Source of the DNA: Gelidibacter japonicus
GTDB taxonomy: Bacteria > Bacteroidota > Bacteroidia > Flavobacteriales > Flavobacteriaceae
DNA: 64,000 bases
Reading direction: 5' to 3'
Assembly (NCBI RefSeq): GCF_010725055.1
Contig: NZ_BJKB01000003.1
Coordinates: forward strand, 248,001-312,000
The position numbers and the translations under genes were made by a program. Shown piece after piece: positions 1 through 64,000 of the stretch; position 1 is the first letter of the stretch; each line of letters opens with the position of its first letter. Under the pieces are notes generated by a model. That model was not told where the DNA came from. It did no database searches and was given only the letters and a program-made list of their open reading frames with translations.

Positions 1-517
1 CATCTTCTATATCTTCAAGCTGAAGTTCCCAGTAAATTAATTTCTGATACAATTCTGACCATTCCTCATAGCTGTTGACCATAGCCATGTCCATGGCAAT
101 TTTCCGAAACTCCTGCTGGTAATTGGAGGTTGTTTTTTCTGAAATTAATCTGGAGTGATCTAAATTCTTTTTTAGGCTCAACAGAATTTGATTGGGGTTA
201 ACAGGCTTTATAAGATAATCTGCAATTTTATTGCCTATGGCTTCTTCCATAATATATTCCTCTTCGCTTTTGGTAATCATGACCACAGGAAGATTGGCAC
301 GGCGCTCCTTAATCTCATTCAGCGTTTCCAAACCCGTTAATCCAGGCATATTTTCATCTAAAAAAACAATGTCAAAATTGGTGTCATCTAAATTTTCTAA
401 AGCTTCTGTGCCACTTTTGCAGGTAGTAACATTATAGTTCTTTTTTTCTAAAAACAGGATATGGGGTTTTAGTAAATCAATTTCGTCGTCAACCCAAAGA
501 ATATTTATATGGTTCAT
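1..517 (-). CDS. porX: PorX-type response regulator (partial, runs off left edge)
   Basis: The first 172 residues are visible; the C-terminal part lies outside the window. The N-terminus is a CheY-like receiver: acidic pair D10/D11, phosphoacceptor D54 in FLDENMPG, T82 and K104 in LIKPVNP. The opening MNHINILWVDDE and the helical segment after the receiver match the Bacteroidota PorX family, which carries a PglZ/alkaline-phosphatase-like domain downstream and controls the type IX secretion system and gliding. The start is the ATG at 517, only 20 bases from the start of the divergent HD-domain gene. Identification rests on the receiver and linker only, so another PglZ-type regulator cannot be fully excluded. 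Confidence 0.85.
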   Translation of the reverse strand, partial: MNHINILWVDDEIDLLKPHILFLEKKNYNVTTCKSGTEALENLDDTNFDIVFLDENMPGLTGLETLNEIKERRANLPVVMITKSEEEYIMEEAIGNKIADYLIKPVNPNQILLSLKKNLDHSRLISEKTTSNYQQEFRKIAMDMAMVNSYEEWSELYQKLIYWELQLEDIED

Positions 518-518
518 G

Positions 519-526
519 TATATTTG
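519..526 (+). promoter_or_regulatory. Candidate -7 box TATATTTG for the HD-domain gene
   Basis: TATATTTG matches the Bacteroidota -7 consensus TAnnTTTG and lies 11 bases before the ATG at 538, so transcription would begin about 8 bases before the start codon. It occupies almost the whole gap between the divergent porX and HD genes. I see no clear -33 TTG, and any such element would lie inside porX. Confidence 0.4.
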
Positions 527-537
527 TTTATAATTTA

Positions 538-1779
538 ATGTTTAAAAACATAAGTTTGGATAAAGTAAACAAACTCAAAATATTTAACGACCCAATTTAC
601 GGTTTTATTACCATACCGAATTCGTTAATCTTTGATTTAATTGCCCACAAATATTTTCAAAGGCTGCGGCGGATTTCTCAAATGGGCATGTCTTATTTGG
701 TGTATCCGGGAGCACACCATACAAGATTCCATCATGCCATGGGGTGTATGCATTTAATGCAAAAAGCTGTGAATGTACTTCGTTTTAAGGGGGTTGACAT
801 TTCTGAAGAGGAAGAAAACGGTTTGCTGATTGCGATTCTATTACATGATATTGGCCATGGCCCGTTTAGTCACGCTATGGAGCATAGTATTGTAACGGGA
901 ATATCTCATGAAGCCATTTCGCTTCTGTTTATGGAGCGTTTGAATGTAGAATTTAACGGAAGTTTAACGCTCGCCATTCAAATGTTTAAAGGAGAATACC
1001 ATCGAAATTTTATGTGCCAGCTCATTTCGAGCCAGCTGGATATGGATAGGGCCGATTATTTGAAACGTGACAGTTTTTACACCGGTGTGGCGGAAGGAAA
1101 TATCAATGCCGAACGGTTGATTACCATGCTCAATGTTGAAAATGATGAATTGGTAGTGGAAGAAAAGGGCATTTATAGTGTTGAAAAATTTCTTGTCGCC
1201 AGAAGATTGATGTATTGGCAAGTTTATTTGCATAAAACAAGTGTGGTGGCGGAACAACTGTTGATGCGTGTTTTAAAACGTGCCAAGGAACTTACTGTAA
1301 GTGGCATGGATTTAAAAGCGAGTAGGGCATTGTCCTATTTTTTACATAATGAGATCAACAATTCAAATTTCACAACAGATACATTGGCTGTTTTTGCTCA
1401 GCTGGATGATTATGACATTGTTTCGGGTATGAAAGAATGGCAATTTCATGATGACTTCGTTTTAAGGAATCTGTGTGACATGATCATCAATAGAGATTTG
1501 CTCAAAGTGAAGATGAAGAATAAGAAACCTAAGTTAGCCGATGTGAAAGAGCACAAAGAGAATCTGATGAAGCGTTATAATATAAGTGAAAAGGAAGCTG
1601 ATTATTTTGTGTTCACAGGAGAGATCTCCAATCAAGCCTATCAACTGAAAACACAAACTATAAATATTTTGCACAAATCGGGAAAAATACAAGATATCGT
1701 CAAAGCTTCCGACCAATTGAATTTAAAAGCACTCTCAAAACCCGTCACAAAATATTATATCTGTTATCCGAAGAAATAG
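538..1779 (+). CDS. HD-domain phosphohydrolase (dGTPase/SAMHD1-like family)
   Basis: A 413-residue cytoplasmic protein of the HD superfamily. The metal-binding set is visible: H65/H66 in RFHHAMG, the H103-D104 doublet in LLHDIGHGPFSH, and a downstream Asp in SQLDMDRADYL. The N-terminal NKLKIFNDPIYGFI and QRLRRISQMG segments are typical of the large Bacteroidota HD hydrolases related to dNTP triphosphohydrolases. The substrate cannot be read from sequence. It is divergent from porX with a 20-base gap, and a 590-base non-coding stretch follows. The ATG at 538 is the only ATG before the conserved N-terminus. Confidence 0.85.
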   Translation: MFKNISLDKVNKLKIFNDPIYGFITIPNSLIFDLIAHKYFQRLRRISQMGMSYLVYPGAHHTRFHHAMGCMHLMQKAVNVLRFKGVDISEEEENGLLIAILLHDIGHGPFSHAMEHSIVTGISHEAISLLFMERLNVEFNGSLTLAIQMFKGEYHRNFMCQLISSQLDMDRADYLKRDSFYTGVAEGNINAERLITMLNVENDELVVEEKGIYSVEKFLVARRLMYWQVYLHKTSVVAEQLLMRVLKRAKELTVSGMDLKASRALSYFLHNEINNSNFTTDTLAVFAQLDDYDIVSGMKEWQFHDDFVLRNLCDMIINRDLLKVKMKNKKPKLADVKEHKENLMKRYNISEKEADYFVFTGEISNQAYQLKTQTINILHKSGKIQDIVKASDQLNLKALSKPVTKYYICYPKK

Positions 1780-2355
1780 GCATTGGGGACTCGCCCGAAC
1801 GTGCCTTTTAGCTACGGGCGGGTTAGGAGTAAGGATTTTTTTGTAGAGGCAAGACGGTAGGGAAAGACGACTATGAATGTTTAATTGTTAAAGATTGAAG
1901 ATTGTTGATTTTTGAATAACGAATAATGAACTATAATGGTCAACTCCATTTAGAAACATTCAAGCGGCATGAGAGATGATAAAGTTTGATTAACGCTTAA
2001 AGAATATTGATTTTTGAATCTGTAAAAATCTGCGGGAAATGATTCGGAGTTATTAGGTTTTTTTAAATATACATTCATTTGTTCTTTTTACTTTAAACAC
2101 TCGATATTCAACATTCATTATTTGACATTCGATTTTATAGGTTGAAAAAGTCATAAATTATTAGCCTCCATTTCACTAATTATAATTTTTTGTGCTGTGG
2201 AACTCGTAAGGCATTAGGTATAGGGTTGGGGCAAGATGGTTACAAAGAATGAAAAACGCCATGAATGCAGAGATGAACAGCTCAATAGCAAACATGTTAT
2301 ACTGAGCTTATCGAAGTAACTTTACAGTAAATAACAATATATGATACATTTTTTC
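1780..2355. other. Long non-coding stretch with repeat-like phrases
   Basis: About 575 bases without a credible gene. It has AT-rich phrases of the form ATTCAACATTCATT/TTTGACATTCGA (about 2090-2135), a GC-rich inverted element around 1791-1830 (GCCCG...CGGGC), and at 2301-2317 ACTGAGCTTATCGAAGT, resembling a short phrase I recall as dispersed in intergenic DNA of marine bacteria. No tRNA, leader or terminator was recognised. The last bases carry the lpxD promoter. Confidence 0.5.
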
Positions 2356-2363
2356 TATTTTTG
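2356..2363 (+). promoter_or_regulatory. -7 box TATTTTTG of the lpxD operon
   Basis: A perfect TAnnTTTG box ending 6 bases before the ATG at 2370. The expected transcription start is within about 3 bases of the start codon, so the first transcript would be nearly leaderless. The in-frame TTG at 2361 is part of this box and is therefore not the start codon. No strong -33 element is visible. Confidence 0.55.
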
Positions 2364-2369
2364 CGGTTG

Positions 2370-3407
2370 ATGAAATTTACAGCACTACAAATAGCGGAGA
2401 TTTTAGAAGGCGATATCATCGGGAATCCGGATGTTAAAGTCTCGAAACTTTCAAAGATCGAAGAAGGTACTGAAGGCTCATTGACGTTTTTGGCCAATCC
2501 TAAGTACAAGTCGCATATCTATTCTACAAAAGCATCAATAACCATTGTCAACAAGACTTTTGAAGCAGAGCATGCAATTACTACAACACTCATAAAAGTT
2601 GATGATGCTTACAAATCATTTTCAAGACTGTTGGAATATTACAATCAGGTAAAGCTCAATAAGTTTGGAATTGAACAGCCTTCGCATATCTCCAAAACCA
2701 CAAAACATGGTGAGGATGTATATATTGGAGCCTTTACATATATAGGTGAAAATGTCACCATAGGAAACAATGTCAAGATATTTCCTAATTGTTATATTGG
2801 AGATAATGTAAAAATAGATGACAATACGGTATTGTTTGCTGGAGCCAAAGTGTATTCTGAATGTGTAATCGGAAAAAATTGTGTTATAAATTCAGGGGCC
2901 ATCATTGGTGCTGATGGTTTTGGTTTTTCCGCAAATGAAAAAGGAGAATATGCAAAAGTGCCACAAACCGGTAATGTAATCCTTGAAGACTTTGTAGATA
3001 TTGGGGCTGCGACTACTATTGATAGAGCTACCTTGGGATCAACCATAATTAGAAAAGGGGTTAAGCTGGACAATCAAATCCAAGTGGCACATAATGTTGA
3101 AATAGGAAAAAATACCGTTATTGCTGCCCAAACAGGAATTGCAGGATCGACTAAAATAGGTGAAAACTGTATTATTGGAGGTCAAGTTGGGATTGTAGGT
3201 CATATTATTATAGGCAATAATGTGAAAATACAGGCACAATCAGGTATTGGGAGGAATATAAAAGACGATGAGGTGCTCCAGGGCTCACCCGCATTTGCTT
3301 ATGCAGATTACAATAAATCTTACGTGTATTTTAAAAACTTACCTAAAATCATGAAAGAAATTAACAAAATTGATAAAATTGATAAAAAAGTAAATGGGAA
3401 TAGTTAA
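2370..3407 (+). CDS. lpxD: UDP-3-O-acylglucosamine N-acyltransferase LpxD
   Basis: A 345-residue enzyme of lipid A synthesis that adds the second 3-hydroxyacyl chain (amide-linked) to UDP-3-O-acyl-glucosamine in the cytoplasm. There is an N-terminal uridine-binding domain (about 1-100), then a left-handed beta-helix of hexapeptide repeats such as [13 protein letters not shown]. The catalytic His is H241 in [14 protein letters not shown], matching H239 of E. coli LpxD. Length is normal. It heads the lipid A operon and overlaps lpxC-fabZ by 14 bases. The ATG at 2370 is chosen because the upstream TTG lies in the promoter box. A second lpxD-like gene lies at 6348. Confidence 0.95.
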
Positions 3408-4800
3408 GACAGACATCAAACAGAAAACAATCCAAAAGAAGGTTTCTTTACAAGGTGTTGGATTGCATACAGGTAACGATGTAACACTGACATTTTCACC
3501 TGCACCAGTAAATTCCGGATATTCGTTTAAGCGGATGGACCTTGAAGGCACCCCGGTCATTGAAGCACTCGCAAGTTTTGTTACCAACACACAACGTGGC
3601 ACTCGATTAGAGAAAAATGGAGTTGTTATCCAGACTTCAGAGCATGTTTTGGCGGCTCTTGTAGGAATGGATATTGACAATATCTTGATTGAAATAAATG
3701 CTTCAGAACCTCCAATCATGGATGGTTCGTCCAAATTCTTTGTGAAGGCACTTGAGGAAGCAGGTATTGAGGAACAAGAGGAGTTCAGAGAAGAATATGT
3801 GGTCACTGAAGTGGTCTCTTATATAGATCAAGAATCTGGAAGTGAAATCATTATTATGCCTGCCAATGAATATCAGGTAACCACTATGGTCGATTTTGGC
3901 ACCAAAATTTTAGGAACACAAAACGCGACCTTAAATACCATTCACGATTTTAAAGAGGATATTTCAAATTCGAGAACCTTCAGTTTCTTACATGAAATTG
4001 AAATGCTATTGGAACATGGACTTATCAAGGGAGGCGACTTAAATAACGCTATTGTTTATGTAGATAAGGAATTATCGCCAGAAACCATGGAAAAGTTGAG
4101 AGTTGCCTTCAAAAAAGACGCCATTGCCGTAAAACCAAATGGCATTCTTGACAATTTAACCTTGCACCATCCCAATGAGGCTGCACGTCATAAATTATTG
4201 GATGTGATAGGAGATTTGGCGCTTATAGGAATCCCTTTAAGAGGAAAAGTCATTGCGAATAAACCTGGACATTTTATAAACACTCAGTTTGCGCGAAAAA
4301 TGTTTAATATGATCAGGAATGAAAGAAGAAGCAATGTTCCTGTCGTCGACTTGAATCAGGAGCCATTAATGGATATCAATCAGATTATGGATATGTTGCC
4401 ACATCGACAACCGTTCCTATTGATCGATAAAATTTTTGAGCTCACGGATACCGGTGTTATAGGCGTCAAAAACGTGACCATGAACGAGCCATTCTTTGCA
4501 GGTCATTTTCCTGGAGCTCCAGTTATGCCAGGTGTTTTGATAGTAGAAGCCATGGCCCAAACAGGAGGTATTCTTGTGTTAAGTACCGTTCCTGATCCAG
4601 AAAATTACTTGACGTTCTTCATGAAGATTGATAAGGTGAAATTCAAACAGAAAGTGGTTCCAGGAGATACTCTAATTTTTAAATGCGATTTGATTACTCC
4701 TATTAGAAGAGGAATCTGCCACATGCAAGGCTACGCTTATGCCAATGGAAAACTTTGTGCAGAAGCAGAGTTGATGGCGCAAATTTCAAAAATTAAATAA
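3394..4800 (+). CDS. lpxC-fabZ: Bifunctional LpxC deacetylase / FabZ dehydratase fusion
   Basis: A 468-residue fusion. Residues 1 to about 310 are LpxC, the zinc-dependent deacetylase that commits sugar to lipid A. Zinc ligands are H84 (TSEHVLAAL), H266 and D270 ([11 protein letters not shown]). Residues from about 325 are FabZ, the 3-hydroxyacyl-ACP dehydratase, with [12 protein letters not shown], catalytic H371 in GHFPG and E385 in VEAMAQ. The fusion is characteristic of Bacteroidota and allied groups and joins the enzymes that compete for 3-hydroxyacyl-ACP. It overlaps lpxD by 14 bases and is followed after 85 bases by lpxA. Confidence 0.95.
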
Positions 4801-4885
4801 AAAAGAATAACATTAAAGTTATCGATTAAAATCTAAATAATTGATCTGTCAATTAAAAGAACATAAAACAAATAAAATCAAGGAA

Positions 4886-5671
4886 ATGAACCAACCATTA
4901 GCATACGTACATCCTGGAGCCAAAATAGCAAAGAATGTTGTGATTGATCCATTTACCACCATTCACAACAATGTGATCATTGGTGAAGGTACCTGGATTG
5001 GAAGTAACGTAACCATTATGGAAGGGGCTCGCATCGGAAAAAACTGTAATATCTTTCCTGGAGCCGTGATTTCCGCTGTTCCACAAGATTTAAAATTTAA
5101 GGATGAGGACACCATCACTGAAATCGGTAACAATGTTACTATTAGAGAATGTGTTACGATCAATCGGGGGACTTCAGACAGGATGAAAACTGTCGTTGGG
5201 GATAACTGTTTAATCATGGCCTATTGTCATATTGCCCACGATTGCATTATTGGTAATAATTGTATCTTTTCAAATAACAGTACGCTTGCGGGACATATTA
5301 CGGTAGGTGATTATGTGGTATTGGCTGGAATGACCGCTGTACATCAATTCTGTTCCATAGGAAATCACGCCTTTGTGACTGGTGGATCTTTGGTCCGTAA
5401 AGATGTACCACCATTTGTAAAAGCGGCAAGAGAACCTTTGTCTTACGTCGGAATCAATTCGGTTGGATTAAGACGAAGAGGGTTTTCTTCAGATAAAATT
5501 AGAGAAATACAAAACATTTACCGCATTCTTTATCAGAAGAACTATAACAACACCCAAGCTTCAGAAATTATTGAAGCCGAAATGGAAGCCACTCCAGAGC
5601 GAGATGAAATCTTACAATTCATCAAGAATTCACATAGAGGCATCATGAAAGGTTATTTTAAATCGAACTAG
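4886..5671 (+). CDS. lpxA: UDP-N-acetylglucosamine O-acyltransferase LpxA
   Basis: A 261-residue enzyme, close to the 262 of E. coli LpxA. It performs the first lipid A step, transferring a 3-hydroxyacyl chain to the 3-OH of UDP-GlcNAc. A beta-helix of hexapeptide repeats fills the first two thirds; the catalytic His is H118 in YCHIAHDCIIGN; the C-terminal helical domain begins near RRRGFSSDKIREIQ. The ATG at 4886 follows AAGGA and gives MNQPLAYVHP, a family-like N-terminus; the longer frame from TTG 4841 adds a non-conserved lysine-rich extension. It is cotranscribed with lpxC-fabZ. Confidence 0.95.
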   Translation: MNQPLAYVHPGAKIAKNVVIDPFTTIHNNVIIGEGTWIGSNVTIMEGARIGKNCNIFPGAVISAVPQDLKFKDEDTITEIGNNVTIRECVTINRGTSDRMKTVVGDNCLIMAYCHIAHDCIIGNNCIFSNNSTLAGHITVGDYVVLAGMTAVHQFCSIGNHAFVTGGSLVRKDVPPFVKAAREPLSYVGINSVGLRRRGFSSDKIREIQNIYRILYQKNYNNTQASEIIEAEMEATPERDEILQFIKNSHRGIMKGYFKSN

Positions 5672-5696
5672 TTATTAATTATTAAAATCACCCACT

Positions 5697-5704
5697 TACT
5701 TTTG
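5697..5704 (+). promoter_or_regulatory. -7 box TACTTTTG upstream of efp
   Basis: TACTTTTG fits TAnnTTTG and ends 11 bases before the efp ATG at 5716. It lies between CCCAC (5691-5695) and GTGGG (5704-5708), which could form a short hairpin in read-through RNA. The in-frame GTG at 5704 overlaps the box and is rejected as a start. Confidence 0.55.
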
Positions 5705-5715
5705 TGGGACATATT

Positions 5716-6282
5716 ATGGCAACAACAGCAGATATAAGAAATGGATTATGCATCCGGTACAATAATGATATTTATAAAATTGTCGAATTTTTACACGTTA
5801 AACCTGGAAAAGGCCCAGCATTTGTAAGAACAAAAATGAAAAGTGTAACCAGCGGAAAAGTCTTGGAGAATACATTTTCTGCTGGACATAAAATTGATGA
5901 TGTCCGTGTAGAAACACACAAATTTCAATTTTTATACCATGATGGTGAATTTTACCATTTCATGAATCAAGAAGATTTTTCACAAATCCGATTATTGGAA
6001 GCGGCTTTGGATCGTCCTGATTTGATGAAAGAAGGAGAAATTGTAACCATCTTGATCAATACGGAAGATAATATGCCGCTGTCAGTAGAAATGCCAGCGA
6101 ACGTAGTTCTGGAAGTTACCGCTACTGAACCTGGGGTGAAAGGAAATACGGCCACAAACGCTACAAAACCAGCAACCGTTGAGACGGGAGCGGAAGTGAA
6201 TGTGCCTTTGTTCATAAACGAAGGTGATAAAATCAGAATTGAAACTGAAAAAGGAACTTATAAAGAGCGTATTAAAGAGTAG
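5716..6282 (+). CDS. efp: Translation elongation factor P
   Basis: A 188-residue protein that relieves ribosome stalling at polyproline stretches. The three-barrel EF-P fold is recognisable. The tip loop reads VKPGKGPAF with K32 in place of the modified Lys34 of E. coli EF-P; which modification enzyme acts here cannot be seen. The C-terminal OB domain ends in GDKIRIETEKGTYKERIKE. It lies between lpxA and the second lpxD-like gene and has its own promoter box. Start ATG 5716 (MATTADIRNG) matches the family. Confidence 0.96.
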   Translation: MATTADIRNGLCIRYNNDIYKIVEFLHVKPGKGPAFVRTKMKSVTSGKVLENTFSAGHKIDDVRVETHKFQFLYHDGEFYHFMNQEDFSQIRLLEAALDRPDLMKEGEIVTILINTEDNMPLSVEMPANVVLEVTATEPGVKGNTATNATKPATVETGAEVNVPLFINEGDKIRIETEKGTYKERIKE

Positions 6283-6347
6283 TTTTCAGTTTACGGTCTA
6301 CAGCTGGCAGTCGGTCTGCCACATAAACATTAATAAAATAGCGGTAA

Positions 6348-7283
6348 ATGAAGTTTCCCAAACCACACACTTTAAAACAAATAGCAGAAATCATCAGCAC
6401 CTCTTATATAGGGGCCGATGATTTTCCTGTATTGGGAATGAATGAAATTCATGTTGTAGAACCAGGCGACATTGTATTTGTGGACCATCCAAAATATTAT
6501 GACAAAGCGTTAAATTCTGCTGCAACAATTGTTTTGATCAATAAGGAAGTTGAGTGTCCTGAGGGGAAGGCGCTGCTTATAAGTGATGATCCTTTTAGGG
6601 ATTTCAATAAATTGACCCAACATTTTAAGCCATTCAGAAGTGCAAATCAAAGCATTTCGGATTCCGCGAAAATTGGAAACAACACCATTATCCAACCCAA
6701 TTGTTTTATTGGTCACAACGTGGTTGTTGGCGATGATTGCCTAATCCATCCCAATGTTATTATTTATGATGATACCATCATTGGCAATAATGTCACCATT
6801 CATGCGGGTACGGTATTAGGGGCAAGTGCCTTCTATTACAAAAAACGTCCAGAAGGATTTGATCAATTGATTTCGGGTGGACGAGTGGTGGTTAAAGACA
6901 ATGTCCATATTGGCGCCCTTTGTACCATTGATCGGGGCGTTACCGGTGATACCATAATTGGTGAAGGTTCAAAATTGGATAACCAAATCCAAATTGGTCA
7001 CGACACCGTTATTGGAAAAAAATGTTTGATTGCTTCTCAAGTCGGAATAGCCGGCTGTGTCATTATTGAGGATGAAGTCACCATTTGGGGACAAGTAGGT
7101 AGTACCAGCGCCATTACGATTGGCAGTAAAGCCATCATCCATGCCCAAGCAGGGATCAGTAAATCACTGGAAGGTGGTAAAACCTATTGGGGTACACCAG
7201 CACAAGAAGCAAAGGCAGAGTTAAAGGACAAGGCCTATATAAAAAGAATACCCGAAGTCATTGAACAGATAAAAAAGAAATAA
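6348..7283 (+). CDS. LpxD-like acyltransferase (second copy)
   Basis: A 311-residue paralog of LpxD. It has a shorter LpxD-type N-terminal domain ([13 protein letters not shown]...[20 protein letters not shown]), a hexapeptide beta-helix ([16 protein letters not shown] style repeats) and a conserved H218 in [14 protein letters not shown] aligned with the catalytic His. The C-terminal extension of true LpxD is reduced. Acyl-sugar acceptor and donor are unknown; it may act on another nucleotide sugar. It lies downstream of efp and ends in a TAATG overlap with the next gene, so the two are translationally coupled. The family is secure, the substrate is not. Confidence 0.8.
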
Positions 7284-7690
7284 TGTCTCCAAAAGAAATT
7301 GTTAAGGGTTTTTATGAATCAGATTTGGCTAATGATAGCTCTGTGGTTCCTACCTATATTCATAAAGACAGTCTGTTGCACTGGAATAGCAGTACTGGAT
7401 ACACAGCTTTTGACTACGAAGGATTAGTTCGTTTCTACAGCAATATAAAAGTGGCTTATCATTCATTAAGACCTAAAATAAGTCATTTACTACAAGATGA
7501 AAATTTTGTTACCATCAGATTTACCATGTTCGTCAGTACTATTGAAGATCCTGATAATGAGATGCCTTTGGCCAATTTCATAAGTATTTGGGAAGTAAAA
7601 GATGGTAAAATGTACAGGGGTCATGAAATAAGCCAAGTGGCTGATGACAATTTAGAAAGTTATAAATCATTCTCGGAAATAAAAGTTTAA
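7283..7690 (+). CDS. NTF2/SnoaL-like small protein
   Basis: A 135-residue protein with the features of an NTF2-like cone: [20 protein letters not shown], then HKDSLLHWNSSTGYTAFDYEGLVRFY and a hydrophobic beta-rich half ending in ISIWEVKDGKMYRGHEISQ. Such domains often bind small ligands or act as isomerases; no catalytic set can be assigned. The start codon shares one base with the stop of the LpxD-like gene. sucD follows after 69 bases. Confidence 0.7.
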   Translation: MSPKEIVKGFYESDLANDSSVVPTYIHKDSLLHWNSSTGYTAFDYEGLVRFYSNIKVAYHSLRPKISHLLQDENFVTIRFTMFVSTIEDPDNEMPLANFISIWEVKDGKMYRGHEISQVADDNLESYKSFSEIKV

Positions 7691-7720
7691 CAAAGACTTC
7701 ATAAATGCTGTTAAAAGAAT

Positions 7721-7728
7721 TACTTTTG
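7721..7728 (+). promoter_or_regulatory. -7 box TACTTTTG of sucD
   Basis: TAnnTTTG box 31 bases before the sucD ATG. It lies inside an inverted repeat, AAGACTTC (7693-7700) and GAAGTCTT (7730-7737), whose arms flank the promoter and could be an operator or, less likely, a long-loop hairpin. Confidence 0.5.
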
Positions 7729-7759
7729 CGAAGTCTTAAAAATTTAAAAAATAATATAA

Positions 7760-8632
7760 ATGAGCGTTTTAGTAAATAAAGATTCAAAGATAATAGTTCA
7801 GGGTTTTACAGGCAGTGAAGGTAGTTTTCATGCCGAACAAATGATAGAATACGGAACTAACGTTGTTGGTGGTGTCACACCGGGTAAAGGTGGGCAAGTC
7901 CATTTGGACCGACCTGTTTTTAATACTGTTGAAGACGCAGTTAAGGAAGCTAAAGCGGATACGTCTATTATTTTTGTGCCACCGGCCTTTGCTGCAGACG
8001 CCATTATGGAAGCTGCTGATGCTGGAATCAAGGTCATTATATGCATCACTGAAGGAATTCCGGTGTCGGATATGATAAAGGCATCCAACTATATTAAATC
8101 TAAAGACTGTCGTTTAATCGGACCGAACTGTCCAGGTGTTATTACCCCAGGAGAAGCTAAGGTTGGAATTATGCCAGGTTTTGTCTTCAAAAAAGGGAAA
8201 GTAGGTATTGTGTCCAAATCAGGAACATTAACTTATGAGGCTGCTGACCAAGTTGTAAAACAAGGTCTTGGAGTAACAACAGCTATTGGAATTGGTGGGG
8301 ATCCAATTATTGGAACCACTACCAAGGAAGCCGTAGAATTGTTGATCAATGATCCAGAAACAGAATGTGTGGTGATGATCGGTGAGATTGGGGGACAATT
8401 GGAAGCCGATGCGGCATATTGGTATAAAGAAAGCGGTAGTAAAAAACCTATTATTGGTTTTATTGCTGGAGAAACTGCGCCTGCAGGACGTACCATGGGC
8501 CACGCTGGAGCCATAGTTGGAGGAAGCGATGATACTGCTCAGGCAAAAAAGAAAATTATGAGAGCATGTGGGATTCACGTCGTGGATTCTCCTGCTGAAA
8601 TTGGTAAAAAAGTAGCCGAAGTGATGGCGTAA
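7760..8632 (+). CDS. sucD: Succinate-CoA ligase, alpha subunit
   Basis: A 290-residue subunit of succinyl-CoA synthetase, a TCA-cycle enzyme that couples succinyl-CoA cleavage to NTP formation. The CoA-binding Rossmann domain opens with [16 protein letters not shown]; the phosphohistidine is H248 in [13 protein letters not shown]. Length matches E. coli SucD (289). The partner sucC is not in the window, so the two genes are unlinked here. A clear terminator follows at 8652, so sucD ends this transcription block. Confidence 0.97.
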
Positions 8633-8651
8633 TTATCAAATAAAACATTTT

Positions 8652-8680
8652 AAAAACCTCGCAACTTTGTGGGGTTTTTT
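8652..8680 (+). terminator. Rho-independent terminator after sucD
   Basis: Stem AAAAACCTC with GGGGTTTTT (one T-G wobble), loop of about ten bases, running into a T-rich tail, 20 bases after the sucD stop. Confidence 0.75.
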
Positions 8681-8785
8681 AATTTGAAATAGCATCTTAT
8701 CCTTATATTTGGAAAGAGAATCATCAACCACAGTTGAATGCCAAAGCTCAAAAAGCATGGCGCTCACTACTAAAAATTTATACTT

Positions 8786-9532
8786 ATGAAGTTATTGGAA
8801 GGAAAAACAGCTATCATTACAGGAGCGAGCAGAGGTATCGGTAAGGGAATCGCTCAAGCTTTTGCCGCACATGGCGCAAATGTTGCATTTACATATAGTT
8901 CCTCTGCTGAATCAGCAAAGGTTTTAGAAGACGAGTTGAACACCTTGGGAATTAAAGCCAAAGGCTACCAAAGTAATGCGGCCGATTTTAATGAATCCCA
9001 AAAATTAGTGGACGATGTCTTAGCTGAATTTGGAACTATTGATGTTTTAGTCAATAATGCCGGTATTACCAAAGATAATCTCTTGATGCGTATGACTGAG
9101 GAGGATTTTGATAAAGTCATTGAAGTTAATCTTAAATCTGTTTTCAATATGACGAAGGCGGTTCAGCGCACCATGTTGAAGCAGCGCAAAGGCTCTATCA
9201 TTAATATGAGTTCTGTTGTTGGCGTTAAAGGAAATGCGGGTCAGACCAATTATGCGGCTTCTAAAGCTGGGATTATTGGATTTTCAAAATCGGTAGCTTT
9301 GGAGTTGGGATCTCGTAACATTAGAAGCAACGTCATTGCACCTGGATTTATAGAAACCGAAATGACTGCCAAATTAGATGAAAATACAGTGAAAGCGTGG
9401 AGAGATGCCATTCCGTTAAAACGTGGAGGAACACCGGAAGACATCGCTAATGCTTGTGTGTTTTTAGCAAGCGACTTAAGTAATTATATTACGGGGCAGA
9501 CAATTCATGTGGATGGTGGGATGTTGACTTAA
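8786..9532 (+). CDS. fabG: 3-oxoacyl-ACP reductase FabG
   Basis: A 248-residue short-chain dehydrogenase. The nucleotide site is TGASRGIG (residues 12-19), the NNAG motif is at 90-93, and the catalytic triad is a Ser in MSSVVG, Y156 and K160 in YAASK. Ending GQTIHVDGGML is typical of FabG. It reduces 3-oxoacyl-ACP with NADPH in fatty acid elongation. It stands alone after the sucD terminator, with a VWA membrane protein 110 bases downstream. A FabG paralog role is possible, but all FabG motifs are present. Confidence 0.93.
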   Translation: MKLLEGKTAIITGASRGIGKGIAQAFAAHGANVAFTYSSSAESAKVLEDELNTLGIKAKGYQSNAADFNESQKLVDDVLAEFGTIDVLVNNAGITKDNLLMRMTEEDFDKVIEVNLKSVFNMTKAVQRTMLKQRKGSIINMSSVVGVKGNAGQTNYAASKAGIIGFSKSVALELGSRNIRSNVIAPGFIETEMTAKLDENTVKAWRDAIPLKRGGTPEDIANACVFLASDLSNYITGQTIHVDGGMLT

Positions 9533-9642
9533 TAAGGAGTCTTCAGTTGGCAGTTTCCGAAAATCAATTGAAAGTCTTCTTGATATACATGACTGATCCC
9601 GATGATTATCTGGACGTGATAATAAAGAATCTTAATCACTAA

Positions 9643-11676
9643 ATGAATACAGAAACTATTCTATACATCATATTAGCTGGAATAATAGCGCTTTCATTAG
9701 CGCTTTTTCAGTATATATACAAGCATAGGAAACGTTCAAAAACCTATGTGTTATTGACGTTTTTAAGATTCGTATCGCTGTTTTCAGTGTTTCTATTAGT
9801 GATCAATCCTAAATTCAATAAAATCACCTTCTTTAATGAAAAGCCAAATTTATTGATAGCAGTCGATAATACAGAATCGGTGAAATATCTGGATCAGGAT
9901 CAAAAGACCAGAGATTTAGTAGAACTTTTACAGAAGGATGAAGGATTGAACGAACGGTTTGACCTAAAGCTTTTCAGCTTCGGAAAAGATGTCAATAACT
10001 TAGAAGCCTTAAGTTTTGACGAAAAGCAAACTAATCCTACAGTGGTTTTTGAACGCTTTTATCAGGTGTATGGGAACTCGATTGCACCATTAATTTTGAT
10101 TACTGATGGCAATCAGACCTATGGCAATGATTATGAATTTGCCGCTCAAAACTATAAGCAGGCTGTCTTTCCAATCATCTTAGGAGACACCACCCGTTAT
10201 ACTGATTTGAAGATAGAGCAGCTCAATGTTAATAAATATGCCTATTTAAAAAATAAATTTCCCATTGAAATTATTGCAGTTTATAATGGCGTAGAGGAAG
10301 TAAGTACCCAATTGACCATAAGCACTGGTAATACCGTTGTTTTCTCTGAAAATTTGACATTTAATAAAGAACAGTCCAGCAGACTTGTCAATCTAAGTTT
10401 GCCAGCCAATAGACCAGGAGTCCACAGTTACAAAGCGGAGTTAAAACCTCTTGCAAATGAAAAAAATACAGTTAATAATATTAAAAATTTTGCTGTAGAA
10501 GTTATTGATAGAAAAACCCATGTTGCGATAGTCTCCGATATTATACATCCTGATTTGGGAGCCTTGAAAAAATCAATTGAAAGTAATGAACAACGACAGG
10601 CCTCCATTTTAAAACCTACAGAATTTTTAAATCAAAAAGATGATTTTCAACAGGTTATACTATATCAACCAAACCAAAACTTTAAGTTGGTATATGATGA
10701 AATTCAGACTTTAAACATCAACACATTCACCATTCTTGGCCCCAAGACCAATTGGCTGGAGTTCAATAGGCTACAGTCTTTTATGCAGCAAACAGTGACC
10801 AATCAGTATGAGGATTTTCAGCCTTCGCTCAATTCCAATTTCAATGTGTTTATTGTGGACGATCTAAATTTTTCAGATTTCCCACCCTTGCAAACGGAGT
10901 TTGGTACCGCAACTTTCTCATTGCCGATCGAGATTATATTATATAAAACAGTCAATGGTATTCAATTGAACGAGCCGCTGTTATGGTCTTATGAAGTGAA
11001 TCAGAAAAGAGCAGTGGTATTGAATGGGGAAGGCATTTGGCGCTGGAGGGCGCAAAGTTATTTGGATAAAAAATCATTTCATGATTTTGATAATTTTATT
11101 GGAAAGATCATTCAATATCTCGATTCCAATCAAAAGCGTTCCAGATTAAATGTTTCTTATGAATCGTTTTACAACGGCAATGACAATGTCCTCCTGACGG
11201 CGCAATTCTTCAACAGGACTTATGAGTTTGACAAGACTGCAAGTCTTGAGATTACAGTAAAAAACAAGGAAAGCGAACAGTCCCAAAAGCTGCCGTTCAT
11301 TCTGAAACAATCGAATTATCAAGTGGATTTAAGCGGATTGGAGGCTGGCGATTATGTGTTTACCGTAAAAGCACAGGAAGAAAATATATCTCAATCTGGC
11401 GAATTTAAGATTTTGGATTATAGTGTGGAACAGCAATTTTTGAACGCTAATGTATTGAAACTTCAAAATTTGGCTACACTAAGCCAAGGCACATCCTATT
11501 TTATTAACGACACTGATGCTCTTGTTGATCAGTTAATAAAGGATGAAAGGTTTCCAACCATCCAAAAAAGCACTAAAAAAGTTGTACCTTTGATCGATTG
11601 GAAATTTCTACTGGCCTTCATCGCGTTAAGCCTTAGCGCTGAGTGGTTTATTAGAAAGTACAACGGATTAATTTAA
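9643..11676 (+). CDS. Membrane-anchored VWA-domain protein
   Basis: A 677-residue protein with two N-terminal membrane helices (about 6-26 and 34-55), a von Willebrand factor A-like domain starting at NLLIAVDNTESV (D75, T77, S79: a DxTxS variant of the metal site) with a second acidic site in LILITDGNQTYG, a long beta-rich middle, and a C-terminal membrane helix around 653-671. The layout resembles Bacteroidota BatA-like and glutamine-amidotransferase-like inner membrane proteins whose bulk lies in the periplasm. Function unknown. The prohibitin-like gene starts 19 bases after its stop, so they are probably cotranscribed. Confidence 0.75.
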   Translation: MNTETILYIILAGIIALSLALFQYIYKHRKRSKTYVLLTFLRFVSLFSVFLLVINPKFNKITFFNEKPNLLIAVDNTESVKYLDQDQKTRDLVELLQKDEGLNERFDLKLFSFGKDVNNLEALSFDEKQTNPTVVFERFYQVYGNSIAPLILITDGNQTYGNDYEFAAQNYKQAVFPIILGDTTRYTDLKIEQLNVNKYAYLKNKFPIEIIAVYNGVEEVSTQLTISTGNTVVFSENLTFNKEQSSRLVNLSLPANRPGVHSYKAELKPLANEKNTVNNIKNFAVEVIDRKTHVAIVSDIIHPDLGALKKSIESNEQRQASILKPTEFLNQKDDFQQVILYQPNQNFKLVYDEIQTLNINTFTILGPKTNWLEFNRLQSFMQQTVTNQYEDFQPSLNSNFNVFIVDDLNFSDFPPLQTEFGTATFSLPIEIILYKTVNGIQLNEPLLWSYEVNQKRAVVLNGEGIWRWRAQSYLDKKSFHDFDNFIGKIIQYLDSNQKRSRLNVSYESFYNGNDNVLLTAQFFNRTYEFDKTASLEITVKNKESEQSQKLPFILKQSNYQVDLSGLEAGDYVFTVKAQEENISQSGEFKILDYSVEQQFLNANVLKLQNLATLSQGTSYFINDTDALVDQLIKDERFPTIQKSTKKVVPLIDWKFLLAFIALSLSAEWFIRKYNGLI

Positions 11677-11695
11677 CAAAAACTAATTATTATTT

Positions 11696-12511
11696 ATGGA
11701 AAGATTACCTAAAGTTGCAATACCTGCAATTATTGCAGCAATTGTTTTAATTATTATACTCGCCAAATCAGCAGTGACAGTTGAGTCCGGACAAGCAGGC
11801 GTTCTATATAAAACCTTTGGAGGAGGTGTGGTTACGGATGAACCAGCACTCGGTGAAGGCTTTCACTTGATAGCACCTTGGAACAGGGTATTTATCTATG
11901 AAGTGAGACAGCAAGAAATTTTAGATAAAATGAGTGTATTATCGTCAAATGGATTGGACATTAAATTAGAAGCTTCAGTATGGTTCCAACCAGCTTACGA
12001 GAATCTTGGCAAATTGCACCAAGAAAAAGGTGAGCAGTACAAAGAACGTATCTTGCTCCCAGCCATTCGTTCCGCTGCCAGAAGTGTTGTAGGTCGGTAT
12101 ACTCCAGAGCAATTATACTCTAGTAAACGCGATGCTATCCAGCAGGAGATTTTTGAAGAGACCCAGAAGTTTGTGAAAGATCAATACATTCAGTTGAATG
12201 AGGTTTTGGTTCGTGATGTCACTTTACCGGCAACTATTAAAGATGCGATAGAGCGAAAATTGAGACAGGAACAAGAATCCTTGGAGTATGAGTTTAGATT
12301 GGTAACCGCCTCCAAAGAAGCCGAAAAGGTTATTATTGAAGCCCAAGGTAAAGCAGATGCCAACCGAATCTTGAGTGCCTCCTTGACAGATAAAATTCTT
12401 CAGGATAAAGGTATTGAAGCTACGGTTAAACTTTCTGAATCCAGTAACAGTAAGGTTATTGTCATTGGATCGGGAGATTCTGGATTGCCTATTATTTTAG
12501 GAAACCAGTAA
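11696..12511 (+). CDS. Prohibitin/SPFH-domain membrane protein
   Basis: A 271-residue protein with one N-terminal membrane helix (about 8-25, IPAIIAAIVLIIILAKS) followed by an SPFH/Band 7 domain (VESGQAGVLYKTFGG...GEGFHLIAPWNRVFIYEVR) and a coiled-coil segment (RQEQESLEYEFRLVTASKEAEKVIIEAQ). Family members form large ring scaffolds on membranes and often modulate proteases. A weak TTGA...TCAA hairpin and T-run follow the stop, before the his leader. Confidence 0.9.
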   Translation: MERLPKVAIPAIIAAIVLIIILAKSAVTVESGQAGVLYKTFGGGVVTDEPALGEGFHLIAPWNRVFIYEVRQQEILDKMSVLSSNGLDIKLEASVWFQPAYENLGKLHQEKGEQYKERILLPAIRSAARSVVGRYTPEQLYSSKRDAIQQEIFEETQKFVKDQYIQLNEVLVRDVTLPATIKDAIERKLRQEQESLEYEFRLVTASKEAEKVIIEAQGKADANRILSASLTDKILQDKGIEATVKLSESSNSKVIVIGSGDSGLPIILGNQ

Positions 12512-12607
12512 TAATTTATACCTGTTGAAAATTTTATCAATATTTTTTTACGAAATATTAGGATGGTAAGTTATAATTTCAAATATTTGTAGAATACAAC
12601 AAAGAAC

Positions 12608-12664
12608 ATGAATTTTATTCAATCACATCATCACCATCATCATATTTGCACTCAAGCGAACTGA
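12608..12664 (+). CDS. hisL: Histidine leader peptide (18 aa, six His codons in a row)
   Basis: A short open frame encoding MNFIQSHHHHHHICTQAN. Six consecutive His codons (12626-12643: CAT CAT CAC CAT CAT CAT) lie mid-peptide, 154 bases upstream of hisG. This is the hallmark of a histidine-sensing transcription attenuator: low charged tRNA-His stalls the ribosome within the His run. No Shine-Dalgarno is seen, as usual for this phylum. The peptide probably has no other job. The symbol is by analogy with enteric hisL; the sequence is not homologous in any way I can show. Confidence 0.9.
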   Translation: MNFIQSHHHHHHICTQAN

Positions 12665-12724
12665 AGATGTATTGAATAAAATCAACATATTTAAAACCGT
12701 TTGAGTGAATCAAGCGGTTTTTTT
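12612..12724 (+). promoter_or_regulatory. his operon transcription attenuator (pause stem, antiterminator, terminator)
   Basis: Three RNA helices can be read. Stem A pairs 12612-12629 with 12666-12682 (17 pairs with one bulged C), enclosing the His codons. The antiterminator pairs CACTCAAGCG (12649-12658) with CGTTTGAGTG (12698-12707), ten pairs with one G-U. The terminator pairs 12693-12704 with 12710-12721. Antiterminator and terminator share 12698-12704 and exclude each other. A ribosome stalled on His codons opens stem A and leaves 12649-12658 free; one that reaches the stop at 12662 covers it and lets the terminator form. A weak candidate promoter (AAATATTTG, about 12581) lies upstream. 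Confidence 0.85.
12693..12724 (+). terminator. Attenuator terminator of the his operon
   Basis: A twelve-pair stem, AAAACCGTTTGA with TCAAGCGGTTTT (one T-G wobble), five-base loop GTGAA, followed by seven T residues (12718-12724). It lies between leader peptide and hisG, so read-through is needed for operon expression. Confidence 0.9.
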
Positions 12725-12817
12725 ATTCCTTCCAATTTAGGAATCTATCTCCCAAAAGATTTGCTCAAACATTAGTTAAGTTTAATTAAAAAGATACCCA
12801 CTTTCGTGGGGACTAAG

Positions 12818-13675
12818 ATGAGTAAATTAAGAATAGCAGTTCAAAAAGCGGGTCGTTTACATGACGATTCCATGAAAATCCTTAACGATGTAGGGATTTC
12901 AATAGACAACGGTAAAGATCAACTCAAAGCCTCTGCCAAAAATTTCCCTTTAGAAGTGTTTTATCTCCGTAATGGGGATATTCCTCAGTATCTTCGAGAT
13001 GGTGTTGTGGATGCGGCCATCATAGGAGAAAACATTTTGATTGAAAAGGGTACCGACATCCCTGTCATTGAAAAACTGGGATTTTCAACCTGCAAGGTGT
13101 CTATTGCCGTACCAAAATCCTTTAAATATAAAGGAATCAATGATCTGGATGGGAAGCGCATTGCCACCTCTTATCCCAACACCGTCCAAAAATTTCTGAA
13201 GATAAACAATATTAATGCGCAACTGCACATCATCAATGGTTCCGTGGAAATCGCACCCAATATAGGACTTGCAGATGCCATTGTAGACATCGTTTCAAGC
13301 GGGAGCACCTTATTTAAAAACAACCTGAAGGAAGTTGAAGTGTTGTTAAAATCTGAAGCGGTATTGGTGGCCTCTCCAATGATTTCGTCTGAAAATGAGG
13401 ACGTTTTAAAACGTTTGCAATTTCGGATTAAATCCGTTCTAAAAGGCCGACAGTCTAAATATGTGCTTTTAAATGCACCGAATGACAAACTTGAAAAAAT
13501 CATCCGGGTTCTTCCCGGAATGCGAAGTCCCACCGTTTTGCCATTGGCACAAGAGGGCTGGAGCTCCATACATTCCGTAATCAATAAAAATGATTTTTGG
13601 GAAGTCATTGACGAACTGAAGGCCAACGGCGCCGAAGGAATTTTAGTCTGTCCGATTGAAAACATGGTGATTTAG
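12818..13675 (+). CDS. hisG: ATP phosphoribosyltransferase HisG (long form)
   Basis: A 285-residue enzyme of the first histidine step, joining ATP and PRPP. The N-terminal periplasmic-binding-like catalytic domains start with SKLRIAVQKAGRLHDDSMKIL; the PRPP-binding segment is IVDIVSSGSTLF; the last ~70 residues form the ACT-like regulatory domain of the long, feedback-inhibited form that needs no HisZ. ATG 12818 is chosen over GTG 12806, which lies in a CCCAC-TTTC-GTGGG hairpin. First gene after the attenuator. Confidence 0.96.
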   Translation: MSKLRIAVQKAGRLHDDSMKILNDVGISIDNGKDQLKASAKNFPLEVFYLRNGDIPQYLRDGVVDAAIIGENILIEKGTDIPVIEKLGFSTCKVSIAVPKSFKYKGINDLDGKRIATSYPNTVQKFLKINNINAQLHIINGSVEIAPNIGLADAIVDIVSSGSTLFKNNLKEVEVLLKSEAVLVASPMISSENEDVLKRLQFRIKSVLKGRQSKYVLLNAPNDKLEKIIRVLPGMRSPTVLPLAQEGWSSIHSVINKNDFWEVIDELKANGAEGILVCPIENMVI

Positions 13676-13720
13676 TTAGGTCATTTTCGAACAAAGCACA
13701 AAATATCTAATATTAAAAAA

Positions 13721-15007
13721 ATGCAAATCATAAAAAATCCGAATAGAGCATCTTGGTCAGAACTCGTTAAAAGGCCAACCCAATCTGTTGACAGCATTGA
13801 GGCCACCGTGGTCCAGATCTTTAAAGATGTCAAAAGAAACGGCAATTTGGCCATTCAAAAATATACGGCACTCTTTGATGGCATAGATGCCGAGGTGTCA
13901 GAAGTTTCAGAAGCTGAAATAAGTGCTGCCTCCCAGCAGGTTCCTAAGGAATTAAAAGAGGCCATTAAAAACGCAAAACAGAACATTGAAACATTTCATA
14001 AGGCTCAAGAAATTGATAAGATTGAAGTTCAGACCATGCCAGGGGTCCAATGTTGGCAAGAAAAACGACCTATTGAAAAAATAGGACTGTATATTCCTGG
14101 TGGAACAGCGCCTTTATTCTCGACGGTGCTGATGCTTGCTGCTCCAGCACAAATAGCAGGATGTAAAGAGATGATTCTCTGCACGCCACCAAACAGACAA
14201 GGTGTGATTGCCAATGAAATTTTATATGCAGCACAATTATGCGGTGTGACCAAAATTTATAAGGTTGGTGGCATTCAGGCTATCGCAGCCATGACCTTCG
14301 GTACGGAAACTATTTCGCAAGTTTATAAAATTTTCGGACCAGGAAATCAATTTGTCACCGTGGCTAAGCAATTGGCAACCAAATACGGTGTGGCCATTGA
14401 TATGCCAGCTGGTCCGAGCGAACTGCTGGTTTATGCCGATGACAGTGCAAATGCTGCTTATGTCGCCTCCGATCTTTTGAGTCAAGCCGAGCATGGTACT
14501 GATAGCCAAGTCGTGTTGGTATCCAACTCAGATTCATTTATTGCAAAAGTGAAGGCTGAAATTGTAGAACAAATTGCAGTTTTGCCAAGAAAAACCATCG
14601 CTGAAAAAGCCATTGAAAATTCGAAATTGATTTTTATTGCAGATGATCAAGCGGCGCTCGACTTTATAAATTCATACGGCCCGGAACACTTTATTGTATG
14701 CGCTAAAAATGAATCATTTTTTGTCCAGGGAATTACCAATGCGGGATCAGTATTCATCGGCGATTATACGCCCGAAAGCGCGGGAGATTATGCTTCTGGC
14801 ACCAATCACACATTGCCCACCAACGGATTTAGCAAGGCCTATTCGGGAGTGAATTTGGATAGCTTTCTAAAAAGTATAACTTTCCAGAAAATCACAAAAC
14901 AAGGTTTATTAAATATTGGGGAAACCATTGAACTGATGGCCGCAGCCGAAGGTTTGCAGGCCCATAAGAACGCAGTATCCATCCGATTAAAAGATATCAA
15001 GTCATGA
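13721..15007 (+). CDS. hisD: Histidinol dehydrogenase HisD
   Basis: A 428-residue zinc enzyme for the last two steps, histidinol to histidine with two NAD reductions. Family motifs include IGLYIPGGTAPLFSTVLML, IFGPGNQFVTVAKQ, DMPAGPSELLV with nearby QAEHG (zinc region), and GDYASGTNHTLPT. Length is standard. The stop overlaps the hisC start by four bases (ATGA), indicating translational coupling. Confidence 0.97.
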   Translation: MQIIKNPNRASWSELVKRPTQSVDSIEATVVQIFKDVKRNGNLAIQKYTALFDGIDAEVSEVSEAEISAASQQVPKELKEAIKNAKQNIETFHKAQEIDKIEVQTMPGVQCWQEKRPIEKIGLYIPGGTAPLFSTVLMLAAPAQIAGCKEMILCTPPNRQGVIANEILYAAQLCGVTKIYKVGGIQAIAAMTFGTETISQVYKIFGPGNQFVTVAKQLATKYGVAIDMPAGPSELLVYADDSANAAYVASDLLSQAEHGTDSQVVLVSNSDSFIAKVKAEIVEQIAVLPRKTIAEKAIENSKLIFIADDQAALDFINSYGPEHFIVCAKNESFFVQGITNAGSVFIGDYTPESAGDYASGTNHTLPTNGFSKAYSGVNLDSFLKSITFQKITKQGLLNIGETIELMAAAEGLQAHKNAVSIRLKDIKS

Positions 15008-16041
15008 CAATTCAAAATCTTATAAGGCCCTCCATAAAGGCTTTGAAGCCTTACTCTTCAGCACGTGATGAGTTTAAGGGCAATACCGACAATTTAACTT
15101 TTCTTGATGCAAATGAAAACCCTTATGCCAATGGGGTCAATCGTTATCCTGACCCGCAGCAGGGCAAACTTAAAGCTTTGATTTCCCATATAAAAAAAGT
15201 GCCAACTGAAAGCATTCTCTTGGGGAATGGCAGTGATGAAGTGTTGGACTTGCTCATTAGAATGTTCTGTGAGCCTAATAAAGACAATATCCTTATTCTT
15301 CCACCAACCTATGGCATGTATGAGGTGTTAGCCAATGTCAATGCGGTTGAAACGATTAAAATCAATCTCTCTGAGGAAACATTCCAGCCAAAAATAGATG
15401 CTATTTTATCAGAAGCGAACGCGAACAGCAAAATTCTATTCTTATGTTCGCCCAACAATCCATCAGGGAATAGCTTTGAAACGTCGTCGGTAGAGTTCTT
15501 ATTGAAAAACTTCAAGGGCATTGTGGTTATGGATGAAGCTTATATTGATTTTTCAAAAGGAGAAAGCTGGCTTTCGAGATTGAAGGAATTCCCTAATCTT
15601 GTGGTGACCCAAACCTTATCCAAAGCATTTGGAATGGCAGGGATTCGTTTGGGAATGTGTTTCGCATCCGAAGAAATCATAGCGACATTAAACAAAATAA
15701 AACCCCCTTACAATATTAATGAACTTACCCAAGCCAAGGCCATGGAAGGACTTAGTGAAATGACATTAATAAAATCACAAATAGCCTGTCTTATAGAGCA
15801 AAGAGATGTTTTAGTTAAAGCATTGAAAGAGGTCGATTTTATAGAGAAAGTATATCCATCTGAAGCAAACTTTGTGATGGTCAGAGTGGATGATGCCAAC
15901 AAACGCTACCAACAATTAATTGAAAATGGCATTGTCATTCGCAATAGAACAACACAGCCATTATGCGAAAATTGTTTGCGACTTACGGTTGGGACAGAGG
16001 AGGAAAATAAAAAACTTATTGAAAAATTGAAAAATTTATAA
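15004..16041 (+). CDS. hisC: Histidinol-phosphate aminotransferase HisC
   Basis: A 345-residue class I/II PLP aminotransferase converting imidazole-acetol phosphate to histidinol phosphate. Seen are LDANENPYANG at the N-terminus, SPNNPSG, DEAYIDF, and the PLP Lys K207 in TLSKAFGMAGIRLG. It overlaps hisD by four bases and is followed 12 bases later by hisB. Confidence 0.96.
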   Translation: MTIQNLIRPSIKALKPYSSARDEFKGNTDNLTFLDANENPYANGVNRYPDPQQGKLKALISHIKKVPTESILLGNGSDEVLDLLIRMFCEPNKDNILILPPTYGMYEVLANVNAVETIKINLSEETFQPKIDAILSEANANSKILFLCSPNNPSGNSFETSSVEFLLKNFKGIVVMDEAYIDFSKGESWLSRLKEFPNLVVTQTLSKAFGMAGIRLGMCFASEEIIATLNKIKPPYNINELTQAKAMEGLSEMTLIKSQIACLIEQRDVLVKALKEVDFIEKVYPSEANFVMVRVDDANKRYQQLIENGIVIRNRTTQPLCENCLRLTVGTEEENKKLIEKLKNL

Positions 16042-16053
16042 AGATTGAATTTA

Positions 16054-17178
16054 ATGAAAAAAGTATTATTTATTGATCGTGACGGCACCATCATTATTGA
16101 ACCAAAAGATTATCAAATAGACAGTTTCGAAAAACTTTTGTTTTATCCTAAAGTGTTTCAATATCTCGGCAAAATTGCAAAAGAATTGGACTATGAAATC
16201 GTAATGGTGACCAACCAAGACGGACTGGGAACAGATTCTTTTCCAGAAGATACGTTTTGGCCGGTTCATAATTTTATGTTAGAAACATTTAAATCGGAGG
16301 GCATTGAATTTAAGGAACAGTTCATCGATCGGACTTTTGAGGAAGATAATGCAGATACGCGTAAACCAAGAACAGGAATGTTGACGCAATATTTCTCTGA
16401 TGCCTACGATTTGGAAAAATCGTTCGTCATTGGGGACCGTTTGACAGATGTTGAACTGGCCAAAAATTTAGGTTCAAAGGCCATTTTTATAAATAACCCC
16501 GCCACTGACTTCATTGATGCAGAACAGGAAGTACTTAAAGATTATATTGCTTTGGAGACCAAAGATTGGGAGGAAGTTTATAGGTTCTTAAAAACAGAAG
16601 ATCGAACCGCGACTTTGGAACGAAACACCAATGAAACTAAAATTGCCATCAACTTAAACCTCGATGGTACCGGCATAAGCAATATTGATACAGGAATTGC
16701 CTTCTTTGATCACATGTTGGATCAAATAGCCCGTCATGGACAATTGGATTTGGATATCAAAGTCATTGGTGATTTGGAGGTGGACGAACACCACACTATT
16801 GAAGACACAGGAATTGCTTTAGGCGAAGTGTTTGCCAAAGCTTTGGGCAATAAATTGGGAGTTGAGCGCTACGGATTTTGCTTGCCAATGGACGATTGTT
16901 TGGCACAGGTCGCCATCGATTTTGGAGGGCGGAATTGGTTGGTATGGGATGCAGAATTTAAGCGAGAGATGATCGGAAAAATGCCAACGGAAATGTTCTT
17001 TCACTTTTTTAAATCGTTCACAGATGGTGCCAGATGCAATTTGAATATCAAAGCAGAAGGCGACAATGAACACCATAAAATTGAGGCTATTTTCAAAGCT
17101 TTTGCCAAATCTATAAAAATGGCCATCAAACGGGATCTGGAAAAAATGATTTTGCCATCAACGAAAGGAGTATTGTAG
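16054..17178 (+). CDS. hisB: Bifunctional histidinol-phosphatase / imidazoleglycerol-phosphate dehydratase HisB
   Basis: A 374-residue fusion. The N-terminal HAD phosphatase has the nucleophile motif FIDRDGT (D8, D10) and [10 protein letters not shown]. The dehydratase domain begins near residue 185 ([14 protein letters not shown]) and carries metal-binding motifs [25 protein letters not shown] and [11 protein letters not shown]. The phosphatase segment before RKPRTG has no cysteines ([13 protein letters not shown]), unlike the zinc-binding Cys/His loop of enteric HisB. ATG 16054 is preferred to the TTG at 16045. Confidence 0.95.
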
Positions 17179-17247
17179 AAATTTCAAATTCCAAATTCCA
17201 TTTTTGACATTTTGGAATTTGCTGTTTGAATTCATAAATCACTTAGA

Positions 17248-17829
17248 ATGAATATTGTAATAATAGACTATGGAGCCGGCAACACCAAAAGTGTTCAGTT
17301 TGCATGCAATCGTTTGGGGTTTGATCCTATTTTGACCAATAGCGCAGAACTTATAAAAGCCGCTGATAAGGTCATATTCCCTGGCGTTGGGCATGCAAGT
17401 AATGCTATGAAAATACTTCAAGAGTCGGGATTGGATGTGTTAATTCCAACACTCAAACAGCCGTTATTGGGCATTTGTTTAGGAATGCAGTTATTGTGTC
17501 ATACCACAGAGGAAGGTACAACCAATGGCTTAGGTGTTTTTGATGTAGATGTGAAACGGTTTTCCGATGCAGTAAAAGTTCCTCAAATGGGATGGAATAC
17601 CATTTCAAATTTGAAAACAAATTTATTTACCGGCCTAAAAAACGATGCCTATATGTATCTTGTGCACAGTTATTATGCAGAATTGTGTGAAGATACCATA
17701 GCTCAAACAAATTATGGCGTAACTTATAGTTCTGCATTAAAAAAAGACAATTTTTACGGCGTTCAATTTCATCCTGAAAAAAGCAGTTGGGAAGGTGAGA
17801 CGGTGTTGAGTAATTTTCTCAATTTCTGA
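17248..17829 (+). CDS. hisH: Imidazole glycerol phosphate synthase glutaminase HisH
   Basis: A 193-residue class I glutamine amidotransferase that feeds ammonia to HisF. The nucleophile is C77 in LGICLGMQLL; the His/Glu pair is in GVQFHPEKSSWEG. MNIVIIDYGAGNTKS is the usual N-terminus. The partner HisF is two genes downstream. A tandem 7-base repeat separates it from hisA. Confidence 0.97.
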   Translation: MNIVIIDYGAGNTKSVQFACNRLGFDPILTNSAELIKAADKVIFPGVGHASNAMKILQESGLDVLIPTLKQPLLGICLGMQLLCHTTEEGTTNGLGVFDVDVKRFSDAVKVPQMGWNTISNLKTNLFTGLKNDAYMYLVHSYYAELCEDTIAQTNYGVTYSSALKKDNFYGVQFHPEKSSWEGETVLSNFLNF

Positions 17830-17833
17830 AATT

Positions 17834-17861
17834 GTAAATCGTAAATCATAAATCGTAAATC
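17834..17861 (+). repeat. Four tandem 7-bp units (GTAAATC) between hisH and hisA
   Basis: Units GTAAATC, GTAAATC, ATAAATC, GTAAATC run head to tail, ending three bases before the hisA ATG at 17865. They occupy most of the 35-base gap inside the operon. No protein is encoded; they may be slippage products of the AT-rich intergenic phrases found elsewhere in the window. Confidence 0.85.
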
Positions 17862-17864
17862 AAG

Positions 17865-18599
17865 ATGAGGATTATTCCAGCAATAGATATAATAGACGGC
17901 AAATGTGTCCGACTGACAAAAGGTGATTATAACACTAAAAAAATATATAATGAAAATCCGTTGGAAGTTGCCAAGCAATTTGAAGCTTCAGGGATTGAAT
18001 ATTTGCATTTAGTCGATTTGGACGGAGCCAAAGCCAAGCAAATCGTTAATTATAAGGTATTGGAACAGATTGCTTCAAAAACAAATTTGAAGATTGATTT
18101 TGGTGGTGGACTCAAATCGGATAAGGATCTGCATATTGCCTTTAATTCTGGTGCGAAACAAATTACTGGTGGAAGTATTGCCGTCAACGATCACAAAACT
18201 TTTGAGTCCTGGTTGGAAAAGTATGGCTCAACCAAAATTATTCTGGGAGCCGATTGCAACAATCGTAAGATTGCCATAAGTGGCTGGCAGGAGCAAAGCA
18301 GTTTGGAAGTCATTCCTTTTATAAAAAATTACCAGAGACAAAAAGTGCAATATGTCATTTGTACAGATATTTCCAAGGATGGCATGCTAGAAGGACCATC
18401 TTTTGATTTGTATAGAGAAATTATTGAAGAGTGTTCAAACAATAGTTCAGATCAATCCATAAAACTGATTGCTTCGGGTGGAATTTCACATATTGATGAG
18501 CTTTCAAAGTTAAGAGATTTAGGATGTGAAGGCGTCATTATTGGAAAGGCCATTTATGAGAACAGAATCAGTTTACAAGAGTTGGAACAATTTTATTAG
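17865..18599 (+). CDS. hisA: ProFAR isomerase HisA
   Basis: A 244-residue TIM barrel that isomerises the aminoaldose ProFAR to the aminoketose. Paired phosphate-binding motifs and catalytic acids are visible: D8 in [13 protein letters not shown], a mid-barrel Asp in [12 protein letters not shown], with [13 protein letters not shown] near the end. It resembles HisF in sequence, as expected from their shared origin. Confidence 0.96.
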
Positions 18600-18627
18600 T
18601 GAAACCTCGACTTACTCAAAAAATATT

Positions 18628-19383
18628 ATGCTTGCAAAACGAATAATTCCATGTTTGGACATTAAAAATGGCCGTACCGTTAAAGGTGTTAATTTTGTCA
18701 ACCTCATTGATGCAGGAGATCCCGTTGTGTTGGCAAAGCAATACGCTGAAAAGGGCGCGGACGAACTGGTATTTCTCGATATTTCCGCAACTTTGGAAGG
18801 ACGGAAAACCACTTTGGAAATGGTTTTGAAGGTCGCCGAACAAGTCAACATCCCCTTTACTGTAGGTGGGGGTATTTCCTCTATTGAAGACGTCGATTTG
18901 CTTTTAAAATCGGGCGCTGATAAAGTTTCCATCAATTCATCTGCCATAAAACGTCCAGAACTTATCAATGAACTCTCCGATAAATTTGGAAGCCAGTGTG
19001 TGGTCGTTGCCATAGACGCCAAGCAAATTGACGGTCAATGGAAAGTGCATCTGGCAGGAGGAAGTATCCCTACCAAGTTGGACCTTTTTGAATGGGCAAA
19101 AGAAGTTGAAAATCGTGGTGCTGGTGAGATTTTGTTCACCTCTATGGATCATGATGGTACCAAGGATGGTTTTGCCAATGGGGCTTTGTCAAAATTATCA
19201 ACCACATTGAATATTCCAATTATTGCCTCTGGCGGTGCTGGAACCATTCAGCATTTTGTGGATACCTTTCAAATTGGGAAATCAGATGCCGCGCTTGCCG
19301 CCAGTGTATTCCATTTTGGTGAAATTGAAATCAAGGATTTGAAAAATGCCTTAAAAGAAAATAATATAGAAGTACGAATTTAA
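18628..19383 (+). CDS. hisF: Imidazole glycerol phosphate synthase cyclase HisF
   Basis: A 251-residue TIM barrel that closes the imidazole ring using ammonia from HisH. Catalytic Asp residues are in [13 protein letters not shown] (D11) and VVVAIDAKQ. Motifs [13 protein letters not shown] and [12 protein letters not shown] mark the phosphate sites. The frame is open upstream to 18526 within hisA, but the ATG at 18628 gives the conserved [11 protein letters not shown] start, 28 bases after hisA. Confidence 0.96.
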
Positions 19384-19482
19384 AAATTGACCACCAATCG
19401 TCCTTTCGACAGAAAGCTGTGTCCATGTGTTTTTTAACGGAATCCACTCAAAACTTATAATTGTGGCAAAAACAATACAACA

Positions 19483-20079
19483 ATGAACTTAAAATTCAAT
19501 TCAGAAGATTTAATTCCCGCCATCATCCAAGATGCCATGACTAAAAACGTCCTGATGTTAGGCTATATGAATGAAGAAGCCTTCAAGAAAACCCAAGAAA
19601 CCAAAAAAGTAACCTTTTACAGCAGAAGCAAACAACGCTTATGGACCAAGGGTGAAGAAAGTGGCAATTTCCTGAAATCGGTAAGTATTAAAGTAGATTG
19701 CGATAATGACACGCTATTGATTCAGGCACACCCAGTCGGTCCAACATGCCATAAAGGATCGGATACCTGTTGGGATGAGGAAAATTCGTCCAATTTTGGA
19801 TATATTTCCAAATTGGAGCAGACAATCCTGGAGCGTCGTAACAACTCCAAACCTGAGGATTCCTATGTAGCCTCACTTTTCGCAAAAGGCATCAACAAAC
19901 TGGCTCAAAAGGTAGGCGAGGAGGCGGTGGAGGTGGTCATTGAGGCGAAAGATGATAACGATGACTTGTTTTTAAACGAGAGCGCAGATTTATTATTTCA
20001 TTATTTGATGCTGCTCCAGGCCAAAGGTTTTAAATTAGAGGATGTTGAAACGGTACTCAAGAATAGGGAGAAAAAATAA
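19483..20079 (+). CDS. hisI: Bifunctional HisI: phosphoribosyl-AMP cyclohydrolase / phosphoribosyl-ATP pyrophosphatase
   Basis: A 198-residue fusion for steps two and three of histidine synthesis. The cyclohydrolase half has FYSRSKQRLWTKGEESGN and zinc-binding VDCDND and HPVGPTCH. The pyrophosphatase half (from about residue 110) is helical with GEEAVEVVIEAKD and ESADLLFHYLMLL. Last gene of the operon, separated from hisF by 99 bases with no terminator seen. Confidence 0.96.
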   Translation: MNLKFNSEDLIPAIIQDAMTKNVLMLGYMNEEAFKKTQETKKVTFYSRSKQRLWTKGEESGNFLKSVSIKVDCDNDTLLIQAHPVGPTCHKGSDTCWDEENSSNFGYISKLEQTILERRNNSKPEDSYVASLFAKGINKLAQKVGEEAVEVVIEAKDDNDDLFLNESADLLFHYLMLLQAKGFKLEDVETVLKNREKK

Positions 20080-20193
20080 CGCTCAATGTTCAATAAAATC
20101 CTATTTCTTCATGAATATTAATCGTGATTTGAAGGCTCATATCCTAAAAAAAGACCTTTTTCCAACTAATTCTTAAATTGAGCTATTTGTCAA

Positions 20194-20201
20194 TAACTTT
20201 G
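20194..20201 (+). promoter_or_regulatory. -7 box TAACTTTG of the truA-like gene
   Basis: A perfect TAnnTTTG whose last base is only four bases before the ATG at 20206. Expected transcription start is at or next to the A of ATG, making this the best leaderless mRNA candidate in the window. No clear -33 element was found. Confidence 0.5.
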
Positions 20202-20205
20202 AGAC

Positions 20206-20991
20206 ATGGATCAAAACTATTTTTATCTAATAACCATTCAATATTTGGGCTTTCGTTATCACGGTTGGCAAAAACAGCCCAATCTGAAAACGGTGCATCT
20301 CGTGATTGATAAAACCGTGAATTATGTGTTCAAGGGACAAAAGAAATTTAAAAGTCTAGCCATGGGCAGAACAGATGCTATGGTCTCGGCCAATGAAACG
20401 GCATTTGAGTTGTTTACGGAAGAACCAATTTCAGACTTAGATGCATTTCTTGATCAATTCAATTATTATTTGCCACAAGATGTCAGGGCTTTATCGATGA
20501 GAGAAGTTGATAGAAATTTTAATGTGATCAAAAGCGCAAAGCTTAAAGAATATATTTATCTGTTTGCGCACGGACAGAAATCACATCCATTTTGCGCTCC
20601 TATAATGACTACTTTTAGAGATGTTTTGGATATTGAACTCATGAAAAAGGGTGCCAAGCTCTATGAAGGGACACATAATTTCAAAGCATTCTGTTCAAGG
20701 GTTTCTGAAAAAGGCTTGTATACCAGAACTGTTTTATCATGTGATTTAATTGAAAACGATATGTTTGACGCCAATTTTTTTCCCAAGGAATCCTTTCTTT
20801 TCAAAGTAAAGGCTGAAGGTTTTGGTTACAATCAAATTAGAGGCATGATGGGTGCCCTCGTAAAACTGGGGAAATATGACTTTACGTTAGATGATATTGC
20901 CAAAAGCCTATTGCCAGGAAATACCGAAGTTATGGAATATATTGCGCCAGCCTCCGGATTGATTCTAAACACTGTGGATTTTGAAGACTGA
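20206..20991 (+). CDS. TruA-family tRNA pseudouridine synthase (divergent)
   Basis: A 261-residue protein of the TruA family, which converts uridines 38-40 of tRNA anticodon arms to pseudouridine. The fold markers YLGFRYHGWQKQPN and the catalytic Asp D57 in GRTDAMVSA are present, with FGYNQIRGMMGALVKLG near the end. The catalytic motif differs from the usual GRTDAGVHA, which suggests a paralog with altered target. Bacteroidota often carry a second TruA-like gene. Candidate leaderless transcript. Confidence 0.8.
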   Translation: MDQNYFYLITIQYLGFRYHGWQKQPNLKTVHLVIDKTVNYVFKGQKKFKSLAMGRTDAMVSANETAFELFTEEPISDLDAFLDQFNYYLPQDVRALSMREVDRNFNVIKSAKLKEYIYLFAHGQKSHPFCAPIMTTFRDVLDIELMKKGAKLYEGTHNFKAFCSRVSEKGLYTRTVLSCDLIENDMFDANFFPKESFLFKVKAEGFGYNQIRGMMGALVKLGKYDFTLDDIAKSLLPGNTEVMEYIAPASGLILNTVDFED

Positions 20992-21108
20992 CACTAAAGT
21001 ATATATTCATATAAACAAACCTCACATATTGATAATGTGTGTTTTACGATTAAAAATAGAACATAAATAATGGTTCAAAGTCACTAGGACACAATGTTGA
21101 TTACCACT

Positions 21109-21528
21109 CTATTTTAACCATTCCCTGGCAATAGCACGTTTGGAAAACCAAACGAGAAAGAGAGCGAGGACTATACTAATTAGGGGTAAAAATATGTCTC
21201 TTGGATTGATCTCAGTCAACACATAAAATTGTTGGATGCCAACGGCAAGAAAAGAAATGATAAATAGCGAATACGCCCATTTTTTGCGGAGAAGCCATGA
21301 AATTGCTGCCAACAATCCTGCAAATACGGCAATGGCAAACACGGAAATATACCACATAGGAAGATCGTCGTATAAATTGTGCTCTGCTTTTGAAAGTTGA
21401 GTGGATTGTTCGGTGGTCATAAATGCCTGCATAAGATAATTATACACGCCAAAAGCGTTCCAGAACAAGGCAATGATGCCCACAATCCAAAAATAGACGG
21501 GCGCCTTTTTTGTAGAAGTAAAATTCAT
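21109..21528 (-). CDS. Small four-helix membrane protein, function unknown
   Basis: A 139-residue hydrophobic protein with four predicted membrane helices (about 12-34, 58-80, 85-103, 112-130) and a basic C-terminus (WFSKRAIAREWLK). It resembles small flavobacterial proteins often loosely labelled sugar transporter; I see no transport motif. It stands alone, antiparallel to truA-like and codirectional with the 75-residue gene upstream. Confidence 0.6.
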   Translation of the reverse strand: MNFTSTKKAPVYFWIVGIIALFWNAFGVYNYLMQAFMTTEQSTQLSKAEHNLYDDLPMWYISVFAIAVFAGLLAAISWLLRKKWAYSLFIISFLAVGIQQFYVLTEINPRDIFLPLISIVLALFLVWFSKRAIAREWLK

Positions 21529-21616
21529 AAATTGCTGGTTTTTGATATTAAAAACACAACAATTTATGAATTATTTATTGATAAACAGTAGAGTATTGAT
21601 ACTTTGGTAGAAAGAT

Positions 21617-21844
21617 TTAGTCTTCTTCCACCACATGAAGTACGGGAGTTTTATTGACCCATTTGCCATTCTTTGATTCTCCTAAGATGTACACTTCTTT
21701 TGTTTGTTCATACTCTTTGATAGTACGAAGCATATGTTCTTTGGTGTCTCTATGGATCTTAATCCCAGTTGTTTTACCTTTATTTCTTATCTCTATATAG
21801 AAACCGTCTCTGAATTTGATCGGTCTTGTAGGTGGTCTTCCCAT
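21617..21844 (-). CDS. Conserved 75-aa protein with N-terminal GRPPTRP motif
   Basis: A basic protein, MGRPPTRPIKFRDGFYIEIRN at the start, then KGKTTGIKIHRDT and a helical segment, ending acidic (VVEED). GRPPTRP resembles an AT-hook (core GRP), which can contact the minor groove of AT-rich DNA; the rest looks like a small beta-hairpin plus helix. Function unknown. It is divergent from corA with about 200 bases between. Confidence 0.55.
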   Translation of the reverse strand: MGRPPTRPIKFRDGFYIEIRNKGKTTGIKIHRDTKEHMLRTIKEYEQTKEVYILGESKNGKWVNKTPVLHVVEED

Positions 21845-22049
21845 TTATTTAAAATATTTAAAGGATATAGCTCGCATATTAAACAAAATAATGCCAAAAA
21901 GCAAACCCTAAATTGAACTTTTCAAAAATAGGATACTTTTACCTCATTTGTCCCATCAATTTGATAGTAATTTTATATCCACTAATTGAGCCGTACTATA
22001 CAAAAAAGTTTTTTACTTTTAAGGAATTGTTGATCACATAAAATCCATA

Positions 22050-23120
22050 ATGAAATCCAAAAAGAAAAGAAAATCCTATAAAACAGTCAATCGTTCTCCT
22101 GGTACGGTTTATTATAGGGGTAAAAAGCAATCTACTGTAACCGATATTGATATTATTAATTATAGCAAGGAGGATTATCAAAAAATTGAAACCCAAAATG
22201 TAGAAGATGCTTTTCATTTTAAAGGTACAAACCAAGTCACTTGGATCAATGTCAATGGGTTGAACAATACCACTGAAATCGAAAAACTGGGACTTCATTA
22301 CGGTCTGCACCCCTTAACTTTGGAAGATATTGTAAATACGACACACAGACCAAAACTGGATGAATTTGATAACTATTTGTTCGTGATTTTAAAGATGCTC
22401 TATATTAAGGAAGAGAATGAGCTCGTTTATGAACAGGTCAGCATGGTGATAGGAGAAGATTATGTATTGACCTTTCAAGAGGCTGATGGCGATGTTTTTG
22501 ACGACTTGAGAGAACGGATCTCTTCAGGAAAAGGCCGTGTCCGCAGTCTGGGCTCTGATTATTTGATGTATGCCATTATCGATGCTGTAGTAGATCATTA
22601 TTTGACGGTCATAGAGGCATTTGGTGATAAAATTGAAGATATTGAAGACCGCGTTTTTGAGTCGGATTCTGATAATAACCAAACAGCTAACACCATCCAA
22701 GGATTAAAACGGGAAATCTTAAAAATTAGAAGGTCCGTTCTTCCGTTGCGAGAGGTCATCAACCTTCTTGATAAACTTGAGAGCTCTTTAATTGAAGAAA
22801 AAACACATAACTATCTAAGAGATTTATACGATCATATTGTGCAGGTCAACGAAAGTATTGAAGTCTATAGGGAGATGATCTGGAGTTTATTGGACATGTA
22901 TATGACCATCATCAGTAATAAAATGAATGAAGTCATGAAAGTTTTGACCATAATGGCGACCATATTTATTCCTTTGACTTTTATTGCAGGAATTTATGGG
23001 ATGAATTTTGATAACATGCCCGAACTGCATTACAAATACAGCTATCACATTCTTATTGGGGTCATGATTCTTATCTTTTTTCTCATGATTGCTTATTTTA
23101 GAAAAAAGAAATGGCTTTAA
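22050..23120 (+). CDS. corA: Magnesium/cobalt transporter CorA
   Basis: A 356-residue pentameric cation channel. The large N-terminal cytoplasmic domain and long helix precede two C-terminal membrane helices (about 296-318 and 330-350). The signature GMN is present in AGIYGMNFDNMPEL. It imports Mg2+ driven by membrane potential. It is followed after 38 bases by an MscS gene and may be cotranscribed with it. Confidence 0.93.
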   Translation: MKSKKKRKSYKTVNRSPGTVYYRGKKQSTVTDIDIINYSKEDYQKIETQNVEDAFHFKGTNQVTWINVNGLNNTTEIEKLGLHYGLHPLTLEDIVNTTHRPKLDEFDNYLFVILKMLYIKEENELVYEQVSMVIGEDYVLTFQEADGDVFDDLRERISSGKGRVRSLGSDYLMYAIIDAVVDHYLTVIEAFGDKIEDIEDRVFESDSDNNQTANTIQGLKREILKIRRSVLPLREVINLLDKLESSLIEEKTHNYLRDLYDHIVQVNESIEVYREMIWSLLDMYMTIISNKMNEVMKVLTIMATIFIPLTFIAGIYGMNFDNMPELHYKYSYHILIGVMILIFFLMIAYFRKKKWL

Positions 23121-23158
23121 TCCATATCGAATGACAAATTATAAACCACTATAACTAT

Positions 23159-24052
23159 ATGAAAGACGAATTAAACAAATCATTTGACCTCCTCATAAAA
23201 AAATTATTGAATTGGATGAACTCCATAATTGAGAACCTTCCAAATTTGATCTTGGCATTTTTGGTGTTATTGATTGCTTATTTTTTAGCTAATTATATCA
23301 GCAAACTTACCCTAAAACTTATAGGTAATCGCGTCAAGCAAAAGTCTGTCAGTACTATTATAGCAAGATTGACCACGGTTGTAATTGTTATGGTGGGCTT
23401 ATTTTTAGCTTTGGGGATTTTGAATCTTTCACAAACGATCACTTCATTGATTACTGGTGCTGGAGTTCTTGGTTTGGTCATAGGTTTGGCTTTGCAGGGC
23501 ACTTTGTCAAATATCATTTCCGGTATCGTCATTTCATTTAGGGAAAAAATTCAAATAGGCAATTGGATCGAAACCAATGGCTTTACTGGCGAAATTATAG
23601 ATATCAATCTGAAAAACTTGACCTTAAAGGAATCAGATAATAATTTGGTTATGATTCCCAATAAGATCATTTTGGAGAATCCCATGAAGAACTATTCGCT
23701 GACTCCCTATATTCGAGTGGATCTGTCTTGTGGAGTGGGGTATGAGTCGGATTTGGAATTCGTTGAAAAGTTGACCAAGGATACTTTGGAAAAAACATTT
23801 GAAAAAATTGATGAGAGCAAACCTGTAGAGTTTTTTTATACGGAGTTTGGAGACAGCTCCATTAATTTTAGATGTCGTTTCTGGATTAAAGGCACAAAAA
23901 GAGTTCATACACTTAATGCTACTAATAAAGCGATTATCGCCATTAAAAAGGCCTTTGACAAGGAAGGGATCAACATCCCATTTCCAATCAGGACCTTGCA
24001 GTTTGGAAATACATTGGACTTGGAGAAAAACACTTTAGAAAATGGGTCGTAA
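23159..24052 (+). CDS. MscS-type mechanosensitive channel (small)
   Basis: A 297-residue channel with about three N-terminal membrane helices. The pore helix is glycine/alanine-rich (TSLITGAGVLGLVIGLALQGTL) followed by the MscS signature NIISGIVISFREKIQIGNWIE and a beta domain with IPNKIILENPMKNYS. It releases osmolytes on osmotic downshock. First of three MscS-type genes within 10 kb. Confidence 0.9.
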   Translation: MKDELNKSFDLLIKKLLNWMNSIIENLPNLILAFLVLLIAYFLANYISKLTLKLIGNRVKQKSVSTIIARLTTVVIVMVGLFLALGILNLSQTITSLITGAGVLGLVIGLALQGTLSNIISGIVISFREKIQIGNWIETNGFTGEIIDINLKNLTLKESDNNLVMIPNKIILENPMKNYSLTPYIRVDLSCGVGYESDLEFVEKLTKDTLEKTFEKIDESKPVEFFYTEFGDSSINFRCRFWIKGTKRVHTLNATNKAIIAIKKAFDKEGINIPFPIRTLQFGNTLDLEKNTLENGS

Positions 24053-24134
24053 AACCCAGTTTTTGAAGTGATGTCGAATTTGGATTGGTCCTGGTTTTTT
24101 CCCTAATATTAAAAAATTAAAACGAACACAGAAA

Positions 24135-24818
24135 ATGGCTGCATCTACTGCATTCTCCAACGATTTATTGGAGTTTCTCAAACTTTTAAAAGAAAATAAC
24201 GATAGAGATTGGTTCAATGAGCATAAAAAAGAGTTCAAAAAACTTGAGGCTGATGCTAAACGCAACTTCAACACTTTGTTTGAAGTTTTAAAAACACATG
24301 ATGACCTTGATAGGCTCAAAAACTTTCGTATTTATAGAGATGTTCGATTTTCAAAAAACAAGGCCCCGTACAAAACCCATTTTAGTGGCTCTTTTTATAG
24401 AAGGAAACCTGCATTGAGAGGGAGTTATTACGTCCATATCCAACCTGATAATAAATCGTTTATTGCCGTTGGCTTTTGGGACCCTTCCAAAGAAGATTTA
24501 ATGCGGATCAGAAAGGAATTTGAAATAGACGATGACGATATTAGAGCCATTATCAATGACAAGAAATTCAAGGAAACCTGGGGTGGTTTTGTCGGTGAAG
24601 AGCTAAAAACGGCACCTAGAGGTTTCGATATAGAACACAAGGCCATTGATCTAATTCGGAAAAAGCAGTTTCTTTTCACGAAAAACTATACAGATGAACA
24701 AGTAGTCTCTTCGAGTTTTATTGAAGACGTCAACAATTCGTTTAAGGTTGTCAGACCTTATCTTGATTATATGAGCAGCGTATTGACCACCAATCTTAAT
24801 GGCGAACCGCTTATATAA
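24135..24818 (+). CDS. DUF2461 family protein
   Basis: A 227-residue soluble protein with the DUF2461 (TIGR02453) pattern: FLKLLKENNDRDWFNEHK near the start, RIYRDVRFSKNKAPYKTHF, and GSYYVHIQPDNKSFIAVGFW. Function unknown. Its 3' end overlaps the convergent Gre-like gene by eight bases, so both stop codons lie in shared DNA. Confidence 0.85.
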   Translation: MAASTAFSNDLLEFLKLLKENNDRDWFNEHKKEFKKLEADAKRNFNTLFEVLKTHDDLDRLKNFRIYRDVRFSKNKAPYKTHFSGSFYRRKPALRGSYYVHIQPDNKSFIAVGFWDPSKEDLMRIRKEFEIDDDDIRAIINDKKFKETWGGFVGEELKTAPRGFDIEHKAIDLIRKKQFLFTKNYTDEQVVSSSFIEDVNNSFKVVRPYLDYMSSVLTTNLNGEPLI

Positions 24819-25254
24819 CCTCTGTTATGGTAAATGTGTTTCCATTGAATTCTACATGATCTCCTTTAGCTTTGTTTTTTAGAAGCATGCCAATAGGTGA
24901 CCCTAAGGAGATGGCAAAGACAGTCATAGTCTCTGTTTCAATTTTCCCGGCACTTATGGAGATGAAAAAGTTGTTGGAGGTTGTTTTGACCAAACTGCCC
25001 AACATTACTTTATCAGAAACCGTTTTCGGGCTGATGGACTTTAAGCTTTCCAGCATTTTTTGGGCATCCGTGAGATATTGAGAGTTTTTCTCGAGATCAT
25101 TAAAAAGCTTGCCGTTTCCAGAATCGTCCTCTTCTCCGCTTTTATCATTGTTATCAATGGCGTCCTTGATGGTTTCAATTTCATTCTTGTAATTGGCAAT
25201 ACGCTTGTTGGCATAATCAAAACAAGCTTGCAAAACATCACTTTTTATTTTCAT
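24811..25254 (-). CDS. GreA/GreB-like protein
   Basis: A 147-residue protein with an N-terminal helical hairpin region (DVLQACFDYANKRIANYKNEIETIKDAI...), as in Gre factors that enter the RNA polymerase secondary channel, and a C-terminal beta domain (VMLGSLVKTTSNNFFISISAGKI...ISLGSPIGMLLKNKAKGDHV). The SPIG.LL..KAGD motif of GreA is recognisable as SPIGMLLKNKAKGD. Transcript cleavage cannot be claimed; the hairpin tip is acidic (EEDD). It overlaps the upstream gene by four bases (ATGA). Confidence 0.7.
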   Translation of the reverse strand: MKIKSDVLQACFDYANKRIANYKNEIETIKDAIDNNDKSGEEDDSGNGKLFNDLEKNSQYLTDAQKMLESLKSISPKTVSDKVMLGSLVKTTSNNFFISISAGKIETETMTVFAISLGSPIGMLLKNKAKGDHVEFNGNTFTITEVI

Positions 25255-25664
25255 ATAACTTTCGCCATTTGAGGCTCAAATAGTTGGATATGACTAATAA
25301 AACGCTCTTTTACAAGACTCATCATACGTTTGTTCAATGCTGATGAGTTTTGGATATAAATGGCATATTCTTCAACTGTAAACTGACCAATGATCATTCC
25401 TTTAATTGAATTTCTGAATTTCATATCCTTGTGGATGGCGTTTTCAATATAGTCTAATTGTTTCTGCAAAGATAGTTCATAATATACATTCTTGTGCTTC
25501 GCTATATAATTTTTAAAAACTTCTATCAAAAGCTCGTTTTGCAACATGAGCAAAGGTCTCAAAGTAGCGTTCTGAAATCGCTCTTCACTGCTCATGGAAT
25601 CATAAATTAAGGCAGTGGGAATAGTGGGCCTCATCTGGATTAAATCGTCGGTTCTATTTGTCAT
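25251..25664 (-). CDS. Conserved hypothetical 137-aa helical protein
   Basis: No domain recognised. The protein is soluble and mostly helical (LLMLQNELLIEVFKNYIAKH, LQKQLDYIENAIHKDMKFRN), with no signal peptide. It is upstream of and overlaps the Gre-like gene by four bases, so the two proteins are likely made together and may act on the same process. An inverted repeat TTATGCA/TGCATAA lies 20-41 bases upstream of its start. Confidence 0.6.
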   Translation of the reverse strand: MTNRTDDLIQMRPTIPTALIYDSMSSEERFQNATLRPLLMLQNELLIEVFKNYIAKHKNVYYELSLQKQLDYIENAIHKDMKFRNSIKGMIIGQFTVEEYAIYIQNSSALNKRMMSLVKERFISHIQLFEPQMAKVI

Positions 25665-25683
25665 GACTTTAAGTTTCCTTAAA

Positions 25684-25705
25684 CTTATGCATAATGATTT
25701 GCATA
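25684..25705. promoter_or_regulatory. Inverted repeat TTATGCA-N8-TGCATAA
   Basis: Seven-base arms 25684-25690 and 25699-25705 in the promoter region of the minus-strand 137-aa gene. It could be an operator; no regulator is assigned. The rest of the 346-base gap up to 26010 holds nothing I can support. Confidence 0.3.
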
Positions 25706-26010
25706 ATAAACGAAGCTGGCAGATGTTGTTAACTGCGTTATTAACAAATGTGGCTTGCTAAATGGATGTTTTGGTGGTTTTGTGTTTTTTTACGAATGAT
25801 TTTGGATAGGATTGGAGTATCTTTGACTATACATGAACTCAATTCCGGAGTGTATAAATGAGATCGTGTTCATCTATAACGTATTGATTTTTTAAGGCTC
25901 GAGACCATGGGCTAGTATGAGATTAAAAAGTACAGATGGGGAAGGTTAAAAAAGTCAGTAATATATAGACTATGAGTTATTCAAAATTGGTTTAAATCAA
26001 AAATATAATC

Positions 26011-26397
26011 ATGAAATTTCAAACACGCAAATGGGTAAATCCCCAGGACTTGAATCCAAACGGTACGCTATTCGGAGGTCTCCTTTTGGCATGGATTGAC
26101 GAAGAGGCTGCCTTATATACGGCCATTCAATTGGATAACACCAAAGTGGTTACAAAATTTATTTCTGAGATTAACTTTATGAGCTCGGCCAAACAAGGCG
26201 ATATTATTGAGATAGGGATGCAAATTATTAAACTTGGAAATTCATCGTTGACGCTAAAATGTGAAGCGCGAAACATGATGACGAGAACGACCATTCTCAC
26301 CGTTGATAATATTGTTATGATCAACTTGGATGAAAATGGAAAGCCAAAATCCCATGGTAAAAATAAGCTTGAGTTTGTTAATGATCGGTTGGTTTAG
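26011..26397 (+). CDS. Acyl-CoA thioesterase (hotdog fold, YciA-like)
   Basis: A 128-residue hotdog protein. NPNGTLFGGLLLAWIDEEAALYTAIQL is the long central helix with acidic residues typical of acyl-CoA thioesterases; ISEINFMSSAKQGDIIEIGMQIIKLGNSSLTLKCEA forms the sheet. It hydrolyses acyl-CoA esters; chain length preference unknown. It stands alone. Confidence 0.85.
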   Translation: MKFQTRKWVNPQDLNPNGTLFGGLLLAWIDEEAALYTAIQLDNTKVVTKFISEINFMSSAKQGDIIEIGMQIIKLGNSSLTLKCEARNMMTRTTILTVDNIVMINLDENGKPKSHGKNKLEFVNDRLV

Positions 26398-26500
26398 AAA
26401 TTTAATTTTGTATCTAATTAACAAATAATGGGAAGTCGTTAACAACCTTTATGTAGTATTAATCGTATCTTTATTAGAAACCAATATAACATATATCACG

Positions 26501-26983
26501 ATGAAAAAAATAGGAATTACACTGTTTATGGCCATGCTCCTTGTGTCTTGTTCACTGTCAAAAGTTGAAAAATCCGCAAGAAAGACAATTGACGGAAATT
26601 GGGTACTCAACTCGGTTACTTATGATACACCAGGCGTGTTCAATACCACCTTGTTTGATGACACCACAACCTCTTGTTTTAAAAATAGCCAGTGGTTCTT
26701 TAGATCCAATAACAGTACTGGGACTTATAACATTATAAATGCCGATTGCTCCACAGGAATCAGATACTTTAGATGGGCAGCCAATGAAATAGGTAAGGAT
26801 ACTGGAAACTTTGAATTCACATTAAAATTTACGGATGAAAAGAAAAAAGATCTTCAAGATAAAACTGGATATAGAATGAAAATGAAATATTTGGACGATA
26901 ATTCCATGCAAATTACACAAACCATTCAGTTTGAAGGAAAACCCTTTCATATCAACTTAAACTTTACAAGAACAACTTTATAA
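26501..26983 (+). CDS. Lipocalin-like lipoprotein
   Basis: A 160-residue exported lipoprotein. Signal peptide MKKIGITLFMAMLLVSCS with lipobox LVSC (Cys17). The mature part has IDGNWVLNSVTYD and alternating beta segments ending FHINLNFTRT, the pattern of Bacteroidota lipocalin-like proteins. Ligand unknown. The OmpA-domain lipoprotein gene follows after ten bases, so they probably form one transcript ended by the terminator at 27711. Confidence 0.75.
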   Translation: MKKIGITLFMAMLLVSCSLSKVEKSARKTIDGNWVLNSVTYDTPGVFNTTLFDDTTTSCFKNSQWFFRSNNSTGTYNIINADCSTGIRYFRWAANEIGKDTGNFEFTLKFTDEKKKDLQDKTGYRMKMKYLDDNSMQITQTIQFEGKPFHINLNFTRTTL

Positions 26984-26993
26984 AAATTAAATT

Positions 26994-27686
26994 ATGAAAA
27001 ATATAATAAAAACAATTGCATTATTATTTATGATCACAACGTTAGTCAGTTGTGATGCAACACGAAACGCAAGCAATAAACAAAAAGGAACCGTCATAGG
27101 TGCCGGTAGTGGTGCTGTAATAGGTGGCGTTATAGGAAATAACGTTGGCAGCAAAAACAATTCGGCCTTAGGTGCTATCATAGGTGCTGTCGTAGGTGGT
27201 GTAGCAGGTAATTATATTGGTGACCGAATGGACCGTCAAGCGGAACGAATTGAAGAAGAAATTCCAGGAGCTCAAGTAGAGCGTGTCGGGGAAGGGATAA
27301 ATGTTGTTTTTGATGAAAGCAGCGGCGTTTATTTTGATACGAACAAATATGCAATTAACAGTGCATCTGCGGCGACCTTGAGAAAGTTGGCAGGTATCTT
27401 TAAGGAATATCCAGACACCAATATTTTGGTAGAGGGCCATACGGATAGTACAGGACCGGATGCTTTCAATATGACCCTCTCAAAACAACGTGCTCAATCC
27501 GTCACCTCGTTTTTATCGGGTCAGGGCATTTCATCTGGTCGATTTACAACTAATTGGTATGGTCCAAATCAGCCTAAGTATGACAATTCAACGGCAGAAG
27601 GTCGGGCTAAAAATAGACGTGTAGAATTGGCGATAATTGCCAATGAGCAAATGAAAAAAGAAGCCATGGAAAAAGCAGGCAATTAG
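26994..27686 (+). CDS. OmpA-domain lipoprotein with glycine-zipper segment
   Basis: A 230-residue outer-membrane lipoprotein. Signal peptide with lipobox LVSC (Cys20); then glycine-rich zipper helices (GTVIGAGSGAVIGGVIGNNVGS and a second copy around residues 60-80); then an OmpA-like peptidoglycan-binding domain with ILVEGHTDSTG and GRAKNRRVELAI. It probably ties the outer membrane to peptidoglycan. Cotranscribed with the lipoprotein upstream. Confidence 0.9.
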   Translation: MKNIIKTIALLFMITTLVSCDATRNASNKQKGTVIGAGSGAVIGGVIGNNVGSKNNSALGAIIGAVVGGVAGNYIGDRMDRQAERIEEEIPGAQVERVGEGINVVFDESSGVYFDTNKYAINSASAATLRKLAGIFKEYPDTNILVEGHTDSTGPDAFNMTLSKQRAQSVTSFLSGQGISSGRFTTNWYGPNQPKYDNSTAEGRAKNRRVELAIIANEQMKKEAMEKAGN

Positions 27687-27710
27687 AACGTGCTATTTAC
27701 CGATTATTAT

Positions 27711-27746
27711 AACAGCCTTATTTTAAAAGATAAGGCTGTTTTTTTT
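27711..27746 (+). terminator. Rho-independent terminator after the OmpA lipoprotein gene
   Basis: A perfect ten-pair stem AACAGCCTTA/TAAGGCTGTT with a ten-base loop and a long T run. It lies between convergent genes and may also slow transcription from the minus strand. Confidence 0.9.
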
Positions 27747-27752
27747 ATGTGT

Positions 27753-29006
27753 TCAATTCTTTGAAGGTTCAACAATTGTAGGGGTCAGTTCAAACAACTC
27801 CAGGTCGAAATAATTAATGGCAGAAAGGATATGGTCAAAAATATCAGACATAATATACTCATAGTTGACCCAACGTTTATCACTGCTAAAGGCATAAATC
27901 TCCAAAGGAATTCCTTGTGAGGTCGGCTCCAATTGTCTTACCATTATGATCATGTCCTTATTGATGCCAGAATGATTCTCTATATAAGTTTGTGCATACT
28001 TTCTAAAAACGCCCAAGTTGGTTAGGTTCCGTCCGTTGATCAATGTTGTTTTATCGATCTTATATTTCTCATTATAGGCTTTTAGTTCTTTCTGTTTCGT
28101 TTCGAGATATGGTGTAATGAGTTGTATCTTTTTTAAATTCTCAATTTCGTCATCGGTCAGGAAGTGTATACTTCTGCTCCTAATCAATATGGACCTTTTA
28201 ATACGACGACCACCTGACGATTGCATGCCTCGCCAATTTTTAAACGACTCAGAAATAATCGCATAGGTTGGAATATTGGTTATGGTCTTATCAAAATTTT
28301 GTACCTGTACTGTGGAAAGATTGATCTCTATTACATCTCCATCAGCACCATATTTATCCATAGTGATCCAATCGCCAATTCGTAAACTATCATTTATAGC
28401 TACTTGAATACTGGCTACAAACCCTAAGATAGTGTCCTTGAAAATTAATAAAAGAACCGCCGATGCCGCACCGATGGTTGTAAAGAATTTCAGAAATGAT
28501 AAATCGATCAGAACCGCAAGACTTGAAGCCACACCAATAATCCATACAAAAAGCATCACCACCTGAATATAACTATCAATAGGCTTATCCCGTAGGCGTG
28601 GCAATGTTTTAAAATAAGATTCCAAGGTGCGCAATACACTTCTTAAAATCCAAATGGTCAATAAAATTCCATAAAGCTTAAGCAGTAGCACCAGGAATGC
28701 TTCAATTTTAGGGTAATCAGAAAAGACCAAGGGAAACAACTTGATAGTAAAAAACAGCGGTACTAAATGTGCAATATTTCGGGGTGCTTTATGGCTTACC
28801 AGTAAATCGTCGAACTCGGTTTTTGAACGGGAAGCCAATTTGGTAAAGCTTTTTACCAAAACAATTCTTGCCAAAACATCCGAAACATAAATTATGATAC
28901 ATAGAATGGCCAACAATGTGAGCATGTTGAAGAACTTTGCCCAATCATCGGTAAAACCGAATTCACAAAAATAATCGTAAAAATAGCGGTTGAATAAAAA
29001 CATCAT
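27753..29006 (-). CDS. MscS-type mechanosensitive channel (large)
   Basis: A 417-residue channel with about five membrane helices before the conserved pore (FFTTIGAASAVLLLIFKDTILGFVASIQVAINDSLRIGDWI). The beta domain has EINLSTVQVQNFDKTITNIPTYAIISESFKNWRGM, as in the YbdG/MscS subfamily with a cytoplasmic insertion and longer C-terminus. It overlaps the upstream DUF3817-type gene by four bases. Confidence 0.9.
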   Translation of the reverse strand: MMFLFNRYFYDYFCEFGFTDDWAKFFNMLTLLAILCIIIYVSDVLARIVLVKSFTKLASRSKTEFDDLLVSHKAPRNIAHLVPLFFTIKLFPLVFSDYPKIEAFLVLLLKLYGILLTIWILRSVLRTLESYFKTLPRLRDKPIDSYIQVVMLFVWIIGVASSLAVLIDLSFLKFFTTIGAASAVLLLIFKDTILGFVASIQVAINDSLRIGDWITMDKYGADGDVIEINLSTVQVQNFDKTITNIPTYAIISESFKNWRGMQSSGGRRIKRSILIRSRSIHFLTDDEIENLKKIQLITPYLETKQKELKAYNEKYKIDKTTLINGRNLTNLGVFRKYAQTYIENHSGINKDMIIMVRQLEPTSQGIPLEIYAFSSDKRWVNYEYIMSDIFDHILSAINYFDLELFELTPTIVEPSKN

Positions 29007-29299
29007 ACTGCAGTTTTTAAATATCTCTTCTCAATATAAAAGGTTGCAAAAGGAAGTAATGATGCTAACAAAACAATGCCCAAGGTCTTAAAGGACCATT
29101 TTAATTTGGATCCAACCAATAGGGCCAAAAGCACATAGGCTATAAATAACAAGCCGTGGGTCATTCCAATAGGATAGAGCAAGGTTTGATAGATTTCAGA
29201 ATGGAATGGTTTGACGAGTAACATGTTGGCAAACAAAACCAAGTAGGAGATGCCTTCTAAAATGGCAACAATTTTAAAGCTTTTAATGAGTGTAAACAT
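29003..29299 (-). CDS. DUF3817-type small membrane protein
   Basis: A 98-residue protein with three membrane helices; pattern FKIVAILEGISYLVLFANMLLV...PIGMTHGLLFIAYV is typical of DUF3817. Function unknown. ATG 29299 (MFTLIKSFKIVAILEG) is chosen over a TTG seven codons upstream. The stop overlaps the MscS start by four bases, so the pair is coupled. Confidence 0.8.
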   Translation of the reverse strand: MFTLIKSFKIVAILEGISYLVLFANMLLVKPFHSEIYQTLLYPIGMTHGLLFIAYVLLALLVGSKLKWSFKTLGIVLLASLLPFATFYIEKRYLKTAV

Positions 29300-29413
29300 G
29301 GATTCATAAATTTTATGCAAAAATACCCATGATATCCTGTTTTAGCTACTTTTTGAACATGTTTTTTTAAGTCCGGACGGATTGGAGACTTTGGAAGTTC
29401 AATCAAACCCACT

Positions 29414-29863
29414 TTAGGTGTGATAGAGCCACTCCAAATGGTCGTTATTTTGGAGACATTGGCTGCACTCAAAGCCGTTTTTTAAATAAAAATGATGTAA
29501 ATGTTCTTCTTCCGTAAGCAAGAAGTAGTGTTGCTTTGGATGTTTAGATTTTAATTGGTCTAACCAGAAGCTGCCTAAGCTTTTATTTCGATGTGATTCG
29601 GAAATCCAGATAAAACCGAGATATAGATAACCTTTATTAAACCAGACTTTGGCATCGGTTTCGAAATATTCAAAATTAGGTGGCGATTTATAAAAAACAA
29701 TACCTCCGCCAACAATGCTGGTATTATCTTCAATAATATAAATTTTAGCTTGGGTTTTATAAGTGTCCCAAAATGGCACAATCTCATCTTGCCATTCCTG
29801 CGGAAGAATCTGAAAGAATTGCTGCGGGTCGTTTTTTAGTTCTCTAAACTTAAAAGATTCCAT
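29414..29863 (-). CDS. GNAT-family N-acetyltransferase
   Basis: A 149-residue protein with a GNAT fold: a beta segment IYIIEDNTSIVGGGIVFY, then GYLYLGFIWISESHRNKSLGSFWLDQLK, where RNKSLG corresponds to the acetyl-CoA loop (Q/RxxGxG/A) in altered form. Ending NGFECSQC is also GNAT-like. Acceptor unknown. It is six bases after the ATP-grasp gene and likely cotranscribed with it. Confidence 0.75.
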   Translation of the reverse strand: MESFKFRELKNDPQQFFQILPQEWQDEIVPFWDTYKTQAKIYIIEDNTSIVGGGIVFYKSPPNFEYFETDAKVWFNKGYLYLGFIWISESHRNKSLGSFWLDQLKSKHPKQHYFLLTEEEHLHHFYLKNGFECSQCLQNNDHLEWLYHT

Positions 29864-29869
29864 CAGTAG

Positions 29870-31165
29870 TTATAATAATCCCCAAGACCATAACCTGTCT
29901 GAGTCTTCAAGCCATCTGTCGCCAATATCAGTCCTGTAGTATCCATTGTTGACAATCACGGAATGAATTCTGTTGTTCATCATTTTTTGAGCGTCGCGCA
30001 TCGTTATTCCAGTTCCGGTTACCAGGAGTGCGATTCCTGTATTCCCTGTAATCAGCCATTCGTCATTAACCTTTTTGAGGTGCATGGGATGAATCCCTTC
30101 TTTCATGTCTTTTCTAAAGACCACAACCGCATCTTTGGAAAACAGTTCGAAGGTTTTTTTATCATCATAGGGAAAAGGCGGTACCACGATAAAAGCCCCA
30201 ACCTGAAACCCTTTTTTAGTAGCTATTTTAAAATTCTGCCCTGAGGCCACTTTAAATAGCATTTCTCCGATTGGTTCAGTGATCCCTGCACGTTGGATGA
30301 AAATTTGCGGATAGCCAAAGCGGGAGGTGAATTCCAAGGGATAAATCCCATTGCCGTTAACAATGCAGTTGATATCAATATGTCCAACAAATTTCTGTTT
30401 TGCCAATGAGGGTTCAAATTTCTTCAAAGTAGCATCAAAAATAGGGGACTGGTTGGCCCAGAACATGCTTGAACCCATTTCTCCTGTGGACACTCCCAAT
30501 TCTTTTGGAAACAGTTTTTTGTGTTCAAAGGTGATGTTGATCGGTCTTAGAAATTCCTTTCCGTTGAAATAGGCAGAGACGGAAATCTCGACGCCTTTTA
30601 CTTTTTTCTGAAGTTGAAAATTCCCAAAATCATCTCCCCAAGATTTATCGTAGGCCTTTAATACCCGTATCACATCCAACCCCTCATCATCACTGCCAAC
30701 AAACAATAATTGTTTTAACTCTTGTGTTTCACCTGAAGGTTTAACGACATAGGCATCAGGGTATTTTTCGACATAAGCAATGGCATCCTGAAAGCTGAGA
30801 AATTCTTCAAAAGGCAAGGTTTTTATTTTGTGCTTTTGCAGTTCTTTCTGTCCAAAATTTCGATCTAATTCGAGAAGGTCTGTATATTCGCTTCCACCAA
30901 AAACGATCTTGCCGGAAGCTCTTAGTTCAGCGCATTCCTTTCCAAAGCCGGTATAATCAAAGATGAGAATATCCGCCCATTCAATATGCTTTCTCCAATC
31001 CTTGGTTTTTTTGACAAACCCCGTACCAATCTCACGGGAAGGTTTGTCCTCAATGTACAATTTGACACTGTTGCCTTCATTTTGGGTAGCGTAGGCAATA
31101 TCTAATATCTCTCCCCACCGGGAAATAAATAAGAAGTTTTTTGGTAAGCTGTTCTGCTTTTTCAA
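29870..31165 (-). CDS. ATP-grasp protein related to PurD (GAR synthetase-like)
   Basis: A 431-residue protein related to phosphoribosylamine-glycine ligase. Seen are an N-terminal Rossmann-like part (KNFLFISRWGEILDIAYATQ), ATP-grasp segments VVKPSGETQELKQLLFVG and FVGHIDINCIVNGNGIYPLEFTSRFGYPQ, and a C-terminal beta domain ending MRDAQKMMNNRI. Context is not purine synthesis. No ATG is available near the N-terminus; the start is taken as TTG 31165, about 28 bases after a TAATTTCG element. A carboxylate-amine ligase for another substrate is possible. Confidence 0.65.
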   Translation of the reverse strand: MKKQNSLPKNFLFISRWGEILDIAYATQNEGNSVKLYIEDKPSREIGTGFVKKTKDWRKHIEWADILIFDYTGFGKECAELRASGKIVFGGSEYTDLLELDRNFGQKELQKHKIKTLPFEEFLSFQDAIAYVEKYPDAYVVKPSGETQELKQLLFVGSDDEGLDVIRVLKAYDKSWGDDFGNFQLQKKVKGVEISVSAYFNGKEFLRPINITFEHKKLFPKELGVSTGEMGSSMFWANQSPIFDATLKKFEPSLAKQKFVGHIDINCIVNGNGIYPLEFTSRFGYPQIFIQRAGITEPIGEMLFKVASGQNFKIATKKGFQVGAFIVVPPFPYDDKKTFELFSKDAVVVFRKDMKEGIHPMHLKKVNDEWLITGNTGIALLVTGTGITMRDAQKMMNNRIHSVIVNNGYYRTDIGDRWLEDSDRLWSWGLL

Positions 31166-31233
31166 GATGTTCTTTTGATGAATTTGAGAATACGAAATTA
31201 GTTGTTTTTTTGTTTCAAAATCAATTCGAAATA

Positions 31234-31265
31234 AAAAAAGACTATTATTTCTAACAGTCTTTTTT
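31234..31265 (-). terminator. Terminator after the OmpA/MotB-like gene
   Basis: Ten-pair stem AAAAAAGACT/AGTCTTTTTT with a 12-base loop, 26 bases past the stop of the minus-strand gene at 31291. It separates that gene from the ATP-grasp gene downstream. Confidence 0.8.
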
Positions 31266-31290
31266 CGGATTAATTAATAAACTTGAAATG

Positions 31291-32124
31291 TTATTCATTC
31301 GAGCCCATTAATGCAAAGAATTTATCTAAGTTTGGTAGGATTACAATACGTGTTCTTCTGTTTTTAGCTCTATTTTCATTAGTGTCATTTTCCGCAAGAG
31401 GTTTGAAGTAACTTCTTCCTGAAGCGATCAATTTCTCTGGAGCAACACCATAATCATCAACTAACTTTCTAACTACTGAAGTGGCACGTAAAACACTTAA
31501 ATCCCAGTTATCGGCAATTTTACTTGTTCTGATACTTCTGGAATCTGTATGACCTTCAACCATGACTTCTACACTTGGCTCAGAATTGATGACATTGGCT
31601 AATTTTTGTAAAATATCATTCGCCTTGTTGCTCACTCTGTAGCTCGCAGTGTTGAACAACATTTTATCTGAAATTGAAATCATGACGACTGTTTCATTAA
31701 TATCAATGGAAATATCTTCTTCCTCATCAAGATTGCTACTGTCCATTGACTTATTTAAGTTATAGGACAATGCCAAATTCATAGAATCTTTTAAAGTCTT
31801 GGCCTCTGCAAGTTTGGAAGCATCGACATTTTGCAATGTTTTACGCATTGCCTTTTTTGTATCATTAGAAATTACTGCAACATTGTCAACATTTACAAGC
31901 ATCGCATCATTCTGTTCTGTAAGAGAGTTGATTTTTTTATTGTAGTTGTCAACTCTGGCTTGAATGGCTGCGAATTTGTTTTCAAGATCCTCTTTTTCTA
32001 CTCGAGTTTTATTGAGTTCGCTCTTAATTTGTCCGTTTTCGACTTCCAAAGCGACGTATTTCTTTTTAGAAACACAAGACGTAATCATAATGGCAAGGAT
32101 TAATGCAATTGAAATTTTTTTCAT
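31291..32124 (-). CDS. OmpA-domain lipoprotein with coiled coil
   Basis: A 277-residue lipoprotein: signal peptide MKKISIALILAIMITSC (Cys17), then a coiled coil (about 28-72), and a C-terminal OmpA/MotB-like peptidoglycan-binding domain (VMVEGHTDSRSI, ENRAKNRRTRIVIL). It probably spans from the outer membrane to the cell wall. The long central linker carries an acidic patch (SNLDEEEDISID). Own terminator at 31234. Confidence 0.9.
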   Translation of the reverse strand: MKKISIALILAIMITSCVSKKKYVALEVENGQIKSELNKTRVEKEDLENKFAAIQARVDNYNKKINSLTEQNDAMLVNVDNVAVISNDTKKAMRKTLQNVDASKLAEAKTLKDSMNLALSYNLNKSMDSSNLDEEEDISIDINETVVMISISDKMLFNTASYRVSNKANDILQKLANVINSEPSVEVMVEGHTDSRSIRTSKIADNWDLSVLRATSVVRKLVDDYGVAPEKLIASGRSYFKPLAENDTNENRAKNRRTRIVILPNLDKFFALMGSNE

Positions 32125-32362
32125 AATATTAATTTAATGGTTTAGTATATGTACGAGTATACACGGCTTATAGATGTTGGCCACTCGAACATTTTGAATT
32201 AATTTAACGATAAAAGGCTTTTATGGCCACATTAGATGGGAGTTATGTAATTTCCCCCATAAAATTGAATATGGTTTTTATCAGAAAAAAACATAGCTTC
32301 CACATGGACCTTATGGCGATAAGACCATAAAGCATCAAAAAAATCAGTGATTGCTTTCATGT

Positions 32363-33286
32363 TCAAGAACTTTGATTTTTATTTTTATTATTGTCAGAAG
32401 GCTCTTCTTTTTCCATTCGTATCGGAAAGCCCTTTTCTCCACCATACAATTTGATTTCCTGAATATCTGCCGGTAAGTAGTAACCGTCTTTTATTAAGGC
32501 TTCTTTTACGTTTCTTATGACATTTCCTTTTGTGATCAAGGCCATTCGTCTGAAGTCTGTGGTATCTACCCAAAAGAAAACCTTTAAGTTCACGGTGCTC
32601 GTAGCCAATTGGTCCTCTATTACAAAATTCTCATGCTCTTCGTCTTCAATTACTTTGGGCTCTTTTCGTAAGGTGTCGAGTATGGTTTTCTTCGCACCTT
32701 GTATGTCGTCTTCGTAGGCAACACCAATGATAAAATCCCATCTAAAGAACCCATCTTCGGTATAATTGGTTACGGGTTTTCTCAAAACATCGCTATTTGG
32801 TATATAAACGTCCTTTCCATCAAAGGTTTTTAGCTTGGTATATCTAAACTCCAAGTTTTTAACCTTGCCAAAATCTTGGCCAATCTCAACGGTGTCGTTA
32901 ACATCGAAAGGTCTATTGAAGGCCAAAATTATGCCTGCAATGAAATTTTCACCAATATCTTTAAACGCAAATCCAAAAACGATGGCACTTGCACCCGCTG
33001 CTGTCAAAATTGCCGTTGCAACGCCTCCCATACCGGCTGCTCTTAAGGCAATCATGATTACAAAGATGACCAGAATATATCGAATGGCCTGCCCCAAGAA
33101 TTTACTCATCAGCGGATCATGGGTTCGTGCATCAATGCGTTTTCTTGCAAACTGTCCAATCCATTTGGCTATTAAAAAGCCTAACGCGACAATTAAAATT
33201 CCAATACCGATGCCAGGTAATTGATTGATCAGATTATTGTAAAAATTGAGGAACGCGTCTGAAATGGTTATCGTATTGTCTTGCAT
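32363..33286 (-). CDS. MscS-type mechanosensitive channel
   Basis: A 307-residue protein with three membrane helices. The pore-lining helix is GMGGVATAILTAAGASAIVFGFAFKDIGENFIAGIILAF, followed by the beta domain (VKNLEFRYTKLKTFDGKDVYIPNSDVL). The C-terminal tail is hydrophilic (EEPSDNNKNKNQSS). Third MscS-type gene in the window. Confidence 0.92.
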   Translation of the reverse strand: MQDNTITISDAFLNFYNNLINQLPGIGIGILIVALGFLIAKWIGQFARKRIDARTHDPLMSKFLGQAIRYILVIFVIMIALRAAGMGGVATAILTAAGASAIVFGFAFKDIGENFIAGIILAFNRPFDVNDTVEIGQDFGKVKNLEFRYTKLKTFDGKDVYIPNSDVLRKPVTNYTEDGFFRWDFIIGVAYEDDIQGAKKTILDTLRKEPKVIEDEEHENFVIEDQLATSTVNLKVFFWVDTTDFRRMALITKGNVIRNVKEALIKDGYYLPADIQEIKLYGGEKGFPIRMEKEEPSDNNKNKNQSS

Positions 33287-33343
33287 ACAAAATGGGTTGG
33301 TCTATGAATTGACTTATGAATAAATGATGTCTTTTATATATTA

Positions 33344-33637
33344 TTACTGATCATTTCCATTCTCCTCCAACTTATCATTATCAGGTCCACCTTGACTGTA
33401 AAGTTGATTTTCTTCATCTTTTAGTTCTTTTTTTGATCGGTCTTCGGGTAAGCTGCGGCCGGGAATATCCAAATCTTTTCCTTCAAAATCCACTGGATGA
33501 GATCGATGATTTTTGTCTAGCTGTATATCATCTCCACCATCAGTCCTCAAGTTTTTAGGTCTTTCTCCAAACAAATCCTTCTCCTGATCTGAGACGTTTG
33601 AGCTATTCTTTATATTATTTTTATTTTTTTCCATCAT
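33344..33637 (-). CDS. Small hydrophilic, probably disordered protein
   Basis: A 97-residue, highly charged protein (many K, E, D, N) without hydrophobic core: ERPKNLRTDGGDDIQLDKNH, GRSLPEDRSKKELKDEENQL. It is codirectional with the MscS gene 57 bases downstream. It resembles low-complexity stress-type proteins; function unknown. A clean ATG-ATG start and unbroken frame favour a real gene. Confidence 0.45.
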   Translation of the reverse strand: MMEKNKNNIKNSSNVSDQEKDLFGERPKNLRTDGGDDIQLDKNHRSHPVDFEGKDLDIPGRSLPEDRSKKELKDEENQLYSQGGPDNDKLEENGNDQ

Positions 33638-34034
33638 TTAAGTATTTTTTTATGTCAACTGGAAGTTTCAAGATACAGTTAAAAATGGCTCGCTTTTAAC
33701 GGATTCACTATTAATATTGATCCAAATACGAACGGGCAGGCAAAAGATGGGTATTTTAATCAGATGGGTTCATATTAAATTGGGTAGGAGCAAGGATTGC
33801 CTTTGTATGGATGTAATTTTGGAATTAGACAAAGAACTAGAATTTGTCGCCAAGATCATCGTTAGCAGTCACTCTTCTTGCTTCTTGTAGTTGACTCTAT
33901 TAATTCATGATTGGCGATATAATCAGGATCTTAGAATCTATTATTTTAAAGTCTATTATTAAAGTACATGAACATTGTAATTTAAGAAGGATTAAGTTTA
34001 ATATTTAAAAGAGACAACCATAAAAACTAAAATT
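33638..34034. other. Non-coding gap, nothing recognised
   Basis: About 400 AT-rich bases between divergent genes. I found no TAnnTTTG box, leader, repeat or RNA gene that I can defend; it must hold both promoters. Confidence 0.4.
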
Positions 34035-34454
34035 ATGAAATTTAACAGAACAGCAAAAGCCCATTGGGAAGGTGGTGGGAAAGACGGAAAAGGACATTTG
34101 ACTACAGAAAGTGGTGTTTTAAAAGAATCGCCATATGCATTTAAGACACGATTTGAAGATGCGGTCGGAACCAATCCAGAAGAACTGATTGGAGCAGCCC
34201 ATGCAGGTTGTTTTACGATGCAGTTGAGCTTCTTTTTGGTAGAGGAAGGTTTTACTGCAGAACGTTTGGATACAAACGCCAGAGTTTTTTTCGAGGATGG
34301 TAGCATCCCGAAGATTGAATTGGAACTCAAGGGAAAGGTTCCTGGAATGGACGAAGGAAAATTCAAGGAAATTGCCAATAAAGCAAAAGAAAACTGTCCG
34401 GTTTCCAAATTATTGAATGCCGATATTATTTTAACTACAATATTTGAGAAGTAA
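34035..34454 (+). CDS. OsmC-family peroxiredoxin
   Basis: A 139-residue OsmC/Ohr fold. The two redox cysteines are in GAAHAGCFTMQLS and KENCPVSKLL, as in OsmC proteins that reduce organic hydroperoxides. NPEELIGAAHAGC is the usual family signature. Stands alone. Confidence 0.93.
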   Translation: MKFNRTAKAHWEGGGKDGKGHLTTESGVLKESPYAFKTRFEDAVGTNPEELIGAAHAGCFTMQLSFFLVEEGFTAERLDTNARVFFEDGSIPKIELELKGKVPGMDEGKFKEIANKAKENCPVSKLLNADIILTTIFEK

Positions 34455-34662
34455 TTCTTATATCGTGAGCTTGGACTCCAAATGATGGGACCAATGAGAT
34501 ACCGTAAATGTTGGATGTTTGCGAGGAACATAATATCCTGTTGAACAGGTAATTCGTTGTATTAAAGAACGTTAAACCTGTATTTCAAACTCAAATTGAC
34601 TACCATTTTACGACAGATTTGGCATCTATAATAGCTAAAATAAAAAAAGAAATAACAGGTTA

Positions 34663-34692
34663 AAAAGAGGTGTTTGAGCGCCTCTTTTCTTA
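34663..34692 (+). terminator. Rho-independent terminator upstream of the EamA gene
   Basis: Stem AAAAGAGGTG/CGCCTCTTTT (one T-G wobble), loop TTTGAG, T-rich tail. It lies about 210 bases after the osmC-like stop and directly abuts the next promoter box. Confidence 0.6.
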
Positions 34693-34698
34693 TTTTTG
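34691..34698 (+). promoter_or_regulatory. -7 box TATTTTTG of the EamA gene
   Basis: TAnnTTTG box 38 bases before the ATG at 34737; it shares its first bases with the T-rich tail of the preceding terminator. Confidence 0.5.
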
Positions 34699-34736
34699 CA
34701 AATCCTTTTCAATAAAAGTCCAACGCTAAATAACCA

Positions 34737-35654
34737 ATGAGCAGTTCAAAAAACACACTCTTAATCATACTTGCTTTTTTCTCTATTTATGTGATTTGGG
34801 GCTCAACCTATTTACTGAATAAAATTGCAGTAACTGAATTGCCTCCTTTCATGTTGGCATCTATACGATTTATGACCGCGGGTCTGCTCATATTTATCAT
34901 CGCAAAATTAATGGGGAAGTCTTTGGCAATCACTAAAAAGCAGTTGGTTAATGTGTTTATTGCCGGATTTCTGTTTCTAACCCTCGGTAACGGAGTAGTA
35001 GTTTGGGCCTTGAAATATGTCGATAGCGGATTTGCTGCCTTGGAAATATCGGCACAGCCCTTAGTAGTTCTAATATTGATGCGCATTTTTCAAGGCAAAA
35101 AAATTATGACAATGTCAGTTATGGGCGTGATTTTAGGCATTATCGGTATTTATTTATTGGTCAGTCAAAATGAAGTGGTCAGTAAAGAAGGTTCTATTAC
35201 TGGAATGATCATGATTTTCTTTTGTATGGTAAGTTGGGCATCTGGCAGCTTATTTGTTGGAAACGCTGATTTGCCCAAGAATTATTTTGTAAATACTGGT
35301 TACCAAATGGTAGCCGGAGGATTTATGCTGGTGATTGGAAGTTTAATCTTTGGGGAAACCTGGAGTTTACCCAATGCGTGGAGTGAAGATGTACAGTGGT
35401 CAATGATATTACTGATTGTATTCGGAAGTATTGTAGCATTCACCTCTTTTAATTTTCTTCTAAAAAAAGTCTCACCAGATAAAGTAGCGACGTCAACCTA
35501 TGTCAATCCAATTATAGCCTTATTGTTGGGCTGGTACTTTTTGAATGAAGTTATTACCACCCAATCCATAGTGGCAGCAATTGTTTTATTGACGGGTGTA
35601 TATTTTATCAATACCAAAAAAAAACTGGTCATTTTCGCAAGGTTTCGTAAATAG
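34737..35654 (+). CDS. EamA/DMT-family exporter
   Basis: A 305-residue protein with ten membrane helices in two EamA repeats. IYVIWGSTYLLNKIAVTELPPFMLASIRF is the usual N-terminal signature; the second repeat has WASGSLFVGNADLPKN and YVNPIIALLLGWYFLNEVIT. Such proteins export amino acids or metabolites; the neighbouring threonine dehydratase, 30 bases downstream, suggests amino-acid related cargo, which is inference only. Confidence 0.9.
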   Translation: MSSSKNTLLIILAFFSIYVIWGSTYLLNKIAVTELPPFMLASIRFMTAGLLIFIIAKLMGKSLAITKKQLVNVFIAGFLFLTLGNGVVVWALKYVDSGFAALEISAQPLVVLILMRIFQGKKIMTMSVMGVILGIIGIYLLVSQNEVVSKEGSITGMIMIFFCMVSWASGSLFVGNADLPKNYFVNTGYQMVAGGFMLVIGSLIFGETWSLPNAWSEDVQWSMILLIVFGSIVAFTSFNFLLKKVSPDKVATSTYVNPIIALLLGWYFLNEVITTQSIVAAIVLLTGVYFINTKKKLVIFARFRK

Positions 35655-35684
35655 ATTTTAAATATCTTTAGGTTTTATTTTGAA

Positions 35685-36623
35685 ATGAATGAACAAGCTC
35701 TTTTAGAAACAAAGCGTCGTATTTCGGCATTTGTCCATAATACGCCAATTCTGACATCACAATTATTAGATGAAATTGCCGGTGCAAAATTGTTTTTCAA
35801 ATGTGAAAACTTTCAGAAAATGGGCGCCTTTAAAATGCGAGGTGCCACCAATGCTATCATGCAGCTTTCAGAGGCGCAGAAAGAGCGAGGGGTGGTGACC
35901 CATTCTTCTGGGAATTTTGCCCAGGCACTATCTCTCGCCGCCACAAACTTGGGAGTCAAGGCCTTTATTGTCATGCCCAATAATGCACCAAAAGTCAAAA
36001 GAGACGCTGTTCTGGGCTATGGCGGTATAATAACCGACTGTGAACCAAACATCCAGGCAAGAGAAGAAGCAGCAGCACAAATTGTTGCTGAAAAAGGTGC
36101 AACTTTTATTCATCCTTCCAATGATTTGAACGTGATATTAGGAAATGCCACAGCTGCCATGGAACTTCTTGAGGTGCATCCTGATTTGAATTGTATCATA
36201 AGTCCTATTGGAGGTGGCGGATTGATTGCCGGCACAGCTTTAGCTGCTCATTTTTTTGGATCAAATTGCCTAGTCATCGGAGGAGAACCAATGGTTGTGG
36301 ACGATGCCTACAGATCTTTGCAATCAGGCCAGATTGAAACCAATACTACAACAAGTTCTATTGCCGACGGATTGCGCACACATCTAGGCGATGTCAACTT
36401 TCCAATCCTAAGGCAACATGTGGATCAGATCATTCGGGTTGAAGAAGAGGAAATTGTAAAAGCCATGAGACTACTTTGGGAACGTTTAAAGATTGTGGTT
36501 GAGCCTTCAAGTGCCGTCGCATTTGCCGCAGTGTTAAAAAATAAGACTTATTTCAGGGATAAAAGGGTAGGGATCATCCTTTCTGGTGGTAATGTGGACT
36601 TGGATACTTTGAGGTTTTCCTGA
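35685..36623 (+). CDS. Threonine/serine dehydratase
   Basis: A 312-residue PLP enzyme that deaminates threonine or serine to a 2-oxo acid and ammonia. PLP Lys K50 is in QKMGAFKMRGATNA, the phosphate loop is SPIGGGGLIAG, and SSGNFAQALSLAA and SGGNVDLD are family motifs. There is no C-terminal ACT domain, so it fits the catabolic or racemase-like short form rather than isoleucine-regulated IlvA. Confidence 0.92.
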   Translation: MNEQALLETKRRISAFVHNTPILTSQLLDEIAGAKLFFKCENFQKMGAFKMRGATNAIMQLSEAQKERGVVTHSSGNFAQALSLAATNLGVKAFIVMPNNAPKVKRDAVLGYGGIITDCEPNIQAREEAAAQIVAEKGATFIHPSNDLNVILGNATAAMELLEVHPDLNCIISPIGGGGLIAGTALAAHFFGSNCLVIGGEPMVVDDAYRSLQSGQIETNTTTSSIADGLRTHLGDVNFPILRQHVDQIIRVEEEEIVKAMRLLWERLKIVVEPSSAVAFAAVLKNKTYFRDKRVGIILSGGNVDLDTLRFS

Positions 36624-36764
36624 ATTGACACGTTTTTTATCGGCTAAATTTGACGTTCATATAAGCAACTTGCCTTTTATCGTTTTTATTGAGCGTTCAC
36701 ATATTTTATTATCCTACAGGGAAGCAATCGTTTAATTTTGAAGGAATTAATAATTGTTCGTTCC

Positions 36765-37388
36765 ATGAGAAAATTAGTTTGCCTCCTATCAATTTCATTT
36801 TTTTTAAGCAGCTTTTGTTCTATTAATGCTCAGGATTCTTTTGAAGATCTTCCTGACAATTACAAGACACGCCATGCTATTTATGACTATCAAGAAAATG
36901 AATTGACAAATACTGATTCCATTCCCGACTTTGCATCCAAATCCAATCCTTTAAAGATTACGGGAACAGTTTTTTTGAGTGATGGAATTACTCCTGCCAA
37001 GGATGTTATTCTTTATATCAATCAAGCTGATGAATATGGTACCTATAAATTGAAAAAACAACATGATAAGCGCTATGTATATCACAGAGGTTGGGTAAAA
37101 ACCGATGCTGATGGACAATACACTTTTTACACCTTTGTTCCTGGCAAGGAAAGACGAAGCAATGACTTTAAAAAGATCCATTTGGTCATCAAAGAACCAA
37201 ACAGAGTAGATATCAACGGATTTGATTTGATATTTGACAATGATCCTCTTTTAACGAAATCATGCCGTAAAAAAATTGCTAAAAACGGCCTGGATAACAT
37301 TCTGAAATTAGAAAAGGAAGAAACAATTGCGGTGGCTATAAAAGATATTGTATTAGACGATCAACGAATTGAATACGCAAAAAACTAA
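36765..37388 (+). CDS. Exported intradiol-dioxygenase-like protein
   Basis: A 207-residue protein with signal peptide MRKLVCLLSISFFLSSFCSINA. The mature part has LKITGTVFLSDGITPAKDVILYINQADEYGTYK...YHRGWVKTDADGQYTFYTFVPG, the beta-sandwich core of intradiol ring-cleavage dioxygenases. The usual HxH iron ligands appear only as KIH, and the Tyr after the PG turn is missing, so oxygenase activity is doubtful. ATG 36765 is chosen because it gives a clean signal peptide. Confidence 0.7.
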   Translation: MRKLVCLLSISFFLSSFCSINAQDSFEDLPDNYKTRHAIYDYQENELTNTDSIPDFASKSNPLKITGTVFLSDGITPAKDVILYINQADEYGTYKLKKQHDKRYVYHRGWVKTDADGQYTFYTFVPGKERRSNDFKKIHLVIKEPNRVDINGFDLIFDNDPLLTKSCRKKIAKNGLDNILKLEKEETIAVAIKDIVLDDQRIEYAKN

Positions 37389-37413
37389 AGTGTAATTACT
37401 ATAAATGACCAAT

Positions 37414-37445
37414 AAAAAAATCCCACAATTTGTGGGATTTTTTTA
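37414..37445. terminator. Bidirectional terminator between convergent genes
   Basis: Near-perfect palindrome AAAAAAATCCCACA-ATT-TGTGGGATTTTTTT, with A and T tracts on the two sides, so it serves both the plus gene ending at 37388 and the minus gene ending at 37468. Confidence 0.92.
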
Positions 37446-37467
37446 ATCATTTTTTGTTTAAAATAAT

Positions 37468-37725
37468 TTAATTTTTCATTTCGTTGACTTCATTTTGAAT
37501 GTCGGCAACTTCTTTTTTGGCACCAGTTTTGAGTTCGTCAAACTTATTTTTGACAGTTGATTCCACATCATTATAAGTCTCTTTTACCTTTTGGCCAACT
37601 TCGTTGACCTTGTTGTGTAATTCTTCCTTTTTCTCTGGGGATAAATTTTTATACTTCCACCAGGCATATACACCTGCTCCAATTCCCAATAAGGCCAAAA
37701 GACCTTTTCCTTGTTGTTTTTTCAT
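37468..37725 (-). CDS. YtxH-like small membrane-anchored protein
   Basis: An 85-residue protein with one short N-terminal membrane helix (GLLALLGIGAGVYAWWKY) followed by an amphipathic, charged helix (KVNEVGQKVKETYNDVESTVKNKFDELKTGAKKEV). This is the layout of YtxH-type stress proteins. Function unknown. It is divergent from the exported gene at 37961. Confidence 0.65.
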   Translation of the reverse strand: MKKQQGKGLLALLGIGAGVYAWWKYKNLSPEKKEELHNKVNEVGQKVKETYNDVESTVKNKFDELKTGAKKEVADIQNEVNEMKN

Positions 37726-37787
37726 ATTATTTGATTTGTATTAAAGATAAGAAATATCAAAACCAATCTTGTGATTTTGTTGTTTAT

Positions 37788-37826
37788 TGTGATAATTTTA
37801 ATACCCATTTGTGATAATATTAATAC
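37788..37826. repeat. Two direct repeats TGTGATAATnTTAATAC, 22-bp spacing
   Basis: Seventeen-base copies at 37788-37804 and 37810-37826 differ at one base. A 22-base period is two helical turns, as expected for a regulator bound to one DNA face. They lie between divergent genes, 62-101 bases upstream of the minus-strand YtxH-like gene. Confidence 0.5.
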
Positions 37827-37960
37827 TCTGTTAATCTCTCCCAGAATGGGGTATGGTTATATTAAAACTCACTTGGATCAATGCTTAGCCAGACCGTTAA
37901 AATTTCATAAAAGTCTTGACTATATATTCATAAAATCTTAAATTATGGGAAAACAGTATT

Positions 37961-38320
37961 ATGAAAACTCTTATGGCCTTCTTTTTTATTTTGTATTCCA
38001 GTTCACTATTTGCACAGTTTCCCCAAGCGAGTGTTACGGATATAAATGTAAAATTACGAGCAGATAAAATAACAGCTGAATACAATAAACATTTGGGGTT
38101 AAATGGAATTCAGATTCCCTTATTTAAAAATAAGATTGCCCATTATTTAGTCTTGGCCGACGAAATCAAAAAAAACAATGAAGGAAGGGAAGAACTAAAT
38201 GCCTTAATTGAGATGCAAGCCAATGAATCCTTGGCTATGAACGATATTTTAACCTTGTATCAATACCGACTCTACAAAAAATTGAAACCTGAAATTCAAC
38301 CATTGAAAATGGTCGAGTAA
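37961..38320 (+). CDS. Exported hypothetical protein, 119 aa
   Basis: Signal peptide MKTLMAFFFILYSSSLFAQ, then a mostly helical mature domain (EYNKHLGLNGIQIPLFKNKIAHYLVLADEIKKN...LNALIEMQANESLAMNDILTLYQYRLYKKLKPEI). No family recognised. Periplasmic or surface location is inferred from the signal peptide only. Confidence 0.6.
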   Translation: MKTLMAFFFILYSSSLFAQFPQASVTDINVKLRADKITAEYNKHLGLNGIQIPLFKNKIAHYLVLADEIKKNNEGREELNALIEMQANESLAMNDILTLYQYRLYKKLKPEIQPLKMVE

Positions 38321-38370
38321 GGCATTAATAGAGTGCAGAGATTACCATTTTTCTAAATGTGAATCCACTA

Positions 38371-39237
38371 TTATCGAATATTAAAGTCCACTAAATGGAT
38401 AGTTGCTGCACCACCGACGGCCTCATTGGAAATATAGAGATCGCCATCGGCACTAAAGGTCATTCCTTCTGGCTGCGGGAAATTGATTTCATCCAGTTTA
38501 TATACGTTTTTCAATCCACCATTTTTATCTAAGATCAGTAATTTGGGGTTTTTACCTTCCAGAACATAAATGTCGTTGGTCTTTGGATGCACGGCAATTT
38601 CTGAAGGATTGAACGTCTTATGCAACTTCTTGCCTCTGTACTCTTTTAAGGCCTCTGCATTCATTTCTATCCTATAAGCTGGCGAATTTATATCAGCCCT
38701 TTTCGTAGCCATTGAAATCTTATAAATACCTTTAAATTCATCGTGGGCATCTTTGTCTTTTGGAGCGGTCAATAACGATTGATCTTTCTTTGAATAGGTT
38801 AAAGATTCCATATTGTTGGAAGATTTGAAACCAGTTTGATGAGAGCTGATGGTTTTATTGGTGTTTCTCCAATCTTTTATTTCATATAACAATCCATCAC
38901 TTTGCATCACAAATAAATCGGTATTGTGGAGCGCAATGGCTTCATAATCGCCATTTCCAGCAAAAGGGATCTCTTCAGTGATGGAATTCATATCAAGATC
39001 ATATAAATAAATAACGCCATTTTCATCTTGAACGCAGGCCAAAGTATGGTCGTCAATCCAAACCATACCGCTTATCTCATTCAATTCTGTGGGCAGTTCC
39101 CAGGTTTCAGAAATGGTATAACTCTCCATGACCTCAGTGATTTCCGCATTGGTTTGACTAAGTTTTGAAAATCCGATAACGGCGATCCCAATTAAAACTG
39201 TAGTAAATAGACCTATAAATAAACTGGATTTTTTCAT
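38371..39237 (-). CDS. SdiA-regulated-type beta-propeller protein
   Basis: A 288-residue exported or anchored protein: one N-terminal helix (SLFIGLFTTVLIGIAVIGF), then propeller-like repeats: LPTELNEISGMVWIDDHTLACVQDENGVIYLYDL, GNGDYEAIALHNTDLFVMQSDG, FNPSEIAVHPKTNDIYVLEGKNP, PQPEGMTFSADGDLYISNE. This fits the SdiA-regulated (NHL-related) family. Ligand or role unknown. It is codirectional with, and 95 bases after, the two-component genes. Confidence 0.8.
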   Translation of the reverse strand: MKKSSLFIGLFTTVLIGIAVIGFSKLSQTNAEITEVMESYTISETWELPTELNEISGMVWIDDHTLACVQDENGVIYLYDLDMNSITEEIPFAGNGDYEAIALHNTDLFVMQSDGLLYEIKDWRNTNKTISSHQTGFKSSNNMESLTYSKKDQSLLTAPKDKDAHDEFKGIYKISMATKRADINSPAYRIEMNAEALKEYRGKKLHKTFNPSEIAVHPKTNDIYVLEGKNPKLLILDKNGGLKNVYKLDEINFPQPEGMTFSADGDLYISNEAVGGAATIHLVDFNIR

Positions 39238-39332
39238 AATATTATTTTATGATTCAAAGGTCTAGTTTAATTCTGAAAACTTTTGGGAATGGGAGCGTGC
39301 TAACTTTTATTTAATACAATTTTAACGACTAT

Positions 39333-40598
39333 TTAGAAAAAAGTGAGCTTAAAAATGTGTTCTTCAGAGTAACGATACTCTAATCCAATTCCATACTTCT
39401 CTGAAATGGCTTTTGCGATGGCCAAGCCAAGTCCCGTAGATTTTTTATCATTACTTATTTTTTTAAATCTTGAAAATATAAGGTTAGCATTTAGGGCTTC
39501 AGCAACTCCAAAATTACTTATTGAAATTGATTTTTCATGAATCTTTATGGTAACGGTATTATTTCGTTGTCCGTGGATGATGGCATTTTTAACTAGATTG
39601 GTCATTAGGACGACAGCAAGATCCTTATTCATTTGAAAATTTAAATTTGAATGTTCTTCTAAATGCAATACGATATGTTTATGCGATGCCAGATCTTCAA
39701 AATCCCCAATAATATTGGCAGTCAGACTATTGAAATCAATCGTTTCCTCATCGACAAATTGCCTGTTTTCAATTTTTGATAATAAAAGTAAGGATTTGTT
39801 CAGTCGCGTCAATCGGCCAAGATTGTCCAGCACAGAAGCCATCGTTTTAATATCGTCCGCGGGTAGCTTGGTATTCTCAAGAAACAATTCCAACTTATTG
39901 ATGATTATGGCCAAAGGCGTTTGTAACTCGTGCGATGCGTTTTCAATAAAATGCTGCTGTTCCAGATATCGAGCTCGGCTTTGGTCAATAAGTGTTGTTA
40001 TTGAAGTGTTGAGGAGTTTGAACTCTTCAATATTTGTATCGATCGTCTTGATATGATGGTTTTTTTCTATTCTGAAATCAGGCAATTGCCTCATCAGGCT
40101 ATGAAAGGGTTTCCAGATTTTTTTCAGCATCAAATTATTCAGAATGACAATGGCAATCATAAGTGAGGCGTAAAGTACAATCAAATACACTACCAAATCC
40201 TGGATCAGATCGTCCTCTTCAACCATTGAGGTGATAAATTTTACCTTGTAATAGTTGTCATTATAGGCCAACGTGGTTTCGTAGACCCGAACCGGTTCAA
40301 AATCACGTTCATTGAGCATGTACATTAAAGTATCTGAATTACGATCTTCAAATTGCTCGTATTGTTTTTTGGAAATGGGTGTTATGGCATGACTCCAAAG
40401 ATCGAGATCATTATGTTCGAGTATTTCAGGATTCGTAGGCAATCGCTCCAATAGCAATATTTTTTGGTTTTCAAGGCCATCGTCCAAGCTGTCATAAATC
40501 TCATCGAGCATGGCATAGTAGAAAATAAATGCCCAAATGCTTATGAGGGGTACCAGTAGAATGGCAAGATATTTTGAAGTATGGTTGAGTAGTTTCAT
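39333..40598 (-). CDS. Sensor histidine kinase
   Basis: A 421-residue membrane kinase. Two membrane helices (about 10-30 and 134-154) enclose a ~100-residue periplasmic sensor; then HisKA with phosphoacceptor H223 in NASHELQTPLA, N-box NLVKNAIIHG and G-box STGLGLAIAKAI. It pairs with the response regulator whose stop overlaps its start by one base (TGATG). The signal is unknown. Confidence 0.93.
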   Translation of the reverse strand: MKLLNHTSKYLAILLVPLISIWAFIFYYAMLDEIYDSLDDGLENQKILLLERLPTNPEILEHNDLDLWSHAITPISKKQYEQFEDRNSDTLMYMLNERDFEPVRVYETTLAYNDNYYKVKFITSMVEEDDLIQDLVVYLIVLYASLMIAIVILNNLMLKKIWKPFHSLMRQLPDFRIEKNHHIKTIDTNIEEFKLLNTSITTLIDQSRARYLEQQHFIENASHELQTPLAIIINKLELFLENTKLPADDIKTMASVLDNLGRLTRLNKSLLLLSKIENRQFVDEETIDFNSLTANIIGDFEDLASHKHIVLHLEEHSNLNFQMNKDLAVVLMTNLVKNAIIHGQRNNTVTIKIHEKSISISNFGVAEALNANLIFSRFKKISNDKKSTGLGLAIAKAISEKYGIGLEYRYSEEHIFKLTFF

Positions 40599-41269
40599 CA
40601 GTCGGTTTCAAGTTTATAGCCTACACCATAAACCGCCTCAATATTGATGGTGGCATGTTCAAGTTTTTTGCGCAGGTTCTTGATTTGCGAATAAATAAAG
40701 TCAAAACTATCAGATTGGTCAATATGATCACCCCAAACGTGCTCTGCCAAGGCTGACTTGGTAACCAATCTGGTTTTATTTGTGATGAGATACATCAAGA
40801 TATCGTATTCCTTTCGGTTGAGGACAATTTCATGGTTATCAACAGTCACTCGTCTGTTTTCAGGTTGGACGGACACATTGCCGATGTGGATGTATTGATT
40901 CCCTTCAAAATGCCGTCGTCGTAAAACGGCCTTGACACGCGCATGTAATTCGGCCATATGAAATGGTTTTGGCAAATAATCATCAGCTCCCAAATTGAGG
41001 CCTTCCAATCGGTCATCCAATGAATCCTTGGCCGACACGATAATCACACCGTCGTCCTTTCCACTCAATTTCAATGCTTTTAATAGTTCAAGCCCATTGC
41101 CATCAGGAAGTGTGATGTCCAATAAAATACAGTCGTAATCATAGACGGCAATTTTTTGCAATGCCGTTTTGTAATCAGAAGCTGTTTCTACAATATAATG
41201 CTCGCGTTCCAGGGTTTGCGACATATTCTCCAACATCTCAGGTTCATCTTCTATAATCAACAATTTCAT
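40598..41269 (-). CDS. OmpR-family response regulator
   Basis: A 223-residue regulator: receiver domain with E7/D8 and phosphoacceptor D51 (LLDITLPDGNGLELL), K in LPKPFHMAEL, and a C-terminal winged helix (VLNRKEYDILMYLITNKTRLVTKSALAEHVWG). ATG 41269 (MKLLIIEDEPEML) is chosen over an upstream TTG. Divergently upstream, 203 bases away, lies a PepSY-like exported protein gene, a plausible target. Confidence 0.94.
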   Translation of the reverse strand: MKLLIIEDEPEMLENMSQTLEREHYIVETASDYKTALQKIAVYDYDCILLDITLPDGNGLELLKALKLSGKDDGVIIVSAKDSLDDRLEGLNLGADDYLPKPFHMAELHARVKAVLRRRHFEGNQYIHIGNVSVQPENRRVTVDNHEIVLNRKEYDILMYLITNKTRLVTKSALAEHVWGDHIDQSDSFDFIYSQIKNLRKKLEHATINIEAVYGVGYKLETD

Positions 41270-41471
41270 TTTATGAATTTTAAGCAATTGTAATACTGAA
41301 ATCTAAAATCATTTAGGAATCCCTCTAAAATAAAGAAAAAGAACTCTGTTATGGGTTTTTATGAGCTTTAGTTTTGGGAAAAACTTAACGAATAAACATC
41401 CGAAATTCCCAATTCATTACAGTTTTGTGAACTTCCTTTGTTCCAAATTAAAACAATAAAAACAATAGAAA

Positions 41472-41912
41472 ATGAAAAAATTAAGAATAGCCGCACTATT
41501 GTTGTTTGCAACAGCAGCAGTAAGTGCACAGGATTTAAGAACGAATGAAGTACCAGCAAATTTACAGAGTACTTTCACTAAATCGTTTACTAATGTCAAA
41601 GATGTGGAATGGGAAAAGAAAGGCGATGTCTATAAGGTCGAATTCGAGATCAATAGGATGGATCATGACATTTGGTACGATGCACAAGGAAATGTCATCA
41701 AATCAAAGATAGAAATTTCAGAAAGTGAATTGCCTTCAACGGTTGCTTCTGCAGTTAAAACCAAATATGCCGATTATAAAATTGACTCTGTAGAAGTCCT
41801 TGAAGAAGGAGGTAAAAAAACCTACAAAGTGGAAATAGAAAAGGGCTGGACTAAAGAGAGAAAACTTGTGTTGGATGCTTCAGGAGAAATACTGAGTGAT
41901 ATGGAAGATTAA
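41472..41912 (+). CDS. Exported PepSY-like protein
   Basis: A 146-residue protein with signal peptide MKKLRIAALLLFATAAVSAQ. It has two PepSY-like repeats: ...FTNVKDVEWEKKGDVYKVEFEINRMDHDIWYDAQGNVI and YKIDSVEVLEEGGKKTYKVEIEKGWTKERKLVLDASGEIL. Such periplasmic proteins often inhibit proteases or act in signalling next to two-component systems. Divergent from the response regulator; followed by a terminator. Confidence 0.82.
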   Translation: MKKLRIAALLLFATAAVSAQDLRTNEVPANLQSTFTKSFTNVKDVEWEKKGDVYKVEFEINRMDHDIWYDAQGNVIKSKIEISESELPSTVASAVKTKYADYKIDSVEVLEEGGKKTYKVEIEKGWTKERKLVLDASGEILSDMED

Positions 41913-41940
41913 TTTTTTATAGTAAAAATTGATTGGTAGC

Positions 41941-41976
41941 AAAAAGGATTGGAATTCGATTTCAGTCCTTTTTTTA
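41941..41976 (+). terminator. Terminator after the PepSY-like gene
   Basis: Stem AAAAAGGATTG/CAGTCCTTTTT with a T-G wobble and an 11-base loop, then a T run, 29 bases past the stop. Confidence 0.8.
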
Positions 41977-42141
41977 TATCATTTAAACCCTGTTCAGAAT
42001 AAGACCGCATCTTTAAAACTCCGAAGTCTGGTTTAAGAATTTATAAAACAAGCATTTAGCGGCACCTTTATCACTCCATTTTAAAATGGAAATACATAGA
42101 TGCCGCCATGAGTTAGTTTTTAATTAAAGATGAAAATGAGC

Positions 42142-42291
42142 CTATTCAGGAGTTTCTGAATCTTCTTTTTTCTTGCCACTCATAATAAAGTTGATGAGAA
42201 TGCCTACTAATACAACACAAACTATAGCGAAAATGGCAATCATAAAGACGCCATTATTCCAGTTGGCATCTAAAAGTAAAGGTTGATACAT
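42142..42291 (-). CDS. Small single-span membrane protein, 49 aa
   Basis: An unbroken frame starting MYQPLLLDANWNN, then a membrane helix (GVFMIAIFAIVCVVLVGILINFIM) and a charged tail (SGKKKEDSETPE). This topology and the WNNG-helix-KK tail look like the conserved small membrane proteins of flavobacteria. It is alone between terminator 41941 and the gene at 42492. Function unknown. Codon use looks coding-like; homolog search would settle it. Confidence 0.6.
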   Translation of the reverse strand: MYQPLLLDANWNNGVFMIAIFAIVCVVLVGILINFIMSGKKKEDSETPE

Positions 42292-42491
42292 GTTTAATAC
42301 GTTTTGGTTTTTGGTAAAAATATATCATAAAGGTATCAAAAAACATGATTATTATCAGAAATACATGGGGTTTTTAATTCTTGCTAAAGATTTGACTAGA
42401 TACTTTAAGCAACACATTGAAAATACATTGCTAATCACTTTTTAGGAAATGGAAATTGTATAATTTTGCAAGATGTTAAACAACCTCTAAA

Positions 42492-42863
42492 ATGAAAGCA
42501 TTTATTGTATTGATCTTATTGTTCTTTTCAATAACCTCAGTAGCTCAAATTGACTATAAAAAACAATTGGACAGTTTGATGATTGTCCATAAAGTATGTA
42601 CTATTGAAAGTAGCATCCGGAACCAGCGTGTCAAATTGGACAACTTGAAAAAGCAGAAGCAAAGCCTAAATGCGCAGCTTGCGGAAATACAAAGTTTCAA
42701 ACTTGGCCGCACTGACGCTGAAAAAGAGGCACAGCTGACTGAAATTAATCAGCAAATAGAAGCCAATACCACTGCGCTTACTGCGGCAGGGGTGCAATTG
42801 ACCACGCTGATCAATGAACTCGTCTTGGCCAATGAGGATGTAAAGGCCTTACAGAACCAATAA
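42492..42863 (+). CDS. Exported coiled-coil protein, 123 aa
   Basis: Signal peptide MKAFIVLILLFFSITSVAQ followed by a long helix with coiled-coil character (SSIRNQRVKLDNLKKQKQSLNAQLAEIQSF and TDAEKEAQLTEINQQIEANTTALT). No family recognised. Probably periplasmic. It stands alone. Confidence 0.6.
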   Translation: MKAFIVLILLFFSITSVAQIDYKKQLDSLMIVHKVCTIESSIRNQRVKLDNLKKQKQSLNAQLAEIQSFKLGRTDAEKEAQLTEINQQIEANTTALTAAGVQLTTLINELVLANEDVKALQNQ

Positions 42864-42950
42864 TTTTTAGATAAAAAGAGTGAAAGTTCATTGTTTTAAA
42901 AGGACATGACCAAAAGGTGGAAATACTGGTTCATTACCGGCACTTAAGTG

Positions 42951-43046
42951 TCATGGTCTAAATGCAAGGGTGTAAAATAGGTATCTGAATGCTGCAAGAA
43001 TAGCAATAAGTATAATAGCTCCTAACCAATAGAAAACGCCCATCAT
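42951..43046 (-). CDS. Possible 31-aa membrane peptide
   Basis: A short frame, MMGVFYWLGAIILIAILAAF then RYLFYTLAFRP, would give a single-span peptide. There is no homolog evidence, and its start abuts the AraC remnant on the other strand, so it may be chance. Confidence 0.2.
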   Translation of the reverse strand: MMGVFYWLGAIILIAILAAFRYLFYTLAFRP

Positions 43047-43165
43047 CCCAGTTGCTTCAAAGTGGATTTGAAAGCTTAAGTCACTTTAATCGGACGTTCA
43101 AACATCTTAAAGGTGAAAGTCCAAGAGATTTAAGGTCTAATTTTATGCCCAATAGAGGGTTTTAA
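43043..43165 (+). pseudogene. Remnant of an AraC-family regulator (C-terminal HTH only)
   Basis: In one frame, ending at TAA 43163-43165, the DNA encodes QSGFESLSHFNRTFKHLKGE followed by SPRDLRSNF. This is the second helix-turn-helix of AraC-type regulators (SGFxSLSxFNRxFKxxxGxSPxxxR). The first HTH and sensor domain are missing and the same frame has a stop at 43016, so this is a decayed gene fragment. Confidence 0.75.
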
Positions 43166-43274
43166 TAGCCTGAGGCTTGCCTCCATCAAAAAGACATTTT
43201 CCTATGTGTTCTTAGAAGGCATGCCCGAGGTTCTTGGTTGTGACTTAAGCTGGATTGGTTTTATAAAAATCTAT

Positions 43275-43502
43275 CTACGATCCTGGTTTTGGAGGTAAAG
43301 CGAACGCCACGGCATCATGTTCAAAATGGTTTCGGTGTGACCCATCGCAAAACGGTTTGTTTGCGCTTAATCCGCATCTACAAAGTGAGATGACATCACG
43401 GCCACCAAGGTCATAGGCATTTCCATCCTTATCGACAATTTGAAAATCGCCTTCTATTCTTAATGAACCGTTGTTATTGACTTTTAAAGTTGTTTTACTC
43501 AT
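43275..43502 (-). CDS. CDGSH iron-sulfur domain protein
   Basis: A 75-residue protein with one CDGSH motif, CRCGLSANKPFCDGSHRNH, which binds a [2Fe-2S] cluster by three Cys and one His. Single-domain CDGSH proteins of this size are thought to transfer electrons or clusters. It stands alone downstream of a long AT-rich stretch. Confidence 0.93.
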   Translation of the reverse strand: MSKTTLKVNNNGSLRIEGDFQIVDKDGNAYDLGGRDVISLCRCGLSANKPFCDGSHRNHFEHDAVAFALPPKPGS

Positions 43503-43902
43503 AAGGGTTATTATTTATTATTGGTTATTAATTATTGTTATTAGTTATTTTAATATTGAACTGTTGTTTTGAATTTGGTGGCATGCTTTTGAAGTTTATG
43601 GTAGCCACATAACAAACCTATTCTCAATATTTTCCTGTAATGCGCTAATCTACATTAAGTTTTTGAATAAAGGAATCAGTCATCATTAGAACCTTTAACC
43701 TCAGGATTGATAATCTGAATGGTTGCTTATTAACCAGTCAGTTATGGTGTTGAATGAAGAAAGAGTCTGTTTTAAAACCGGAATGGACAACAATCCACTC
43801 AAAACGACCAACCAAGGATTAACATTGTCCTAACAGCACAACTGAAATTAATGCTGTAATTTCGTCTTTTGACCTCTTTTGAGGTTCTATTCTTACAATA
43901 TT
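43503..43902. other. Non-coding gap upstream of the LLM oxidoreductase
   Basis: About 400 bases. The left part is a TTATTAnTTATTA-type low-complexity run (43508-43550). Near the right end TAATTTCG (43857-43864) is a one-base variant of the -7 consensus, about 39 bases before the gene. Confidence 0.4.
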
Positions 43903-44937
43903 ATGACTTTACAACCTATGAAATCTCAACATACTGCATATTCCATTTTAGAACTCGCCTTAGTTTCTGAAGGCCATAGTCTCAAGCAGACCTTTAACAA
44001 CTCACTTAAATTGGCTCAAAAGGCCGAAAAATTTGGCTATACACGTTTTTGGTTGGCAGAACATCATAATGCCGTCAATATTGGCAGTAGTGCGACCACG
44101 GTGCTTATTGGCTATGTTGCCGAAGGTACCCAAACCATTCGTGTAGGTTCTGGCGGAATTATGTTGCCTAACCATTCGCCATTGATTGTTGCCGAACAAT
44201 TTGGTACCTTAGGTTCATTGTATCCCAACCGTATCGATTTAGGCTTGGGAAGAGCCCCAGGAACGGATAGGGAAACAGCTCTCGCCATTCGCTCCGATTT
44301 TATGCAAGCCACACATTCATTTCCTAAGGATATTGAGGATATCCAACAGTATTTTTCTGTAGACAATGCGCGCTCTAAAATTAGAGCCACCGTCGCTGAA
44401 GGGGTAGAGGTTCCCATTTATATTTTAGGATCCAGTACCGATAGTGCCCATTTAGCGGCAAGTAAAGGTCTGCCGTATGCCTTTGCCAGCCACTTTGCCA
44501 CCATTCATTTGGAAGCGGCTATAGCGATTTACCGAGAAAAATTTCAGCCTTCAGACAGTTTAAAAGCATCCTATGTCATGGCAGGTGTTAATATTATCAT
44601 CGCTGATACCGATGAGGAAGCCGAAAGTTATTCGACCTCATTGATCCGAATGTTTCTGGGTATTTTTACCGGAAAACGGGAGTATATGCAACCACCAACG
44701 GCCATGACCCAAGAGTTTAGGGAAATCATGCAACATCCTCAGGTGCATCAAATGTTGAAGTATTCCTTTGTTGGGAGCAAAGCCACCGTAAAAGCCCAAG
44801 TAAAGGATTTTTTAGAGAAAACCAAAGCCGACGAACTGATTGCAGTGACCAATATTTATGATATCAACCATCGGATCCGATCTTATGAATTGTTTGCGGA
44901 AATTATGGACGAGTTGAATGCTGAAGCTGCGGTATAA
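43903..44937 (+). CDS. LLM-class flavin-dependent oxidoreductase (luciferase-like)
   Basis: A 344-residue bacterial-luciferase-like TIM barrel: FWLAEHHNAVNIGSSATTVLIGYVAEGTQTIRVGSGGIMLPNHSPLIVAEQFGTL is the MsuE/luciferase-like monooxygenase pattern; LDLGLGRAPGTDRET follows. It uses reduced flavin; the substrate is unknown. Start ATG 43903; ATG 43918 (MKSQHTAYSILELAL) is equally plausible. The CIA30 gene follows 11 bases later. Confidence 0.88.
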   Translation: MTLQPMKSQHTAYSILELALVSEGHSLKQTFNNSLKLAQKAEKFGYTRFWLAEHHNAVNIGSSATTVLIGYVAEGTQTIRVGSGGIMLPNHSPLIVAEQFGTLGSLYPNRIDLGLGRAPGTDRETALAIRSDFMQATHSFPKDIEDIQQYFSVDNARSKIRATVAEGVEVPIYILGSSTDSAHLAASKGLPYAFASHFATIHLEAAIAIYREKFQPSDSLKASYVMAGVNIIIADTDEEAESYSTSLIRMFLGIFTGKREYMQPPTAMTQEFREIMQHPQVHQMLKYSFVGSKATVKAQVKDFLEKTKADELIAVTNIYDINHRIRSYELFAEIMDELNAEAAV

Positions 44938-44948
44938 TTTTATTGACA

Positions 44949-45449
44949 ATGACTATGGCAAACCACTCTTTAATTTTCGATTTTCAAACACAACAAAACA
45001 CTGCTAATTGGCTGGTGATCAATGATGGGGTGATGGGCGGACTTTCCAAAGGGATGATAAAAGTGAATGAAGCGGGAAATGGACTTTTTTCAGGTTTTGT
45101 CACCACCGAGAATAACGGCGGTTTTTCTTCCGTCAAATATGCTGTTTCTAAAGGAGATGTATCACATTTCGATGCTGTAAAAATAAGAGTCAAAGGCGAT
45201 GGTAAAATCTATCAATTTCGGATCAAATCAGACCAAACAAAAGAGTATTCCTATGTTAGTGAGTTCAAAACTTCGGGCGATTTTGAAACTATAACGCTTC
45301 CATTTGCCGACTTTTACGCAAGTTTTAGAGGCAATAAACTTGGGATTCCAAATTATAGCGGAAAACAGATGGAAGAAGTGAGATTTCTAATCGGCAATAA
45401 AAAAGATGAGGATTTCGCTTTGGAAATTGAACGGATATGGTTGGAATGA
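44949..45449 (+). CDS. CIA30-like (NDUFAF1-type) beta-sandwich protein
   Basis: A 166-residue protein with the CIA30 signature: WLVINDGVMGGLSKGMI, GFVTTENNGGFSSVKY, then RVKGDGKIYQFRIKSD and the C-terminal IGNKKDEDFALEIERIWLE. In eukaryotes the family aids complex I assembly; bacterial members may bind carbohydrate-like ligands. Probably cotranscribed with the LLM gene. Start ATG 44949; ATG 44955 is possible. Confidence 0.85.
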   Translation: MTMANHSLIFDFQTQQNTANWLVINDGVMGGLSKGMIKVNEAGNGLFSGFVTTENNGGFSSVKYAVSKGDVSHFDAVKIRVKGDGKIYQFRIKSDQTKEYSYVSEFKTSGDFETITLPFADFYASFRGNKLGIPNYSGKQMEEVRFLIGNKKDEDFALEIERIWLE

Positions 45450-45616
45450 TGGCTTGCATTTTCATGAATTGGACGTCTTCCATGGCTCTCAATCTGGATA
45501 ACCTGTAATTTTTAGAGTCCGATTTTCTTATCTTCCTAACTTTCCATTGCGCATAAATCAATCAAATGGTGTTATTCCCTGCCTAACTGTGGTTATCTTT
45601 GCACAAAACATAGTCT

Positions 45617-46960
45617 ATGTCGCCACAGTTTTCAGAATTAGGAATCAATGAGTACCTCCAAAAAAGTTTAACCAATTTAAAGATGTCCGTTCCTACGGAT
45701 ATCCAAGTCAAGACCATTCCTGTCATACTCAATCAAAAAGAAGATGTGGTGGTGATGGCTAAGACCGGAACCGGAAAAACGGCGGCTTTTGGTGTACCCT
45801 TGCTACAATTAGTTGATGTTTCAAATGCTAATATCCAGATGCTAATTTTAGCACCTACGAGAGAATTAGGACAACAGATATATAATAATTTAGTCGCTTT
45901 TGCTACAGATAGCCCCGACGTTTCCATCGCCTCTGTATGTGGCGGCATCCCCATAAAACCTCAAATAGAACGCTTGAAATCGCCAACACACATTGTGGTG
46001 GCTACGCCAGGACGCTTGGTCGATTTAATGACTCGTGACGCCATTGATATTAAAAGCATCCAGTATTTAGTTTTGGACGAAGCCGATGAAATGGTCAGCG
46101 CCCTAAAAGATGAAGTGGATGTCATTATCAAAGCCATTCCAAAATCGAGACGCACATTGTTGTTTACGGCCACCATGCCTGGAGCCATCAAACAATTGGT
46201 TCAAAATTACATGTCCAAGCATGTGTTGCATATTGAAACGGATATGGCTAGCACAGGGCACCAAGGCATTGATCACCAATATATGGTTGTAGAACCTATT
46301 GAGAAATTGGAGGTGTTGCTTCATTTTCTAAGTTCCAAGGAAGGTGAGCGCGGCATTATATTTTGCAAAACCAAGGCTGCGGTCAACAAGTTGGCCAAAA
46401 ACCTGGCCATTAATAAATTCTCGTCTGGCGCACTTCATGGCAGTTTGACCCAAGGCATTCGCGACCGGATTATGGAGCAGTTCCGGGAAGGCTATATTGA
46501 TATTTTAGTGGCTACCGATTTGGCCGCCCGGGGCATTGACGTCAAAGAGATCTCCTATGTGGTCAATTACCACTTGCCGGACACCTACGAAGCCTACGTA
46601 CACAGAAGCGGGCGTACCGCAAGGGCAGGAGCGAAGGGCTTATCTTTGACCATTTTACAGCAAGAAGAAGTTGAAGATATTGCCGATTTTGAAAATGAAC
46701 TGGGTATTGTTTTTAACGAATTTAAAAAGGTAGATGCCCAGAGCATTGAAGAAAATAACGCCCTCCTTTGGGCCAGAAAAATATTTAAGACCAAAACCAA
46801 TCGGGAGGTTTCGGAAGATTTTAAAGCCAAGATAAAGACCATCTTTCATCACTTGACAAAAGATGAACTAGTCGATAAAATACTCGCCAACTACTTGGCA
46901 CAAACCCGTATGGAAACCCCAAAACAGGAAGCTTCCAAAAAACGTAAAAAGAACCAATGA
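45617..46960 (+). CDS. DEAD-box RNA helicase
   Basis: A 447-residue helicase with all core motifs: Q motif (IQVKTIPVIL region), walker A AKTGTGKT, PTRELG, TPGRL, DEAD in VLDEADEM, SAT-like FTATMP, then the second domain with IIFCKTKAA, ATDLAARGID and HRSGRTARAG. The C-terminus is short and basic (PKQEASKKRKKNQ). It unwinds RNA duplexes. It overlaps the next helicase gene by four bases. Confidence 0.93.
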   Translation: MSPQFSELGINEYLQKSLTNLKMSVPTDIQVKTIPVILNQKEDVVVMAKTGTGKTAAFGVPLLQLVDVSNANIQMLILAPTRELGQQIYNNLVAFATDSPDVSIASVCGGIPIKPQIERLKSPTHIVVATPGRLVDLMTRDAIDIKSIQYLVLDEADEMVSALKDEVDVIIKAIPKSRRTLLFTATMPGAIKQLVQNYMSKHVLHIETDMASTGHQGIDHQYMVVEPIEKLEVLLHFLSSKEGERGIIFCKTKAAVNKLAKNLAINKFSSGALHGSLTQGIRDRIMEQFREGYIDILVATDLAARGIDVKEISYVVNYHLPDTYEAYVHRSGRTARAGAKGLSLTILQQEEVEDIADFENELGIVFNEFKKVDAQSIEENNALLWARKIFKTKTNREVSEDFKAKIKTIFHHLTKDELVDKILANYLAQTRMETPKQEASKKRKKNQ

Positions 46961-48276
46961 GCATGGCAAAACGCATCAAAGACCAACAGGATATTTTAGA
47001 AAAGTTAAATATTCAAAACTTGCATCGCATGCAAAAGGAAGCCATTGCAGTGATTGGAGAAACCACAAATACAATTTTACTATCCCCAACTGGAACAGGT
47101 AAGACCTTGGCTTTTTTATTACCGCTATTGGAGATCTTAGATCCCACCAATCCCGATGTACAGGCGCTCATCATCGTGCCGTCCCGTGAATTGGCCATTC
47201 AAATTGAACAAGTGGCACGAGATATGGGCTCAGGATTTAAGGTGAATGCGGTGTATGGTGGACGACCATTGTCAAAGGACAAAATTGAGATCAAGCATAC
47301 CCCAGCGATTTTGATAGGAACACCAGGTCGTATTCTTGATCATTTTGATGCCAATCGTTTTTCAAAAGCAAGTATCAAAACACTTATTTTGGACGAGTTT
47401 GACAAATCGTTGGAAGACGGTTTTGAAGACGAAATGAAACGAATCATAGGGCAATTGCCCAGCATCAACAAACGAATACTGACTTCAGCGACAAAACTTG
47501 AGAAGATTCCAGGCTTTGTCCGCTTGGATAAACCGACCACGATAGACTACCTCACCGAAAAGAGAAAATCGACTTTGGTCATCAAAACGGTGGTTTCCCA
47601 AAAACCTAACAAATTGCCTTCCTTATTGGAATTATTGCATCATATTGGTAACCATCAAGGTATTATATTCTGTAATTTTAGAGAGAGTATTGATCAAGTC
47701 AGTCACTTTTTAAAACGCAACAACATCAGTCACTCCACCTTTTCAGGAGGGATGGAACAACAAGACCGTGAACGTTCTCTCATTACCTTTAGAAATGGTA
47801 CGAGTCAAATTCTCTTGGCAACCGATTTGGCGTCGAGAGGCATCGATATTCCCGAACTCGGCTTCATCATCCATTACGAGTTGCCGAAACATCAGGAAGA
47901 GTTTATCCATAGAAACGGAAGAACCGCTCGTGTCAACGCTAAAGGCACAGCTTACGTACTAAAAGGCAGCGACGAACAGTTGCCTGAATTCATCAAGGAA
48001 TCGAAACCTTACAAAACATCTACCAAAGCTCCAAAAGCAGCTCCCTTATGGGAAACCTTATTTATTTCGGGCGGACGTAAGGACAAGATTTCCAAAGGCG
48101 ATATTGTCGGTCTTTTTATGAAACAAGGCGGTCTCACCCAAGAGCAATTGGGCACTATTGAACTCAAACAAGATTGTGCTTTTGTTGCCGTTCCGATTAA
48201 GGAAGCCAAGCGCATTGTCAAAATCTTGGACAACACACGTTTAAAGAAGAAGAAAGTACGGATTAGGGTGCTTTAG
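46957..48276 (+). CDS. DEAD-box-like helicase with DEFD motif
   Basis: A 439-residue helicase with walker A SPTGTGKT, PSRELA, TPGRI, ILDEFDKS instead of DEAD, SATKLEK, then ATDLASRGID and HRNGRTARVN. The C-terminus has a small domain like the RNA-binding part of DbpA-like helicases (GGRKDKISKGDIVGLFMKQGGLTQEQLGTIEL). DEFD and SATK replace the canonical motifs in II and III. Coupled to the helicase upstream by a four-base overlap. Confidence 0.9.
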   Translation: MSMAKRIKDQQDILEKLNIQNLHRMQKEAIAVIGETTNTILLSPTGTGKTLAFLLPLLEILDPTNPDVQALIIVPSRELAIQIEQVARDMGSGFKVNAVYGGRPLSKDKIEIKHTPAILIGTPGRILDHFDANRFSKASIKTLILDEFDKSLEDGFEDEMKRIIGQLPSINKRILTSATKLEKIPGFVRLDKPTTIDYLTEKRKSTLVIKTVVSQKPNKLPSLLELLHHIGNHQGIIFCNFRESIDQVSHFLKRNNISHSTFSGGMEQQDRERSLITFRNGTSQILLATDLASRGIDIPELGFIIHYELPKHQEEFIHRNGRTARVNAKGTAYVLKGSDEQLPEFIKESKPYKTSTKAPKAAPLWETLFISGGRKDKISKGDIVGLFMKQGGLTQEQLGTIELKQDCAFVAVPIKEAKRIVKILDNTRLKKKKVRIRVL

Positions 48277-48514
48277 ACTTGGATTTAGCTCAAAACTTAT
48301 TGATTTTTAGACACCGATTGCACTAGTTACACCAATGGATTTGGCGTTTAATTACATACTCGCGAGAGATATTTACTGCTTCACAAATTTTACGGTTTTC
48401 TAGTCTATTCAAATGGAGAAATGAATCGGTAATAATAACGCAACTATAGGTGAAAATCCGTGATCCCGATAGGGCCATCGGAATGTGTCTAAAAAATTAA
48501 AAACACAATCCTTC

Positions 48515-49255
48515 TTATTTCTTAACCGGAACCACTTTCAACTGAATCACCCCCAAAGCATTCAAAACGCGTATAATCTGATAAGTCATATCCACTTCAT
48601 ACCATTTCACACCAAAATTGGCGCGACTCGCAAATTTGTGATGGTTATTGTGATAGCCTTCACCCATCATCAAAAAATCAAAACGAAAGAGGTTTTTGCT
48701 CGTATTTTTCATTTGGTAATTGACATAGCCATAAATATGGCCAAACCAGTTAATAATAACGCCGTGGATAGGTGCCATCATAAAAGTGATCGGTAATAAT
48801 AACCATTGCCACCATGCGGTTACAAAGTAAATAAAGAACAAGACATAAAGCGCCATCCATAAGATTCGTGAAACGCGGGAGCTTGCAAATCTATCAAAGG
48901 CTTCCCACTGAGGCACATTTTTGGTAAATCGCTGATCGACCTCAATACGTTGTTTGTTGATATCCTGATAGATGTTTTTTGTTTTCCACATCATTGCAAA
49001 CATATTGTCATCATATGATGGTGAATGTGGATCTTGTTCAGTATCCGTATAAGCATGGTGCATGCGGTGCATCACCCCATAGCCATAAGCACTTAAATAA
49101 CTCGAACCTTGGAAAATCCAAGTGAGTATAAAAGTAATCCGCTCCACGGTTTTAGACATGGTAAACACCTGATGTGCCGCGTAACGATGTAAAAAGAAAG
49201 ATTGAAAGAATAGGCCTCCGTACCAGAGCGCAATAACAAAAAGGACAATAATCAT
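48515..49255 (-). CDS. Acyl-CoA (fatty acid) desaturase
   Basis: A 246-residue integral membrane diiron desaturase. The three histidine boxes are HRYAAH (H23-H28), HRMHH (H63-H67) and HNNHH in GEGYHNNHHKFASRA. Several membrane helices surround them. It introduces a double bond, most likely delta-9, in membrane fatty acids for cold adaptation. ATG 49255 is chosen over a TTG 14 codons upstream, which lies upstream of the promoter box. The crp-like gene is 65 bases upstream. Confidence 0.93.
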   Translation of the reverse strand: MIIVLFVIALWYGGLFFQSFFLHRYAAHQVFTMSKTVERITFILTWIFQGSSYLSAYGYGVMHRMHHAYTDTEQDPHSPSYDDNMFAMMWKTKNIYQDINKQRIEVDQRFTKNVPQWEAFDRFASSRVSRILWMALYVLFFIYFVTAWWQWLLLPITFMMAPIHGVIINWFGHIYGYVNYQMKNTSKNLFRFDFLMMGEGYHNNHHKFASRANFGVKWYEVDMTYQIIRVLNALGVIQLKVVPVKK

Positions 49256-49266
49256 AGTTTTTTTTA

Positions 49267-49274
49267 CAAAGATA
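49267..49274 (-). promoter_or_regulatory. -7 box TATCTTTG of the desaturase gene
   Basis: TAnnTTTG box read on the minus strand, 11 bases before the start codon, preceded 20 bases upstream by TTG as a -33 element. Expected leader is about 8 bases. Confidence 0.65.
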
Positions 49275-49320
49275 CTTGTATATGGGCTGTCAAACAATGA
49301 ACCTAGATCAAGTAATGCCT

Positions 49321-49890
49321 TTACAATCGTCTTCTAATTCTGCTCAAAGCCTGTGCAGTTACTCCAATATAAGAGCTGATATACTTAAGTGGGATGATTC
49401 TTATGAGTTCAGGGCGTTCTTTAAAGAGCTTTAAATAACGTTCCTCGGCGGTCAGATTCAATAAGTGCTGCTCGCGTTTGGACTTGATCAAAAACAGACG
49501 TTCGGCAGCCAATCTTCCAATGAGGTTGCCTATTTCTGTCGTTTTGTAAACGTCCTGCAAATCGTTGTACGTAATGCTTAACAGGGTGGTTTCGGTTAGG
49601 GCCTCCAATTCATACGCTGAAGGCTGTCGGGTTAAAAACGAATCGTAGGCACTAATAAATTGGTCTTTAAAACTGAACCCAAAAGTGATTTCCTTTTCTG
49701 AGTTTTCCTTGGGAATATATAAGCGGACCACACCAGACTCAATAAATGAAATGTGATTTTCAATCTCGTTCAGTTTAAGGAAAACCGACTTTTTAGGAAT
49801 GACCCGACGCTGTAATTTTGAAGTGAAAAAATCCCAATCCGATTGAGAAATGGTAGCTATTTGATCTAAGTAAGCTTTTATTTGTTGCAA
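49321..49890 (-). CDS. Crp/Fnr-family transcription regulator
   Basis: A 189-residue regulator: cyclic-nucleotide-like sensor (IPKKSVFLKLNEIENHISFIESGVVRLYIPKEN...ITFGFSFKDQFISAYDSFLTRQPS) and a C-terminal winged HTH (IPLKYISSYIGVTAQALSRIRRR). No Fnr-type cysteines. The frame opens at TTG 49920, but that codon is inside the promoter box, so TTG 49890 (MQQIKAYLDQIATIS), about 24 bases into the predicted transcript, is chosen; there is no ATG. It could control the desaturase downstream. Confidence 0.85.
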   Translation of the reverse strand: MQQIKAYLDQIATISQSDWDFFTSKLQRRVIPKKSVFLKLNEIENHISFIESGVVRLYIPKENSEKEITFGFSFKDQFISAYDSFLTRQPSAYELEALTETTLLSITYNDLQDVYKTTEIGNLIGRLAAERLFLIKSKREQHLLNLTAEERYLKLFKERPELIRIIPLKYISSYIGVTAQALSRIRRRL

Positions 49891-49917
49891 ATGTTGTAGC
49901 CCTAATAATTCAAGCTG

Positions 49918-49925
49918 CAAAGATA
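49918..49925 (-). promoter_or_regulatory. Promoter of the crp-like gene (TTTG-N20-TATCTTTG)
   Basis: On the minus strand, TATCTTTG at 49918-49925 with TTTG at 49946-49949, spaced by exactly 20 bases: both elements of the Bacteroidota promoter at a usual distance. It identifies the upstream limit of the crp-like gene. Confidence 0.7.
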
Positions 49926-49949
49926 TTGCTCTTTTGTTTTAAAATCAAA

Positions 49950-50310
49950 TCTATTACGCAGAGATACCTATTACATTGTGATGCACGGAGGAATATGGAA
50001 CACTGACCTGCCCGTCCGCTAAGGCGGGTGTCGCTGATTTCAATAGATAACCACTGATTTTTTTACCACAAAACTTATTGATAATGCAAACAACCTAATT
50101 GGTGTTTCCCTGAATGTCGGCGGACTGGGTCCTTTTATTTTTTGTGATTTCATTATTTGCGTCTTTGCGTGAAAAACAGAATGTTGGCAGCACTGATTCT
50201 AACAGATATTATCTCATTTTTGATATTTCCAGTTTAAGTTTGAGGCCTACTTTCAAAATAAAAGCTAAATTGCTCCTAACTATGCCTAAGTTGCTAACCA
50301 AAACTAACCT
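49950..50310. other. Non-coding gap with repeat-like phrases
   Basis: About 360 bases. It contains a GC-rich hairpin-like phrase CCCGTCCGCTAAGGCGGG (50009-50026) and phrases such as GCGTCTTTGCGTGAAA (about 50160) that look like dispersed intergenic words rather than genes. A 71-residue frame at 50114 is rejected. Confidence 0.4.
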
Positions 50311-52761
50311 ATGGATTATGTCCTCTTAATTGTCATTATTATTTTATTGATTATCCAGAATTCGAAGTATCGTAAGGAAAGTCTCAATTTAAATAATAAA
50401 CTACATATCCTGAACGACAAGCTAAACACCCTCTTGTCACATTATAAAGACGGGACAAAACCTGTTGAAACACAGGATGCTGATGTTGAACCAGAAATTG
50501 TTCAGGAGCCAAAAGTTTCTGTTGAAGAGCCCATTCCTGTACAAAGGCCAACAATCCCATTGGTGGTTGAAGAAGGGGAAGCAGCTGCAACTATCGAGGT
50601 TCCCGAATCGGCGCAATCTGCATATACATCTGCACCGCTCGTAGAAGAAAACAAAGAAGTCGTACCCCCAAGACCTGGCATTTGGGCACGCTTCAAAGAA
50701 AGGAACCCCGATCTTGAGAAATTTATCGGAGAAAACCTGATCAATAAGATCGGGATTCTTATCTTGGTTTTGGGGATCAGCTATTTTGTAAAATATGCTA
50801 TCGATAAGGACTGGATCAATGAACCAGCCCGCGTAGGGATTGGAATTTTAGCGGGAAGTATGGTGCTATTTATCGCCCACAGACTCCGACAGAAATATGC
50901 CCCGTTCAGTTCTGTTCTGGTGGCCGGAGCTATCGCTATTTTCTATTTCACCATCGCCATTGCGTTTCATGAATACCAATTATTTGGACAACAGGTGGCT
51001 TTTGCAATTATGGTCCTCATCACAGCGTTCAGTTGTTTGATTTCCTTGTCGTATAATCGTATGGAACTCGCCATCCTATCTTTAATTGGTGGCTTTTTGG
51101 TTCCATTTATGATCAGCACGGGTAGCGGAAACTATATGGTATTGTTTACCTATATCGCCATTTTAGACATTGGTATCTTGGCCCTGGCTTATTTTAAAAG
51201 ATGGCATGTGGTGCAAGTGCTTGCGTTTGTATTCACCATGTTACTATTTGGAAGTTGGGTGGTGAATGAAATGAACGTCCCTGAGCCTCCTTATCTTGGC
51301 GCTTTGATTTTCGCATTTGTTTTTTACCTCATTTTCATTGTGACTACTGTCATAAACAATTTGCGTAACAAGGGCAGCTTTACCAAGATCCAATTGGCTA
51401 TGCTCACGCTCAATAATTTTGTTTTTTATGGGATTGGCATCTTAGTGCTGTCCGAGTTTAAACCTGAATTTAAGGGTCTGTTTACAGCACTCTTAGCCGT
51501 ACTGAATTTGGGTTATGCCTTGCTGTTGTATAAGAAGTTTGGCTTGGACAAAACAGCTATTTACCTCTTGATTGGATTGACCTTGACCTTTATCACCTTG
51601 GCAATTCCTGTACAGTTTTCAGGAAACAATATTACGATGTTCTGGGCTGCAGAAGCAGTGTTATTGTTATGGCTGTCGCAGAAATCACAGATTAAAAGTT
51701 ACCGTTTTGCGGCCGTTGTCGTGCAATTTTTAATGCTCGGGAGCTTGCTAATGGATTGGTTTGGCTATGTGGATGCGGTTGACAATCTCTCCATTGTGTT
51801 AAATCCTATTTTTATTGCTGGTTTGTTAGTGGTGGCGTCATTTGTGAGCGTTGGTTATTTATTGCGTCACGAAACCGAGAAACTATCCAAATTCGGTTTG
51901 ACTTTTAAACCTCAGGTTTATAGAAAACTTACTGGGATTCTTGCCATCATAACTGGCTATTTTGTGGGTGTCTTTGAAGTCGGACACCAAGCCTACGTAC
52001 ACTTTGATACCAATGACTTCATGGCCATCATTCTGCTCTATCATCTACTGTTTGTCGCGATATTCTGTTTTATATTAGAGAGAACCAAAAGTGCAGGCAG
52101 TAAAAAGTTGGTCAATATCTTGGTGATTGTGAACATCGTCCTGTTTGCATTCCTATTCATGAGAATTCCTTTTTTAGAAATTCAAGATAATATCAGATAT
52201 AGTAGCTCATCTTATTTGGTCTATTATCTGCACTTGTTGTCCCTGATCCTAATCGCGTATTTATGGTATTTGCTCCTCAAGAACAATAAAGATGAGATAG
52301 GGTTTTCGGTATTTAATAGAACATGGACTTTATGGGCAGCGATTTTTGTAATTGTAGTCACGGCAAGCACAGAAGTGGTGATACAGGGACTTCATTTTAT
52401 GGATGTTTCAATAGATCACACGCAGTTTGATTACGGTGCTAAAATTGAGATGATTTCGGCTGCCAAATACAAAATAATCAAAACAGGATTCCCTGTCTTA
52501 TGGGGAGTTATGGCCTTTATATTTTTAATCATAGGAATTAAAAAACAGATCAAGCATCTACGAATTATTGCGCTCACCTTATTGGGGATCACAATTGTTA
52601 AATTGTTTGTTTACGATATCAGCAACGTGTCCGAGACTGGAAAAATCATAGCCTTTATCCTATTGGGCGTACTCATTTTAATTATTTCATTTGTATATCA
52701 GAAACTTAAGTTTTTGGTCGTTGACGAAAATAAAACCCCAGATAATGATAAAATCGATTAA
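50311..52761 (+). CDS. DUF2339 multi-spanning membrane protein
   Basis: An 816-residue protein with an N-terminal helix plus acidic/proline linker (about 45-125), then about 20 membrane helices. The segment FIGENLINKIGILILVLGISYFVKYAIDKDWINEPARVGIGILAG is the DUF2339 signature. Function unknown. As in many proteobacteria, a DUF3999 gene follows directly; here it overlaps by 17 bases, but it is interrupted. Confidence 0.88.
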   Translation: MDYVLLIVIIILLIIQNSKYRKESLNLNNKLHILNDKLNTLLSHYKDGTKPVETQDADVEPEIVQEPKVSVEEPIPVQRPTIPLVVEEGEAAATIEVPESAQSAYTSAPLVEENKEVVPPRPGIWARFKERNPDLEKFIGENLINKIGILILVLGISYFVKYAIDKDWINEPARVGIGILAGSMVLFIAHRLRQKYAPFSSVLVAGAIAIFYFTIAIAFHEYQLFGQQVAFAIMVLITAFSCLISLSYNRMELAILSLIGGFLVPFMISTGSGNYMVLFTYIAILDIGILALAYFKRWHVVQVLAFVFTMLLFGSWVVNEMNVPEPPYLGALIFAFVFYLIFIVTTVINNLRNKGSFTKIQLAMLTLNNFVFYGIGILVLSEFKPEFKGLFTALLAVLNLGYALLLYKKFGLDKTAIYLLIGLTLTFITLAIPVQFSGNNITMFWAAEAVLLLWLSQKSQIKSYRFAAVVVQFLMLGSLLMDWFGYVDAVDNLSIVLNPIFIAGLLVVASFVSVGYLLRHETEKLSKFGLTFKPQVYRKLTGILAIITGYFVGVFEVGHQAYVHFDTNDFMAIILLYHLLFVAIFCFILERTKSAGSKKLVNILVIVNIVLFAFLFMRIPFLEIQDNIRYSSSSYLVYYLHLLSLILIAYLWYLLLKNNKDEIGFSVFNRTWTLWAAIFVIVVTASTEVVIQGLHFMDVSIDHTQFDYGAKIEMISAAKYKIIKTGFPVLWGVMAFIFLIIGIKKQIKHLRIIALTLLGITIVKLFVYDISNVSETGKIIAFILLGVLILIISFVYQKLKFLVVDENKTPDNDKID

Positions 52762-53989
52762 GCTTTTCATATTGCTTTTAGGAAGCACGGCCTTTGCACA
52801 AACAACCCAAGTGAGTGGTAGCATAGATCCTGTAAAAGAAGATGGTTTGTACCGCATTCGCATTCCACATGATGTACGTTCGTATGCCACGCAAGACTTG
52901 CGCGACTTAAGAGTTTGGGACGCCAAGGGCAACCAAGTACCGTATTTTGTGCAACCTGCTTCCGACTATAAACTGACCAAAGTTTCTGATTTTACGGAAT
53001 TCCAGATGGTTTCCAATACGAGAATCGCCGATTCCAACGCCACCTATATCTTTAAGAACCCTTATGAGACCATTGAAAAAGCAGTACTTTTAATTGCCAA
53101 CTATCAAGGCAGCAAAAATTATAGCTTAGAAGGTAGCAACGATCAAAAAGAATGGTTTGGTTTGGTCAACAACGGACAACTGACCCAATTGAATCATCCA
53201 ACGGAAACGAGTGTGTATAAGGAAATCTATTTTCCAGTGATCGACTATCCATACCTGAAACTTGTTTTTGACGATCGCCATTCGTTGCCCATCAACCTTT
53301 TGGGTATTGGTATGGCAAACACCGAAACGATCAATCTTGTACCCGTAACGCTGGAAGAAATTCCAGTGAAGAGCATCGAATATTTAGAAATGGATAAGAA
53401 GACCCAGGTCCATATTCGTTTTGACCGACCGGAAGTGATCGATCAACTTCGGATGACCATCACAACCCCCGATCTTTACAGCAGAAATGCGCTCTTATAC
53501 ACCCTAAAAGAGCGGGAGGTAAAGCCCAGTATGGAATCCTACCGACAGCATTTAGCGGCATTTTCCATCCGATCTGATAAAGACCTGATTTTTAATATTC
53601 CGACAAGTAGGGAACAAGATCTGTATTTGGAAATTGACAATAAGGACAATCCTAAATTGGAAATCAGCAAACTCCAGTTTTTGCAAGAACCTGTGTATTT
53701 GGTTGCCTCCCTAAAAGCCAATGATAGTTACAAAGTCACCGCGGGCGACGACCAATTGGAGTTCCCTGATTACGATATTATTGAGGTCACCAACACCACA
53801 TAAACGGCATTGCCCATTGCCGAAATTGGCGCAGTTGTTTATGGACAACCAGAAAAGGCCGTTGAAAAGACCAAGTCTTTTTGGCAACAACCTTGGTTTA
53901 TGTGGAGCTGCATTGGGATTGCAGTGCTGATGATTGTGTATTTTGCTTTTAATATGTTGCGGGATATGAATACCAGTGAAAGTGAGTAA
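52745..53989 (+). pseudogene. DUF3999 exported protein, interrupted by an in-frame stop
   Basis: The frame from ATG 52745 has a signal peptide (MIKSIKLFILLLGSTAFAQ) and a long beta-rich exported domain, and hits TAA at 53801-53803 (codon 353). The same frame then continues for 61 residues without another stop (TALPIAEIGAVVYGQPEKAV..., then membrane helix MWSCIGIAVLMIVYFAFNML) to TAA 53987-53989. The expected C-terminal anchor of the family is thus cut off by one nonsense codon. It may be a true mutation, a sequencing error or a readthrough stop. The partner DUF2339 gene is intact. Confidence 0.8.
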
Positions 53990-54089
53990 AGCTTGCTTGA
54001 TGATAAGAGGTTTGAGTTATACAGGGATAGTTAATATGACATCAAACTATACTATAAAAAATAATGTAAAAACTATATATATTATAGAA

Positions 54090-54242
54090 ATGAAAAATGA
54101 ATTAAAAGTTGCGGAATTCAATAAAAAACAAAATCTTTTGGATTACGTGAATCAAAACTCACATAAATTAAATATTGTATCGATCAGTTCTACTCAGGAG
54201 GCGATATCATATAAACACTTTTTATGGTATTATGATAAATAG
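54090..54242 (+). CDS. Small conserved-looking protein, 50 aa
   Basis: From ATG 54090: MKNELKVAEFNKKQNLLDYV, then NQNSHKLNIVSISSTQEAIS and YKHFLWYYDK. The alternation (strand, helix, strand IVSIS) resembles short flavobacterial proteins of about 50 residues with unknown role. The frame is open further upstream to 53976, but that part overlaps the DUF3999 tail and lacks coding character. Confidence 0.4.
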   Translation: MKNELKVAEFNKKQNLLDYVNQNSHKLNIVSISSTQEAISYKHFLWYYDK

Positions 54243-54291
54243 CAAAAGAGAAGTAACGACATCCGATTAATAATAAAGCAGTATCAAACTT

Positions 54292-54458
54292 ATGAACAGA
54301 AATCAAATCATCGGCACTGGCATTTTTAGTATTGGAATAGCAACTTATATTATCAGTGAAAACAAATCATCGGAACGGTTTCAGGCGTCGTATGCGCTAT
54401 TGGTTTGGCATTTATTTTAAGGATAATGCCGTTTACTAAACGGAATATCACCAAATAA
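54292..54458 (+). pseudogene. Small two-helix membrane protein broken by a frameshift
   Basis: ATG 54292 opens MNRNQIIGTGIFSIGIATYI ISENKS; around 54366 the coding sense moves to the +2 frame, which continues IGTVSGVVCAIGLAFILRIM PFTKRNITK to TAA 54456-54458. Together the two parts give a typical 55-residue flavobacterial membrane protein with two helices. A one-base deletion near 54361-54369 explains it. Confidence 0.6.
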
Positions 54459-54590
54459 TTCGAAATAATTCCCATACATAGACTTTCTTACTCCTCAGAC
54501 AAGAGATTGAATCAGCTCTGAATGAGACGATTGGAGATTTAAACAACTAAGTTAAGACGTTTAACCATCAATAATTGCAAAGGGTATCAA

Positions 54591-54623
54591 ATAAAAAAGG
54601 CTGTCCTTATGAGACAACCTTTT
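54591..54623 (-). terminator. Terminator after the DJ-1/PfpI lipoprotein gene
   Basis: Read on the minus strand: stem AAAAGGTTGTC/GACAGCCTTTT with a T-G wobble, followed by a T run, 22 bases past the stop at 54645. Confidence 0.75.
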
Positions 54624-54644
54624 CTTATTACTATATAATTTCTA

Positions 54645-55451
54645 TTATTTCAAACTCTCCAACAATTTCTCAGCAACCAACTCAGAAGATGCGGGATTTT
54701 GACCTGTAATTAAATTCCCGTCTTGAAGGACATATGGTGCCCAATCGTCTTTTTTAGAATACACAGCCCCGTTCTTTTTCAACATGTCTTCCACTAAAAA
54801 AGGAACGACGTCTGTCAATTGTACAGCAGCTTCTTCAGTGTTTGTAAATCCTGTGACGTTCTTGCCTTTTACCAATGGATTTCCTTGAGCATCCTTAACA
54901 TCTTTTAATGCAGCAGGAGCGTGACATACAAAAGCAATCGGTTTGTCTTGACTGTTGAACTTTTCGATCAAAGCAATAGAAACACTATCGTTTGCTAAAT
55001 CCCACAATGGCCCGTGTCCGCCAGGATAAAATACAGCGTCAAAATCGTCGGGATTCATATCAGATAAAACCTTGGTGTTGGCAATTTTCGTCTTGGCTTC
55101 TGCATCATGATCAAATCGCTTGGTCGCATCGGTAGCAGCATCTGGTGTGTCACTGCTGGGATCTATGGGTGCAGCACCACCTTTTGGGGTGGCAATGGTT
55201 ATCTGTGCGCCTTTGTCCAATAATGCGTAATAAGGGCTTGCGAATTCTTCCACCCAAAATCCTGTTTTTTTTCCTGTATCTCCTAATTGATCGTGAGATG
55301 TCAATACAAATAATATCTTCATTTCTTTATCCTTTTTAATATTTGTTTTTTCTTCTGAAACGGTTTCAGAAGCATTTTGATGTTTCGCATCTTTGCAACT
55401 TGATGCCATCATCATAATGAGCATAAATGCAATTGCTTTTAATGGTTTCAT
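54645..55451 (-). CDS. Lipoprotein with DJ-1/PfpI (Hsp31-like) domain
   Basis: A 268-residue protein. Signal peptide with lipobox ASSC (Cys19) and a 25-residue linker, then a DJ-1/PfpI domain from residue 44: MKILFVLTSHDQLGDTGKKTGFWVEEFASPYYALLDKGAQITIATPKGG, with nucleophile C176-H177 in AFVCHAPAAL and E68/E69 in WVEE. Hsp31-type relatives act as glyoxalase III or chaperones. Lipid anchoring would place it in the envelope; an internal start at residue 44 would give a cytosolic form. Last gene of a minus-strand group with two oxidoreductases. Confidence 0.85.
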   Translation of the reverse strand: MKPLKAIAFMLIMMMASSCKDAKHQNASETVSEEKTNIKKDKEMKILFVLTSHDQLGDTGKKTGFWVEEFASPYYALLDKGAQITIATPKGGAAPIDPSSDTPDAATDATKRFDHDAEAKTKIANTKVLSDMNPDDFDAVFYPGGHGPLWDLANDSVSIALIEKFNSQDKPIAFVCHAPAALKDVKDAQGNPLVKGKNVTGFTNTEEAAVQLTDVVPFLVEDMLKKNGAVYSKKDDWAPYVLQDGNLITGQNPASSELVAEKLLESLK

Positions 55452-55458
55452 TTTATAA

Positions 55459-56619
55459 TCAATACGCCATTTTTACAATTTCCTCAACCATATCCGGCGT
55501 TAAGGATTTATGCTCGCCCATGCCTAACCAACCACGATCCGTAAAACGTTGTGAGATGATTTCAGCGATGCCATCATAATCTTTTGTGTAATCCGATAAC
55601 TTGGTATCAATACCCAATTCATGGAAAAAGCCTACTGTTTTTTCAATTGCAGCGTGTGCTTTGTCATCGGTGCTGCCTTCTGTGATATTCCAAATACGTT
55701 CGGCATACTGTGCGAGTTTATCTTTCTTCGCTTCAAAATTAAATTTGTAATGATTTGGGGCTATGATGGCCAAGGTTCGTGCATGATCAATTCCAAAAAG
55801 AGCGGTCAATTCGTGACCCATACTATGAGATGCCCAATCGGCTGGCACCCCTTTATGGAGGAGTCCGTTTAAGGCCCAAGTACAACTCCACATAAAATTG
55901 GAAGCTGCCTTATAATCTGTTGGATCTTTCATAACCCTTGGGGCGACTTCCAACAGCGTTTGCAAAATACTTTCAGCAAAACGGTCTTGTAAGATAGCTC
56001 CGGTTGGATAGGTCATATATTGCTCCAAAACGTGCATAAAAGCATCGGTTAAACCATTGGCTATTTGGCGTTCTGGAAGGGAGGCAACCACTAAAGGATC
56101 CAAGATGGAAAACACTGGGAACAGCCCTTGGCCCCCCATAGTTACTTTTTGTTTGGTTTCTTTTCTGGTAATCACTGCTCCAGAATTCATTTCGGAACCA
56201 GTGGCAGGCAGGGTCAATACCGTGCCAAAAGGCATGCCTTTTTCAGTTTTAATGTTCTTGGCTAAAATATCCCAAGGATTATCACCTTCAAAAAGTGCGG
56301 CAGCCGATAGAAACTTGGTGCCATCAATCACTGAACCTCCGCCAACAGCGAGTAGATAGGTAATGTTTTGGTCTTTGATCACTTTTAAGGCCTCCATTAA
56401 GACAGCGTATTCCGGATTGGCAGGGATGCCGCCAAATTCGACGACATCTATATTGGCCAAAGCGGTTTTTACTTGATCATAAATCCCGTTTTTCTTAATA
56501 CTCCCACCGCCATAAAGCATGAGGACTTTAGCGCCTTTAGGAATTTCATTTGATAATTTCTCAATACTGCCCTTGCCAAAGATAATTTTGGTTGGGTTTT
56601 TAAATTCAAAGTTGTTCAT
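55459..56619 (-). CDS. Iron-containing alcohol dehydrogenase (YqhD/BDH-like)
   Basis: A 386-residue group III alcohol dehydrogenase. The NAD(P)-binding GGGS motif is at 93-96; metal ligands include D192 and H196 in TDAFMHVLEQY and the histidines of ASHSMGHELTALFGIDHA. The NPTKIIFGKGSI opening and LTLPATGSEMNSG fit the YqhD/butanol dehydrogenase branch, which reduces aldehydes with NADPH. Seven bases upstream of the DJ-1-type gene, so cotranscribed. Confidence 0.92.
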   Translation of the reverse strand: MNNFEFKNPTKIIFGKGSIEKLSNEIPKGAKVLMLYGGGSIKKNGIYDQVKTALANIDVVEFGGIPANPEYAVLMEALKVIKDQNITYLLAVGGGSVIDGTKFLSAAALFEGDNPWDILAKNIKTEKGMPFGTVLTLPATGSEMNSGAVITRKETKQKVTMGGQGLFPVFSILDPLVVASLPERQIANGLTDAFMHVLEQYMTYPTGAILQDRFAESILQTLLEVAPRVMKDPTDYKAASNFMWSCTWALNGLLHKGVPADWASHSMGHELTALFGIDHARTLAIIAPNHYKFNFEAKKDKLAQYAERIWNITEGSTDDKAHAAIEKTVGFFHELGIDTKLSDYTKDYDGIAEIISQRFTDRGWLGMGEHKSLTPDMVEEIVKMAY

Positions 56620-56640
56620 GTGTCTGTTTTAGTTGCTGAT

Positions 56641-57639
56641 TTATATTTTAACGACCATTTTCCCAGTATTTTTGCCTTCAAATAGATCCATAAAAGCTTT
56701 TGGGATGTTTTCAAAACCTTCTACCACAGTTTCGGTGTAGGTGAGTTTTCCTGCTGCCAACCATTCTGCCAACTGCTGCATGGCTTCTGGAAATTTTTCT
56801 TCATAATTCGAAACAATAAAGCCTTGCATTAATGCACTGTTTTTAACTAGAAAGGGCTGTACACTGATGCTTTTCGGAAGTTCTGTATTGTTATAAACTG
56901 AGATGGCGCCACAATTGACAATGCGCCCAAATTGATTGATATTAAATAATACCGCATCCGAGATCGGACCGCCCACATTATCAAAATAAATATCGATACC
57001 GTTTGGTGCTGCTTTGGCAATGTCTGCGCTCATATCCTTACTGGTGTTATAATTGATCGCAGCGTCAAAGCCAAATTTGCTTTTTAACAGATCTACTTTT
57101 TCATCGGTACCCGCAATGCCAATAACGGTAAGGCCTAGATTTTTAGCGATTTGCCCAACTACAGATCCAACCGCGCCGGCAGCTCCTGAAACGATAAGTG
57201 TTTCGCCTGCCTTAGGCTTCCCAATCTGGGTGAGCCCTAAATAGGCCGTCAGCCCCGTCATGCCCAAAATACCTAGATAGGCACTTAAAGGTGCTTTCTC
57301 ACCATCTACTTTCATGAGGTCTTTTCCTGAGGATACTTGCTGGGTCTTCCAATCCAACATGCCCATAACGAATTCCCCTTCTTTAAAGTTGTCGTTTTTG
57401 GAAACGGTCACTTTAGCTACCACGCCAGAATATATAGGTTTGTTGAGCTCAAAAGGAGCCGCGTACGATTTGGCATCGCTCATACGACCTCTTAAATATG
57501 GATCGACAGAAACGTAAACGGTGTCTAAAAGTATTTCGCCTTCTTTTGGCGTTAGTTTGGTGTCTTCTTTTACAAATTCAAAATCTGAAAGCGTAGGACT
57601 TCCTTTTGGTCTGTTTTTTAATAAAATGGTCTGTATCAT
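56641..57639 (-). CDS. NADP-dependent zinc-free MDR oxidoreductase
   Basis: A 332-residue medium-chain reductase of the leukotriene B4 12-hydroxydehydrogenase/YncB branch: SVDPYLRGRMSD near residue 50, GMTGLTAYLGL, and the Rossmann motif GAAGAVGSVVGQIAKNLG. No zinc ligands. It reduces the C=C bond of enones and related electrophiles. Cotranscribed with the alcohol dehydrogenase 21 bases downstream; a palindrome lies upstream at 57691. Confidence 0.9.
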   Translation of the reverse strand: MIQTILLKNRPKGSPTLSDFEFVKEDTKLTPKEGEILLDTVYVSVDPYLRGRMSDAKSYAAPFELNKPIYSGVVAKVTVSKNDNFKEGEFVMGMLDWKTQQVSSGKDLMKVDGEKAPLSAYLGILGMTGLTAYLGLTQIGKPKAGETLIVSGAAGAVGSVVGQIAKNLGLTVIGIAGTDEKVDLLKSKFGFDAAINYNTSKDMSADIAKAAPNGIDIYFDNVGGPISDAVLFNINQFGRIVNCGAISVYNNTELPKSISVQPFLVKNSALMQGFIVSNYEEKFPEAMQQLAEWLAAGKLTYTETVVEGFENIPKAFMDLFEGKNTGKMVVKI

Positions 57640-57690
57640 TTTTGTATATTTTGTATTTATTATTATTTATTGTTATTGTAATTACCGCTT

Positions 57691-57710
57691 TAATTAACGA
57701 TAGTTAATTA
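57691..57710. promoter_or_regulatory. Palindrome TAATTAACGATAGTTAATTA (putative operator)
   Basis: Eight-base arms TAATTAAC/GTTAATTA with GATA between, 52-71 bases upstream of the MDR gene on the minus strand. Its TTAAC-N4-GTTAA core fits a TetR-type operator. It differs from the site in front of the TetR gene itself. Confidence 0.4.
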
Positions 57711-57739
57711 TTTGTGAAACAGAAAATTGAAATTTATAT

Positions 57740-57905
57740 TTTACAATCTTGACTTAAAATTCAATCTGTCTTGAATCCTGATTCTTGGTTCTCAATTCTA
57801 CTTTACTAACACCCAAGCCGTCTATAGTCTTTCTTCTTTATTCTTTCATCTTTATTCTTGACTTTTGACTCTTAATTCCTGATTCTAAAAGAGAAGCGGT
57901 CTTAA
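57740..57905. repeat. Low-complexity CTTGATTC/TTCTTTATTC-type stretch
   Basis: A run of similar words (TTGAATCCTGATTCTTGG, TTCTTCTTTATTCTTTC, TTGACTTTTGACTCTTAAT, CTTAATACTTAGTACTTAAT) fills the gap between the MDR and TetR genes. Approximate, non-tandem, no coding potential. Confidence 0.55.
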
Positions 57906-57921
57906 TACTTAGTACTTAATA

Positions 57922-58503
57922 CTATTTCTTAATACTACTCCAAGCCGCTTCATAAGCTTCCTCTATCTGTTTTTCATCCAATTTAAACGACCCGCGTTTC
58001 TGTGCCATCATCAAAAACGACAGCGGATTGATCGCATATGCATATAACAGGTAATCGGATATCGGTTTGATGATGCCTTCATCCTTTCCGCGTTTCCAGA
58101 GGTCGAGTAGGGGTTGTAAGTGCTTAATGCCTTCCTGCAAGCTGGGCTCATCTATAATGGGCGTATTGTCGCATTGTGACAAGAACATGGCGCTTTCAGA
58201 TGCGTTGAGTTTGAAATCGGCGATGCGTTTCCAGATATGTTCAAAACCTTCTTCAACGGACATGCTTTCCTCATAACCTTTAAAGGCATAGGCTGTATAT
58301 TGTGCTTTGACGTCGATATAGGTTTTGTTGACCAAATCCTGCTTATTTTCAAAATACAGATAAATGGTCGCTGGAGAAACATTGGCCAATTTTGCAATCT
58401 TACTCATAGGGGTGGCATGGAACCCTGCATTGTTGACCAACGCGATGGTCGCGTTGATCAGTGCATTGCGCTTGTCTATACTTTTTTGAAGTTTGGCCAT
58501 CAT
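57922..58503 (-). CDS. TetR/AcrR-family regulator
   Basis: A 193-residue repressor. The N-terminal HTH is NAGFHATPMSKIAKLANVSPATIYLYFENKQDLV; the C-terminal helices form the ligand pocket. ATG 58503 is chosen, because the upstream TTG at 58521 lies in the promoter box. A GAATG-TT-CATTC inverted repeat sits just upstream of the box, suggesting autorepression. The codirectional genes beyond (MDR reductase, alcohol dehydrogenase, DJ-1 type) are plausible targets. Confidence 0.9.
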   Translation of the reverse strand: MMAKLQKSIDKRNALINATIALVNNAGFHATPMSKIAKLANVSPATIYLYFENKQDLVNKTYIDVKAQYTAYAFKGYEESMSVEEGFEHIWKRIADFKLNASESAMFLSQCDNTPIIDEPSLQEGIKHLQPLLDLWKRGKDEGIIKPISDYLLYAYAINPLSFLMMAQKRGSFKLDEKQIEEAYEAAWSSIKK

Positions 58504-58518
58504 ATTTTGATTTGAGTA

Positions 58519-58526
58519 CAAAGATA
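58519..58526 (-). promoter_or_regulatory. -7 box TATCTTTG of the TetR gene
   Basis: TAnnTTTG on the minus strand, 15 bases before the ATG at 58503. No -33 TTG is seen at the expected position. Confidence 0.6.
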
Positions 58527-58536
58527 CAAATAAAAG

Positions 58537-58550
58537 TGAATGTTCATTCT
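58537..58550. promoter_or_regulatory. Inverted repeat TGAATGTTCATTCT (putative TetR operator)
   Basis: Arms GAATG and CATTC separated by TT, ten bases upstream of the -7 box, in the spacer between the expected -33 and -7 positions. A repressor bound here would block the TetR promoter. Confidence 0.5.
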
Positions 58551-58937
58551 TTTTTAACAGAGCTTTGGGAGTTATGGAGTAGAGGTGTAGAAATAGGTTG
58601 TAATGTACTATTGGAGAAGGTTTGATTTCGGGAGAAAGTTAGACTAACGGCTTTTGCTTCTATTTTTTTTTAAGACACTTACCCATAGCTATCAAGATCA
58701 CGGATTGTCACTTATTTCTTTTAAATCGGTCGGCATTTAAATAGTAACTCAAACAAAATTGCAAGGACAAGACTATAAATATGTAATAGCATAGTCATAG
58801 TTCCGTGTTTTTAATCTATGTTTGACTTTGGCGAATAATCTTGGTTAATTTATACAAAGTCACACCCTAAAGTATTGCGAAATAACAGCAGTATAATAAC
58901 ATAAAGTTTGTTATTTGTTTTCAAACATCTCAAATCA
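58551..58937. other. Non-coding gap before the symporter gene
   Basis: About 390 bases between divergent genes. Apart from the operator and promoter of the TetR gene at its left border I see nothing certain. The sequence TAAAGTTTG at 58901 could be a relaxed -7 element for the symporter operon. Confidence 0.35.
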
Positions 58938-60446
58938 ATGATTGCATCAGATACTTTAGTGACCTATATGTGGATTTTGTTGGCCGTTTACGCTGCCGTC
59001 ATCTTGTTTTTTGTAGTCAGAGGGGCACGTAAAAACAAGAACATCCAAGATTATGCGGTTGGAAATATTGGCTTTCCATCGTGGGTAGTCGGCTTGTCCT
59101 TAGCGGCCTCCATGACCAGCGCCGCCACATTCATTATAAATCCGGGCTTTATCGCACTCTATGGCATTTCAGGAATTATATCCTTTGCCTTGGTATTGCC
59201 CTTGGCCGCATTTATTTCGTTGATCGTGTTTACGAAAGGCTTTGCCCGACAAGGAAAAGCAGTCAAGGCCACCACCATGGCCCAATGGATAGGAAAACGC
59301 TATGAAAGTAAAAACTACGCTATTTTCTTTGCTTTTGTCGCCCTATTATTGATGACTTTTATTGTCTTGATCAATGTCGGACTCACGCAGGTCATCTCCA
59401 AATCGCTTAATGCCGATCCGTTTTATGTGTTGATGGGCATAACTGCGTTTGTATTTGGCTATATGATGTTTGGTGGTGCCAATTCCATGGTCTATACCAA
59501 TACCATTCAGGCCATTATCATGTGCATTGTAGCCCTGATCTTGATTGGCTCTGGTGCCGAATATTTCACCGATGGGATTGGTGGTTTTTTCGATAAATTA
59601 AAGGCTATTGACCCTAACTTAGTTAAACCAACCAATCCTTCGAGTTTTCTGTTTCGTGATTATTTTGAGATCATTGTCACCCAAATCGTAATAGGTGTTG
59701 CCATTGTATGTCAACCGCACATCATCACTAAATCTTTATTGTTAAAAGATTCAAGCAAGGTCAATACGTATTTGTTCAGCGGGATTGCGTTTATGATCAT
59801 TTTCTTTTTAGTAGTCATCGTGGGCTTGTATGCCCGTATCAGTTTTCCAGATTTTATGGTAAATGGAACTGCTTTAAAAATGGATGAAATTATTCCAACC
59901 TATGTGGTGACCAAATTCTCGGTAGGCGTAGGTCTGGTGATTGTAGTTGGGCTTATATCCGCAGGGTTATCCACTTTGGAGAGCTTAATACAATCTTTAT
60001 CCATTACGGTTACTTCAGACATCATCAATCCTTTGTTCAAAGATAAGTACACCGCAAAAACAATATCCATCAACAAAGTAGTCATCATCGGACTGGCCAT
60101 TGTCAGTTTTTTATTGAGTTGGAACCAAATTCAAAACCCAGACATCAGTGTGGCCATCTTTGCCCAAAACGGCGTTTACGGCTATTTTGCCGCCGCCTTT
60201 GTACCGGTGCTTTTTGGAACATTTTTAAAAAATGTGTCCACACGCTCTGTATTTATTGCCAGCATCACGGCCATCGTTGTGCATTTTGGTATATATTACG
60301 GACGGATTACACCTTATATGCAAGAGCCCGTAAACAATCCAGGGGTTTCTGCGGCTATCGGCATTGTGACCTCACTCATTGTAGGGTATATATTTTATAA
60401 ATTAGACGAAAAGAAACAACGTGGACACATTAGATTGGACAGCTAA
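58938..60446 (+). CDS. Sodium:solute symporter (SSS family)
   Basis: A 502-residue protein with about 13 membrane helices in the LeuT-like SSS fold. Typical segments are DYAVGNIGFPSWVVGLSLAASMTSAATFIINPGF, TTMAQWIGKRY and GVGLVIVVGLISAGLSTLESLIQSLSITVTSDI. It takes up an organic solute with sodium. Start ATG 58938, not the TTG 30 bases upstream. It overlaps the acyl-CoA ligase gene by 26 bases, so its cargo may be a carboxylic acid. Confidence 0.9.
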   Translation: MIASDTLVTYMWILLAVYAAVILFFVVRGARKNKNIQDYAVGNIGFPSWVVGLSLAASMTSAATFIINPGFIALYGISGIISFALVLPLAAFISLIVFTKGFARQGKAVKATTMAQWIGKRYESKNYAIFFAFVALLLMTFIVLINVGLTQVISKSLNADPFYVLMGITAFVFGYMMFGGANSMVYTNTIQAIIMCIVALILIGSGAEYFTDGIGGFFDKLKAIDPNLVKPTNPSSFLFRDYFEIIVTQIVIGVAIVCQPHIITKSLLLKDSSKVNTYLFSGIAFMIIFFLVVIVGLYARISFPDFMVNGTALKMDEIIPTYVVTKFSVGVGLVIVVGLISAGLSTLESLIQSLSITVTSDIINPLFKDKYTAKTISINKVVIIGLAIVSFLLSWNQIQNPDISVAIFAQNGVYGYFAAAFVPVLFGTFLKNVSTRSVFIASITAIVVHFGIYYGRITPYMQEPVNNPGVSAAIGIVTSLIVGYIFYKLDEKKQRGHIRLDS

Positions 60447-61926
60447 ATGGGCGGATTATACGCCAGATAAGATTGCAATTACTTCGTATGACACCAATAA
60501 GAGTTATACGTACAGTGATCTGCATACCTATGCCAATCGCCTCACTGATAAGTTTGTCGACCTCCAGTTGGAAGAGGGCGACAGAATTGCAGTTTTGGCC
60601 GAACACAGTTTGGAGTATATTGCTCTTTTTGTGGCCTGTCAACGGATGGGCATCATCTTGGTACCATTAAACTATCGCTTGTCTTTAAAAGAAATCAGCA
60701 AACTCGTTTTAGATTGCACGCCAAGTTTACTAATTTACAATGCCAACCATCAGGATAAAGTGGCGCAGCTCTCGCTTCAAGACTTGAGAACCATCTCTTT
60801 TGATGCTCTTAGACACTATTATCAATTTTCTGAAACCATCTCGGAAAAAACCTTCCAAATCAAGGCGGACAATCCGCTGTTTATCTTTTATACTTCCGGA
60901 ACTACGGGAGCTCCAAAAGGGGTCATTTACACCAACAAAATGCTGTTTTGGAACAGTTTGAACACCTCCATGCAACTCGGGATCACATTTCGAGATTCCA
61001 CCATCAATATCTTGCCACCTTACCATACTTCGGGTTGGAATATTTTTGTAACGCCGCTTTTGCACAAAGGTGCGCATATTGGGATGTTGGAGAAATTTGA
61101 TGCAGAAAAGACCTTGTGCTTATTGGAACTCAACAAAACCACCTTATTTATGGCATTGCCCACCATGCTGTTGATGATGCAGCAGACCCCAATTTTCAAA
61201 AAGGTCAACCTCAAAAGATTGCGTTATATCATTTCTGGGGGTGAAAAAGTACCATCAGAACTGGTAACCTTTTGGAAGAAAGAAAAGAACATCTTTATCA
61301 GGCCTGGATATGGTTCCACAGAAGCTGGACCAAGCATCACCTCATTGCATCATAAAATGGCGCAGTTGAAACCAAATTCCATTGGGAAGCCCAATTTTTA
61401 TCTGGACATCAAGATTGTCGATAAGAAAGGTAATAAGGTCAAACCGAATGAGGTCGGGGAGTTGTGCATCAAAGGCGATATTGTCACGCCCGGCTATTGG
61501 AACAACTCTGTGAAGACCAATAATAAAATCAAGAAAGGCTGGCTGTTTACAGGAGATTTCGCCTATGCCGATGATGAAGGCTTTCTGTATATGAAAGGGC
61601 GTAAAAACGACATGTACATCTCCGGTGGTGAAAACATTTACCCTCAGGAAGTCGAAGCGCAACTGGAAGATTTTGAGGATATCACCAAAGCGGTCGTGCT
61701 CAGTGTCAAAGACGACAAATGGGGACAATGCGGCATAGCCTTTGTAACAACGTCCAATAAGGAGCTTTCTGTAATACAGATCCGCGAGTTTTTAAAAGCA
61801 AACCTTGTGGCTTTTAAACATCCTAAGTACATCTTTATTTTAGACGACATTCCAACCACAAGCTTAGGGAAAGTATGTAGAAAACAGCTTTACACTTATT
61901 TTAACACCATCAATTCTGAACCATGA
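60421..61926 (+). CDS. Acyl-CoA ligase (AMP-dependent synthetase)
   Basis: A 501-residue ANL-superfamily ligase that activates a carboxylic acid to its CoA ester by way of an acyl-AMP. P-loop FYTSGTTGAPKGVIYT, A5 motif YGSTEAGPS, GWLFTGDFA, hinge KGRKNDMYISGGENIYPQEVE, and the catalytic Lys in TSLGKVCRKQL. GTG 60421 is the only reasonable start (no ATG near the N-terminus). The gene overlaps its neighbours by 26 and 4 bases. Substrate unknown; a medium- or short-chain, or aromatic, acid is plausible. Confidence 0.9.
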   Translation: MDTLDWTAKWADYTPDKIAITSYDTNKSYTYSDLHTYANRLTDKFVDLQLEEGDRIAVLAEHSLEYIALFVACQRMGIILVPLNYRLSLKEISKLVLDCTPSLLIYNANHQDKVAQLSLQDLRTISFDALRHYYQFSETISEKTFQIKADNPLFIFYTSGTTGAPKGVIYTNKMLFWNSLNTSMQLGITFRDSTINILPPYHTSGWNIFVTPLLHKGAHIGMLEKFDAEKTLCLLELNKTTLFMALPTMLLMMQQTPIFKKVNLKRLRYIISGGEKVPSELVTFWKKEKNIFIRPGYGSTEAGPSITSLHHKMAQLKPNSIGKPNFYLDIKIVDKKGNKVKPNEVGELCIKGDIVTPGYWNNSVKTNNKIKKGWLFTGDFAYADDEGFLYMKGRKNDMYISGGENIYPQEVEAQLEDFEDITKAVVLSVKDDKWGQCGIAFVTTSNKELSVIQIREFLKANLVAFKHPKYIFILDDIPTTSLGKVCRKQLYTYFNTINSEP

Positions 61927-62867
61927 AACATTTTAGCTTCGTATTAATTGCCACCTTAATCAATGCGTCTGTTTTTTCACAAACCACTCAAAAACCTATG
62001 AAAGAGCTACTTTCAGACTATGAATTTACAACCTACTCGACCATTTTGGATGGCTTGGACATAAGCTATATCAAAGAGGGATATGCCGATAAAACCTTGC
62101 TTTTTGTTCATGGATTGAGCAGTAATGCGGACGCTTGGTCCAAAAACATTGATGTTCTGAAAAACAATTACACCTGCATTGCCTTGGATTTGCCGGGCTA
62201 CGGAAAATCGTCCATTCCTGATGCTGCTTATACACCATCGTATTTTGCAGAGATCCTCTATCAATTTGTTGAGAAATTGGAATTGGACCATGTTATTCTC
62301 GTAGGACATTCCATGGGTGGGCAGGCCAGTGTCAAATTTGCCACTGCACATCCGGAAATTGTTGACAAATTGATTTTAGTTGCACCTGCTGGCTTGGAGC
62401 AATTTTCCGAAGCCAATGCGGCCATGATGAAAAGCTTTTTGACACCAGCCTCAGTCCAAAATACTACCGATGCTCAAATTGAGAACAATTATGCGCTTAA
62501 TTTTTATGTGCAGCCAGAAGAGGTTTCCAAAATGATTTCGGACAGAAAAAACATTAAGGAGGCATCAGATTTCGGGCTACACTGCAACGCAATAGTAAAA
62601 AGTATTGCCGGGATGTTAGATGACCCTGTTTATGAGGATTTAAAGACGATCCCACAGCCAACCTTGATTATTTTTGGCGATAAGGACATGCTGATTCCAA
62701 ATCGGTACTTCAATCCGACCTTGACCACGGAAGCGGTTGGAAAGATTGCTTTGGAGAACATCAAACAGGCCGCCTTGGAATTCATCCCCGATGCCGGACA
62801 TTTTGTACAGTTTGAAAAACCAAAGGAAGTGAATACACTTATCCATGAATTTGCAAAAGAGAAGTAA
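61923..62867 (+). CDS. Exported alpha/beta hydrolase
   Basis: A 314-residue hydrolase with signal peptide MKHFSFVLIATLINASVFSQ. The oxyanion segment is LFVHGLSSNADAW; the nucleophile Ser is in VGHSMGGQ; Asp is in FGDKDMLIP and His in DAGHFVQFEKP. It would hydrolyse an ester or lactone in the envelope, possibly to release the acid taken up by the symporter and activated by the ligase; the operon order supports this but it is inference. Overlap of four bases with the ligase. Confidence 0.88.
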   Translation: MKHFSFVLIATLINASVFSQTTQKPMKELLSDYEFTTYSTILDGLDISYIKEGYADKTLLFVHGLSSNADAWSKNIDVLKNNYTCIALDLPGYGKSSIPDAAYTPSYFAEILYQFVEKLELDHVILVGHSMGGQASVKFATAHPEIVDKLILVAPAGLEQFSEANAAMMKSFLTPASVQNTTDAQIENNYALNFYVQPEEVSKMISDRKNIKEASDFGLHCNAIVKSIAGMLDDPVYEDLKTIPQPTLIIFGDKDMLIPNRYFNPTLTTEAVGKIALENIKQAALEFIPDAGHFVQFEKPKEVNTLIHEFAKEK

Positions 62868-63019
62868 ACCTTTTAACACTATGATTGCATTTTAAGGATC
62901 AATATATTCTTACAGTTGGCGGTGTTAGGAAATCATCTATTGCCACGTGTCCATAATTCATTAAATCGGAAATCCCTATTCAATTCCCTTCAGATGATGT
63001 CCCCACTAAATTTGAGTCC

Positions 63020-64000
63020 ATGAAAACAAAGCTTAAAAAGTTCACAGAGTTTAGTAAAACCATTCTCCCGAATGAGGCCAAGTATCTTGAAACCCAATAT
63101 CAATTTGTAGAAGAAGAAAAGCTTCAAATCATTAAGTTGGTCATCAGTAATGCCCTGTCCCAAAATAAACGCAAGGATTTTGATACGTCCATTGACAAGC
63201 GGAAGTACTCCTATATCAAAGATTGGATTGAAAAGAAATTATTGAGCATTGATGTGGATGCCACCATTGGCTGGATCATGTCCATCAACCAAAAAATCCT
63301 AACCGATTCCATAGCGTCTGACGAGGAAAAGGAATTTCTCAACTATATTGCTTCCTATAAAACCATTGATTTTTCATTTCAGAACCTCTATGATTTGGCC
63401 AAAGAATACAAATCCTATCTCTTGGTCAGAATGCGCTATAAGGATCATCAAATTGTCTCTGATTTTATTAAAACCTTTAAAGCTCCCTATATAAAGGCGC
63501 AGGTTACCAAAGAAAAACTCTATAATGCCACTACTGAGATCACGGACCAGTACACGCTCAACAATAAAGAGACCAAGCATCTGGAAAAATGGCTCCTCAA
63601 GATTTTTAAGGACGATTCCATCAGTGGTAAAAACAGATATCAAGCCTTTGTGTTGTTGGCTTTTATGTACACCAACTACAATGAAAATGATAAGTTAAAA
63701 ATGATTTTCGACCAAATTGACGTGTATTTCAGTGAGGGCCAAATGTACTCCAGACGTCTTTTATCCAATTATTACGCCAGCAGGGTGCTATTGCATTCCA
63801 AGCAGGATGAGTTTAAGGAAGCGGAGTTTTATGGCTACCTCTCCATCCGACAAAACAATAACGACACCTTGATGTATTTGAACAATTTGGTGGCCATTTT
63901 ATTGCGGAACAATAAACCGGAAAAGGCCTATGCCTTAATGGAAACGCATAAGGATCTGTATAAGGAAACCCATAATTACCACCAAAAGATTGGCTATTGT
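63020..64000 (+). CDS. Unknown helical, TPR-like protein (partial, right edge)
   Basis: The first 327 residues are visible. No known family recognised; the sequence is almost entirely amphipathic helices (LKKFTEFSKTILPNEAKYLE..., KNRYQAFVLLAFMYTNYNENDKLKMIFDQ, LLSNYYASRVLLHSKQDEFKEAEFYGYLSIRQ), with a spacing reminiscent of tetratricopeptide repeats. No signal peptide or membrane helix. It is separated by 152 bases from the hydrolase gene. Confidence 0.65.
   Translation, partial: MKTKLKKFTEFSKTILPNEAKYLETQYQFVEEEKLQIIKLVISNALSQNKRKDFDTSIDKRKYSYIKDWIEKKLLSIDVDATIGWIMSINQKILTDSIASDEEKEFLNYIASYKTIDFSFQNLYDLAKEYKSYLLVRMRYKDHQIVSDFIKTFKAPYIKAQVTKEKLYNATTEITDQYTLNNKETKHLEKWLLKIFKDDSISGKNRYQAFVLLAFMYTNYNENDKLKMIFDQIDVYFSEGQMYSRRLLSNYYASRVLLHSKQDEFKEAEFYGYLSIRQNNNDTLMYLNNLVAILLRNNKPEKAYALMETHKDLYKETHNYHQKIGYC

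Follow-up and report, generated by a model that had tools for sequence, protein, structure and literature searches.

A predicted histidine attenuator upstream of hisG in Gelidibacter japonicus, with an additional pairing element between terminator and gene in Flavobacteriales

The his leader region

The window, i.e., the whole 64,000-nucleotide stretch of Gelidibacter japonicus DNA that was analysed, contains a complete his operon whose genes all run in the same direction, downstream of a short leader region. Its HisG is 91% identical to the HisG of Gelidibacter algens. The features of the locus are presented in Table 1.

Table 1. Features of the his leader region and operon in the window.
Feature	Position	Strand	Basis and remarks
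Promoter -7-like site, AATATTTG	12582-12589	+	One mismatch to TAnnTTTG; 18 nt 5' of leader AUG
Leader peptide ORF, MNFIQSHHHHHHICTQAN	12608-12664	+	His codons 12626-12643; stop TGA 12662-12664; kept in relatives
P1 5' strand	12612-12629	+	C12624 bulged; folds and own-partner test
Small hairpin at P1 tip, covers part of R2	12645-12660	+	12645-12649/12656-12660; folds
R2, antiterminator 5' strand, within the leader's last codons	12649-12658	+	Folding; own-partner test
P1 3' strand	12666-12682	+	Folds and own-partner test
Intrinsic terminator	12693-12724	+	Arms 12693-12704/12710-12721, loop 12705-12709, T run 12718-12724; covariation in relatives
R3, antiterminator 3' strand, also terminator 5' arm	12698-12707	+	Folding; own-partner test
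R5-pairing part of terminator (5' arm, loop, two 3'-arm bases)	12699-12711	+	Complementarity to R5
R5, GATTTGCTCAAAC	12758-12770	+	13 pairs with 12699-12711, two of them wobbles; 47 nt 5' of hisG AUG
Small hairpin between R5 and hisG, CCCACTTTCGTGGG	12797-12810	+	Sequence and terminator scan
hisG	12818-13675	+	NCBIfam TIGR00070, 184.4 bits against a cut-off of 75.75
hisD, hisC, hisNB, hisH, hisA, hisF, hisIE	13721-20079	+	Each above an NCBIfam cut-off

The original prediction, which described an 18-residue leader with six consecutive His codons, a 17-pair stem around these codons (P1), an antiterminator and a terminator, had the leader and the three structures right, but overlooked R5. P1 is recovered by folding as 12 pairs (12612-12623 with 12671-12682) and 5 pairs (12625-12629 with 12666-12670) on either side of the single bulged C. 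The antiterminator consists of 10 pairs, including one wobble, and forms when positions 12645-12709 are folded alone. The terminator has the expected 12 pairs, yet the seven T that were thought to follow it overlap the 3' end of the stem, and only three lie beyond 12721. Scanning 12450-12850 for terminators yielded two sites, against a mean of 0.1 in shuffles. As for the small hairpin preceding hisG, differing yet pairing versions were found by eye in some congeners and in other genomes with long spacers, the L002 region not being among them.

Four folds were computed as a check, and in no case was any of 200 dinucleotide shuffles as stable, with z = -5.1 for the whole leader, -3.9 for the P1 segment, -3.8 for 12645-12735 and -5.6 for 12645-12709. 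The free fold of the whole leader is P1 plus terminator, and once the terminator's 3' arm (R4) is included in the segment starting at 12645, the terminator is obtained rather than the antiterminator. Given that the presence of R4 makes the terminator win, the antiterminator would have to act before R4 is synthesized, i.e., the switch would be kinetic. Switching during RNA synthesis is usual for ribosome-mediated attenuators.

Leader peptides upstream of hisG

HisG was searched in 59 relatives (41 matched), 196 genomes of the order (128 matched) and 197 genomes of the class (89 matched), and up to 420 nt 5' of hisG were read in 150 loci, together with a named set of 80 regions. In the set of relatives, 40 of the 41 matched genomes were read (30 loci, 10 regions), G051 being split; the order set provided 52 regions from the 128 matched genomes, with many members of two genera omitted, and the other-class set provided 58 regions from 81 same-class genomes outside the order. 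The named set overlaps the others, with at least three repeats (L151/L006, L155/L010 and L183/L013).

A leader was defined as an ORF starting from ATG, with at most 45 codons and at least three His in six codons. By this one rule, a His-rich short ORF precedes hisG in 215 of the 230 regions, against 0/230 on the reverse strand and 6/1150 in shuffles. These comprise 87 of 92 regions in Flavobacteriales, 48 of 58 in other Bacteroidia (where L111, L138 and L144 seem to be weak or wrongly placed matches) and all 80 named regions. Of the five misses within the order, one is L027, where a leader with just two His codons precedes the usual terminator; the others are four genomes sized 0.3-0.63 Mb, which are probably endosymbionts. 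A terminator kept without a His leader, which had been named beforehand as a refuting case, was seen by eye in three of the reduced genomes (L089, L090 and L092; 0.57-0.63 Mb), where a terminator-like hairpin stands 5' of hisG and the leader is gone; it is possible that this hairpin is a relic.

Eight leader regions have no terminator by rule (L015, L034, L128, L133 and L144-L147), of which L015 has one by eye, and L111 and L138 were skipped in the terminator search, their ORFs lying far upstream. In L128, L133 and L144-L147, where His-rich short ORFs thus stand 5' of hisG with the terminator absent by rule, control is possibly exerted at translation instead.

The missing Shine-Dalgarno sequence, which had been considered remarkable, is not so for this phylum: according to the parts of PMC6847099 that concern initiation, Bacteroidetes lack such sequences and initiation is favoured by A at -3, -6, -12 and -13. 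Among 158 distinct leaders, A is found at these positions in 59%, 60%, 59% and 47%, respectively, and Shine-Dalgarno-like words occur in four; in the window's own leader, A occupies -3 and -6. The motif TAnnTTTG, presented as the consensus for the promoter -7 site in the pertinent part of PMC9723704, occurs exactly within 60 nt of the AUG in 58 of the 158 leaders (median distance 18 nt), against 4.3% in shuffles. No exact copy is present upstream of the window's leader AUG.

Comparative tests of P1 and the antiterminator

Pairing tests were applied to 85 order-level regions, 40 other regions and the 80 named regions, with each region's own partner strands compared against permuted ones. For R2 and R3, own partners yielded -13.4 kcal/mol against -11.1 in 79 Flavobacteriales regions, and -12.9 against -10.1 in 40 regions of other Bacteroidia; for P1, the values are -10.7 against -8.9 in Flavobacteriales and -11.0 against -9.7 in the others. 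In all four comparisons, none of 5000 permutations reached the observed value. Since the arms are highly divergent between groups, the better fit of own R2/R3 partners represents matched change. Both the conserved His codons and the compensatory pairs that were to be expected upstream of hisG in relatives are found.

The mutual exclusion of antiterminator and terminator also recurs, since relatives present the same anatomy with co-varying partners. As predicted, R2 lies just 5' of the stop codon, where it is placed for masking by a ribosome at the stop, and its position relative to the stop is similar in relatives, in a search confined to -33 to +9 of the stop. Regions L009 and L012 have a stop codon within R2 itself, which cuts the peptide to 15 residues; this R2 still pairs, via a wobble, with -10.7 and -10.4 kcal/mol. 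These two regions offer a natural experiment on the distance that the ribosome has to travel.

An additional pairing element before hisG

R5 is complementary to a part of the terminator that includes its loop. Pairing of R3 with R5 at -12 kcal/mol or better is obtained in 117 of 165 Flavobacteriales regions, while 48 fall short. By set, it is obtained in 64/85 order-level and 53/80 named regions, against 50/4250 and 29/4000 in shuffles, and in 1/85 and 0/80 when R3 is reversed. Own partners yielded -13.1 kcal/mol against -9.3 for permuted ones (83 regions), and -14.0 against -10.4 (78 named regions), with 0/5000 permutations in each case. Outside the order the pairing is weak: among 40 regions of other Bacteroidia, own partners yielded -5.3 against -4.5, a difference reached by 53 of 5000 permutations, and -12 is obtained in five. 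Regions short of -12 include L025, L026, L038, L039 and L049, where the hisG AUG comes soon after the terminator. R5 is absent from L041, L198 and L199, where the terminator is instead followed by a second GC hairpin.

For the R5 alignment, the 165 regions were reduced to 138 by length and identity, to 114 by length (at which step the window's genus was lost) and to 96 by hand. The rows removed by hand were L025, L026, L031, L035, L038, L039, L042, L046, L047, L053, L057, L083, L085, L086, L159, L198, L199 and L203; most of these 18 have no R5, while L031, L035 and L159 pair well but align poorly. In the 96 rows, 89.9% of the 1223 R3:R5 cells pair, a value that overstates the frequency of R5 because of this removal; the counts at -12 kcal/mol given above are free of it.

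Covariation between R3 and R5 in the 96 rows amounts to 0.350; shuffles give 0.193, and sliding the strands gives no more than 0.087. The terminator itself presents 0.184. For the five pairs between the loop and R5, which are free of the terminator's constraint, covariation is 0.553 (shuffles 0.197) and double-change cells number 93 (shuffles 28), although two of the five measures applied to these pairs are barely above shuffles (reached by 436 and 34 of 500). Among 81 taxa on a tree built from 110 HisG proteins, a single loop position switched from one Watson-Crick pair to another at least 12 times. Judging from these comparisons, R5 very likely represents a real RNA pairing.

In the aligned rows, the end of R5 lies a median of 16 nt 5' of the hisG AUG (interquartile 15 to 18, range 11 to 32), and R5 adjoins the A-rich stretch that is tied to initiation in the parts of PMC6847099 cited above. 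In the window's genus this gap is about 40 to 48 nt. Given that R5 lies 3' of the T run, it should not itself decide termination. The chances that R5 instead contributes a further layer of control at the start of hisG translation, either in cis or via released leader RNA, seem to us about even, and the 47-nt gap in the window weakens such a translational role there.

In pseudoknot-free nested folding, stability favours the terminator over R3:R5 in 109 of the 117 regions, and R3:R5 over R2:R3 in 59 of them. This disfavours a plain exchange in cis of R3:R4 for R3:R5, which leaves a pseudoknot between loop and R5, pairing with released leader RNA, or an effect of kinetics.

Proposed mechanism and alternative explanations

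The his operon is likely to be controlled by a ribosome-mediated transcription attenuator to which R5 has been added as a further pairing element. The predicted leader and the P1, R2:R3, R3:R4 and R3:R5 pairings are supported by comparison among genomes, while control by the ribosome and a response to histidine would be expected by analogy with the known class. When charged His-tRNA is scarce, a ribosome would stall at the first His codons, opening P1 and leaving R2 free to capture R3 before R4 is made, and the terminator would not form. With ample histidine, a ribosome that has reached the stop codon would mask R2 and the terminator would form; in an untranslated leader, R2 would be sequestered by P1 and the hairpin at its tip, with the same outcome. 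The opening of P1 by a ribosome on the early His codons, and the masking of R2 by one at the stop, would be expected from what is generally known of ribosome footprints. In Flavobacteriales, R3 and the terminator loop would have a further partner in R5, between the terminator and hisG.

A possible, though not a probable, account of R5 is that it acts in trans, the terminated leader RNA pairing through its loop with R5 on the full-length his mRNA and altering hisG translation. The complementarity covers the terminator loop and both flanks, R3:R5 and the terminator hairpin compete poorly in cis, and the action of rnTrpL on trpDC in Sinorhizobium offers a precedent, as far as it is described in part of PMC7143759. 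The full 13 pairs, however, need an opened hairpin. It is doubtful that the attenuator is a plain one in which R5 pairs, yet is merely a remnant or by-product of terminator evolution. The 48 regions short of -12, several of which have the hisG AUG close to the terminator, and the preference of nested folding for the terminator are consistent with this; a remnant, however, would decay, and the loop bases, which are free in the terminator, covary with R5 and account for the repeated changes on the tree.

There is very little to recommend R3 and R5 as inverted DNA sites for a regulator, with no RNA pairing involved: they are inverted repeats in DNA, and a drifting site would covary too, yet one copy coincides with the terminator, and the R3:R5 cells comprise 131 G-U wobbles against 15 A-C, a strand bias that a DNA site leaves unexplained. 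That the leader is a chance His ORF, with a terminator that is constitutive or read by a T-box, a riboswitch or a protein, is hardly credible despite its missing Shine-Dalgarno sequence, given the leader counts in genomes, reverse strands and shuffles, the A-rich start context with so few Shine-Dalgarno-like words, and the fact that no Rfam family, T-box and known riboswitches included, is found at gathering score in the window or in 20 related regions.

An attenuator with R5 as an added element has implications beyond the window. His leaders of classical form are common 5' of hisG in Bacteroidia, a class that initiates without Shine-Dalgarno pairing, and R5 is a conserved, covarying RNA pairing 3' of the terminator, where textbook attenuation has no part. 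The putative second layer of control is testable by a few point mutants.

Leaders of other amino acid operons

R5 as a general feature of attenuators was rejected, since no such pairing was seen at trpE or pheA. At trpE the values are -2.11 against -2.05 (16 of 18 loci), a control of low power, most of the spacers from terminator to gene being short; at pheA they are -3.81 against -3.97 (values from 14 of 18 loci).

The window's own genome contains further leaders. In L233 (C14), a trp leader, MYTTLNHTWWWNFSKQHS, was recognized by eye before a terminator 5' of trpE, having been missed by the W rule, and in L327 (C13) a Phe leader, MQTANYTYQNWFYFFFSKRDETSYV, stands before a terminator 5' of the prephenate dehydratase gene. 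Phe leaders like the latter occur in most of 23 related loci. Upstream of ilvD, Ile/Leu/Val-rich ORFs were found at only some of 19 loci; in L269, L272 and L276, Ile/Val-rich short ORFs with a terminator lie about 350-380 nt 5' of the ilvD match and constitute candidate ilv leaders.

Comparison with known systems

With the enteric his attenuator (hisL; RF00514), the window's element shares the His-rich leader, the mutually exclusive antiterminator and terminator, and the position 5' of hisG. It differs in having no Shine-Dalgarno sequence and in presenting R5 after the terminator; to our knowledge, enteric hisL has no R5-like strand. Under lax settings, the RF00514 His_leader model matches 12628-12725 with 24 bits, short of the 49-bit gathering score required for membership, and it has no match in the 20 related regions.

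The His leaders of Firmicutes, in the parts of PMC9413887 and PMC2965389 that describe them, likewise have runs of His codons before terminator hairpins, but belong to another phylum, where they stand 5' of his operons (PMC9413887) and of hisS/hisZ (PMC2965389). Bacteroid-trp (RF01692), introduced in part of PMC2864571, is also a candidate cis-regulatory RNA of Bacteroidetes, but a trp element by name, with no match in the window. The rnTrpL RNA of Sinorhizobium meliloti, an attenuator RNA that pairs with another mRNA, provides a model for R5 in trans, with the difference that its target trpDC is a separate transcript, whereas R5 is on the attenuator's own. In the available part of PMC8305728, on the his genes of Bacteroidota, attenuation is named once, in the introduction.

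A further likeness is in Flavobacterium psychrophilum, for which the pertinent part of PMC9723704 (2021) reports strong clues of leader-peptide attenuation at amino acid operons, as well as a structured element 5' of hisG that is also present in other Flavobacteriaceae genera and has no Rfam hits. The original prediction, which knew of no described flavobacterial case, is thus not supported on this point. By description, both are structured elements 5' of hisG that occur in more than one genus of Flavobacteriaceae, while section 19 of that paper gives neither the hisG anatomy nor R5. The leader anatomy given here is absent from the main text of that earlier mention, to the extent covered, and no description of R5 was found in the literature among the matches listed, as far as these sources extend. 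As regards the attenuator, the present description therefore enlarges on an earlier observation, and what is new is R5.
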